A stretch of 32,890 bases of DNA from Phormidium tenue FACHB-886 (lineage in GTDB: Bacteria; Cyanobacteriota; Cyanobacteriia; Elainellales; Elainellaceae): assembly GCF_014764505.1 (NCBI RefSeq), contig NZ_JACXWX010000057.1:1-32890 (forward strand). Direction: 5' to 3'. This document shows, piece after piece, positions 1 to 32,890 of the stretch (positions are counted from its first letter, which is position 1; the number at the start of each line of letters is the position of its first letter). The position numbers and the translations under genes are program-made. Below the pieces are notes generated by a model. That model was not told the origin of the DNA, searched no databases, and worked only from the letters and a program-made list of their open reading frames with translations.

Positions 1-92
1 CAGCCCTTAATTTGACTCCTCGTAAGATTTGTCCACAGTGGAATTACATGCTTCACCCTCGCACTGCTAATTGTCAGAAGACATGAACTTAT

Positions 93-710
93 TTATTTAC
101 AAGCCCTAAGCCAGTTGAGCAGCCCTAGTGAGGCAACAGTTCCTAAGAAGTGTGCAGCAATTCCGTTCATATTTGCTAAGGCAATGAAGATGTCGAGCGA
201 TCGAATAAAACGAGTTGGGTCGTAGATTGCGACACCCTGCGGCTGGGAAATAGATTTGGCTAGGAGAACGCTCAGCGTCACTCCACCACCTAGTATGGTG
301 ACCAGCATCCCAATCAGCCCGACTATGACTCCCAGCCGAACCAGCTGCATCACTTCTGCTTTTTTAGGATGTACAGCAGCATCAGGATGCCGTAGCCGTT
401 TGGCATAGCGAGTTTGACGAAATGCCAAGTAAACGCTGACCAGCAGTGCAGCAATGCCACAGACTGCCCAAAACATACCAACACCAAGACCCGGAGTTCC
501 ACCTTGGTCGACGCCAACCACTCCAATTCCGGGCGGAGGAGCTACCGCTCGACTAAAGCTGCGACCTGTAATGGCAAAAACCAGCAGAATGGCAGTAGCG
601 ATCGCCAATCCTAGCTGCACCCAAAAGCCGCTCCATCCTGCGAACCGCAGCACTGTTGAAACTCGTTCTAGGGTTGGAGAAACCGACCGTGTTTGTAAAT
701 CTGCTTGCAT
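93..710 (-). CDS. DUF3611 family membrane protein (Tic21/PIC1-like)
   Basis: A 205-residue integral membrane protein with about four hydrophobic segments (roughly residues 28-50, 78-97, 122-150 and 170-200). The order of segments and the basic linker after the second segment (QTRYAKRLRHPDAAVHPKK) fit the DUF3611 family, a cyanobacterial family related to plastid Tic21/PIC1, which has been linked to protein import or iron transport in the chloroplast envelope. The start at 710 is supported by AGGAAAG a few bases upstream. Family assignment comes from recalled sequence character, not a search. The role in this organism is unknown and no operon partner is visible. Confidence 0.75.
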   Translation of the reverse strand: MQADLQTRSVSPTLERVSTVLRFAGWSGFWVQLGLAIATAILLVFAITGRSFSRAVAPPPGIGVVGVDQGGTPGLGVGMFWAVCGIAALLVSVYLAFRQTRYAKRLRHPDAAVHPKKAEVMQLVRLGVIVGLIGMLVTILGGGVTLSVLLAKSISQPQGVAIYDPTRFIRSLDIFIALANMNGIAAHFLGTVASLGLLNWLRACK

Positions 711-1400
711 AAGTCTTTCCTAAAGTGTAATGACCAGTTTCAACTAGCTGCGCCCCAGGAGTTTGCATTTCAGAAATTTGCTGATGGAGCTACAACGGCT
801 AGTGTTAAAGCTGATCTGGTAGACAAAGATTGAGGAGTGCTAGATGTTATTTTTTCAATCACTCACAAGATTTCTTCTGTTAGCTAGAATAGCGATCGCA
901 CTGCTCTAATAGCTCTATCAGGCGATAGAACTTATAAAGCTGAGCATATAGAGAATATAGTTCTTGCCAAACAATAAGATCGTTGTAAATCTTAAATATA
1001 GACTGTACCAGTTATCAGCTATTGAATGAAGTAGATGACTAATTCTGCTGCACTTCATTCATATATTAAGAAATTGCGCGTTTCATGAAAAGTGCCCGAT
1101 TCCAGCACTACCCAATACCTACCTGTCTTCTCAACTCTGATGAAGCTACATTAAGCTGGGAGAGATATTAAAGTGTACTTACCTTACACGTTCGACTAGT
1201 CAATAGGTTGGCAAGAATAAAGGTTGGCAAGAATAAGACTATGATTTTGGAGCGATCAATTGGGACACAGGCGCTAGCTGCTTCACTCTGTGTCCTCTGA
1301 CAAGGTCGATCGACTGTTCTATTGTTTTTTGCGATTGTCTTTGCTTGCAGGCTAAATCGAACGGCACGACGACTAGAAATTCTTGAACAGAGTAAAACGG
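711..1400. other. Intergenic region between two leftward genes
   Basis: About 690 bases without a convincing gene; the reading frame on the plus strand from 1322 is a shadow of the histidine kinase. It holds a GCGATCGC site near 893, a 10-base inverted repeat (TGAATGAAGT at 1023-1032 and its complement at 1052-1061, 19-base loop) and a 16-base tandem direct repeat at 1205-1236. The inverted repeat lies downstream of the histidine kinase stop but is too far away (about 340 bases) and lacks a T-run, so it is not a convincing terminator. AT-rich sequence at 770-1000 may hold the promoter of the DUF3611 gene, but no specific boxes are claimed. Confidence 0.5.
1205..1236. repeat. 16-bp tandem direct repeat, two copies
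   Basis: The unit AGGTTGGCAAGAATAA occurs twice without a gap (1205-1220 and 1221-1236), followed by a G that could begin a third unit. It is a simple local duplication in the intergenic region downstream of the histidine kinase; no function is evident. Confidence 0.9.
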
Positions 1401-2969
1401 CTATTCAAAATCTTTTCGCTGAACTGGAATTTCAACCACAAACTCACTGCCCTGCCCCACGACAGAACGATACCGGAGCCGACCCTGGTGCTTTTGAGTC
1501 ACGATCTGGTAACTGATCGACAATCCTAATCCTGTGCCCTTACCAATGGGTTTCGTGGTGAAGAAGGGTTCAAACACCTTTTGCTGTGTTGCTTCGCTCA
1601 TACCAACTCCATTGTCAGTAATAGTAATTCTTACCCATTCTGAATTGAGGTTTGTAGTCCGGATTTGAATCGTTGGCGCCAAGCTAAAATTCTGCCCATG
1701 CTCCATGGCATCTTCCAATGCATCGATCGCATTTGCTAGCAGATTCATGAAGACTTGGTTAAGCTGCCCCACATAACAGGTCACTAAGGGGAGATCGCCA
1801 TACTCCTTGACAATGTTGATTTCTGGACGTTCTAGCTTCGCTCTGAGCCGATGCCGCAGCAACAGGATCGTGCTTTCCAGCCCAGAGTGGAGGTCAACCT
1901 GCTTTTGCTCCGCTTCATCCACCCGTGAAAAATTCCGCAGCGAATCCACAATTTCTCGAATTCGCTCAGCGCCTACCTTCATTGAGGCAAGCAGCTTTGG
2001 GAAGTCCATAAACAGATAATCTAATCGCTCGCCGTCTGTTGGCTCCTGCTCCAGCGACGGCAAATGTGGATAGGCTTTCTGATAGCGCTGAATTAGCTCC
2101 ATCAACTCCTGGACATACTCGTATGCATAGTAGAGGTTGCCTGCAATAAAGTTAAGAGGATTATTGATCTCATGGGCAACACCTGCCACAAGCTGTCCTA
2201 GCGCTGCAATTTTTTCGGACTGAACGAGCTGAGCCTGCGTCTGTTTCAGCTCATCAAAGGACAGCTTTAGCTGAACCGCCTGTTCCTGAAGCTGGACTTG
2301 AGACTGCCGCAGTTCAGCTTCTGTCCACCGACGCTCCATGATCTCCTGTCTGAGGCTCTTGTTAATCAGGTGTAGCTGGGTGGTGCGCTCTTGCACTCGC
2401 TGTTCTAGCTCATTGTTTAAACGACGAATCTGCTCTTCTACCTGTTTGCGCTCCGCCATTTCTCTATCAAGAGCCTGCACATGGAGCCGCAGTTCGAGCT
2501 GACTGAGAACCTGACGCGCTAATGCTTTGAGTGCTTCCACCTGTGTCTCTACCAAATGGCGAGGCTGGTAGTCAATTACGCAGAGCGTACCGAGTGCAAA
2601 GCCATCCGGAGTGACTAAGGGTACGCCAGCATAGAAACGAATGCCGGGATCGTCGGCAACCAGCGGGTTGGTGGCAAAGCGATCGTCTTGGTAGGCATCA
2701 GGAACAATGAAGACCTCGTCCGACTTAAGGATGGCATGAGCGCAGAAGGCGAGATCGCGGTGGGTTTCGCTGACACTCAAGCCAACTTTTGCCTTAAACC
2801 ATTGGCGATCAATATCGACAAGGCTAACCAACGCAATGGGAACCCCACAAATGTGTGCTGCGAGCAATGTGAGGTCGTCATAGGAAGTCTCAGCAGCAGT
2901 ATCAAGGATTCTGTAGCTGAGGAGCTTAACGATCCGCTCGTCTTCGTTATGGGGTAGTGGCGCTTTCAT
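1401..2969 (-). CDS. GAF-domain sensor histidine kinase
   Basis: A 522-residue soluble sensor kinase. A GAF domain covers about residues 25-160 (typical FCAHAI, DDRF and [17 protein letters not shown] stretches). A long coiled coil (about 160-255) leads to a HisKA dimerisation region with the phospho-acceptor H266 in [12 protein letters not shown]. The HATPase domain follows, with an N-box around [15 protein letters not shown], the G1 box DNGVGM and the G2 box [10 protein letters not shown]. No membrane segment or PAS domain is seen, so it probably senses a cytoplasmic signal. There is no receiver domain in the protein and no response regulator beside it, so it is an orphan kinase here. The start at 2969 has GAGAGGAA upstream at suitable spacing. 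The GAF domain may bind a small molecule; the bilin-binding Cys of phytochromes was not identified. Confidence 0.93.
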
Positions 2970-3398
2970 GGGGGATTCCTCTCATTGCGCTGTCGAGCGC
3001 ACGTCTCCATTGCATCAGTAATGGCTGAGAGCCTTCTGTTGGTAGACGCTAAATCATACTTTGCTGTCAAGCATCCATCCGGCAGTTAGCTAGGCGAAAC
3101 AGGGATATAGCAACGATTCGTATAAAACGATTCATATAAGAAGGCGCTATTCCACTACGGTTCAGTTAGAATCAGTTGCTATACAATCTTCTATATAAGT
3201 CCATAAAATTGCGGTATGTCGTGTGGATCTGTACAGCTTTAAACAAAAATAGTCAGATTTGAGCATTTCATGAATGCAGTGTAGGGTTCACTGACTCCCC
3301 ATTCACAGAATGCCCAAATCCGGTAGTCTCAGAAGACATTTGAAAAAGATTAAACCTTTTTCCCCTGCCCTGGACATTCCTCAAGCCGCCAATTTGCT
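2970..3398. other. Intergenic region with a small palindromic element
   Basis: About 430 bases between the histidine kinase start and the DUF362 gene stop. The only clear structure is the terminal-inverted-repeat element at 3106-3183 described separately. The remainder is AT-rich and holds no reading frame of note; it should contain the promoter of the histidine kinase. Confidence 0.5.
3106..3183. mobile_element. MITE-like element with terminal inverted repeats, 78 bp
   Basis: The block begins with TATAGCAAC (3106-3114) and ends with its exact complement GTTGCTATA (3175-3183). The similarity continues inward (GATT against TGATTC). Inside the left end a 14-base unit, ACGATTCGTATAAA, is repeated at 3127-3140 with one change. 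Small TA-bounded elements with ends of the TATAGC type recur elsewhere in this window (24838-24917 and 18757-18855), so a non-autonomous element is a reasonable reading. A chance inverted repeat is possible because the arms are short. Confidence 0.45.
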
Positions 3399-4469
3399 TC
3401 AGGCTACAATCCAACGCCGAATTTCATCTGCCATTGCCTGACTGCTGCGGTCAGCAGTGACAATCTCGATCTGCTCATCGCTGCTGGCTCCCAGCCCCAG
3501 TTCAACGGCTCTTTGAATTTGCTCTAAACTCCACACCGAGCCACTGGCGACTGCTTTAGTAGTGCCTAACGATCGCAAAATCCCAAGTGCTACTACATCG
3601 ACCGCAACTCGATCGGTTCCTGCCAAAATTATGCCTGGTTTTGCCAGCTTGCCAGCCTCTGGTCCGCCGTTGACCAGCGCCTCCACGCCATCGAGCAGCA
3701 CTAGCGCTGGTTGATAGGCTTTGTTAATCTCGGCGATCATCAAGCGCTGGTGCGGCGAGGAATGCAGCTCGCCCATATAGTTGTATGACTCACCCGGAAG
3801 ATATTTGGCAACCATGCCCACCGTATTTTTGAGCGACAGAGTGAAGTGCCCGCCAAAGCGATGCGTTTTCAGACAGCAGGTGTTGACAACAGCTCCTGCT
3901 TCCAGCGCCGGACGAGCAACAGCAAACCCTTTTGACCAGTGCGTTCCTTCGGACGGGAAAGACTGCCAGCCCTCTGCAGGTAGTTCATCCAAAACGATTG
4001 GGTTCAGCCCATATTGCTCTGCTAGCCTGAATACACCTTTAGCTTCCATTGCCTGCCTTGTGTCTGCCATGCCAGAGCGATCGCCAATCGTGATCTCTTG
4101 CGCTCCGGCATTTTGCAGCTCTTGCACCAGTGCTTCCAGCAGCTTGGTATCGGTAGCAGCTGGGGCAGGATCACCAGTGTTGTAGTTGGGTTTGAGAAAA
4201 ACGGTTTGATTGGCGATGCCGCTGGGCTGCAGCAGTTCGATCGCCTGCCGAGTACCTGCAACTCGATCTTCAGAGCGGACTAGCACAACGCGGCTGCTAG
4301 CACGGCTAGCTGTTTCTGCTGTGGGGCTAGCTGCTGCTGGGGCAGGGCTAACTGCAGCATTGGTTTGGGTTGAAGCGCTGCGGCAAGCAACGGGAAGCGC
4401 TGCGGCTCCAGCTGCTAAACCAGTAAGCACCTGTCGTCGGCTGTAGCGAGCGGGGGGGTGAGGAGTCAT
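3399..4469 (-). CDS. DUF362 domain protein with Tat signal
   Basis: A protein of about 356 residues with an N-terminal twin-arginine signal (Y-SRRQVLTG followed by an Ala/Gly-rich hydrophobic stretch ending near VACRS), then an Ala/Ser/Thr/Pro-rich linker and a DUF362 domain. Family-like features are FLKPNYNTGDPAPAATD, GDRSGM, NTCCLKTHRFGGHFTLSLKN and LLDGVEALVNGGPEAG. DUF362 proteins are uncharacterised, often associated with iron-sulfur or redox contexts. Here the ferredoxin-like Cys clusters found in longer members are absent. An in-frame GTG at 4487 would extend it by six residues. ATG at 4469 puts the SRR motif at residues 10-12 as expected for a Tat substrate, so it is preferred. A Cys at the end of the hydrophobic stretch hints at a lipoprotein, but the preceding residues do not fit a lipobox well. 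Confidence 0.85.
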   Translation of the reverse strand: MTPHPPARYSRRQVLTGLAAGAAALPVACRSASTQTNAAVSPAPAAASPTAETASRASSRVVLVRSEDRVAGTRQAIELLQPSGIANQTVFLKPNYNTGDPAPAATDTKLLEALVQELQNAGAQEITIGDRSGMADTRQAMEAKGVFRLAEQYGLNPIVLDELPAEGWQSFPSEGTHWSKGFAVARPALEAGAVVNTCCLKTHRFGGHFTLSLKNTVGMVAKYLPGESYNYMGELHSSPHQRLMIAEINKAYQPALVLLDGVEALVNGGPEAGKLAKPGIILAGTDRVAVDVVALGILRSLGTTKAVASGSVWSLEQIQRAVELGLGASSDEQIEIVTADRSSQAMADEIRRWIVA

Positions 4470-4487
4470 AGCGCCTATGCAAAACAC

Positions 4488-5178
4488 GACCTTACTGGAT
4501 AGGGTAGCGAATTTTCTTTGGCTTTGACTGAGCGAAAACGTTGGTCAACTGCAGAAGTTGCAGGCGGCAGTTGGGATTAAAGCAGTTCCAGCAGTTAAAT
4601 CACTCAGCAGCGTGAGCACCGCTAGTATTGATGCTTTCTTGATTCTGCAACATAGTACAACATAGTATCCTAGAATTTGCAGATATTAGTTCTGGAAGAT
4701 TCCTGTAGTTTTTCTGACTTCTAATCACAGTTAGAACTATGTTCTTTGGATATGTAAATTCATTTGTCTCTTTCGACGATCTTAGCTAAGAACATTTGGA
4801 TCTTTGGATTAGGTGAGCTTTTGTCTTAACTCAGGACTTACGCAAGGAACTAGCTTTGATCATCCAGTGCCGAACAAACGGTACGCTGGCAGCGTGAAGA
4901 TGACCCGATGACGATATAGCCCAACAACATAGCGGGTGTAAGCATCGGGGATTTGCAACAGGGACAAATCTTCTACCATGTTTCCGGTGGTAACGCGACT
5001 TCCTCATGCACTGGCGCATGATGGTTCTAGTGGCTGAAGAGATGAAATTGAAAGATGATAAAAAACATGGTTGCTGTAAAGTGTACCCGATCGAGGACTA
5101 GCCACAGATGAGAGCCGGCTTTTATCCTGACGGTAAGCAATGAATTATTGACTGACTGCAAGAAATAGAAGCGACAGT
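4488..5178. other. Intergenic region with a possible gene or IS remnant
   Basis: About 690 bases without a confident gene. A short direct repeat (two copies of CAACATAGTA) sits near 4650-4670. At about 4832-4846 the sequence TCAGGACTTACGCAAG resembles an insertion-sequence end that I recall from cyanobacterial genomes (inference). It is followed on the minus strand by a coding-like fragment (4860-4979). The 5020-5178 part should hold the promoter of the membrane protein gene at 5179. Confidence 0.4.
4860..4979 (-). pseudogene. Short coding-like fragment of unknown origin
   Basis: A 39-codon frame reading MVEDLSLLQIPDAYTRY, then VVGLYRHRVIFTLPAYRLFGTG and stop. The composition looks like a real protein fragment rather than noise, whereas the longer overlapping frame (4831-5019) is rich in Arg, Cys and His and looks like a shadow. 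It stops about 15 bases before an insertion-sequence-end-like motif (GGACTTACGCAAG), so it may be the trimmed edge of an older gene or element. No family is recognised. Confidence 0.25.
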
Positions 5179-5604
5179 ATGACGACAGAACTTAACATTA
5201 GCAATACACCGTCATCGGGCCGGTGGTTTCAAACAGGGTTCCACGTTTTGGCAGTATTCTTTAATCTCTGCCTAAATGCTCAAGTGTTGTCCGTGGGATT
5301 CGCTTACTTCTACAACCCGGCGTGGTGGCAGGTTCACGTTTGGTTAGTCCGGGGATATAGTGCATTGTCACTGGTCTTATTGGGGTGGGTTTATCTAGTA
5401 TCGTTTCCATCCCGAGTGCGAATCCTCACAGCTAGCATGCCTGTGCTGCTGGGACTGCAATTTCTCACTATTCACCTAAAAACACCGATTCCCTTAGGTG
5501 TGCTGCATCCGCTGATTGGGTTCACGCTATTTTCAGTCTCCACTACGTTGGTTCATCACGTGTGGCGCTTTGTTTCTGCTAAACCCGATGAAAACTTAAT
5601 TTGA
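5179..5604 (+). CDS. Small four-helix membrane protein (DUF6220-like)
   Basis: A 141-residue protein with four predicted membrane segments: about residues 20-45 (LAVFFNLCLNAQVLSVGFAY), 55-75, 82-98 and 105-128. Short polar termini flank them. The layout, with an early Asn/Gln-containing helix and His-rich last helix (LHPLIGF and LVHHVW), resembles the DUF6220 family of small membrane proteins. That name is a tentative recollection. No neighbour shares its direction closely (next gene 233 bases on), so it is probably monocistronic. The upstream ribosome-binding site is weak (GAAGCGACAGT before ATG). Confidence 0.7.
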   Translation: MTTELNISNTPSSGRWFQTGFHVLAVFFNLCLNAQVLSVGFAYFYNPAWWQVHVWLVRGYSALSLVLLGWVYLVSFPSRVRILTASMPVLLGLQFLTIHLKTPIPLGVLHPLIGFTLFSVSTTLVHHVWRFVSAKPDENLI

Positions 5605-5648
5605 GTTGCCATGCCTAATGCTCCTCGAAAGACGAGTTTGCTCAGATA

Positions 5649-5701
5649 AAGTACAGGTTTTTTGTTGTGTACCACGCGCAGCACAATAAAAACCTGTACT
5701 T
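5649..5701. repeat. Long near-perfect hairpin
   Basis: AAGTACAGGTTTTT at 5649-5662 is an exact inverted match to 5688-5701. After a one-base bulge the pairing continues inward (5664-5669 with 5682-5687, one G-T), giving a stem of about 20 pairs around a 12-base loop. It lies 45 bases downstream of the membrane protein gene stop. No T-run follows the stem on either strand, so it is not a classical intrinsic terminator. It could slow polymerase, protect the mRNA 3' end, or be a palindromic mobile repeat. Confidence 0.75.
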
Positions 5702-5837
5702 CACGCGACTGGGGATGCCTCTTCCTGAGACTCCTCATAAAATGAGCTTATGACTCACTGTTAATTGCTAGAATCCTTTATAGCAATTTGCATGGAAGAC
5801 GCCTATTCTGTCAGAACTCGCATCATATAGGAGTTAA

Positions 5838-6314
5838 ATGATGAAGCTTGCCGAAGTTTTGGTCGAGCGCAAAGATGCTCAGATCAAGATTAGCGAGTTA
5901 AATGAGCGATTGCAGCGCATCATCTTCGTCCAAGAAGGTGAGCAACCTGCGGAACAACCAACTGCCTTGTTGCAAGAACTCGACGACGTAATTCATCGCT
6001 TGGAGGCTCTAATTGTTGCGATCAATCGCACCAATGTACAGGCACAGTTGCCGGATGGACGCACTGTTATGGCAGCAATTGCCCAACGCAATGTTCTGTG
6101 TATGCAGATGGACGTGCTTGACACGCTCATTCGGTCGGCAGGCAACCGGCAATTTCGCACACGCGGCAGCGAGATTAAGTTTGTCGTGACACTCGATATT
6201 ACCCAATTGCAACGTGAGCGCGATCGATTAGCTAGAAACTATCGCGAAGTGGATACCGCCATCCAAGCAGCCAACTGGAGTATTGATCTAGTAGAACCTG
6301 ATCTAGTGGAATAG
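5838..6314 (+). CDS. DIP1984 family protein
   Basis: A 158-residue, mostly alpha-helical soluble protein. The pattern KLAEVLVERKDAQIKISELNERL, VQEGEQP, LLQELDDV, LIVAINRTN, IAQRNVL, RGSEIKFVVTLDI, REVDTAIQAANW is that of the DIP1984 family (once mis-named septicolysin), present across many bacteria with no established biochemical role. The start at 5838 has AGGAG five bases upstream; a second ATG follows at once. Length is normal for the family. The stop codon overlaps the first base of the long-range stem of the candidate RNA at 6314-6530. Confidence 0.88.
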   Translation: MMKLAEVLVERKDAQIKISELNERLQRIIFVQEGEQPAEQPTALLQELDDVIHRLEALIVAINRTNVQAQLPDGRTVMAAIAQRNVLCMQMDVLDTLIRSAGNRQFRTRGSEIKFVVTLDITQLQRERDRLARNYREVDTAIQAANWSIDLVEPDLVE

Positions 6315-6530
6315 TGCAGTGAGAGGGTAGTGTTGGTGCATGGGTGTATGCCAAACCCGTTGCGGGCGCGGGTAATCGTACCGCAAAGGCTCTTAACCGC
6401 AGACTACATGGTTCGACCTGTACCGGGTAAGCAGCATCGTGTACGTAGGTACACCCTATAGCGTAAGCCGTAAAGACCAGGCATAAACATGCAGCAGCGT
6501 GAGGGTGGGAAAGGGGATTTCTCACTGCGC
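6314..6530 (+). ncRNA. Candidate structured RNA enclosed by nested long-range helices
   Basis: No credible gene lies between 6315 and 6721, yet the block 6314-6530 folds on itself. Outer helix: GTGCAGTGAGA (6314-6324) pairs over 11 positions with 6520-6530 (one T-G wobble). Second helix: GTTGGTGCATG (6332-6342) pairs with CATGCAGCAGC (6488-6498), with one mismatch and one wobble. Third: TATGCC (6347-6352) with GGCATA (6480-6485). Local hairpins sit inside: CCCG/CGGG at 6356-6366 and GTGTAC/GTACAC at 6439-6454. The wobble pairs fit a plus-strand transcript better than minus. The rod of nested helices recalls 6S-type RNAs in general outline, but no known family signature was recognised. It could also be an mRNA 3' structure of the DIP1984 gene or a leader of the phosphatase gene. 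Confidence 0.45.
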
Positions 6531-6721
6531 AAGTAGCGATCATTTTCTTGGAGTTTGCTCGACTAGTCTAAACACGAAAGAGCACTGTATGGCTTTGGCA
6601 TAAGAGAAAGAACTTGGTTGAATGAAGAAACCAGCAAGCAAAGGCTAGCCTGACCCCTGTGCAGATGGTATTCAGCCCTGTTAACCTGATAGTTTAAGGG
6701 TCTTAGTTCTCCACATCCCCT

Positions 6722-7264
6722 ATGTACAAATTTGCTGCGGCTTCAGAGAACGAACCGACCGTGTTTGGCTCTGCTCGACCTGGCTATAGCGACGAGCAAG
6801 TTAGCAAGTGGGTTGAATTTATGCAGAATCAAGACATCAAGCATGTCTGCTGCTTGCTTCCTGAAACTCAGCTTACCCGCTACTCAGATCTGCTTGAAGT
6901 TTATCGACAGACCTTCGGAATTAGCCAGGTTTGTTGGGCACCCATTGAGGATTTTCAGTTTGTCAGACCTGAAGTCCTAATTCATCAGATTCTGCCATTT
7001 TTAGTCAGGGCTGATCAGTGTAATCAGAAAGTAGTTGTGCATTGCTCTGGCGGAATCGGACGGACAGGGCATGTCTTAGCGGCTTGGTTGATCGCTGGGC
7101 GGGGATTCACACAGCAAGCCGCAATCGCGGCTGTCAAACAGACTGGAAAAAATCCTTATGAGGCAATTATTGCTGCTCCTTTCAAAGGTCGAAATCCCTG
7201 GAAAGTTGCTGCAGAACTGAACACTCTACTTGATGCGTGCAATCGTTCTACATCTATCTTATGA
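6722..7264 (+). CDS. Dual-specificity/tyrosine protein phosphatase family protein
   Basis: A 180-residue soluble protein with the Cys-based phosphatase loop HCSGGIGRTGH (nucleophile C108, phosphate-binding R114). A likely general acid is D77 in PIEDFQF, about 30 residues before the loop as usual. The small size and lack of extra domains suggest a stand-alone dual-specificity-type phosphatase of the kind found in cyanobacteria and archaea. The substrate (phosphotyrosine protein, phosphoinositide or nucleotide) cannot be told. The ribosome-binding site before 6722 is poor, and the unusual structured region upstream ends 191 bases before the start, so translation control by a leader is possible. 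Confidence 0.88.
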   Translation: MYKFAAASENEPTVFGSARPGYSDEQVSKWVEFMQNQDIKHVCCLLPETQLTRYSDLLEVYRQTFGISQVCWAPIEDFQFVRPEVLIHQILPFLVRADQCNQKVVVHCSGGIGRTGHVLAAWLIAGRGFTQQAAIAAVKQTGKNPYEAIIAAPFKGRNPWKVAAELNTLLDACNRSTSIL

Positions 7265-7302
7265 TTCAGCGTGTCCTGTTCGCAGATAATACGGTTGAAC
7301 GC

Positions 7303-8076
7303 TCATGCTCCTTGAGACTGTACAGCTGAGAGAATCGACAGCCCCTCCAAGCCCATATCAAATGCAAGCTCATTCACTACTCTTTGCTTGAGTTTTCGGG
7401 TAAACATGAGCCGAGTGTAGCGGCGAGTATATGGGTCAAGGCGGAGCAACTTCTCGGCTAGCTCATTGGCTCTCGCCAGCAATTGTTCGCGGGGATGAAC
7501 TTCGTTAACCATGCCGATTTGTAATGCCTCTTCAGCCGTTAGCTTCTGCATGGTCAAGAGAAAATAGTGCCCTCTCACATCCCCCATGGCTGCCGGATAG
7601 AGAATCTGCACGCCATCGGCTGGCACAACCCCGCCCCCGACGGACAAATGCTGGTTATCTTGAAAGTATGCTTCCTCTGCTGCCAGGATAATGTCTGCCA
7701 TCAACGCATACTCACCATGAATCGGAGCCGGACCATTAACGGCTGAAATTACGGGAACGCTGATATCCAGAAAATTGTAGAGGAGCTGACGCGCTTCGGT
7801 CAGAATGGCATACCAGCCAGCGGGTTTGGTAATGTCATCCACTGTAGAAAAGTTAATGTGACTAATCCATTGATCGCCTGCTCCAGTGAAGATGACAACC
7901 TCGTTTTGGCGATCGCGAGCAATCTCAGCAAACGCCTCTGGGAACTCACGATGGGCTTTTCCAGTGTGGATATGTGAACTCCCATTGGTATGCATTGTGA
8001 CTGTCAAGATACCAGAGTCAGTGCGATCTAGCTTCAAGTTTTCGTACTTGTCTTTGTAGTCATTGAAGTGTGTCAT
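7303..8076 (-). CDS. Crotonase-fold hydrolase, 6-oxocamphor hydrolase-like
   Basis: A 257-residue cytosolic crotonase-fold protein. It would be labelled enoyl-CoA hydratase/isomerase, but it follows 6-oxocamphor hydrolase, which cleaves a C-C bond of a cyclic beta-diketone (retro-Claisen), closely by my recollection: KYENLKLDR, NGPAPIHGEYALMAD, YFQDNQHL, RGHYFLLT, VNEVHP. The residues reported as catalytic there (His45, His122, Asp154, Glu244) appear to match H42, H120, D154 and E244 here. It is the last gene of the leftward run from the AraC regulator, 27 bases after the VOC gene. The diketone hydrolase assignment is inference from residue matches; a CoA-dependent role is not excluded. Confidence 0.8.
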   Translation of the reverse strand: MTHFNDYKDKYENLKLDRTDSGILTVTMHTNGSSHIHTGKAHREFPEAFAEIARDRQNEVVIFTGAGDQWISHINFSTVDDITKPAGWYAILTEARQLLYNFLDISVPVISAVNGPAPIHGEYALMADIILAAEEAYFQDNQHLSVGGGVVPADGVQILYPAAMGDVRGHYFLLTMQKLTAEEALQIGMVNEVHPREQLLARANELAEKLLRLDPYTRRYTRLMFTRKLKQRVVNELAFDMGLEGLSILSAVQSQGA

Positions 8077-8103
8077 ATTCTTACTCTCGTTACTTGTTTT
8101 GCC

Positions 8104-8667
8104 TCAAAGATTCAACTCTTGAACCAATTCAATCAAATTGCTGTTATTGTCTTTAATGAAACAAACGATGAGCCCGAGTTCTTCGTCTGCTACAGGTTCT
8201 AAAGCAAACTCAACATTGCGTTGTTGAAGTTCTCTGGCGATCGCATTAATATCATCTACAGCGAAGGCGATGTGCTTATATCCTTGAGTCAGCAAATCAT
8301 CTGGAACGTTTACCGGGGATTGAAGTGTTCGAGCTGAGTTTTCACGCTCAAACACTTCAATCCGAAATCCGTTGAGTTCTAGAAATGCTTGCCGAGTTGA
8401 GAATTGAGGTAGCTCTCGTCTTAAGGTTGTTGTGAAGCCTAACTTGTCTTGATACCACTGAATAGTTTCATCGAGGTTTGGAACGGAAAGTGCAATGTGA
8501 TGAGGCTGTAAACGAGCTAAAGATGTGGCTGCGCTGGTAGTTTGTGCTTGAGCAGCCATAGTTTCAGCATTGAAACCAATGAATATATGCTGTTGCTGCA
8601 TTCCTAATCCACATACTAAGAACATACTTATCAACACAATGAGGATATTTTTTAAAGAACGTCTCAT
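8104..8667 (-). CDS. Exported VOC (glyoxalase-fold) protein, metal site intact
   Basis: A 187-residue protein: an N-terminal signal sequence (RRSLKNILIVLISMFLVCGLG), a linker, and one VOC module from about residue 55. The four usual metal-ligand positions look filled: His in HHIALSV, Glu in FRIEVFE, His in KHIAFAV and Glu in NLIELVQ. VOC proteins of this size usually dimerise to complete the fold and act as lyases, isomerases or dioxygenases on small molecules. It lies between the crotonase (27 bases downstream) and a second VOC gene (180 bases upstream). The start has AAGGA at good spacing. Export of a VOC enzyme is uncommon. The substrate is unknown. Confidence 0.85.
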   Translation of the reverse strand: MRRSLKNILIVLISMFLVCGLGMQQQHIFIGFNAETMAAQAQTTSAATSLARLQPHHIALSVPNLDETIQWYQDKLGFTTTLRRELPQFSTRQAFLELNGFRIEVFERENSARTLQSPVNVPDDLLTQGYKHIAFAVDDINAIARELQQRNVEFALEPVADEELGLIVCFIKDNNSNLIELVQELNL

Positions 8668-8847
8668 TCTAGAATTCCTTGCTAATGCAGTGAATGCATT
8701 TCTTTGCTGAATGTGCGTGTAGGTATATTCAATGGCTGAAAACTTCTATTCCCTAGATACTGAAAATACTGACTCAACCCCTGTTGTTGGTCGTTCTAAA
8801 CTTGAAGAAGTATCTTGAATAAGCTGAAGACAGCGCAAGGATGCTGA

Positions 8848-9381
8848 TCAGCGAATATCCTTGTAAAGTTCCAAGATATTGCCATCAATATCCTTGAAAT
8901 AGACAATGCGAATGCCGGGTGGATCGTAGGTCGCAGGCGGGCTGATAAATTCAACCCCACGATCGCTCAGAATCTTATAAGCGCGATCGACATCATCCAC
9001 GGCAAACGCTAAATGCCGCCAACCTTGTGAAAGCATATGTTGAGGCGGTACAGCATTCTGTTCTTCAGGTCGCGCCGACCCTTGAACTTGAGCTAGATCT
9101 ACCCGAAAGCCTGGGAGCTCCATCCAGGCAATTTGCACATTGCCATTATCAAGTACAACCCGTTTCGTCTCAGTAAAACCGAGCTTCTCTGAATACCACT
9201 GTGATGCAGCCTCTACATCCGCAACGGATACCGTCATGTGATGGATTGCAAGTGAAAGCTCAGGCGATCGCACCGGATCTTGAGTAGATGGCTGTTGGGA
9301 TTGTTGAGCAACACTATGGATTGCTAAAGAGCCGATGGCTAAAACAGATAGGGTAATGGCTGGAAATAGTTTCTTGAGCAT
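8848..9381 (-). CDS. Exported VOC (glyoxalase-fold) protein
   Basis: A 177-residue VOC protein with a clear Sec signal peptide (KKLFPAITLSVLAIGSLAIHSVA, probable cleavage before QQSQ). The VOC module begins near residue 45. The metal positions read His (HHMTVSV), Asp instead of Glu (FRVDLAQ), His (RHLAFAV) and Glu (NILELYK), so a modified but plausible site. It is a paralogue of the neighbouring exported VOC proteins, with the same order of motifs. The start lies 17 bases after the stop of the beta-propeller gene, so the two are probably co-transcribed and perhaps act on the same compound in the envelope. Confidence 0.87.
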   Translation of the reverse strand: MLKKLFPAITLSVLAIGSLAIHSVAQQSQQPSTQDPVRSPELSLAIHHMTVSVADVEAASQWYSEKLGFTETKRVVLDNGNVQIAWMELPGFRVDLAQVQGSARPEEQNAVPPQHMLSQGWRHLAFAVDDVDRAYKILSDRGVEFISPPATYDPPGIRIVYFKDIDGNILELYKDIR

Positions 9382-9398
9382 TATCAGTTCTCTTGGCT

Positions 9399-10580
9399 TT
9401 AACGAGCAGGTGCTAATGGTTTGAAGCGCAGCAGGTAATAAGGAGGAACACCGCCATCAACAGGCTGAAAGAAAATGCTTTTATGGGCCTGATTGGTTGC
9501 GACATAAACATAGCCATCTGCGGCAGGTTCAAAGCCTTCACTAAAATTCAATAGTTCATCATCTTTGCGAATCAAGCGGTAATCGCCCTCAGCGTTTGTG
9601 ACACCGATCGCGTTGTATTGCAAGTCGGTGTTGTAAATATTTCCTGCCGTATCCACCATCAAGCCATCGCCAATGTTTTTATCGCCATGCCGTTCTACAC
9701 GATTGCCAAGTTCCGCTGCACTCAAGTTAGTGTCGGCTAAATCACGGGTGGAAATCCGATATACGCTCGTGCTACTCATAGGGCTGTAATAAACCCATTC
9801 ATAAGCAGGATCGATCGCAATTCCATTTACGCCCCAACGGGAAGGCATTTGTTCACCTGTTTCCCGATCAACGGTGATCATCAACGGTTGACCTTCGATA
9901 ATCGCATCGATCGGCTCAGCTTGCACGCTGGGATGCCCTGCCAGCAGCCGACGAGACTCCCCTGTATTCAGGTCGATCACGACCAGTGCTGGATCAAATT
10001 GCCAGGGTTCTGAACCACCCGCTGTGTCGGCAATGATCACCTGATTTCTGACTTCATCAATTACAAAGTCCTGCATGGAAGAATTGGGTTCGTATGCAGG
10101 GGATGGAATCTCAATTTCTTTCACCAGAGATTCCGTCGTAGTGTCCCAGCCAATCAGCTTTGGCAGCCTGCTGTTTCCGCCCATATCCAGCATCCACAGC
10201 ACCCCTTGGCTGTCAATTCGTAAGGCATGAGATTCGTACTGTGCGCCAGCGGGATAGTTCCGAAATGTGCCATCTGGTAGCAATTCATGTACACGGTTTG
10301 GATTAGGTGCGCCAAAGTGTTCCGTCCAAATCACTCTGCCATCGGGAGTTTTGACTACTGCTGAAGGGCGAATGGGCAATTCAGCCACCACTTCAAGCTC
10401 AATTTCGTTAGTTACGGGCAGATCTGGTAATGGTACGTTCTGCGGATTAGCCTGACTGATGAGCGGTTGGCTGTTTGTCTCAACAGATCGCTCCGCAAGT
10501 GCCAAAACTGCTCCACCTGTGGTCAAGCCAACTGCAGCGATCGCCAGCAAAACCGACACCTTTAATATTCTAGAATGCAT
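9399..10580 (-). CDS. Exported yellow/major royal jelly-type beta-propeller protein
   Basis: A protein of about 393 residues with a Sec signal (HSRILKVSVLLAIAAVGLTTGG) and a six-bladed beta-propeller of the MRJP/yellow (dopachrome-conversion-enzyme-related) family, close to SMP-30/gluconolactonase. Family-like stretches are LWMLDMGGNSRLPKLIGWD, MQDFVIDEVRNQVIIADT, WGVNGIAIDPAYEWVYYSP and GDGLMVDTAGNIYNTDLQYNAI. A longer frame starts at 10664, but ATG at 10580 has AAGGA upstream and directly begins the signal peptide, so it is chosen. Bacterial members may act as lactonases or tautomerases, or only bind ligands. It sits between two VOC genes, 64 bases after one and 17 before the next. Confidence 0.85.
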   Translation of the reverse strand: MHSRILKVSVLLAIAAVGLTTGGAVLALAERSVETNSQPLISQANPQNVPLPDLPVTNEIELEVVAELPIRPSAVVKTPDGRVIWTEHFGAPNPNRVHELLPDGTFRNYPAGAQYESHALRIDSQGVLWMLDMGGNSRLPKLIGWDTTTESLVKEIEIPSPAYEPNSSMQDFVIDEVRNQVIIADTAGGSEPWQFDPALVVIDLNTGESRRLLAGHPSVQAEPIDAIIEGQPLMITVDRETGEQMPSRWGVNGIAIDPAYEWVYYSPMSSTSVYRISTRDLADTNLSAAELGNRVERHGDKNIGDGLMVDTAGNIYNTDLQYNAIGVTNAEGDYRLIRKDDELLNFSEGFEPAADGYVYVATNQAHKSIFFQPVDGGVPPYYLLRFKPLAPAR

Positions 10581-10644
10581 GATTAAAATTTCCTTAGGTG
10601 ATTGACTGAAAGCATGACCTAAAAACCGATCGTCTGAAGCGCGT

Positions 10645-11202
10645 TTATCTCTCCCAAATGGCAATTAAGTTACCGTTGTTGTCTCGAAAATTGGTTACAG
10701 ACGTTTCAACTTCAGGAATATAGCGACTTTCCCAAATTAGTTGAACACCTTTCGATTTCAATTCTGCATCTGTCGCCTGCAAATCATTCACCCAAAAGAC
10801 AAGATTCCGTAAACCCTGCACCCTTAAATGGTCAGGTGGGTCTTGCGGGATGCCTTCAAGATTTTGGCTACCAGCGATGTAAATCAAATCAATAAAGAAG
10901 CCATTCTTCTCAATCAGAGCAATTTCAATCCCAGTGGACACTTGGCGTCTATTCTGGAGTTGAAATCCCAACTTGTCTTCGTACCACTCGATCGATTCAT
11001 CCAGGTTAGCGACCGAAATAGCAACGTTGTAAATTTGTAGCGTCTCTAATCCTTGCTCTGAGTTAGCTTCTAGAGATTGACTAACCCTCACAGATGGGCT
11101 TGCTGGTAACTCACTGAATGGTGCTGCCTCGAATTGAGTCTCTGAGGTCGAAGCCAGAAGCAAACTAGATGCTAGAGATAGGGGGACAAGCAACGCTTTC
11201 AT
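10645..11202 (-). CDS. Exported VOC-fold protein lacking metal ligands
   Basis: A 185-residue protein from ATG at 11202, which has GGAAAGG upstream; the open frame reaching 11439 overlaps the AraC gene and is not the real start. A short hydrophobic N-terminus (KALLVPLSLASSLLLAS) suggests export. The VOC module starts near residue 68 (IYNVAISVANLDESIEWYEDKLGF). Three of four metal-ligand positions are changed: His to Asn (YNVAISV), His to Asn (RNLVFWV) and Glu to Ala (NLIAIWE), and the second is Asp (FIDLIYI). It is therefore likely a non-metal VOC protein, a binding protein or pseudoenzyme. It is the first gene after the AraC regulator on the same strand (43-base gap). Confidence 0.85.
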   Translation of the reverse strand: MKALLVPLSLASSLLLASTSETQFEAAPFSELPASPSVRVSQSLEANSEQGLETLQIYNVAISVANLDESIEWYEDKLGFQLQNRRQVSTGIEIALIEKNGFFIDLIYIAGSQNLEGIPQDPPDHLRVQGLRNLVFWVNDLQATDAELKSKGVQLIWESRYIPEVETSVTNFRDNNGNLIAIWER

Positions 11203-11245
11203 GAGTACCTTTCCTTCAGTTGGTCTACACTCACTGTAGGAGAGC

Positions 11246-12190
11246 TCAGGCAATACAATCTTGCACGCTTTTGCTAATCCAGAGGACGTTTTTGCTGTTC
11301 TGCTGCACGACCTTTGGAGAAACCCCAATGATGCGCTTAAAGTGACGGCTGAGATGACTCTGGTCGTAGAAGCCAACCTGAGAAGCAACCTCAGCAATCG
11401 CCATATCCCCAATTTGCAGCAGCTCCTTCGCTCGTTCAACTCGGCAGCGAATCTGATATTGATGTGGCGCTAAACCCGTTGACTGCTTGAACAAACGCGC
11501 AAAATGATACGAACTCAAATTGACCTCAGCCGCAATTTCATCAAGGCTCAAGTCTTGAGCGAGATGGTCTTGAATGTAAGCGATCGCCCGCTGCAACCGC
11601 AGCTTAGATAGCCCACCTGCCCGTTGCTGCACAGATTTCTCAATACTGCTGTAGGCTCTCACTAGATGAACTGCTAACGCATTGGACAACGACTCAGCAT
11701 AGAGACGATTTCCCAATTTGTCAGACTCCAACTCGCTTAGGAGTAAGTGACCCAAATGCTGAATCTGCAGATCTGCCGCTGCAAACCGACTGACGATCTC
11801 AACCTGCGCTGCATTAGCCTCAATTACTTCTGCCGCAACCTTGACAATGAACGCGGGCTCAAAGCATAAATGCAAAACATTAACTTCACGATCCCAAACC
11901 CACTCAGTTGCATGATCGGCAGGAGTCAAAATTATATCTCCCTTTGCGATCTCCCCTTCGTAAAGCTGTCCATTAAGGTGTTGCATCAAGCGATAAGGAA
12001 AGCCGCAGTTTAAAGTGATCAGGTGGTGTGAAAGCGGCGGGGAAACTAACTCATTAGCGGGATGGTGATGATATTCAACCGTAATGCCATTCCAGCCTTT
12101 TGACTGACTCGAAAACACTGGTGGGTCAGGCAGCTCATCGAGGAGGCTGATCGATTTGCAGGATTCATCTTCAGATTTGCTCTGAGGCAT
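11246..12190 (-). CDS. AraC family transcriptional regulator
   Basis: A 314-residue regulator from ATG at 12190 (GGAAG five bases before it; a longer frame to 12226 is less likely). The N-terminal half (about 25-170) looks like a cupin-type ligand-sensing domain. The C-terminal about 100 residues carry two helix-turn-helix motifs of the AraC/XylS type: LSLDEIAAEVNLSSYHFARLFKQSTG and IAEVASQVGFYDQSHLSRHFKRIIGVSP. It heads the leftward gene run (VOC, propeller, VOC, VOC, crotonase) and faces the rightward SDR/SnoaL/AKR run across about 400 bases, so I infer that it controls one or both arms in response to the pathway substrate. Its own promoter should lie at 12190-12300. Confidence 0.93.
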   Translation of the reverse strand: MPQSKSEDESCKSISLLDELPDPPVFSSQSKGWNGITVEYHHHPANELVSPPLSHHLITLNCGFPYRLMQHLNGQLYEGEIAKGDIILTPADHATEWVWDREVNVLHLCFEPAFIVKVAAEVIEANAAQVEIVSRFAAADLQIQHLGHLLLSELESDKLGNRLYAESLSNALAVHLVRAYSSIEKSVQQRAGGLSKLRLQRAIAYIQDHLAQDLSLDEIAAEVNLSSYHFARLFKQSTGLAPHQYQIRCRVERAKELLQIGDMAIAEVASQVGFYDQSHLSRHFKRIIGVSPKVVQQNSKNVLWISKSVQDCIA

Positions 12191-12422
12191 TACACTTCCA
12201 GACGCTATAGAGCAAGTATATAGCAAGGATTGGAACAGAACCTTAGTGTGAATTAAATCCGGTTTATGTCATAGCAATATTTACTCATTCTTGTCGGGAA
12301 TGCGAATTACATCGCGGATTGCGATCGCTAGAATGGCTAGCTGCCCAACAACCACAGTGCTTTCACTCCCCCAAGCCGCCTAATTTAGGGTCTACATCAA
12401 CTGCCTATATAGAACAAAATTT

Positions 12423-12506
12423 ATGACAGCACTTAACGGAAAAGTAGCAGTCGTTACAGCTGTATATTACGGCATTAGTATAGCGATCGTTCAACGACTA
12501 ATACAG
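12423..12506 (+). pseudogene. Truncated N-terminus of a short-chain dehydrogenase
   Basis: A frame starting at ATG 12423 begins MTALNGKVAVVTAVYYGIS, then IAIVQRL, which matches the start of SDR proteins (GKVAVVTGASxGIGxAIxxRL) with the TGxxxGIG motif damaged to TAVYYGIS. After about 25-28 residues the likeness ends and the frame runs on as unrelated sequence to 12620, overlapping the intact SDR gene. It is a decayed leftover of a second SDR gene, one remaining sign that genes in this island have been lost or rearranged. Confidence 0.6.
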
Positions 12507-12589
12507 CAATATTTTCCTAGACTAGAGCGCCGCAATTCTGCTAGATTCATGTTCATTTGCCAACTTATTTTGAATGCAATTAATGAACT

Positions 12590-13483
12590 ATGTCGGATAT
12601 TAGTCGCCGCAAAATATTAGCCACTGGAGCGATCGGAGCCGCTGGATTTGCTGCTGCGATCGCCGCTAAACCTGCCCAAGCTAATACTCAAAATCCACCT
12701 GCCCCTCAGACCACAGCCAATGCCAACGGACGCTTCGCCAACAAAGTCGTACTTATTACTGGAGCTACATCTGGAATTGGAGAAGGCACTGCGCGAGCCT
12801 TTGCAATGGAAGGGGCGATCGTTCATTTTTGTGGACGACGGGAATCCTTGGGAGAACAGGTAGCTCAAAGCATTCGAGATGCAGGCGGCAAAGCGACCTA
12901 TCAACGGGCAGACGTGCGGATTGATGAGGATGTGAAAGCATTGACCGATACAGCTGCGGAGCAATATGGACGGATTGACATTGCCTTTAATAATGCAGGT
13001 GTGTTTCTCGATCCAGCACCGCTGCATGAGCTGTCGATCGAAACTTACCAAGATCTGATGCTCACCAACGCAATGGGCGTATTTCTAGCAATGAAATATG
13101 AGATTCCCCAGATGCGACAACAGGGCGGGGGGGTGATCGTCAATATGGCTTCTGTCTCTGGGCACGTTGGTTTTGCCAATTTCAGTCCCTACAACGCTAG
13201 TAAACACGCTGTCATTGGCTTGACTAAAGCGGCAGCCCTGGAGAATGCCGATCACAATATTCGCATCAATTCGATATCGCCTCTTGCAGTTGATACACCT
13301 ATGCTGCGGCAATCCTTTCAGGATCAGGGGGTGACCTATGAACAGATAACACCAACGATGGTAACAAAGCGGATTATGACCGCTGAAGAAATGGCAAGAG
13401 CGGTGATGTTTCTCTCTTCAGACGATGCGACGTCTGTCACAGGCATGGATCTAGATGTGACTGGAGGTCACTTATCCCGTTAG
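12590..13483 (+). CDS. SDR family oxidoreductase with Tat signal
   Basis: A 297-residue short-chain dehydrogenase with an N-terminal twin-arginine signal (DISRRKILATG, hydrophobic Ala/Gly run, likely cleavage after AQA at about residue 31). The SDR core follows: dinucleotide motif TGATSGIG (58-65), RR after beta-2 (CGRRESL, favouring NADP(H)), NNAG (134-137), Ser in MASVSG (about 188), catalytic Y201 and K205 in SPYNASK, and C-terminal VTGMDLDVTGG. Length without signal is normal for classical SDRs. A nicotinamide-dependent enzyme carrying a Tat signal implies cofactor loading before export or tight cofactor retention. It opens the rightward arm opposite the AraC gene. The ribosome-binding site before 12590 is weak. 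Confidence 0.9.
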   Translation: MSDISRRKILATGAIGAAGFAAAIAAKPAQANTQNPPAPQTTANANGRFANKVVLITGATSGIGEGTARAFAMEGAIVHFCGRRESLGEQVAQSIRDAGGKATYQRADVRIDEDVKALTDTAAEQYGRIDIAFNNAGVFLDPAPLHELSIETYQDLMLTNAMGVFLAMKYEIPQMRQQGGGVIVNMASVSGHVGFANFSPYNASKHAVIGLTKAAALENADHNIRINSISPLAVDTPMLRQSFQDQGVTYEQITPTMVTKRIMTAEEMARAVMFLSSDDATSVTGMDLDVTGGHLSR

Positions 13484-13488
13484 CCTCG

Positions 13489-13566
13489 ATGCCCATCTCA
13501 ATGTCCAGATTCTCAATGCCCAGATTCTCGATACCCAGATTCTCGATGCCCAGATTCTCAATGCCT
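13489..13566. repeat. 15-bp tandem repeat array, about five units
   Basis: Directly after the SDR stop, units of the form ATGCCCAGATTCTCR follow each other at 15-base steps: a partial unit at 13489-13500, then 13501, 13516, 13531 and 13546, and a degenerate unit from 13561. Units differ by one or two bases (ATGTCC, ATACCC). There are no spacers, so it is not CRISPR. The 27-base gap to the next gene and the multiple-of-three period suggest replication slippage, and the array may alter transcript coupling between the two genes. Confidence 0.9.
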
Positions 13567-13592
13567 AGCTTTGCTCACAAACTCAAGATGTT

Positions 13593-14216
13593 ATGAGCCA
13601 CAAAAAACAGTATCTCAGCTTATCTCGCCGGGTTTTCACAGGTGGAATTGCTGGTTTCGCAGCGATCGCCACCGCCTATTTAGGTCGTGCTTCCGCTCAG
13701 TCTACTCCGCCCACCGCTGCAGCCACAGTGAACGACTCCAGATGGCAATATTTTCTTGATCGCGCTGAGATTATTGATGCAGTGAATGCAGTTGGGTTCT
13801 TCGCCGATCGCCAAGATTGGGCTGTCGTGCGTCGGCAGTTTGCAGAGGAGGTAGATATGGACTACACCTCATTGGCAGGAGGCGAACCGGTACGAGTAAA
13901 GGCAGACGACTTAATTCGGGGTTGGGAACAAGGGCTGTCTGCCTTACCTGCCACTCAGCACATGATTACAAATCACCAGGTCACTGTTGAAGGAGACGAG
14001 GCTCAATGTCTATCTTCGTTTCGGGCATGGCACTATTCACCCAACGATGAGGGTAGTCCGCTGTGGCATCTATATGGTTATTACACCCATCGATTTCAGC
14101 GTACTGCAGAAGGCTGGAAGATTATCAGCATGACGCTCACTAAAACAGCAGCAGAGGGCAACTTCGCCTTGTCGGGTTTAGCGTCTAGAGCCGGGGTCAC
14201 TCACACAGAGCAATAA
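13593..14216 (+). CDS. SnoaL/NTF2-like protein with Tat signal
   Basis: A 207-residue protein with a twin-arginine signal (LSRRVFTGG, hydrophobic stretch, probable cleavage after ASA) and a SnoaL-like (NTF2-fold) domain from about residue 50: RAEIIDAVNAVGFFADRQDW, HMITNHQVTVEGDEAQCLSSFRAWH, YGYYTHRFQRTAEGWKI. This fold serves polyketide cyclases, dehydratases and limonene-epoxide hydrolase-like enzymes. Catalytic residues cannot be fixed by eye, though the Asp/Tyr/His pattern near the N-terminus of the domain resembles SnoaL_4 members. It follows the Tat-SDR and precedes a second SnoaL-like gene 3 bases on, indicating co-translation. Confidence 0.85.
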   Translation: MSHKKQYLSLSRRVFTGGIAGFAAIATAYLGRASAQSTPPTAAATVNDSRWQYFLDRAEIIDAVNAVGFFADRQDWAVVRRQFAEEVDMDYTSLAGGEPVRVKADDLIRGWEQGLSALPATQHMITNHQVTVEGDEAQCLSSFRAWHYSPNDEGSPLWHLYGYYTHRFQRTAEGWKIISMTLTKTAAEGNFALSGLASRAGVTHTEQ

Positions 14217-14219
14217 ACT

Positions 14220-14759
14220 ATGACTCACCCACAAACTCGAAAAGATTTTCTGAAATTTGGAGCGATCTCTGGACTCTCGTTTCTTCTAGGAAGCCAGAGC
14301 CATTCTGAAAAGGCGATCGCCCAAACTGCTTCAACCGATCATCCAAATGTCGATTTAATTAGACGCTACTATGGAGCTTATGGATCAGGTCAATATGAGG
14401 TAATGCGAAACGAGTTTTTTGCACCAAATATTACCTGGACAATTCCCGGACATCATCCCCTTTCGGGCACCAAACAAGGAGTTGATGAGGTAATTGCTTT
14501 CCTGCAGCAGCTGGGCAAAGCTCAATTTCGGGCTGAAGTCTTGTTTTTTGGAGGCAACGATGATTACGTTGTGGATGTGCATCGCGGCTGGAGTAATTTA
14601 GAGCAAGGACAAAACATCGACCAGCTTTGGGCGCTATTATTTCGTATCGAGAACGATCGAATTGTTGAAGCAATCAACTTTCCGGGCGATCAACATGCGG
14701 CTGATACCTTTTTCTGGAGCGTGTATCCCCTAAAACCATTACCCGATCGCCTTGCTTAA
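14220..14759 (+). CDS. SnoaL-like protein with Tat-like signal
   Basis: A 179-residue protein whose stop-to-start distance from the preceding SnoaL gene is 3 bases. The N-terminus QTRKDFLKFGAISGLSFLLG has the FLK part of a Tat signal but RK in place of RR; cleavage after AIA is likely near residue 34. The SnoaL domain follows: VDLIRRYYGAYGSGQYEVMRNEFFAPNITWTIPGHHPLSGT, then DVHRGWSNLEQGQNIDQLWALLFRIENDRIVEAINFPGDQ. This is the ketosteroid-isomerase/SnoaL type seen in many small cyclases, isomerases and hydrolases. It is probably exported like its neighbours and acts in the same pathway; the reaction is unknown. Confidence 0.83.
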   Translation: MTHPQTRKDFLKFGAISGLSFLLGSQSHSEKAIAQTASTDHPNVDLIRRYYGAYGSGQYEVMRNEFFAPNITWTIPGHHPLSGTKQGVDEVIAFLQQLGKAQFRAEVLFFGGNDDYVVDVHRGWSNLEQGQNIDQLWALLFRIENDRIVEAINFPGDQHAADTFFWSVYPLKPLPDRLA

Positions 14760-14775
14760 CTCAACGTGCAACGCG

Positions 14776-14943
14776 TTCTATGGCATCTTCCAATTTTCAT
14801 TCATAACGGCTGACTTAGCTGCTGTCCGTCAAGGATTTATTCAACGGGGTATTCCGGTTGTCTAGGAGATTCAGAACGATGAGCTCGGCTTAAAGTTTCT
14901 CTTTATCCGAGACTTGAACGGCAATCTCATTCAATATGTTTAA
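14776..14943 (+). pseudogene. C-terminal remnant of a VOC-family gene
   Basis: A frame ending at the TAA at 14941-14943 reads TADLAAVRQGFIQRGIPVV, a TAG stop, then EIQNDELGLKFLFIRDLNGN and LIQYV. This is the second half of a VOC protein (compare NLIELVQ and NLIAIWE in the exported VOC genes of the same island). The in-frame TAG and the missing first half show that it is broken. It sits between SnoaL and the aldo/keto reductase, so the rightward arm once carried its own VOC gene. Confidence 0.75.
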
Positions 14944-14980
14944 CCCTTGGTAGTCTAAAGAATTTTAAGGAGTAACATTT

Positions 14981-16093
14981 ATGTCTCTCGATCGTTACTA
15001 CACTCTCGGACGTTCAGGTTTGCGGGTCAGCCGTCTTGCCCTCGGTACGATGACTTTTGGTACAGAATGGGGCTGGGGTGCAGATGAGGATACAGCCCGT
15101 CAGCTCTTCAACACATACATTGACGGGGGCGGAAATTTCGTCGATACCGCAGACTTGTACACCAACGGCACCAGCGAAGCGTGGATCAGCAAGTTCGTCG
15201 CAGAACGGGAACTGCGCGATCGCCTGGTGATCACCACCAAGTTTAGCTACAACGCTGAACCCGGCAACCCCAACGCCGGAGGCAACGGACGCAAAAACAT
15301 CTTACGGGCAGTCGAGGGCTCCCTCAAACGATTGGGCACAGATTACATCGATCTCTATATCCTCCACACCTGGGACAAGATTACGCCTGCTGAAGAGGTG
15401 ATGCGGACGCTGGATGATTTAGTTCGTTCGGGTAAAGTGCGTCATGTCGGGTTGAGTGATACCCCCTCCTGGTACGCGGCACGGGCACAAACACTAGCAG
15501 AGTGGCGTGGTTACGAACCGATTAGCACCTTGCAGCTTGAGTATTCGTTGGTAGAACGCAACATTGAGCGTGAGTTTGTACCACTAGGGTTGGAGTTGGG
15601 CATGGGTGTTATGGTGTGGAGCCCGTTGGCGAGTGGTTTGTTGAGCGGCAAATACAAGCCCAGTGAGGGTGGTTTCAGCGGTGGAGGTCGGCTGGATACG
15701 ATGCGAGGTAGCAATAACCCAGGGTTCCAAAAAATTTCAGAGCGAAACTGGAAAATTATTGCAGAACTAGAAAATGTTGCTAACGAACTTGGTCACAGCA
15801 TGGCGCAGGTAGCGGTAAATTGGACAGCGAATCAACCTGGCATCGGCTCTGTGATCGTAGGAGCTACCAAGCTATCCCAACTGGAGGACAACCTGAAAGC
15901 ATTGGATTTTGAGATTCCGGGTGAGCTGAGCGATCGCCTACAGGCAGCCAGCAGTCCTGAGCCGCAATTCCCCTATACCTTCTTCGGTCCTGAAATTCAG
16001 GGCATGATTCATGGAGGCAAACCAGTCGGCTCCAAACCAGAAGGATATTATCCTCATGTTCTGATTGAATCAGCGGGTGCGGGTGTCGCTTAA
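14981..16093 (+). CDS. Aldo/keto reductase
   Basis: A 370-residue cytosolic aldo/keto reductase with a TIM-barrel fold. The catalytic tetrad is visible: Asp and Tyr in FVDTADLY, Lys in VITTKFSYN and His in YILHTWD. NADPH-binding features near the C-terminus are VIVGATKLSQLEDNLKAL. The extended C-terminal tail after 330 is slightly longer than usual (310-330). AAGGAG stands 9-10 bases before the start. It lacks any export signal, unlike the preceding genes of the rightward arm. It is the last gene of that arm, ending before the hairpin at 16114-16155. Likely role: reduction of an aldehyde or ketone intermediate. Confidence 0.93.
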   Translation: MSLDRYYTLGRSGLRVSRLALGTMTFGTEWGWGADEDTARQLFNTYIDGGGNFVDTADLYTNGTSEAWISKFVAERELRDRLVITTKFSYNAEPGNPNAGGNGRKNILRAVEGSLKRLGTDYIDLYILHTWDKITPAEEVMRTLDDLVRSGKVRHVGLSDTPSWYAARAQTLAEWRGYEPISTLQLEYSLVERNIEREFVPLGLELGMGVMVWSPLASGLLSGKYKPSEGGFSGGGRLDTMRGSNNPGFQKISERNWKIIAELENVANELGHSMAQVAVNWTANQPGIGSVIVGATKLSQLEDNLKALDFEIPGELSDRLQAASSPEPQFPYTFFGPEIQGMIHGGKPVGSKPEGYYPHVLIESAGAGVA

Positions 16094-16113
16094 TCAGCAT
16101 TTATCCTGCAAAA

Positions 16114-16155
16114 AACAAAGATCTGACGTCGGATGGGTCGCGCCAGATCTTTGTT
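16114..16155 (-). terminator. Intrinsic terminator between convergent genes
   Basis: AACAAAGATCTG (16114-16125) and its exact complement (16144-16155) form a 12-pair stem with an 18-base loop. On the minus strand the stem is followed by a T-run (CTTTGTTTTTTGC), so it best serves the ndhK-hemerythrin unit, whose stop is 90 bases upstream. On the plus strand the stem follows the aldo/keto reductase stop by 20 bases and has only TTGTTCT after it, so it may act weakly in that direction too. Confidence 0.75.
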
Positions 16156-16245
16156 CTAATAGCCCTCTCGTAGTTCACCAACCTCGTACAAGTTCATCAA
16201 CCCCGTGCATCAACGGGTGCTCAACCCCTTTCCGAGGTGCAATTA

Positions 16246-17733
16246 CTATAAAGCTTCTCTAGTCCGAGCGGTCGAGTAGAGGAACAAGCTAAAAAGAATC
16301 GCAAAGGTCAGATCAATCACCCCTGAGAGGAGATAGAACGGATGAAGCCCCCCTATCAACGTGTGATAAGCCAGCACTATGAAAACACTCAATTGAGCAA
16401 AAATTCCTAGTTTTACAATAGCGTGATTCTGGGAGATATCCTGCCCCACCCACCAATAGCCAATTCCAATGATGAAGACCAATCCATACACTAGCTGCGA
16501 GTATTCAGGATTAGCAAGGGGTTCGGTGGCTAGCAGCTCACGAATCCATCGATCGCCGATTAGAAATATAACTGCTTCCACCCAGTTGATCACAGCCTTT
16601 GTTTGAAATACCAGCTTCCATGGAATCGAGTTATTCATGTAGATGAACCAAGAATTCTTTCGATCGCTACTGTTGTTCTGGCTAACTTGAGGTTGCGTAA
16701 CAGGAAAAGATTGCTGTTTCTGTTGTTCCTGCAGCTTGCTTTTTGCCGCTTTGAAATCGGTCGCTAGCTGCTTCTGCTGTTCATGACTCAAGTCATTCTG
16801 GAATCTGGGAAATATATCGCTTTCTTCTTGATCAATATGCTCTCGAACTGCGAGCCTTAGCCGCTCAATCTCAGACTTAAAGTTGGAAGCAGTGGGATCA
16901 AGCAACTTCATCTCGTCCAACATCTCTATTACGTGATCGGTCTGCTCAAAAATTTCTTGCATGCGATCGTAATAAGGGCGAACTGCTGGATAAAGAACCT
17001 GTTCTTCGGCTAAACCATGAACCCTAACATCCTGATAAAGCTGCCCAAAATACTCTTGAATTTTTTGAGGATCACTACTTCCTAGAATTTCTGCAAACAG
17101 AATATCTGACTTGCTGTGATCCATCAGAAGAAGATCCCGGATGCTCATTTCATCATCTGTGCGGGTGACAACGCTACCCACTACGCCCGTTAGAGCAGCG
17201 ATCGCATCCTCAGTTCTTGCCCATACCCCCTGATCGGGGTCTTGCCCAGTCAGTTCACGCACCCCCAATATTTCCAGCATTCCTTTGAGTTGTTCTTGGT
17301 GAGCACGGTTTTCAAAATTGATGGTATGCAGAGGAGCGATCGCAGATTCAGCATCAGCCCCTACAATCTGTGCTGCCTTATAAACAATCAACCCTGTCAT
17401 CGTCTGCTGGTGTTTGAGCAATTCATGCTGCAATACTTTCTCAGACAGGGTTAATTCAGAACCCTCCATCAGATTTTGAATATCTTTAAGATTTTGCTCA
17501 ACGCTTTCTTTAGGCTCACCCTGAATGCCGTATTGGATCATCACAGTATCTAGAATCCCTAGATTTTTTTGATCCTGTTCCAGCATGTCCTGTAGCCGTT
17601 GACGAATGTTGTCATCGTCAAGTGCATTCATCAGCATTTGCTCATTGAGAATTAGCAGATTTTGCAATGACTTCATCTCTGCCAATTGCATTGCAATTGC
17701 CGTGCGTTTTGCATCATCCAGCGTTACTGCCAT
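16246..17733 (-). CDS. Hemerythrin-like protein fused to a membrane domain
   Basis: A 495-residue protein of three parts. Residues 1-160 are helical and ferritin/DUF892-like, with LQHELLKHQQ. Residues 195-335 are a hemerythrin HHE domain with the usual di-iron ligand pattern: H206, H239xxxE243 (HGLAEEQVLYP), H267 and H299xxxE303 (REHIDQEESDIFP). After a Gln-rich linker, residues 370-490 contain about four membrane helices (around 380-394, 412-429, 440-457 and 465-486). Hemerythrin domains bind O2 or act in iron and oxygen sensing. The membrane anchor places the O2/iron site at the inner face of a membrane. It starts 3 bases after the ndhK stop, so the two are very probably co-transcribed. The fused architecture is unusual and suggests an oxygen- or redox-linked partner for the NdhK paralogue. 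Confidence 0.88.
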   Translation of the reverse strand: MAVTLDDAKRTAIAMQLAEMKSLQNLLILNEQMLMNALDDDNIRQRLQDMLEQDQKNLGILDTVMIQYGIQGEPKESVEQNLKDIQNLMEGSELTLSEKVLQHELLKHQQTMTGLIVYKAAQIVGADAESAIAPLHTINFENRAHQEQLKGMLEILGVRELTGQDPDQGVWARTEDAIAALTGVVGSVVTRTDDEMSIRDLLLMDHSKSDILFAEILGSSDPQKIQEYFGQLYQDVRVHGLAEEQVLYPAVRPYYDRMQEIFEQTDHVIEMLDEMKLLDPTASNFKSEIERLRLAVREHIDQEESDIFPRFQNDLSHEQQKQLATDFKAAKSKLQEQQKQQSFPVTQPQVSQNNSSDRKNSWFIYMNNSIPWKLVFQTKAVINWVEAVIFLIGDRWIRELLATEPLANPEYSQLVYGLVFIIGIGYWWVGQDISQNHAIVKLGIFAQLSVFIVLAYHTLIGGLHPFYLLSGVIDLTFAILFSLFLYSTARTREAL

Positions 17734-17736
17734 TTC

Positions 17737-18570
17737 TTATGCACCTACCTCTGAACTTCCTTCAACTTTCTGCTGGCTAGCGCTATCTACTTTAGCTTTC
17801 AAGCGAGGAGAGATTTCTTCAAGTTCAGCATCTCGATCGCGCTGCGTCGCCAGTGCAGGCAGCACACTAGTTCCCATCACCTCTAGCACGCTAGCAGGCG
17901 GATTTTGCCGATCGGCAGCCCGCAAATATTCTCCGGTAAAAATGGAATCTACCGGTTTCAGCTTGTGACCGATTGAATAATAGCGATGGGTTTGCGCCAT
18001 CATTCCCCGCTCTTGTAGTGATTCGTTCGCTATTTTCTTTCGCAGTTTGATAATGGCATCAATAATTGCTTCGGGACGGGGAGGGCAGCCTGGAATATAG
18101 ACATCGATCGGCAAAATTTTGTCTGCTCCGCGAATTGCCGTTGGAGAATCCATGCTGAACATGCCACCCGTAATCATGCAGGCTCCCATAGCAATCACAT
18201 ATTTGGGATCGGGCATCTGCTCATAGAGCCGCAGGGTGGGTTGCGCCATTTTCATGTTCAACGTGCCTGCCAAGATAATCAGATCGGCTTGGCGGGGGCT
18301 GGCCCGGGGGAGAAGCCCAAAGCGATCGAAATCAAAGCGAGAGCCGATCAGGGCTGCAAATTCAATGAAACAACAGGCCGTACCATACAGCAGAGGCCAC
18401 AGGCTAGAGAGCTTCGCCCAGTTGTGGAGGTCGTCAACCGTTGTCAGAATAACGTTTTCTGAAAGCTGCTTTGTAACTTGAGAATGTCCGATCGGATTCA
18501 TAAAAGAATCCTGCAGCTTAAAATCTGGCGCCTGAGGGGGTTGATCTGTATTAGAAAAACTATTTGTCAT
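17737..18570 (-). CDS. ndhK: NAD(P)H-quinone oxidoreductase subunit K-like protein (orphan copy)
   Basis: A 277-residue member of the NuoB/NdhK family, the subunit that holds iron-sulfur cluster N2 next to the quinone site of complex I. All four cluster cysteines are present: C66 and C67 (GTACCFIEF), C131 (GACMITGG) and C162 (PGCPPRPE). The core (about 35-230) is well conserved. The C-terminal tail after 230 is longer and charged. In cyanobacteria ndhK normally lies between ndhC and ndhJ. Here neither is present: the gene is followed by the hemerythrin fusion. It may be a second, specialised copy for a variant NDH-1 complex or a relocated sole copy; the window cannot decide. Confidence 0.9.
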
Positions 18571-18756
18571 AAATAACAGACCAGAGAATACCGGAGTGAA
18601 ATAGTATCTCTTTTAACCTATTAACTATCGTGGCTCTGTCCGTCTACCAGTAGACGCATACAGTATTAAGAATCTTCGTGCATCTTAGTACAACAAAACC
18701 AAAATCTTTCCGTGAAATGGTTAGTATTCAGCGTTTGCAACAGTCGCAGAATGAAA
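18571..18756. other. Upstream region of the ndhK-hemerythrin unit
   Basis: AT-rich leader region expected to hold the promoter of the leftward ndhK-hemerythrin pair. It contains a short inverted sequence around CGTCTACCAGTAGACG (18639-18654; a 7-base arm with a 2-base centre) that could be an operator. No gene is seen. Confidence 0.35.
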
Positions 18757-18855
18757 TATAGCGCTACGTACATCCTTCAAGATAGCTTTCATAAAAATCC
18801 TACTTTGTAGGGTTTTCAAATAAAAAGAATCTCAATTCAGCTGCGTAGCACTATA
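18757..18855. mobile_element. MITE-like element, about 99 bp
   Basis: The left end TATAGCGCTACGTA (18757-18770) and the right end TGCGTAGCACTATA (18842-18855) are inverted repeats of 14 bases with two differences (both compatible with G-T pairing). Between them AAAATCCTAC / GTAGGGTTTT forms a 10-pair hairpin (about 18796-18818). No coding sequence is present. TA-type ends fit elements mobilised by IS630/Tc1-type transposases (inference). A related single end lies just to the right at 18890-18911. Confidence 0.55.
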
Positions 18856-18889
18856 CGCCCGTTAGCAGATCGATCAATTTCAGCAGATG

Positions 18890-18911
18890 TATAGCGCTGC
18901 GTGCATCCGTT
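18890..18911. repeat. Solo copy of the TATAGCGCT-type end
   Basis: TATAGCGCTGCGTGCATCCG at 18890-18909, continuing TT, matches the left end of the 18757 element (TATAGCGCTACGTACATCCT) over about 20 bases with few changes and in the same orientation. It abuts the point where the GFA-family reading frame breaks off, so an insertion or deletion involving this repeat probably truncated that gene. Confidence 0.55.
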
Positions 18912-19026
18912 AGGAGAAGCCTTTTACACAAGTAGAGCAGTTGCATTTGAAAGTGCCTTCGCTCAAATCAAGGTTTGCCTCATAGCGAACTGTTCCGCAA
19001 TGCCAGATTCCGATGTAAGTCTTCAT
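18910..19026 (-). pseudogene. Truncated GFA (CENP-V/formaldehyde-activating-like) gene
   Basis: From ATG 19026 (AAGGAAACAGCCCTG upstream, a good ribosome-binding site) the frame reads [36 protein letters not shown] and ends after 38 residues. This is the N-terminus of the GFA family (about 115-135 residues), whose zinc-binding pattern is normally C-H-C-G then C-N-C-S-x-C. The first Cys is Trp here (IWHCG), and the frame ends at a mobile-repeat end. The remnant cannot form the fold. Confidence 0.75.
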
Positions 19027-19069
19027 CAGGGCTGTTTCCTTTTTAACCTTGATCGATCGCACCAGATTC

Positions 19070-19156
19070 CATAAACAGAGCTCCCAAATATGTCCATCTA
19101 AGTCCTGAAATCCATGTGCGTACATGAATCCGTTTGACGAAAATTTTAGTGCTCAT
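19070..19156 (-). pseudogene. VOC gene with internal deletion
   Basis: Frame one starts at 19156 with MSTKIFV, a common VOC N-terminus. Only a few bases later, in another frame, comes [16 protein letters not shown], a typical VOC C-terminus. About 100 residues in between are missing and the frames are not the same, so this is a deletion derivative. It lies directly upstream of the truncated GFA gene, whose frame continues from the VOC tail. Confidence 0.65.
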
Positions 19157-19252
19157 AGTTTTTCCCTGGTACTGTTTCAAGCAGAAGCAGCGAAAAGACG
19201 CTGATGGTGAGGGTTGAGGGAGATAATCACGGACATCTTCCACGGTGAAAGG

Positions 19253-19663
19253 TTAAGCAGCCTGCTCGCAGTTGACCATCCACGGCGTTCCGAATTGATC
19301 GACCAGCATGCCAAACCGGAATGCCCAGAAGGTTTGCTCGAATGGCATCTTCACCTTGCCGTTTTCTGCCAGCGCCTGAAAGATGCGTTCTGCCTCTGCT
19401 GATTCATCAATGCTGAGCTGCACGTAGAAACCTTGAGGAGCTTCAAAGTATCCAGGCGGGCAGTCAGACCCCATCAGGAGACGACCGCTCAAATCAAGGC
19501 AGACATGCATGATTTTGTCATGCCATTCAGCCGGCACCTGTTCTGCGCTAGGTGCATTCTCGTGGGTAAGCAGATTAATAATTTTGCCACCTAGACATTG
19601 CTCATAGAACTTGAACGCTGCCTCACAGTTTCCATTGAACATGAGATAGGTATTGACTTGCAT
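19253..19663 (-). CDS. PhnB-like VOC family protein
   Basis: A 136-residue soluble protein of the PhnB/3-demethylubiquinone methyltransferase-like branch of the VOC fold: YLMFNGNCEAAFKFYEQCLGG, then HVCLDLSGRLLMGSD, QLSIDESAEAERIFQALAENG and FWAFRFGMLVDQFGTPWMVN. Length is typical. GGAAGGAGCACACA precedes the start. It sits between two broken genes and another VOC gene, all reading left, opposite the ECF sigma factor. Similar small VOC, YCII and GFA genes accompany this class of sigma factor in other bacteria, so it may be a sigma target (inference). Substrate unknown. Confidence 0.9.
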   Translation of the reverse strand: MQVNTYLMFNGNCEAAFKFYEQCLGGKIINLLTHENAPSAEQVPAEWHDKIMHVCLDLSGRLLMGSDCPPGYFEAPQGFYVQLSIDESAEAERIFQALAENGKVKMPFEQTFWAFRFGMLVDQFGTPWMVNCEQAA

Positions 19664-19801
19664 TGTGTGCTCCTTCCATTGCTAGTAATTGAGAAATCTC
19701 TCTGTGTGAACCTGTATAGTTTTCCAGCCCCACTATTGCTGCATCCTCGGCAGCCTAGTCTCTATTTTGAAAATGCGCGATCGACGGCTTTGGAGTTTCT
19801 G

Positions 19802-20185
19802 TTAACGGCTGGCTGGCATTTCTTGCAATGCCCATGAATTGCCGTCGGGGTCACTGAAGTAAACGTATTTAATACCCCCTGGGTATTCCTCAACCTCACT
19901 CACTTCAACACCTCGGGCTGCAAGCGCTTTGCGAGCCTCGTTTATATCTGCCACAACTAGATGCAAGCCCTTAACCGTTCCAGGCTGCATTTCAGAACTC
20001 TCGCCCAAACCAGTTCCGATAACAATCGAACAGGCCGATCCAGGGGGTGTTAGTTGAACAACTCTCATGGTGTCACTAGGCTGAACATCGTGGTCTAAAT
20101 TAAATCCGACCTGTTCAACGTAGAAGCTCATGGCGCGATCAACGTCAGAAACTGGTAGCGGCACTAGCTCAAGTTTCATATCCAT
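19802..20185 (-). CDS. VOC family protein
   Basis: A 127-residue single VOC module from ATG 20185 (GGAG 11 bases before); the open frame extends to 20224 without a better start. The sequence KLELVPLPVSDVDRAMSFYVEQVGFNLDHD, then MRVVQLTPPGSACSIVIG, LHLVVADINEARKALAARGVEVSE and YFSDPDGNSWALQEMP is a standard VOC layout. The first His is replaced (ELVPLPV), while the later His (GLHLVVAD) and Gln/Glu region remain, so metal binding is uncertain. It is divergent from the sigma-factor gene across 355 bases. Confidence 0.88.
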   Translation of the reverse strand: MDMKLELVPLPVSDVDRAMSFYVEQVGFNLDHDVQPSDTMRVVQLTPPGSACSIVIGTGLGESSEMQPGTVKGLHLVVADINEARKALAARGVEVSEVEEYPGGIKYVYFSDPDGNSWALQEMPASR

Positions 20186-20224
20186 CTCTATTTCTACTCC
20201 TTCTCTTTTCCATCTTGCAAACAT

Positions 20225-20540
20225 TGGTTTTTCGGCAAGTCTGCTTCAATCACGGTTGGATTTCAGCAGCGCCGACCTGTTCTCGGAACCTAAGGGCAAT
20301 GACGATCGCGCCGTCAAGATCCGGCATTAATCACGAACAACCGCTCAATTGTTCGCATCTTTCCCTTTGTAAGTAAATCGAACAGCGATCGTTCAAATCG
20401 ACATTCCGTCAGAAATTTTTATCATCAGGTACGATTATGTTTGCCTCTGTTTTTCCTTTTGTAAGCGTCTTTCCTCTTGTAAGTAAGTCGAATAACATTC
20501 CTTAGATCGACACCTCGCCAGAAAATTTTTATCATCAGCT
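20225..20540. other. Divergent intergenic region, VOC and sigma factor
   Basis: About 315 bases between two divergent genes. It contains the tandem duplication (20358-20547) with two promoter-like motifs reading right. On the minus strand no matching motif was found ahead of the VOC gene, so that gene may be read from an ordinary promoter. Confidence 0.5.
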
Positions 20541-20547
20541 ATGACTC
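20358..20547. repeat. Imperfect tandem duplication upstream of the sigma factor
   Basis: Two copies of about 79 bases, offset by 110 bases. Copy A at 20358-20436 and copy B at 20468-20547 share TCTTTCC, CTTGTAAGTAARTCGAA-like sequence, ATCGACA and AGAAA(A)TTTTTATCATCAG. In copy B the block runs into the sigma factor ATG at 20541; in copy A the corresponding triplet is ACG, so no gene starts there. The duplication has doubled the promoter and leader. Confidence 0.8.
20486..20511 (+). promoter_or_regulatory. Candidate ECF-type promoter (proximal copy)
   Basis: AGTCGA (20486-20491), a 16-base spacer and CGAC (20508-20511), 29 bases before the sigma factor start. This resembles the TGTCGA / CGA(T)C pattern that I recall for ECF42 promoters, so the gene may be self-activated. 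The duplicated copy has AATCGA (20376-20381), a 17-base spacer and CGAC (20399-20402). Confidence 0.45.
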
Positions 20548-21794
20548 CAAACACAAAACCAGACGTAAACCAAGCGATCGCCTCCGTTTATCGTGCGGAT
20601 TGGGGTCGAATTGTTGCCACTTTAATCCGGCTGGTTGGCGATTTTGATGTGGCTGAAGAGGCAGCACAAGAAGCCTTTACAGCCGCTGTAAATCAGTGGC
20701 AGACTGCTGGCATCCCCGAGCTTCCACGTGCGTGGATTATTCAGACTGCTCGCTACAAAGCCATCGATCGGCTCCGCCGCCGCACACGACTCACGGAAAA
20801 ACTGGAATGGTATGCCGCATCTGGTTTGATCCCGACTAGTCAAGAGCCGAACTACGACAGTGGCGAAATCCCAGACGAGCGACTGCGGCTGATCTTTACC
20901 TGTTGCCACCCCGCGCTGGCGATCGAGGCTCAGGTTGCTTTAACGCTGCGGATGCTAGGTGGGCTGGAGACAGACGAAATCGCACGGGCCTTCCTCGTGC
21001 CCACAGCAACCATGGCACAACGGCTGGTACGCGCTAAGCGCAAGATCCGCGATGCGGGCATCCCCTACAAGGTGCCAGATGCAAACGATCTGCCCACTCG
21101 GGTGGAAGCAGTGCTAACGGTGATCTATCTAATCTTCAACGAAGGCTACGCAGCGACAAGGGGCGAGGCGATGGTGAGAGCCGAGCTTTGTGCAGAAGCG
21201 ATCCGGCTGGGTCGCCTTGTAAGGACGTTAATGGCACCGCAACCGCCAGCAGAAGTAACAGCGCTGATTGCGCTCATGTTGCTGCATGACTCGCGTCGCG
21301 ATGCCCGTTTGGATCAAGCTGGCGATCTCGTCTTGCTCGAAGATCAGGATCGCCGCCGTTGGGACAGGCAGCAGATTGCTGAGGCGCTGCCGCTGGTTGA
21401 AGAAGCACTGCGCAGTGGGACAGGACCGTTTGCCCTGCAGGCAGCGATCGCGGCGCTGCACTGTCAAGCGGCGCGAGCCGAAGAGACAGACTGGTTGCAG
21501 ATCGTTCGGCTTTACGATTTGCTTGAACGCTTGCAGCCCTCACCCATTGTGTCGCTGAATCGGGCGGTAGCGATCGCGATGGTAGCGGGACCTCAGGCAG
21601 CGCTTGTCCTCATTGACACGCTTGCCACCCAGCTTGATGGCTATCATCTGTTTCACGCTGCCCGTGCTGATCTGCTACGTCGCATTGGGGATCTGAAGGA
21701 AGCTGCACAGAGCTACACACGAGCACTTGCGCTAGTCACAAATGATAGCGAACGCCGCTTTCTCGAACGTCGACTGCAGGACATTCAGTCCTAA
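20541..21794 (+). CDS. ECF sigma factor with C-terminal TPR-like extension (ECF42 type)
   Basis: A 417-residue RNA polymerase sigma factor. Region 2 is at about 15-85 (VGDFDVAEEAAQEAF, LPRAWIIQTARYKAIDRLRR), region 4 at about 115-170 (QVALTLRMLGGLETDEIARAF, TMAQRLVRAKRKIR). The segment IPDERLRLIFTCCHPAL and the 240-residue helical C-terminal extension (DUF6596, TPR-like, with LNRAVAIAMVAGPQAAL) are marks of the ECF42 class. That class needs its extension for activity and has no classical anti-sigma factor; its neighbours are often YCII/DGPF, GFA or VOC genes. That agrees with the leftward cluster here. It probably turns on its own gene from the duplicated promoter motifs and perhaps the VOC genes. 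Confidence 0.92.
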   Translation: MTPNTKPDVNQAIASVYRADWGRIVATLIRLVGDFDVAEEAAQEAFTAAVNQWQTAGIPELPRAWIIQTARYKAIDRLRRRTRLTEKLEWYAASGLIPTSQEPNYDSGEIPDERLRLIFTCCHPALAIEAQVALTLRMLGGLETDEIARAFLVPTATMAQRLVRAKRKIRDAGIPYKVPDANDLPTRVEAVLTVIYLIFNEGYAATRGEAMVRAELCAEAIRLGRLVRTLMAPQPPAEVTALIALMLLHDSRRDARLDQAGDLVLLEDQDRRRWDRQQIAEALPLVEEALRSGTGPFALQAAIAALHCQAARAEETDWLQIVRLYDLLERLQPSPIVSLNRAVAIAMVAGPQAALVLIDTLATQLDGYHLFHAARADLLRRIGDLKEAAQSYTRALALVTNDSERRFLERRLQDIQS

Positions 21795-22020
21795 GTTGCA
21801 TCCTTTAGTATCTGCTAGTATCTGCTGAGTAGTTTCTGATAGAAGTTAAGCATACTTAATCGCATCAAGGTAAGCTGCTAAGAACTGAGGCTGCGGACCT
21901 TAAAAGATACCCCTGACGCTTTTTTAGAGAACTATTGCAGTGGGGAGAAAAATGTCATACAGCTTCTCGGACGGTGCCGAACTAGTAAATTAATCTGGTC
22001 AATTAATTTGGAGAAGGCGA

Positions 22021-22890
22021 ATGAACGCAAGTATGACAGTTGAGTCAGTATGGCGTTATCCAGTCAAATCAATGCAAGGAGAGGAAATTAGCGAGGCAGA
22101 GATTACCGATCGTGGTGTGCTGGGCGATCGTGCCTACGCGCTCATGGATCGGACCACCGGTCATATTGCTAGCGCCAAACACCCCCGCAAGTGGAGCAAG
22201 CTCTTGCAATGCCGCGCTGTCTTTGTCGAGTCTCCCCAGCTGGGTCAACCGTTGCCGCCCATCTGGATCACCTTACCGGATGGCACTGAGATTTGCAGCA
22301 CCCAACCGGATGTTGATCAAGTTTTGTCAGCAGTGGTGGAACGCGATGTGACGCTGCTAGCAGAAGCCCCTGCAGCTCCCACCCGTGAAGCAGATAGAAC
22401 GCCGATCGATAGCTTTAACTTTTCACAGCCCGAGATAATTCGAGAAGAAGGGGTGGCGATCGCAGCACCCAGTGGCACGTTTTTCGACTATGCCCCCCTC
22501 CACATCCTCACGACGGCAACGCTTAACCGGCTGCAGAAGCTGTACCCCAACGGAGACTTTGAGGTGTGCCGCTTTCGTCCCAATATTGTGGTAGCAACGC
22601 ACGGAGACCAGCAGAGCTTCATTGAGAATGATTGGCTTGACCACAAGCTCACCCTTGGAACAGCCGCTCTACTTTATATGATCGATCCCTGCCCCCGCTG
22701 TGTCATTACAACGCTGGCGCAGGGAGACCTCCCTCATGACTTGAATATTCTGCGAACCGTGGGGCAGCACAATCAAGCTGCGAGTGTTACGCTTGCTCCG
22801 GGTGTCGTCCTGCCTGCCGTGGCGGGTGTGTATGCCAAGGTGCTCCACGGGGGCAAGATTCACCAAGGCGATGCTGTTGGATTGAAGTAA
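22021..22890 (+). CDS. MOSC domain protein
   Basis: A 289-residue protein: an N-terminal MOSC beta-barrel (about 5-100, SVWRYPVKSMQGEEISEAEITDRG, GDRAYALMDRTTGH) and a C-terminal MOSC domain (about 140-285, with FEVCRFRPNIVV and DPCPRCVITTL). MOSC proteins such as YcbX and the mitochondrial amidoxime-reducing component bind a molybdenum cofactor and reduce N-hydroxylated compounds. In YcbX-type enzymes a Cys ligates Mo, and the candidates here are in VCRFRP and PCPRC. No ferredoxin domain is fused, so an external electron donor is needed. GGAGAAGGCGA stands before the start. It stands alone, 226 bases after the sigma factor. Confidence 0.9.
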   Translation: MNASMTVESVWRYPVKSMQGEEISEAEITDRGVLGDRAYALMDRTTGHIASAKHPRKWSKLLQCRAVFVESPQLGQPLPPIWITLPDGTEICSTQPDVDQVLSAVVERDVTLLAEAPAAPTREADRTPIDSFNFSQPEIIREEGVAIAAPSGTFFDYAPLHILTTATLNRLQKLYPNGDFEVCRFRPNIVVATHGDQQSFIENDWLDHKLTLGTAALLYMIDPCPRCVITTLAQGDLPHDLNILRTVGQHNQAASVTLAPGVVLPAVAGVYAKVLHGGKIHQGDAVGLK

Positions 22891-23528
22891 AGTTCTCCTT
22901 CGAAGCAAAATCGTTTTCTCTGTTATTTATCTACACATAATCAGCAGCGCGATTTGCAGCAAAATTCTAGGGATCGATCGCGTCAGTAAATTTACGGCTA
23001 AGTTTTGCATTCAGTGTTAATAGGTTCCGGCTTAATAACAATCGGCACAACCGATAGGTAGACGCATTTTCGTAGCGTACTTTACACATTTTCAAAAATT
23101 ATTTCAAGTGCCATGGAAACAGCTATAGCTCCGAAGCTCGGATTAGGGGTGCTTCTTGCTGCTTGGCTGTCGCCATGCCCTGTATGGCGCTACTCGTCTA
23201 GACTAAGACCTTTCCTAATCTTATATCTTATAGATTCAGGAGCCGTTAAAACAAAATACTGAGTACAAAACAGACGCTAATAATTACTGGCAGATTAATT
23301 TTATATTTTGCAATTGCACCCGTAGGGTGAGTGGCGTTTTTGTGATCTATACCCACGGACAAGTTAAGTTTACGTTGATACCTGTTTAGATTAATCGGTA
23401 ACTTGTTTTAGCCATTTTTTAGTCATGTCCCAAAAGTATTTCTCAACCTAGAGAGAATGAGGACGACGGCATTTCTTTGGTATGGCTTCTTAAACAGGTG
23501 TAAATCACTTTTACCGAGGAAAATAACC
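22891..23528. other. Intergenic region before the glycine-zipper pair
   Basis: About 640 bases. A 49-codon frame at 23113-23262 (METAIAPKLGLGVLLAAW and on) has a hydrophobic start but no ribosome-binding site and no recognised relative, so it is not called. The region 23330-23528 should hold the promoter and leader of the next gene; the sequence GCACCCGTAGGGTG near 23318 is a short palindrome. No mobile element was seen. Confidence 0.4.
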
Positions 23529-24224
23529 ATGATGACAGGCAATCAACAGCCCGTAGTTCGGGGAAACGAGAGTATTCAATCTAATAACACCGATCCGTCC
23601 TATGCTCGCTCGGCTAATATCAGCTCAGCTACCAGAACGGCAGAACCTACCGTTCGCCAAAACCAACCTGCAGTAAAACCAGCAGAGAAGAACAACAATC
23701 CTGCTTTAACTAGAGCTTTAGTAGGCGGACTGATTGGTGCAACATTGGGTACGCTGGCAGGTGCACTGGCTAGTAAAAGAACGTCTGCAGGTATCAATCA
23801 CGCAACCAAAGGGGTAGGTGATGCCTTCAAGACGGTGGGTTCCGGGCTGAACCAGGCTGGTAAAGGACTCGGAGATGCAGCAAAGAGCGTTGGCGAAGGC
23901 GTAAGTTACGCAGTTGTCGGTGGCACAGTAGATGCAGCAAAGGGTATTGCTGATGGAGCTAAGCAGGCTGGAGCGGTCACAGCCGATGCAGTGCAAACTA
24001 CTATTGGCAAAGTGAACGAAGTTGTTCAAGGCACAGCAGATTCAGTTAAAACTGCTAGTGAATTGACTACACAATCAATCTCCAATACAGCAGAGAAGAG
24101 CAAAGAGATCGCCAGTGATGCTGAAATCAGCTTCACGCAAAATTTGGATCAAGCAGAGATTGCGGCTGATCAGCTCAGCGAGCAGGACAATCCATTTCCT
24201 TCCTTTGAAGGAAACCGGATCTAA
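23529..24224 (+). CDS. Glycine-zipper / LEA-like repeat protein
   Basis: A 231-residue protein from ATG 23529 (GAGGAAAATAACC before it; an upstream ATG at 23457 in the same frame is less likely). The first 60 residues are polar and disordered (Asn/Gln/Ser/Thr-rich). A glycine-zipper membrane segment follows at 65-80 (GGLIGATLGTLAGALA). From 85 to about 200, quasi-repeats of 7-11 residues (GVGDAFKTVGSGLNQAG, GLGDAAKSVGEG, AAKGIADGAKQAG, ADSVKTASE) form an amphipathic helix like LEA group 3 or apolipoprotein repeats. The likely role is membrane or protein protection under desiccation or stress. A paralogue follows 20 bases on. Confidence 0.8.
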   Translation: MMTGNQQPVVRGNESIQSNNTDPSYARSANISSATRTAEPTVRQNQPAVKPAEKNNNPALTRALVGGLIGATLGTLAGALASKRTSAGINHATKGVGDAFKTVGSGLNQAGKGLGDAAKSVGEGVSYAVVGGTVDAAKGIADGAKQAGAVTADAVQTTIGKVNEVVQGTADSVKTASELTTQSISNTAEKSKEIASDAEISFTQNLDQAEIAADQLSEQDNPFPSFEGNRI

Positions 24225-24244
24225 GAATATTTAGGAGATGACCG

Positions 24245-24823
24245 ATGGTAGGTAATGATACCCCACTTCTGCCTCCCGCACGAAGTGATAGTGATCTCTC
24301 TGCAGAGCAATTCTCTCATGCTAATCCAACAGTCATGGATGAAGATCCAGTCAATAACGGGTTGACTAAAGTGGCAATTGGAGTGATCGTAGGTGCAACC
24401 TTGGGTGGGGTTGCAGGTGCATTGGCAAACCCAGGAACTGTGGAGCGCATTAATCAAACAGTTCGGGGAGTGGGAGAGGCGATCAAAAAGGCAGCTGCCA
24501 ACGTCAACGACAACGTGCAAACTGTTGGCGATGCTGTTCACAGTGTGTCTACGGGAGTCAACAACACCGTTAAAGATGTTGGAGACGCTGTTAAGGGTGC
24601 AACTGAAGGAATTAACAACACTGTGAAAGGTACATTGAATACCGTCAAGCATACAGCGGAAGACATCAATGGCACCGTGAAGGACACGTTTAACGACGTC
24701 AAAGACAAAACTGCAGCTGAGGCTCACAACGCATCAGATGAAGAGATTGTTAGTGCGTCTGATAACGGTACTTTGTATAAGTTAGTTCCTATCAATCCTA
24801 GTGAGTCGAGCGCAGACGCTTAA
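24245..24823 (+). CDS. Glycine-zipper / LEA-like repeat protein (paralogue)
   Basis: A 192-residue paralogue of the preceding gene, with AGGAG seven bases before its start. It keeps the same order: a polar N-terminus (1-38), a glycine-zipper segment (about 46-61, GVIVGATLGGVAGALA), then repeats of the form VNDNVQTVGDAVHSVSTGVNN, TVKDVGDAVKGATEGINN, TVKGTLNTVKHTAEDING. The repeat unit is about 11-22 residues and Asn- and Val-rich rather than Ala/Gln-rich. It differs from its neighbour in repeat sequence, so the pair arose by an old duplication followed by divergence. Likely co-transcribed and read to the terminator at 24941. Confidence 0.8.
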   Translation: MVGNDTPLLPPARSDSDLSAEQFSHANPTVMDEDPVNNGLTKVAIGVIVGATLGGVAGALANPGTVERINQTVRGVGEAIKKAAANVNDNVQTVGDAVHSVSTGVNNTVKDVGDAVKGATEGINNTVKGTLNTVKHTAEDINGTVKDTFNDVKDKTAAEAHNASDEEIVSASDNGTLYKLVPINPSESSADA

Positions 24824-24837
24824 GCGGAGCTACTGTA

Positions 24838-24917
24838 GCAATCCTAAATCGCTTGTGAAAGGTGGGGCGGGCGTTACCCATCTTTCACAAGCTATACCAC
24901 AACTCAAATAGGAGCAC
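24838..24917. mobile_element. MITE-like element, 80 bp, IS630-type ends
   Basis: Bounded by TA on both sides (24836-24837 and 24918-24919), the target type of IS630/Tc1 elements. The left end GCAATCCTAAATCGCTTGTG and the right end, read inward, GTGCTCCTATTTGAGTTGTG agree at most positions. Inside, a 16-pair stem (24851-24866 with 24877-24892, one G-T) surrounds a 10-base loop. The same plan and right-end sequence occur at 29880-29969 beside an IS630 transposase fragment, which strongly suggests that the two are the same family. Confidence 0.7.
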
Positions 24918-24940
24918 TATATCTAATAAAGCTCTCTCCA

Positions 24941-24978
24941 AAAAACCACCTGTTAACTTTGGCTAACAGGTGGTTTTT
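24941..24978 (+). terminator. Intrinsic terminator
   Basis: A perfect 15-pair stem (AAAAACCACCTGTTA at 24941-24955 and its complement at 24964-24978) with an 8-base loop and a T-run at the 3' side. It ends the glycine-zipper pair. The A-run on the 5' side makes it usable from the minus strand as well. It lies 24 bases downstream of the MITE-like element. Confidence 0.9.
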
Positions 24979-25093
24979 GTAAGGAAATTCAACACATTCA
25001 ATTGAAGTTTTCTTGCCCATTCAATCTCAAGGGTGATGTATAAACTTTATAGCTAATTATGATGAGAGAGGAATGTACAGGAGAGTGGTAATT

Positions 25094-25864
25094 ATGGGCT
25101 GGCTACCAAGTTTCTTCAATAGAAACAAACCTCAAAATTCGCAGCAACCATTAACTGATTCAGTAGAAAAAAATCCTGCTACTGTGATGGAAATTCTTGT
25201 AGAAGAAACGATCATGGCTGTAGCCCAATGGCTCGTTACGTTTGTGAATCGATCGATGCAATCCAAGCAAGTCGCTCAAACTACAGAGGAAGCGCCTACA
25301 GTCGATCCTGCAGTTCTTCCAGAAGAATTATTATTAAAATTTAGCGGTTTAGTTGAGCAGCTGTACGAGCGAGAGCAAGGGATGATGCCCCTGTACAATC
25401 GTATTAGTGAAATTGAAGCATCTCTAAAACAAAACAGCAGTTTTGAGCAACACATGCAGATATCCAGTCAGAACATTGCAGCACTGGAAGATCGGCTTCT
25501 GCAGATGGAGAACCAGATTGGGCGGATTGATATAGCCACAATCGAAACATCTCTACAAAAAATTGCTCATTTAGAACAGCATGCGGAAGAATCTGTTCAT
25601 TCAACAGCAGCGTTGATGCATCGATTGACTGATGTAGAGGATATTGGAAAACAGTTTGATTCCCTGATAGAGAGAATCGACGAAGCGAACCAGAATATTA
25701 GAACCTTAGAGCAGCGAATTAATCATCTGGAAAAGTTACTTGCTCGATTTAGCATTGTTCCAAAATTAGTTGAGAGAAATCAACAAGCGATCGTTTCACT
25801 TCAAAGTCGCATAGAGCATTTGAAGACCCCTCCAAAAAACTCCTTGAGAGTCGTCTCGCAGTGA
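25094..25864 (+). CDS. Coiled-coil protein of unknown function
   Basis: A 256-residue protein from ATG 25094 (AGGAG 12 bases before; an ATG at 25073 has a worse context). The N-terminus GWLPSFFNRNK may associate with a membrane. Residues 40-65 are moderately hydrophobic (VMEILVEETIMAVAQWLVTFVN). From about 85 to 245 the protein is a long coiled coil with heptads of Ile/Leu and Gln/Glu (LVEQLYEREQGM, LEDRLLQMENQIGRID, LEQRINHLEKLLARF). No domain is recognised. It lies alone behind the terminator of the LEA-like pair. A scaffold or filament-type role is possible but not shown. Confidence 0.75.
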   Translation: MGWLPSFFNRNKPQNSQQPLTDSVEKNPATVMEILVEETIMAVAQWLVTFVNRSMQSKQVAQTTEEAPTVDPAVLPEELLLKFSGLVEQLYEREQGMMPLYNRISEIEASLKQNSSFEQHMQISSQNIAALEDRLLQMENQIGRIDIATIETSLQKIAHLEQHAEESVHSTAALMHRLTDVEDIGKQFDSLIERIDEANQNIRTLEQRINHLEKLLARFSIVPKLVERNQQAIVSLQSRIEHLKTPPKNSLRVVSQ

Positions 25865-26077
25865 GAAAGCTCTCTAGGTGATGTCTTTCTAGGTGAAGTC
25901 TCTCTAGGTTCTGATGCAGCGATACGTTGCTGCTACCATTCACCATACCAACGCACCCTACCAACGGCGAAATTGCAACACTCAATGAACTAGAGTTAGA
26001 ACCAAACTGAAGTAACCTCCGCTGCAATACAGTGAGAATTTCCTCGATCTAGTACTCTCATAAAGGAATCCTATTTC

Positions 26078-27280
26078 TTGGAGATCTTTGTGCAGCAGCT
26101 AGAAGTGGATCAAGCCGCGCGGGGGATCGTGGCAATTGGAATCAGCGCGTTTGCTGTAGTCACGACTGAGTTCATTATTGTTGGATTGTTACCGCTAATT
26201 GCGGCTGATTTAGCCATTCCCATCAGTACAACAGGTTTACTGGTCAGCATCTATGCCTTCACAGTTGTGCCTAGTGCACCGATATTGACGGCGCTCACCT
26301 CAAAGCTGTGTCGGCGAAACTTACTGATAGGGGTGTTATCGCTGCAAATTATCACAAATCTACTGGCCGCGATCGCCCCCAACTACACCGTACTGCTGAT
26401 TGCACGCATTATCTCTGCATTTAGTTTGGCGGTTTTTTGGTCAATCGCAGCGATCGTGGCGATCAGCTTAGTACCGGAACACCGTCGGGGATGGGCAATT
26501 TCTGTTGTCTTTGCTGGAATTTCTGCCGCCAATCTGTTTGGTATTCCTCTGGGTACGGTGATTGGGCAGTCGTTTGGCTGGCGTGCCGCATTTGCCGCAT
26601 TAACTGGACTGGGGCTGCTGGCGCTAGTGGCGATCGCGCTCTTTTTGCCCACGCCGCCAAAAGTTCTGCCGCCTTCCCTGCAGACGCAGCTTCGCTTACT
26701 GCGGCAACCCCAGTTTTTAATGTCGTTAGCCGTATCGGTAGCGATTGCCACTGGCGATTTTCTCGCTTTCACCTATCTCGTGCCGTTTTTGCAACAGGTA
26801 ACTCGCCTCAGTGGTTCCGGTAGCAGTCTCATGCTGCTGCTATTTGGCATTGCAGGAATTGTGGGCAACTTTGCCGGGGGACGTGCAGCAGATCGGGGAG
26901 TTGTTCAGGCGTTGCTGCTAACGATGGGGGCATTGGCAGTGTCGTTTGTTGGCTTGTCGGCGATCGGTACAGCTCCGGGTGCGGTTGTTGCCCTGATCCT
27001 GCTGTGGGGCATGGCCCATGCTGCCCTATTCGTGGAGATTCAGTACCGCATGATTATGCTGGCACCGGATGCAACCGATACTGCCTCAGCCTTGAATGTA
27101 TCGATTATCAATACTGGGATTGGGCTAGGGGCAGCCTTGGGCAGTTTAGTGGTTGAAAATAGTGGAGTTCGGAGTGTGGGTTGGGCTGGGGGGCTATTGG
27201 CACTGGTTGCAATTGGGTTACTGCTGTTAAGTTGTCGAGGGACACAGCCTGAGTCAACCGGTAAGCCAAGGTCACTTTAG
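26078..27280 (+). CDS. MFS transporter, DHA1/arabinose-efflux type
   Basis: A 400-residue protein with about 12 membrane helices. The opening (GIVAIGISAFAVVTTEFIIVGLLPLIAADLAI), the loop between helices 2 and 3 (LTSKLCRRNLLIG) and FGIPLGTVIGQSFGWRAAFA are those of drug:H+ antiporter-1 / AraJ-type exporters. The start is TTG at 26078 with AAGGA about 10 bases upstream; a GTG at 26090 is the alternative. Likely a proton-driven exporter of small molecules. The gene to its right is a pirin, 299 bases on; no regulator is adjacent. Confidence 0.9.
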   Translation: MEIFVQQLEVDQAARGIVAIGISAFAVVTTEFIIVGLLPLIAADLAIPISTTGLLVSIYAFTVVPSAPILTALTSKLCRRNLLIGVLSLQIITNLLAAIAPNYTVLLIARIISAFSLAVFWSIAAIVAISLVPEHRRGWAISVVFAGISAANLFGIPLGTVIGQSFGWRAAFAALTGLGLLALVAIALFLPTPPKVLPPSLQTQLRLLRQPQFLMSLAVSVAIATGDFLAFTYLVPFLQQVTRLSGSGSSLMLLLFGIAGIVGNFAGGRAADRGVVQALLLTMGALAVSFVGLSAIGTAPGAVVALILLWGMAHAALFVEIQYRMIMLAPDATDTASALNVSIINTGIGLGAALGSLVVENSGVRSVGWAGGLLALVAIGLLLLSCRGTQPESTGKPRSL

Positions 27281-27579
27281 CAATAGTTTCTCGTTCTAAG
27301 CTGTTCTCAACCCTCCAATGAGCACTCATCCAATCATTCAGCTTACGAGTTGAACGATCTAGTAAAACTTTTCTGGGAAGAATGGGCAAAACCGTGAAAT
27401 TCGTCAATGATTGTAGACTATTCGGAGACAATTTGCCTTTGAAAAAGCATATTGTCTTTTATATGGATTCATTCCATAATGATAGTGTTCCTTAAAGAGA
27501 AAGGGAAAAGCAAAAAGAAAAGACGAAAGGATTGAAACACTTTTCCCCTTTCCCCTCAACTACATTGGAGGTCTCTCGG

Positions 27580-28284
27580 ATGATTACCCTTCGACCCGCT
27601 CAAGAACGAGGCTCTGCTTACTTTGGTTGGCTTGATAGTCGTCATACCTTCTCTTTTGGCGAGTACTTCGATCCCAACCACATGGGCTTTGCAAACTTAC
27701 GAGTCATTAACGAAGACAAAGTATCTCCTGGTCAAGGCTTCGCAACGCATGGACATCGCGACATGGAAATCATTTCCTATGTTCTGGAAGGTGCTTTAGA
27801 ACATAAAGACAGCCTCGGCACGGGATCAGTGATTCGTCCTGGAGATGTACAGCGGATGTCTGCTGGCACAGGCATCATGCACAGTGAATATAATGCCTCC
27901 AAAACCGAGCCAGTCCACTTTCTACAAATTTGGATTCTGCCGGAGAAGAAAGGCATTGAACCGGGCTATGAGCAAAAGACCTTCACCGATGCAGAAAAAC
28001 AGGGTGGGCTGCGGCTGGTGGGATCTCGTGATGGTCGAGATGGCTCGATCACGATTCACCAGAATGTTGACCTCTTTGCTGCCACGCTGCACGAGGGAGA
28101 TGAAGTTAGCCACACCTTTGCCAATGGACGAGTTGCCTGGCTGCAGGTCACGCGAGGTGCAGTTCAGCTTAATGATCGAACCCTTGCTGCTGGTGATGGG
28201 GCTGCTATCTCTGATGAATCCTCGATCACGCTGCGAGGAACTGCCAATGATGCTGAAGTATTGCTGTTTGATATGGCAGCATAG
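27580..28284 (+). CDS. Pirin family protein
   Basis: A 234-residue protein from ATG 27580, preceded by GGAGG at good spacing (an in-frame ATG at 27532 is not preferred). It has the bicupin pirin fold. The N-terminal cupin carries the metal ligands H57, H59, H101 and E103 ([21 protein letters not shown]) and the signature [12 protein letters not shown]. Bacterial YhhW-like pirins have quercetin 2,3-dioxygenase activity and some act as redox-sensitive regulators. The C-terminal half ends with the short [26 protein letters not shown] pattern of family members. It is convergent with the transporter gene, which ends 63 bases on. Confidence 0.93.
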
Positions 28285-28347
28285 TGAGTCAGCTTAATTC
28301 CGCTTCGTTTAGATAATCTCGGTGGCAGATTGGAACGACCAAAGGTG

Positions 28348-29658
28348 TTAAGACTGCGTTTCTTCATAAGCTTTAAACAGCAGAAGAAACTTCTCAATGA
28401 TTTGAACGCCGAATAAACTTAAGCATCCAAACCCTAGCCCAACTAGCATGATAGTTAGCTCTTGACTAGTGAAAGGGAGTGCTTCTGGCTTCACGAAGGT
28501 CATTACCAAGGTGAATAGCGCGGACACACTACTTAGCAGCAGCGATACTCGTACGCTTGTTTGGGAAAAAGTATAGATCTTGAAGTGAGCGAGTAGATAC
28601 GCGATGAAGGGAATCCATGTGGCTGATAGATAAACAGCATAGAAACACAGAATCAAGCCAATAATTTCACCCCCTTTAAGCGCGATCGCTAGCGCCAAAA
28701 GAGAGTTCACAACGGTAACTCCAATTCGGTTTTGCTCAGCATTGGGAATCACCTCCAGATCCAAGATCGTTTTGGTTTGAATCCGTAGTCCGTTGCTCCC
28801 CAGCCCTAACGCGGGAACTGCCAAAGCCGCAACTAGAGCTTTTCCCCAGAGGTGATCGGCACCCCCGCCTAACCAAGCAAGCAAGTAGGGAATAATCTCC
28901 TTGCCCATTAAATCGGCAGGAAGAATTCCACTATTTTGAGCGGCAGTGACAAGTGCAGCCGGGAGAAACGCTAGTGCAATTAGTATCAGAGCTGCTAAAG
29001 CACAGCCTAGATAAGCAGTGCGAACGTCTTTCGCCTGAACGACGAATTGCTGACATTTCATGTCAATCAGCACTAGCAGAATTGTGGAAAGGGAAATTCC
29101 GATCGTCTTTGCTGGAGGAATTTGCTGAAGACTAGGAAGGAATTCGAGGGGCGATCGCCAGTACAAAGGCAAGCCGTGCAGAGCTACCAACGCATACACT
29201 AACGTTAAACCGTTGAATAGTAATAATGCTCGAAACACCCAGCTTGCTTTTTCAATGGGTAGAAGAGACAGAATACAGAACAGTACAGTTAACCCCACTG
29301 TGCTAGCGAAACTAGGGATCCCAGCAACGTTGAGAATTGATGCGGCTGCAATAATCTGAACCGCTTCAATGCCAATCAACGAAGCCCAAGACATTAACCC
29401 CACCCCAACCTTGACAGGCTTACCGTAACGCTTTCCCAAGAGCGTCCAAATTTGCTCGGCTTCGCTCCAGTAGAATCTTACTAGAGTTAAGAGAGCCAGC
29501 GTTCCTAGCCCAATTGAGACAGCATAGAGGCTACCCCCCATACCCTGTATTGTTGTCTGTTCCGCCGTTCCCAGTAAAAATCCCAAACCATAGTGAGTGG
29601 AAACGAGCAAGATCGCTAACGAAAAGATTCCTAAACTGCGATTCACCGTCATGCTCAT
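28348..29658 (-). CDS. Membrane transporter, LeuT/SSS-like fold
   Basis: A 436-residue protein with about 12 membrane helices and a broken first helix of the type found in LeuT-fold sodium/solute symporters (FLLGTAEQTTIQGMGGSLYAVSIGLG). Further features are VLIDMKCQQFVVQAKD (helix 6 region) and GLGSNGLRIQTKTIL. It is probably a solute:cation symporter; the substrate cannot be told. AAGGATAG stands about 5 bases before the start at 29658. The start overlaps the last codon of a truncated IS630 transposase frame, so transcription from the insertion sequence may drive this gene. The family name is tentative. Confidence 0.65.
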   Translation of the reverse strand: MSMTVNRSLGIFSLAILLVSTHYGLGFLLGTAEQTTIQGMGGSLYAVSIGLGTLALLTLVRFYWSEAEQIWTLLGKRYGKPVKVGVGLMSWASLIGIEAVQIIAAASILNVAGIPSFASTVGLTVLFCILSLLPIEKASWVFRALLLFNGLTLVYALVALHGLPLYWRSPLEFLPSLQQIPPAKTIGISLSTILLVLIDMKCQQFVVQAKDVRTAYLGCALAALILIALAFLPAALVTAAQNSGILPADLMGKEIIPYLLAWLGGGADHLWGKALVAALAVPALGLGSNGLRIQTKTILDLEVIPNAEQNRIGVTVVNSLLALAIALKGGEIIGLILCFYAVYLSATWIPFIAYLLAHFKIYTFSQTSVRVSLLLSSVSALFTLVMTFVKPEALPFTSQELTIMLVGLGFGCLSLFGVQIIEKFLLLFKAYEETQS

Positions 29659-29858
29659 CGTCTATCCTTTCGAGTTGCGATGGGCTTGTGATCTCCCCTT
29701 TCATCGACGGCTTTGATCCAGTGGTGCGCGGCGGTGCCAGAAATGGCAAACACCCGAGCGGCGGCGGATTTGCTCATGCCATTGTTGACTGCAGCCACTA
29801 CTTGGTAGCGCAAGGCTTCTTGCGCTTCATTAGATTCGCGAGCATCTTGAACTTGCAT
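29655..29858 (-). pseudogene. Truncated IS630-family transposase (N-terminus only)
   Basis: From ATG 29858 the frame reads MQVQDARESNEAQEALRYQ, then VVAAVNNGMSKSAAARVFAI and HHWIKAVDE, the helix-turn-helix N-terminus of IS630/Tc1-type transposases. It stops after 67 residues, where a full enzyme has about 330-350 with a DDE core. The catalytic domain is absent. The fragment reads toward the transporter gene and its stop overlaps that gene's start. The frame is open further upstream to 29933, but the first part lies in the hairpin repeat and is not coding. Confidence 0.75.
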
Positions 29859-29879
29859 CTTCCTCAACTGAGTTTGACT

Positions 29880-29969
29880 ATACAGAAATTTTAAATGGTT
29901 TGTGAGCGGTGGAGGGAGCTTCGCCCACCCCACCGCTCACAAACCATTTCACAACTTAAATAGGACCGC
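29880..29969. mobile_element. IS630-type end or MITE copy with long hairpin
   Basis: A 20-pair perfect stem (29893-29912 with 29930-29949, loop of 17) is followed by TTCACAACTTAAATAGGACC, GC and the boundary TA at 29970-29971. The tail matches the right end of the MITE at 24838-24917 (CACAACTCAAATAGGAGCAC) and the left side (AAATGGTTTGTGAG) matches its left end. It is either a MITE placed next to the transposase fragment or the sub-terminal hairpin of the IS itself. Confidence 0.65.
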
Positions 29970-30550
29970 TATAGCTACGATGTTAACGACTTGCCGCTCG
30001 GGTTAGTACTTCGCCATTTGCAAGATTTGGAGAAACGGTGCGTGTCAGAGCAATTAGCATAAGGCTTGTTCTCTATTTTCATGCAGCCTAACCTTTTGAG
30101 CGGATTTTTGAACTCTGCCTGCAAATAGAAGTTCACCAACAATCTTACGAACCGCTGTCTCTACTAATAGAGCGGTATAGCGCCGTCAATGACTGAACAC
30201 AGATAACCTCTGATATCATCCCTAATTATCTCGTTTTGGGACATGGAATTATTCTACTGCTGTTAATTCTCTGCCAATGCAGCTTCTTCCCAGCATACAA
30301 ACTGTTCTCGGCATCAAGCGCTTCAGCAATAACCACAGAAGCGATTTAAAGCATTCTTCCTATCCAAGAAACGGTGTAGTTCTCACGCTTTTACTAATGA
30401 ATTAAGCGATTGAACGGCAAAGATAAGCGGTGACAGCTCCTTGGCACTACTACCAAGACGATCTACCACCGCTTCATCATTGTTTTAGCTTACTGCTGGG
30501 CGAACTCTAACAACAGTTGGGAGGGTCTCAAAAGAACGTTTCAAGCAGCA
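29970..30550. other. Gene-free region between the IS end and the DJ-1 gene
   Basis: About 580 bases. Frames here are short and lack ribosome-binding sites. A stretch around 30450-30620 reads IYHRFIIVLAYCWANSNN and on in one frame and may be a decayed gene, but no family is recognised. No tRNA or clear mobile element was found. Confidence 0.4.
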
Positions 30551-30578
30551 GGATTGCTTCTCACTCAAGAAGCAATCC
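30551..30578 (-). terminator. Candidate terminator of the DJ-1/PfpI gene
   Basis: GGATTGCTTC (30551-30560) and its exact complement (30569-30578) form a 10-pair stem with an 8-base loop, 33 bases downstream of the DJ-1/PfpI stop. On the minus strand it is followed by TGCTGCTTGAAACGTTCTTT, which has only a weak and late T-run. Confidence 0.5.
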
Positions 30579-30610
30579 GAAGCCAAACATCAGACAGAGC
30601 TTCTGCAAGG

Positions 30611-31318
30611 CTACACTACCGATTCTGCAGGAACCAGAGGAGCTGTCTTTGCCAGCAGCGCAGCCATTTGCTCTGCAACACCCGCAGCAGATGCTGGATT
30701 TTGACCCGTCACAAGACGATCGCTCACCACCACTTTGACTTGAAAATTAGGTGCTTTTTCTACAGTTGCTCCACGCTCAGTCAGTTTGTTTTCTAATAAG
30801 AATGGCACCACCTCTGTTAGCTCAACGGCTTCCTCTTCCTCATTGGTAAAGCCAGATACAGTCTTTCCAGCAACCAAATAGTCCCCGTTGGAAAGTTGGA
30901 TATTTACCAATCCGGCAGGTCCATGACAGACAGCTCCCACAACGCCGCCCTGCTCATAGATACTGGTGGCAATGCGGGACAGGTCTTCATTCTCAGGAAA
31001 ATCCCACATCGTGCCATGTCCGCCTGCATAGAAAATGGCTGCGTACTCAGCTGGATTAACCTGAGTTGGATGCAATGTGTTTTCTACCTGCGCTATCTTT
31101 TCCGGGCTATCGAGGAATGCTGCATTGAGCGGGTCAGCGCGATCGATGCCAATCATCGGCGCTTTTCCGCCTTTAGGGCTGACATACTCAACCGTTAAGC
31201 CAGCGCGATCGAACACATCAACGGGATGGCTGACTTCTGGTAAGTAGAACCCGGTTTCTTTGCCTGTGTTACCCAGGGTGTCGTGGCTGGTTAAAACAAC
31301 CAGAATCTTCTGAGACAT
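30611..31318 (-). CDS. DJ-1/PfpI family protein (Hsp31-like)
   Basis: A 235-residue cytosolic protein of the DJ-1/PfpI superfamily, in the branch of Hsp31/glyoxalase III-like proteins (longer than about 190-residue DJ-1). The nucleophile C131 with H132 is in GGVVGAVCHGPAGL, E21 in KETGFYLPEV is the conserved acidic partner, and AIFYAGGHGTMWDFPEN is the usual loop before the nucleophile. Such enzymes convert methylglyoxal to lactate without glutathione or act as chaperones. The gene is divergent from a LysR regulator (131 bases between starts), a common arrangement for a regulator controlling its neighbour. Confidence 0.92.
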   Translation of the reverse strand: MSQKILVVLTSHDTLGNTGKETGFYLPEVSHPVDVFDRAGLTVEYVSPKGGKAPMIGIDRADPLNAAFLDSPEKIAQVENTLHPTQVNPAEYAAIFYAGGHGTMWDFPENEDLSRIATSIYEQGGVVGAVCHGPAGLVNIQLSNGDYLVAGKTVSGFTNEEEEAVELTEVVPFLLENKLTERGATVEKAPNFQVKVVVSDRLVTGQNPASAAGVAEQMAALLAKTAPLVPAESVV

Positions 31319-31449
31319 ATTAGTTCACTCCGATGGAATAAGGGTTCATCAGCAGGTCGTTTTGCGCTTCGTTCCCTGATAAATCCATCCTAGATGGCAG
31401 CTAAGTAAAATACAAATAATAAATATTCGAGCTATCTATAATTATTTTT
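31319..31449. promoter_or_regulatory. Divergent promoter region, DJ-1 and LysR genes
   Basis: The 131-base spacer holds both promoters. An AT-rich imperfect inverted repeat (AAATAAT at 31414-31420 and ATTATTT at 31441-31447) overlaps the LysR start and could be a regulator-binding site, but this is weak evidence. LysR-type regulators usually bind T-N11-A sites between such divergent genes. Confidence 0.35.
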
Positions 31450-32346
31450 ATGGTTAATTTGGAGTGGTATCGCAGCTTTGTTGAGGTCTATCGGGTCGGA
31501 ACGGTATCAGGCGCAGCAGAGGTGTTGCATCTCACACAGCCTGCCGTTAGCCAGCATATTGCAGCGTTAGAATCAACGTTGGGCATTTCCCTATTCCAGC
31601 GAATGCCTCGTCGGATGCTGCCTACCGAAGCAGGAAAGCGGCTGTATAATCGCGTTGTGGTTGCGATCGAAACTCTAGAATCTATCCCAACCAAAACAGC
31701 TTTCGCAGACGCTCCCTTGCTGATTCGTCTGGGCACACCCACTGATTTTTTTAGCGAGTACGTTTTGCAGCAGGTGCCAGACGAGAAATTTTTGCTTAAG
31801 GTGCAGTTTGGACTGGTGCAAGATCTGATCGAGCAACTGCTGGAAAACCAGATCGATTGTGCAATCGCCACTCAAAAGATTACTAAACCCGAATTGGAAT
31901 ATCAGCCGATCTTCGAAGAGGAATTCTGGCTAGTGGGTTCCCCAGCTATCAAAATTCCCCTGTCTCAAGAGCAGATGGAAGACCTAAACACCCTCGAACA
32001 CTGGCTCAAACTCCAATCCTGGATCGCCTACAGTGAAGATCTACCGATTATTAGGCGGTTTTGGCGCGTAATTTTTGGTAAACGGTTAGATGTCAATCCT
32101 CGATTTGTGATTCCAGACTTACGCAGTATACGAGAGGCGATCGCTCAAGGACTGGGGTATAGTGTGTTGCCAGATTACCTCTGCAAAGACTGGATTGCCG
32201 ACAACCGACTTGCCTTGATCCTAAAACCAACTAAAGCGGTGACAAATCAGCTCTGGCTGGTCTACCGCAAAAAAGAACGACAATCCCAATCAGTTAGTTT
32301 GCTCTTTGAATGGCTGGGAGTGCATCACGAAAGGAGCGCTAGCTGA
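31450..32346 (+). CDS. LysR family transcriptional regulator
   Basis: A 298-residue regulator. The winged helix-turn-helix covers 1-60 (WYRSFVEVYRVGTVSGAAEVLHLTQPAVSQHIAALE, LFQRMPRRMLPTEAG) and the substrate-binding (periplasmic-binding-protein-like) domain covers about 88-290 (LLIRLGTPTDFF, QIDCAIATQKI, AIAQGLGYSVLPDYLC). Length is normal. It is divergent from the DJ-1/PfpI gene and probably controls it and its own transcription, possibly in response to a reactive aldehyde (inference from context only). Confidence 0.93.
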   Translation: MVNLEWYRSFVEVYRVGTVSGAAEVLHLTQPAVSQHIAALESTLGISLFQRMPRRMLPTEAGKRLYNRVVVAIETLESIPTKTAFADAPLLIRLGTPTDFFSEYVLQQVPDEKFLLKVQFGLVQDLIEQLLENQIDCAIATQKITKPELEYQPIFEEEFWLVGSPAIKIPLSQEQMEDLNTLEHWLKLQSWIAYSEDLPIIRRFWRVIFGKRLDVNPRFVIPDLRSIREAIAQGLGYSVLPDYLCKDWIADNRLALILKPTKAVTNQLWLVYRKKERQSQSVSLLFEWLGVHHERSAS

Positions 32347-32410
32347 ACTGAAACGCAACAATAAATCTTTATTCGTTGCTCCAACTTACTCAATGGCGGT
32401 ACAGGTTTAA

Positions 32411-32722
32411 TTAGCAGGCATATTCATCAATAAGATGGTAGATCGCTTGTGCAAGCGCTGGATCGAACACCGATTGTAGAACGTCATGTTCGGGATTTTT
32501 CAGAATTACATGTTCCATATCTTTTGCTTTGAACCGAAACATATCCGTTTCAGTTATGACATCAACTTTGAAATTGTGACCATCTACCCGAACAGACACA
32601 ATATCATCCAAAGAAAGCTCATACCTAAACTTTAGAAGATACTTGAGTCGGCTTGATGTATTGATGATCTCGGTGATTTTACTTTTATCGGTAAAAGAAA
32701 CATCTGGCATATAGCTGTTCAA
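32411..32722 (-). CDS. Hypothetical protein, 103 residues
   Basis: A small soluble protein with mixed alpha/beta composition: an N-terminal helical part (about 10-35, SKITEIINTSSRLKYLLKF), a beta-rich middle (37-60, SLDDIVSVRVDGHNFKVDVITETDMF) and a C-terminal helix ending LAQAIYHLIDEYAC. No family is recognised. A second Met at residue 5 (32710) is an alternative start, and neither start has a strong ribosome-binding site. The frame has normal amino-acid usage for the region and no overlapping competitor, so it is likely real. Confidence 0.6.
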   Translation of the reverse strand: MNSYMPDVSFTDKSKITEIINTSSRLKYLLKFRYELSLDDIVSVRVDGHNFKVDVITETDMFRFKAKDMEHVILKNPEHDVLQSVFDPALAQAIYHLIDEYAC

Positions 32723-32890
32723 GTAATCAGTTGTTCAAATAATTTCTGTTCAATTATCTGTTGCCCAAACATTGCTACAAAGGGGCTTTGTTGCATGATT
32801 GCCAAAAAGACGATTTAGACTTGAGCAAGAGCTCAATTAAGCCTCAACCTTATAGCTGTCCGGCTTGCAGATCTGGATCATGCGGTTGAG
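32723..32890. other. Window edge, possible insertion-sequence end
   Basis: The stretch at about 32780-32800 contains AAAGGGGCTTTGTTGCATG, which resembles ends of some bacterial insertion sequences (GGGCTTTGTTGCA type). After it a plus-strand frame reads KPQPYSCPACRSGSCG, with a Cys-x-x-Cys pair as in zinc fingers of transposases, then stops. The sequence ends before this can be decided. Confidence 0.25.

Follow-up and report, generated by a model that had tools for sequence, protein, structure and literature searches.

The window analysed here is the whole 32,890-nucleotide stretch of contig NZ_JACXWX010000057.1 of Phormidium tenue FACHB-886, and the locus under study within it (Table 1) consists of an extra ndhK gene, encoding an isoform that we term NdhK-M, followed by a gene for a fusion protein with ferritin-like, hemerythrin-like and putative membrane parts. 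It is likely that the two genes form one transcription unit. The sequence-only reading of this DNA had proposed such a unit from a 3-base spacing and a common terminator at 16114-16155; the spacing was confirmed, and a stable hairpin was found at 16112-16157 (-27.1 kcal/mol, z of -5.1, none of 200 shuffles equally stable), with six consecutive U residues on its 3' side. This hairpin is absent from a simple inverted-repeat scan, which took in loops of 8 bases or fewer only. Both genes look to be under constraint, with dN of 0.13-0.20 against a partly saturated dS of 0.97-2.3 across five comparisons (dN 0.13-0.20 and dS 1.2-2.3 for the three involving NdhK-M, dN 0.13-0.17 and dS 0.97-1.8 for the fusion gene); a parallel comparison of canonical NdhK gave unusable dS values.

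Table 1. Features of the ndhK-M locus, in window coordinates
Feature	Position	Strand	Size, basis or remark
ndhK-M (extra NdhK isoform, N2 4Fe-4S subunit of NDH-1)	17737..18570	-	277 aa; ORF, Pfam/NCBIfam, clade, fixed residues
Codons of N2 ligands C66 and C67	18370..18375	-	alignment
Codons of N2 ligand C131 and diagnostic M132	18175..18180	-	alignment; Thr at 132 in 49/49 canonical rows
Codon of N2 ligand C162	18085..18087	-	alignment
Gap, ndhK-M stop to fusion-gene start ATG	17734..17736	-	3 bases; sequence
Fusion gene (ferritin-like, HHE and four-helix membrane parts)	16246..17733	-	495 aa; ORF, Pfam, model, folds
N-terminal ferritin-like (YciF/Dps-type) bundle, ~residues 1-165	17239..17733	-	model, folds
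Hemerythrin-like HHE domain, ~residues 198-341	16711..17142	-	Pfam, model, folds
C-terminal four-helix part, probably membrane, ~residues 372-487	16273..16620	-	model, relatives
Terminator-like hairpin 3' of the two-gene unit	16112..16157	-	fold computation

The first protein of the pair belongs to the NdhK family, scoring 92.8 bits against Pfam Oxidored_q6 (cut-off 27) and 237 bits against the NuoB subfamily (cut-off 116), and it is homologous over its whole length to canonical cyanobacterial NdhK as solved in NDH-1L (e.g., 6hum, 6khi), with which it has the four N2 cysteines in common. As had been read from the sequence alone, C66, C67, C131 and C162 are all in place, and they are found in all 88 NdhK rows aligned, the window included (22 NdhK-M, 49 canonical, 13 of an additional set termed group B and 4 others). 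The claim that the gene lies away from ndhC and ndhJ also held, neither gene being found next to it. Three ndhK genes in this genome exceed the Pfam PF01058 cut-off: one (C1) in a normal ndhC-K-J arrangement, an orphan (C2) followed by a DUF4383 gene and then an HLIP-like gene, and the window copy; ndhC and ndhJ were found at C1 and adjoin neither of the other two. The second ndhK in an ndhCKJ operon that the earlier reading suggested looking for is thus present, together with a further orphan. Because the genome has three ndhK genes, the window copy is not its only one, and a single relocated ndhK is ruled out by the intact ndhCKJ. The window protein is 82% identical to the C2 copy over 233 aa and 75% identical to the canonical C1 copy over 223 aa.

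The window copy differs from canonical NdhK in lying outside ndhCKJ, in carrying six fixed substitutions and in falling in a separate clade. In a quick tree, made without bootstrap, of 89 NdhK rows (49 canonical and 40 extra), NdhK-M forms a clade of 23 rows with an SH-aLRT of 100, which includes both orphans of the window genome and corresponds to 22 proteins because Scytonema hyalinum appears twice. L100, L104, T112, M132, A149 and L153 are found in all 22 NdhK-M rows, the window included, and the same six-residue motif was found again in loci fetched later. The 49 canonical rows have T at position 100 (48 rows), I or V at 104, L or V at 112, T at 132 (all 49), V at 149 (48) and I at 153 (all 49), and M132 of NdhK-M directly follows the N2 ligand C131. 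Extra NdhK proteins as a whole do not make up one family, as 17 of the 40 extra rows fall outside the NdhK-M clade, the Synechocystis plasmid copy among them. This copy, slr8031 on plasmid pSYSG, is named NdhK2 in the available portion of PMC7058544, which cites work then in revision, and the name NdhK-M is used here because NdhK2 is already in print for it. Like NdhK-M, slr8031 is an extra NdhK encoded outside ndhCKJ, but at each of the six positions that mark NdhK-M its residue is the canonical one, and it sits outside the clade in the quick tree, on a long branch of unsure placement. Group B (13 rows, mainly from heterocystous cyanobacteria) is likewise encoded outside ndhCKJ but has canonical residues at the six positions and a separate place in the tree.

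Within the window's order (36 genomes, all of one family), at least 13 genomes carry NdhK-M. Across the class, a profile search with residues checked placed NdhK-M in 22 of 388 genomes among the matches listed, where only the best matches were listed per search and single-match genomes were taken as canonical; this count leaves out 18 two-match genomes, of which 3 (G039, G060, G091) have a second copy outside the clade and 15 are unclassified. Plasmid carriage was considered and rejected, since among 247 matching plasmid records identity above 60% occurs in only 4, all of them Synechocystis pSYSG. NdhK isoforms as such have already been published; for the NdhK-M clade, for sets of extra ndhI, ndhH and ndhK, and for a linkage between NdhK and PsaB3, the literature searched showed nothing, as judged by titles and the openings of abstracts.

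The surroundings of NdhK-M were compared at 26 loci, comprising 19 reached via NdhK searches, the window, and 6 from genomes to which hemerythrin loci had led; neighbours were counted within 10 kb, and contig ends shortened the context at several loci. The most frequent neighbours are HLIP-like genes (8/26) and CrtW-like genes (6/26; one representative scores 401 bits against the NCBIfam CrtW cut-off of 350), followed by hemerythrin, DUF4383, asparaginase/isoaspartyl-peptidase-like, extra ndhH and extra ndhI genes (5/26 each) and by DUF4327 and psaB3 genes (4/26 each). At 5 of the 26 loci none of the tested neighbours is found, and none was found at any of six canonical ndhK loci, for which about 6 kb per side was covered compared with 10 kb for NdhK-M. 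An extra ndhH or ndhI lies near NdhK-M at 8 of the 26 loci. In genome G552 psaB3 is followed by adjoining ndhK-M and ndhH, in G575 and Myxacorys ndhH directly precedes ndhK-M, in G560 ndhK-M overlaps ndhI, and in Calothrix PCC 7103 and FI2-JRJ7 both ndhI and ndhH are close by. Of 33 genomes searched in full, 4 have a second full-length ndhI and 5 a second full-length ndhH. In quick trees, likewise made without bootstrap, the extra NdhI rows (L389, L227, L325 and L319 among them) lie together on the same side of a branch with an SH-aLRT of 96, and the extra NdhH rows (L386, L228 and L224 among them) require at least three changes, that is, an origin in at least three places. The window genome itself has one NdhI copy, and its extra NdhH is not supported as a partner of NdhK-M, since the tree separates it from the copies linked to NdhK-M; it belongs to a different lineage and groups with the copy of genome G418, both genes adjoining AraC-type regulator genes.

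The subunits that recur here are those of one electron path. In the accessible parts of PMC6992706 and PMC6616624, NdhI carries clusters N6a and N6b and NdhK carries N2, the plastoquinone cavity is described as built by NdhI, NdhK and NdhH with NdhA, and the hydrophilic subunits around the path from ferredoxin through N6 and N2 to plastoquinone are NdhI, NdhK and NdhH. That the spare type of ndhK lies, in relatives of this cyanobacterium, near spare copies of such subunits and near a gene for an alternative photosystem I suggests a specialised, stress-linked form of photosynthetic cyclic electron flow.

The photosystem I gene in question is psaB3. According to the available text of PMC10694217, a Gln insertion near FX is the mark of PsaB3, and the psaB genes close to ndhK-M (L250, L251, L252 and that of G552) carry this insertion. 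PsaB3 is equivalent to the N. punctiforme "PsaB2" (PMC10694217, PMC4582080, both in excerpt), and under the latter name it was predicted, in the portion of PMC4582080 seen, to suit anaerobic conditions. This prediction is the one hint, and an indirect one, that bears on oxygen; the sequence-only reading had raised an oxygen-responsive NDH-1, or protection of the Fe-S subunit, as what the gene pair might stand for. A DNA pattern for PsaB3 matches 28 of the 388 genomes, and among the matches listed it occurs in 13 of 22 NdhK-M genomes compared with 15 of 366 others (Fisher 2e-11, a value that overstates independence because the genomes are related). The association persists when all 18 two-copy genomes are taken as having NdhK-M (13/40 vs 15/348, Fisher 3e-7), and it is seen within the window's family, f1 (8 of 13 NdhK-M genomes vs 0 of 23, P 4e-5), and within family f14 (3 of 4 vs 8 of 38, P 0.049). 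Against a strict partnership, 9 of the 22 NdhK-M genomes have no PsaB3 motif, the window genome included, and in none of the 15 other PsaB3-motif genomes was NdhK-M identified among the matches listed. The search for an intact PsaB3 in the window genome returned no motif and a single psaB above the cut-off. The genome does keep a 59-residue PsaB C-terminal piece with the motif VQGWL, which is present in 16 of 16 PsaB3 rows and in 0 of 32 other PsaB rows, and from this remnant PsaB3 seems to have been lost in the window's lineage. As far as the excerpts describe it, PsaB3 resembles NdhK-M in being an alternative isoform of an electron-transfer subunit that is changed beside an Fe-S cluster and a quinone; it differs in belonging to photosystem I rather than NDH-1 and in having no intact counterpart in the window genome.

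The protein encoded downstream of ndhK-M scores 50.7 bits against Pfam Hemerythrin (PF01814; cut-off 25.3), and its AlphaFold2 model (mean pLDDT 81, pTM 0.46) consists of two bundles of helices and a C-terminal part with four helices, residues 343-369 being disordered. A Foldseek search with the whole model gave 0 matches at E <= 0.001. The folds were assigned with VIA-align, in which helical bundles can reach a Z of about 14 in the absence of close kinship: the N-terminal bundle of the model resembles YcfI (2gyq; Z 16.7, rmsd 3.8, 150 aligned) as well as YciE, YciF and Dps, and the second bundle resembles the HHE protein 6q09, a Rv2633c homologue (Z 18.5, rmsd 2.2, 151 aligned). What distinguishes the fusion protein from these is the predicted combination of both domains in one chain with a membrane part. 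Candidate metal ligands are E104, H108, E141 and H145 in the ferritin-like bundle and H206, H239, E243, H299 and E303 in the HHE bundle, each shared by no fewer than 97% of the 78 proteins compared; H268 varies. The protein falls far below the NCBIfam cut-offs for the RIC/YtfE Fe-S repair di-iron equivalog (20.5 bits, cut-off 204.7) and for the PA2171 ribosome-binding persister equivalog (46.4 bits, cut-off 190). Relatives of its soluble part occur in 61 of 386 genomes. The membrane part is present at 8 of the best 80 hemerythrin loci, fused at 2 of these and encoded by a neighbouring ORF at 6, and the fusion therefore joins genes that are neighbours elsewhere.

It is clear from the comparison of loci that the pair does not represent a conserved ndhK-hemerythrin operon as a general rule. 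The sequence-only reading had asked for its conservation across cyanobacteria to be checked, and direct adjacency was found at 1 of the 26 NdhK-M loci, that of the window. It is close to an even chance, falling slightly short of it, that the pairing is a chance juxtaposition, with shared transcription in the window genome alone and no joint function. Such an explanation would fit not only the single adjacency but also the three closest NdhK-M relatives (G397, G396, G394), which have no hemerythrin gene within the context fetched, and the closest full-length relatives of the fusion, in Myxacorys and FACHB-502, which have no ndhK within 6 kb. It fits less well with the 3-base spacing and common hairpin, and with the occurrence of hemerythrin genes less than 10 kb away from NdhK-M in four further genomes, at 2.0 kb in FACHB-471, 3.5 kb in Calothrix PCC 7103 (where the gene is interrupted by about 1 kb), 6.0 kb in Scytonema hyalinum and 6.9 kb in Chlorogloeopsis PCC 6912; three of these four loci were reached through the hemerythrin search. 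Counted from the hemerythrin side, NdhK-M occurs in the 6-kb flanks of 3 of the best 80 loci where 0.1-0.2 would be expected (P 0.0002-0.001), and counted from the NdhK side, proximity at 1 of 19 loci (expected 0.1-0.2, P 0.10-0.20) is within chance. The link between the hemerythrin gene and NdhK-M is suggestive and not settled, and the fusion is best regarded as belonging to this stress neighbourhood and as having ended up immediately downstream of ndhK-M in the window genome.

For NdhK-M itself, we lean towards an isoform of the N2 subunit of NDH-1 that would be tied to a PsaB3-type photosystem I and to cyclic flow under stress. That the locus reflects an NDH-1 variant had been suggested from the sequence alone, and the idea gains support from the separate NdhK clade with fixed substitutions beside a retained normal ndhCKJ, as well as from the constraint on the gene and the repeated presence of extra ndhH or ndhI adjoining it. 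The same data bear on the possibility, which we regard as unlikely, that NdhK-M is functionally equivalent to NdhK and serves as a dosage or repair copy in a general stress island, where an additional supply of the labile N2 subunit would restore NDH-1 after stress. NdhK-M shares 73-82% identity with the NdhK of its own genome and retains all N2 cysteines, and its neighbours include HLIP-like, CrtW-like and other stress-type genes, all of which would be in keeping with such a copy; however, six positions are fixed differently from the 49 canonical rows, the clade stays separate across several families, which is unexpected for interchangeable copies, and an extra ndhH or ndhI has been recruited alongside at 8 of the 26 loci.

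Hydrogenases have subunits homologous to NdhK and NdhH. This homology, the orphan position of ndhK-M away from ndhC and ndhJ, and the ndhK-M/ndhH gene pairs of Myxacorys, G575 and G552 could be read as pointing to a small Fe-S or hydrogenase-like NdhK-NdhH module outside NDH-1, soluble or membrane-attached and possibly feeding the hemerythrin protein. This seems very improbable given the strong identity of NdhK-M to NdhK and the absence of ndhH near 21 of the 26 loci; moreover, the identity to NdhK and the score of the G552 NdhH (799 bits against an equivalog cut-off of 583) suggest that the interfaces with NDH-1 are kept. A more tentative proposal, possible but short of probable, treats the electron wire of NDH-1 as swappable: isoforms of NdhI, NdhK and NdhH would form, with PsaB3, an alternative photosystem I-NDH-1 cyclic circuit whose Fe-S and quinone energetics are retuned for low oxygen or light stress, the ferritin-hemerythrin membrane protein being an accessory. 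Two findings lower its likelihood slightly: among the linked hemerythrin genes one is broken, and none of the tested neighbours occurs at 5 of the 26 loci.

If NdhK-M is an NDH-1 isoform, as we favour, it would most likely take the place of NdhK in some of the NDH-1 complexes and could retune the final step of electron transfer from ferredoxin to plastoquinone. In several lineages, extra NdhI and/or NdhH, the adjoining subunits of this path, are encoded beside it and might be incorporated with it. Under stress, the modified NDH-1 would then probably work in cyclic electron flow around a photosystem I that is itself modified, a role that we infer because the ndhK-M neighbourhood recurs with PsaB3 and with light-stress genes. 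In the window genome, the ferritin-like/hemerythrin-like membrane protein probably handles iron or reactive oxygen close to the membrane.

The variety of NDH-1 in cyanobacteria is usually described through the NdhD and NdhF isoforms of the membrane arm. Isoforms on the path from ferredoxin through N6 and N2 to plastoquinone, if true, would constitute a second axis of NDH-1 specialisation. The significance of PsaB3 is still to be resolved according to the available text of a 2023 paper (PMC10694217), and the link to NdhK-M makes this question testable in strains that have both genes, where the two may belong to a co-regulated alternative cyclic pathway.

Extra copies of NdhK are not confined to the NdhK-M clade to which the window's gene belongs, as a second, separate group occurs in Nostocales and their relatives (sequences L095-L101, L105, L108, L111, L112, and L240-L248). 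Members of this group carry a CCFMEFMAAYASRFDMERYG-type motif, and canonical residues occupy the positions that are diagnostic for NdhK-M. An extra, divergent ndhH adjoining a gene for an AraC-type regulator was found in two genomes, that of the window (G000) and G418, both from the window's family, and these divergent copies branch separately from the remaining ndhH sequences. The window itself encodes a further member of this regulator family.

An insertion of ~1 kb divides the hemerythrin gene that lies close to ndhK-M in Calothrix PCC 7103, and this insert contains an ORF of 308 aa on the opposite strand. Within the window, a row of four genes is convergent to the ndhK-M unit, and two glyoxalase-family genes lie close to a gene for an ECF-type sigma factor.

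Coordinates of the features discussed
Feature	Location	Strand	Remark
Extra divergent ndhH	L104 6824-8152 (G000, contig C1)		AraC-type regulator gene adjoining
Extra divergent ndhH	L417 6036-7220 (G418)		AraC-type regulator gene adjoining
AraC-type regulator family member	window 11246-12226		
Short-chain dehydrogenase, two SnoaL-like proteins, aldo-keto reductase	window 12590-16093	+	consecutive
Two glyoxalase-family genes	window 19253-20224		
ECF-type sigma factor	window 20541-21794		DUF6596 domain
Hemerythrin gene near ndhK-M	L265 4179-6360 (Calothrix PCC 7103)		interrupted
PsaB C-terminal piece, 59 residues	G000:C46:76382-76558 (in L369)		VQGWL of PsaB3 type

For PsaB3, the alternative photosystem I subunit, the psaB adjoining psaA is itself of this type in Scytonema hyalinum (L356) and in the cyanobacterial genome G404 (L430), and no second psaB above the cut-off was detected in either genome. 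The PsaB piece of 59 C-terminal residues in the window's genome is contig-internal and likely represents a decayed psaB3.
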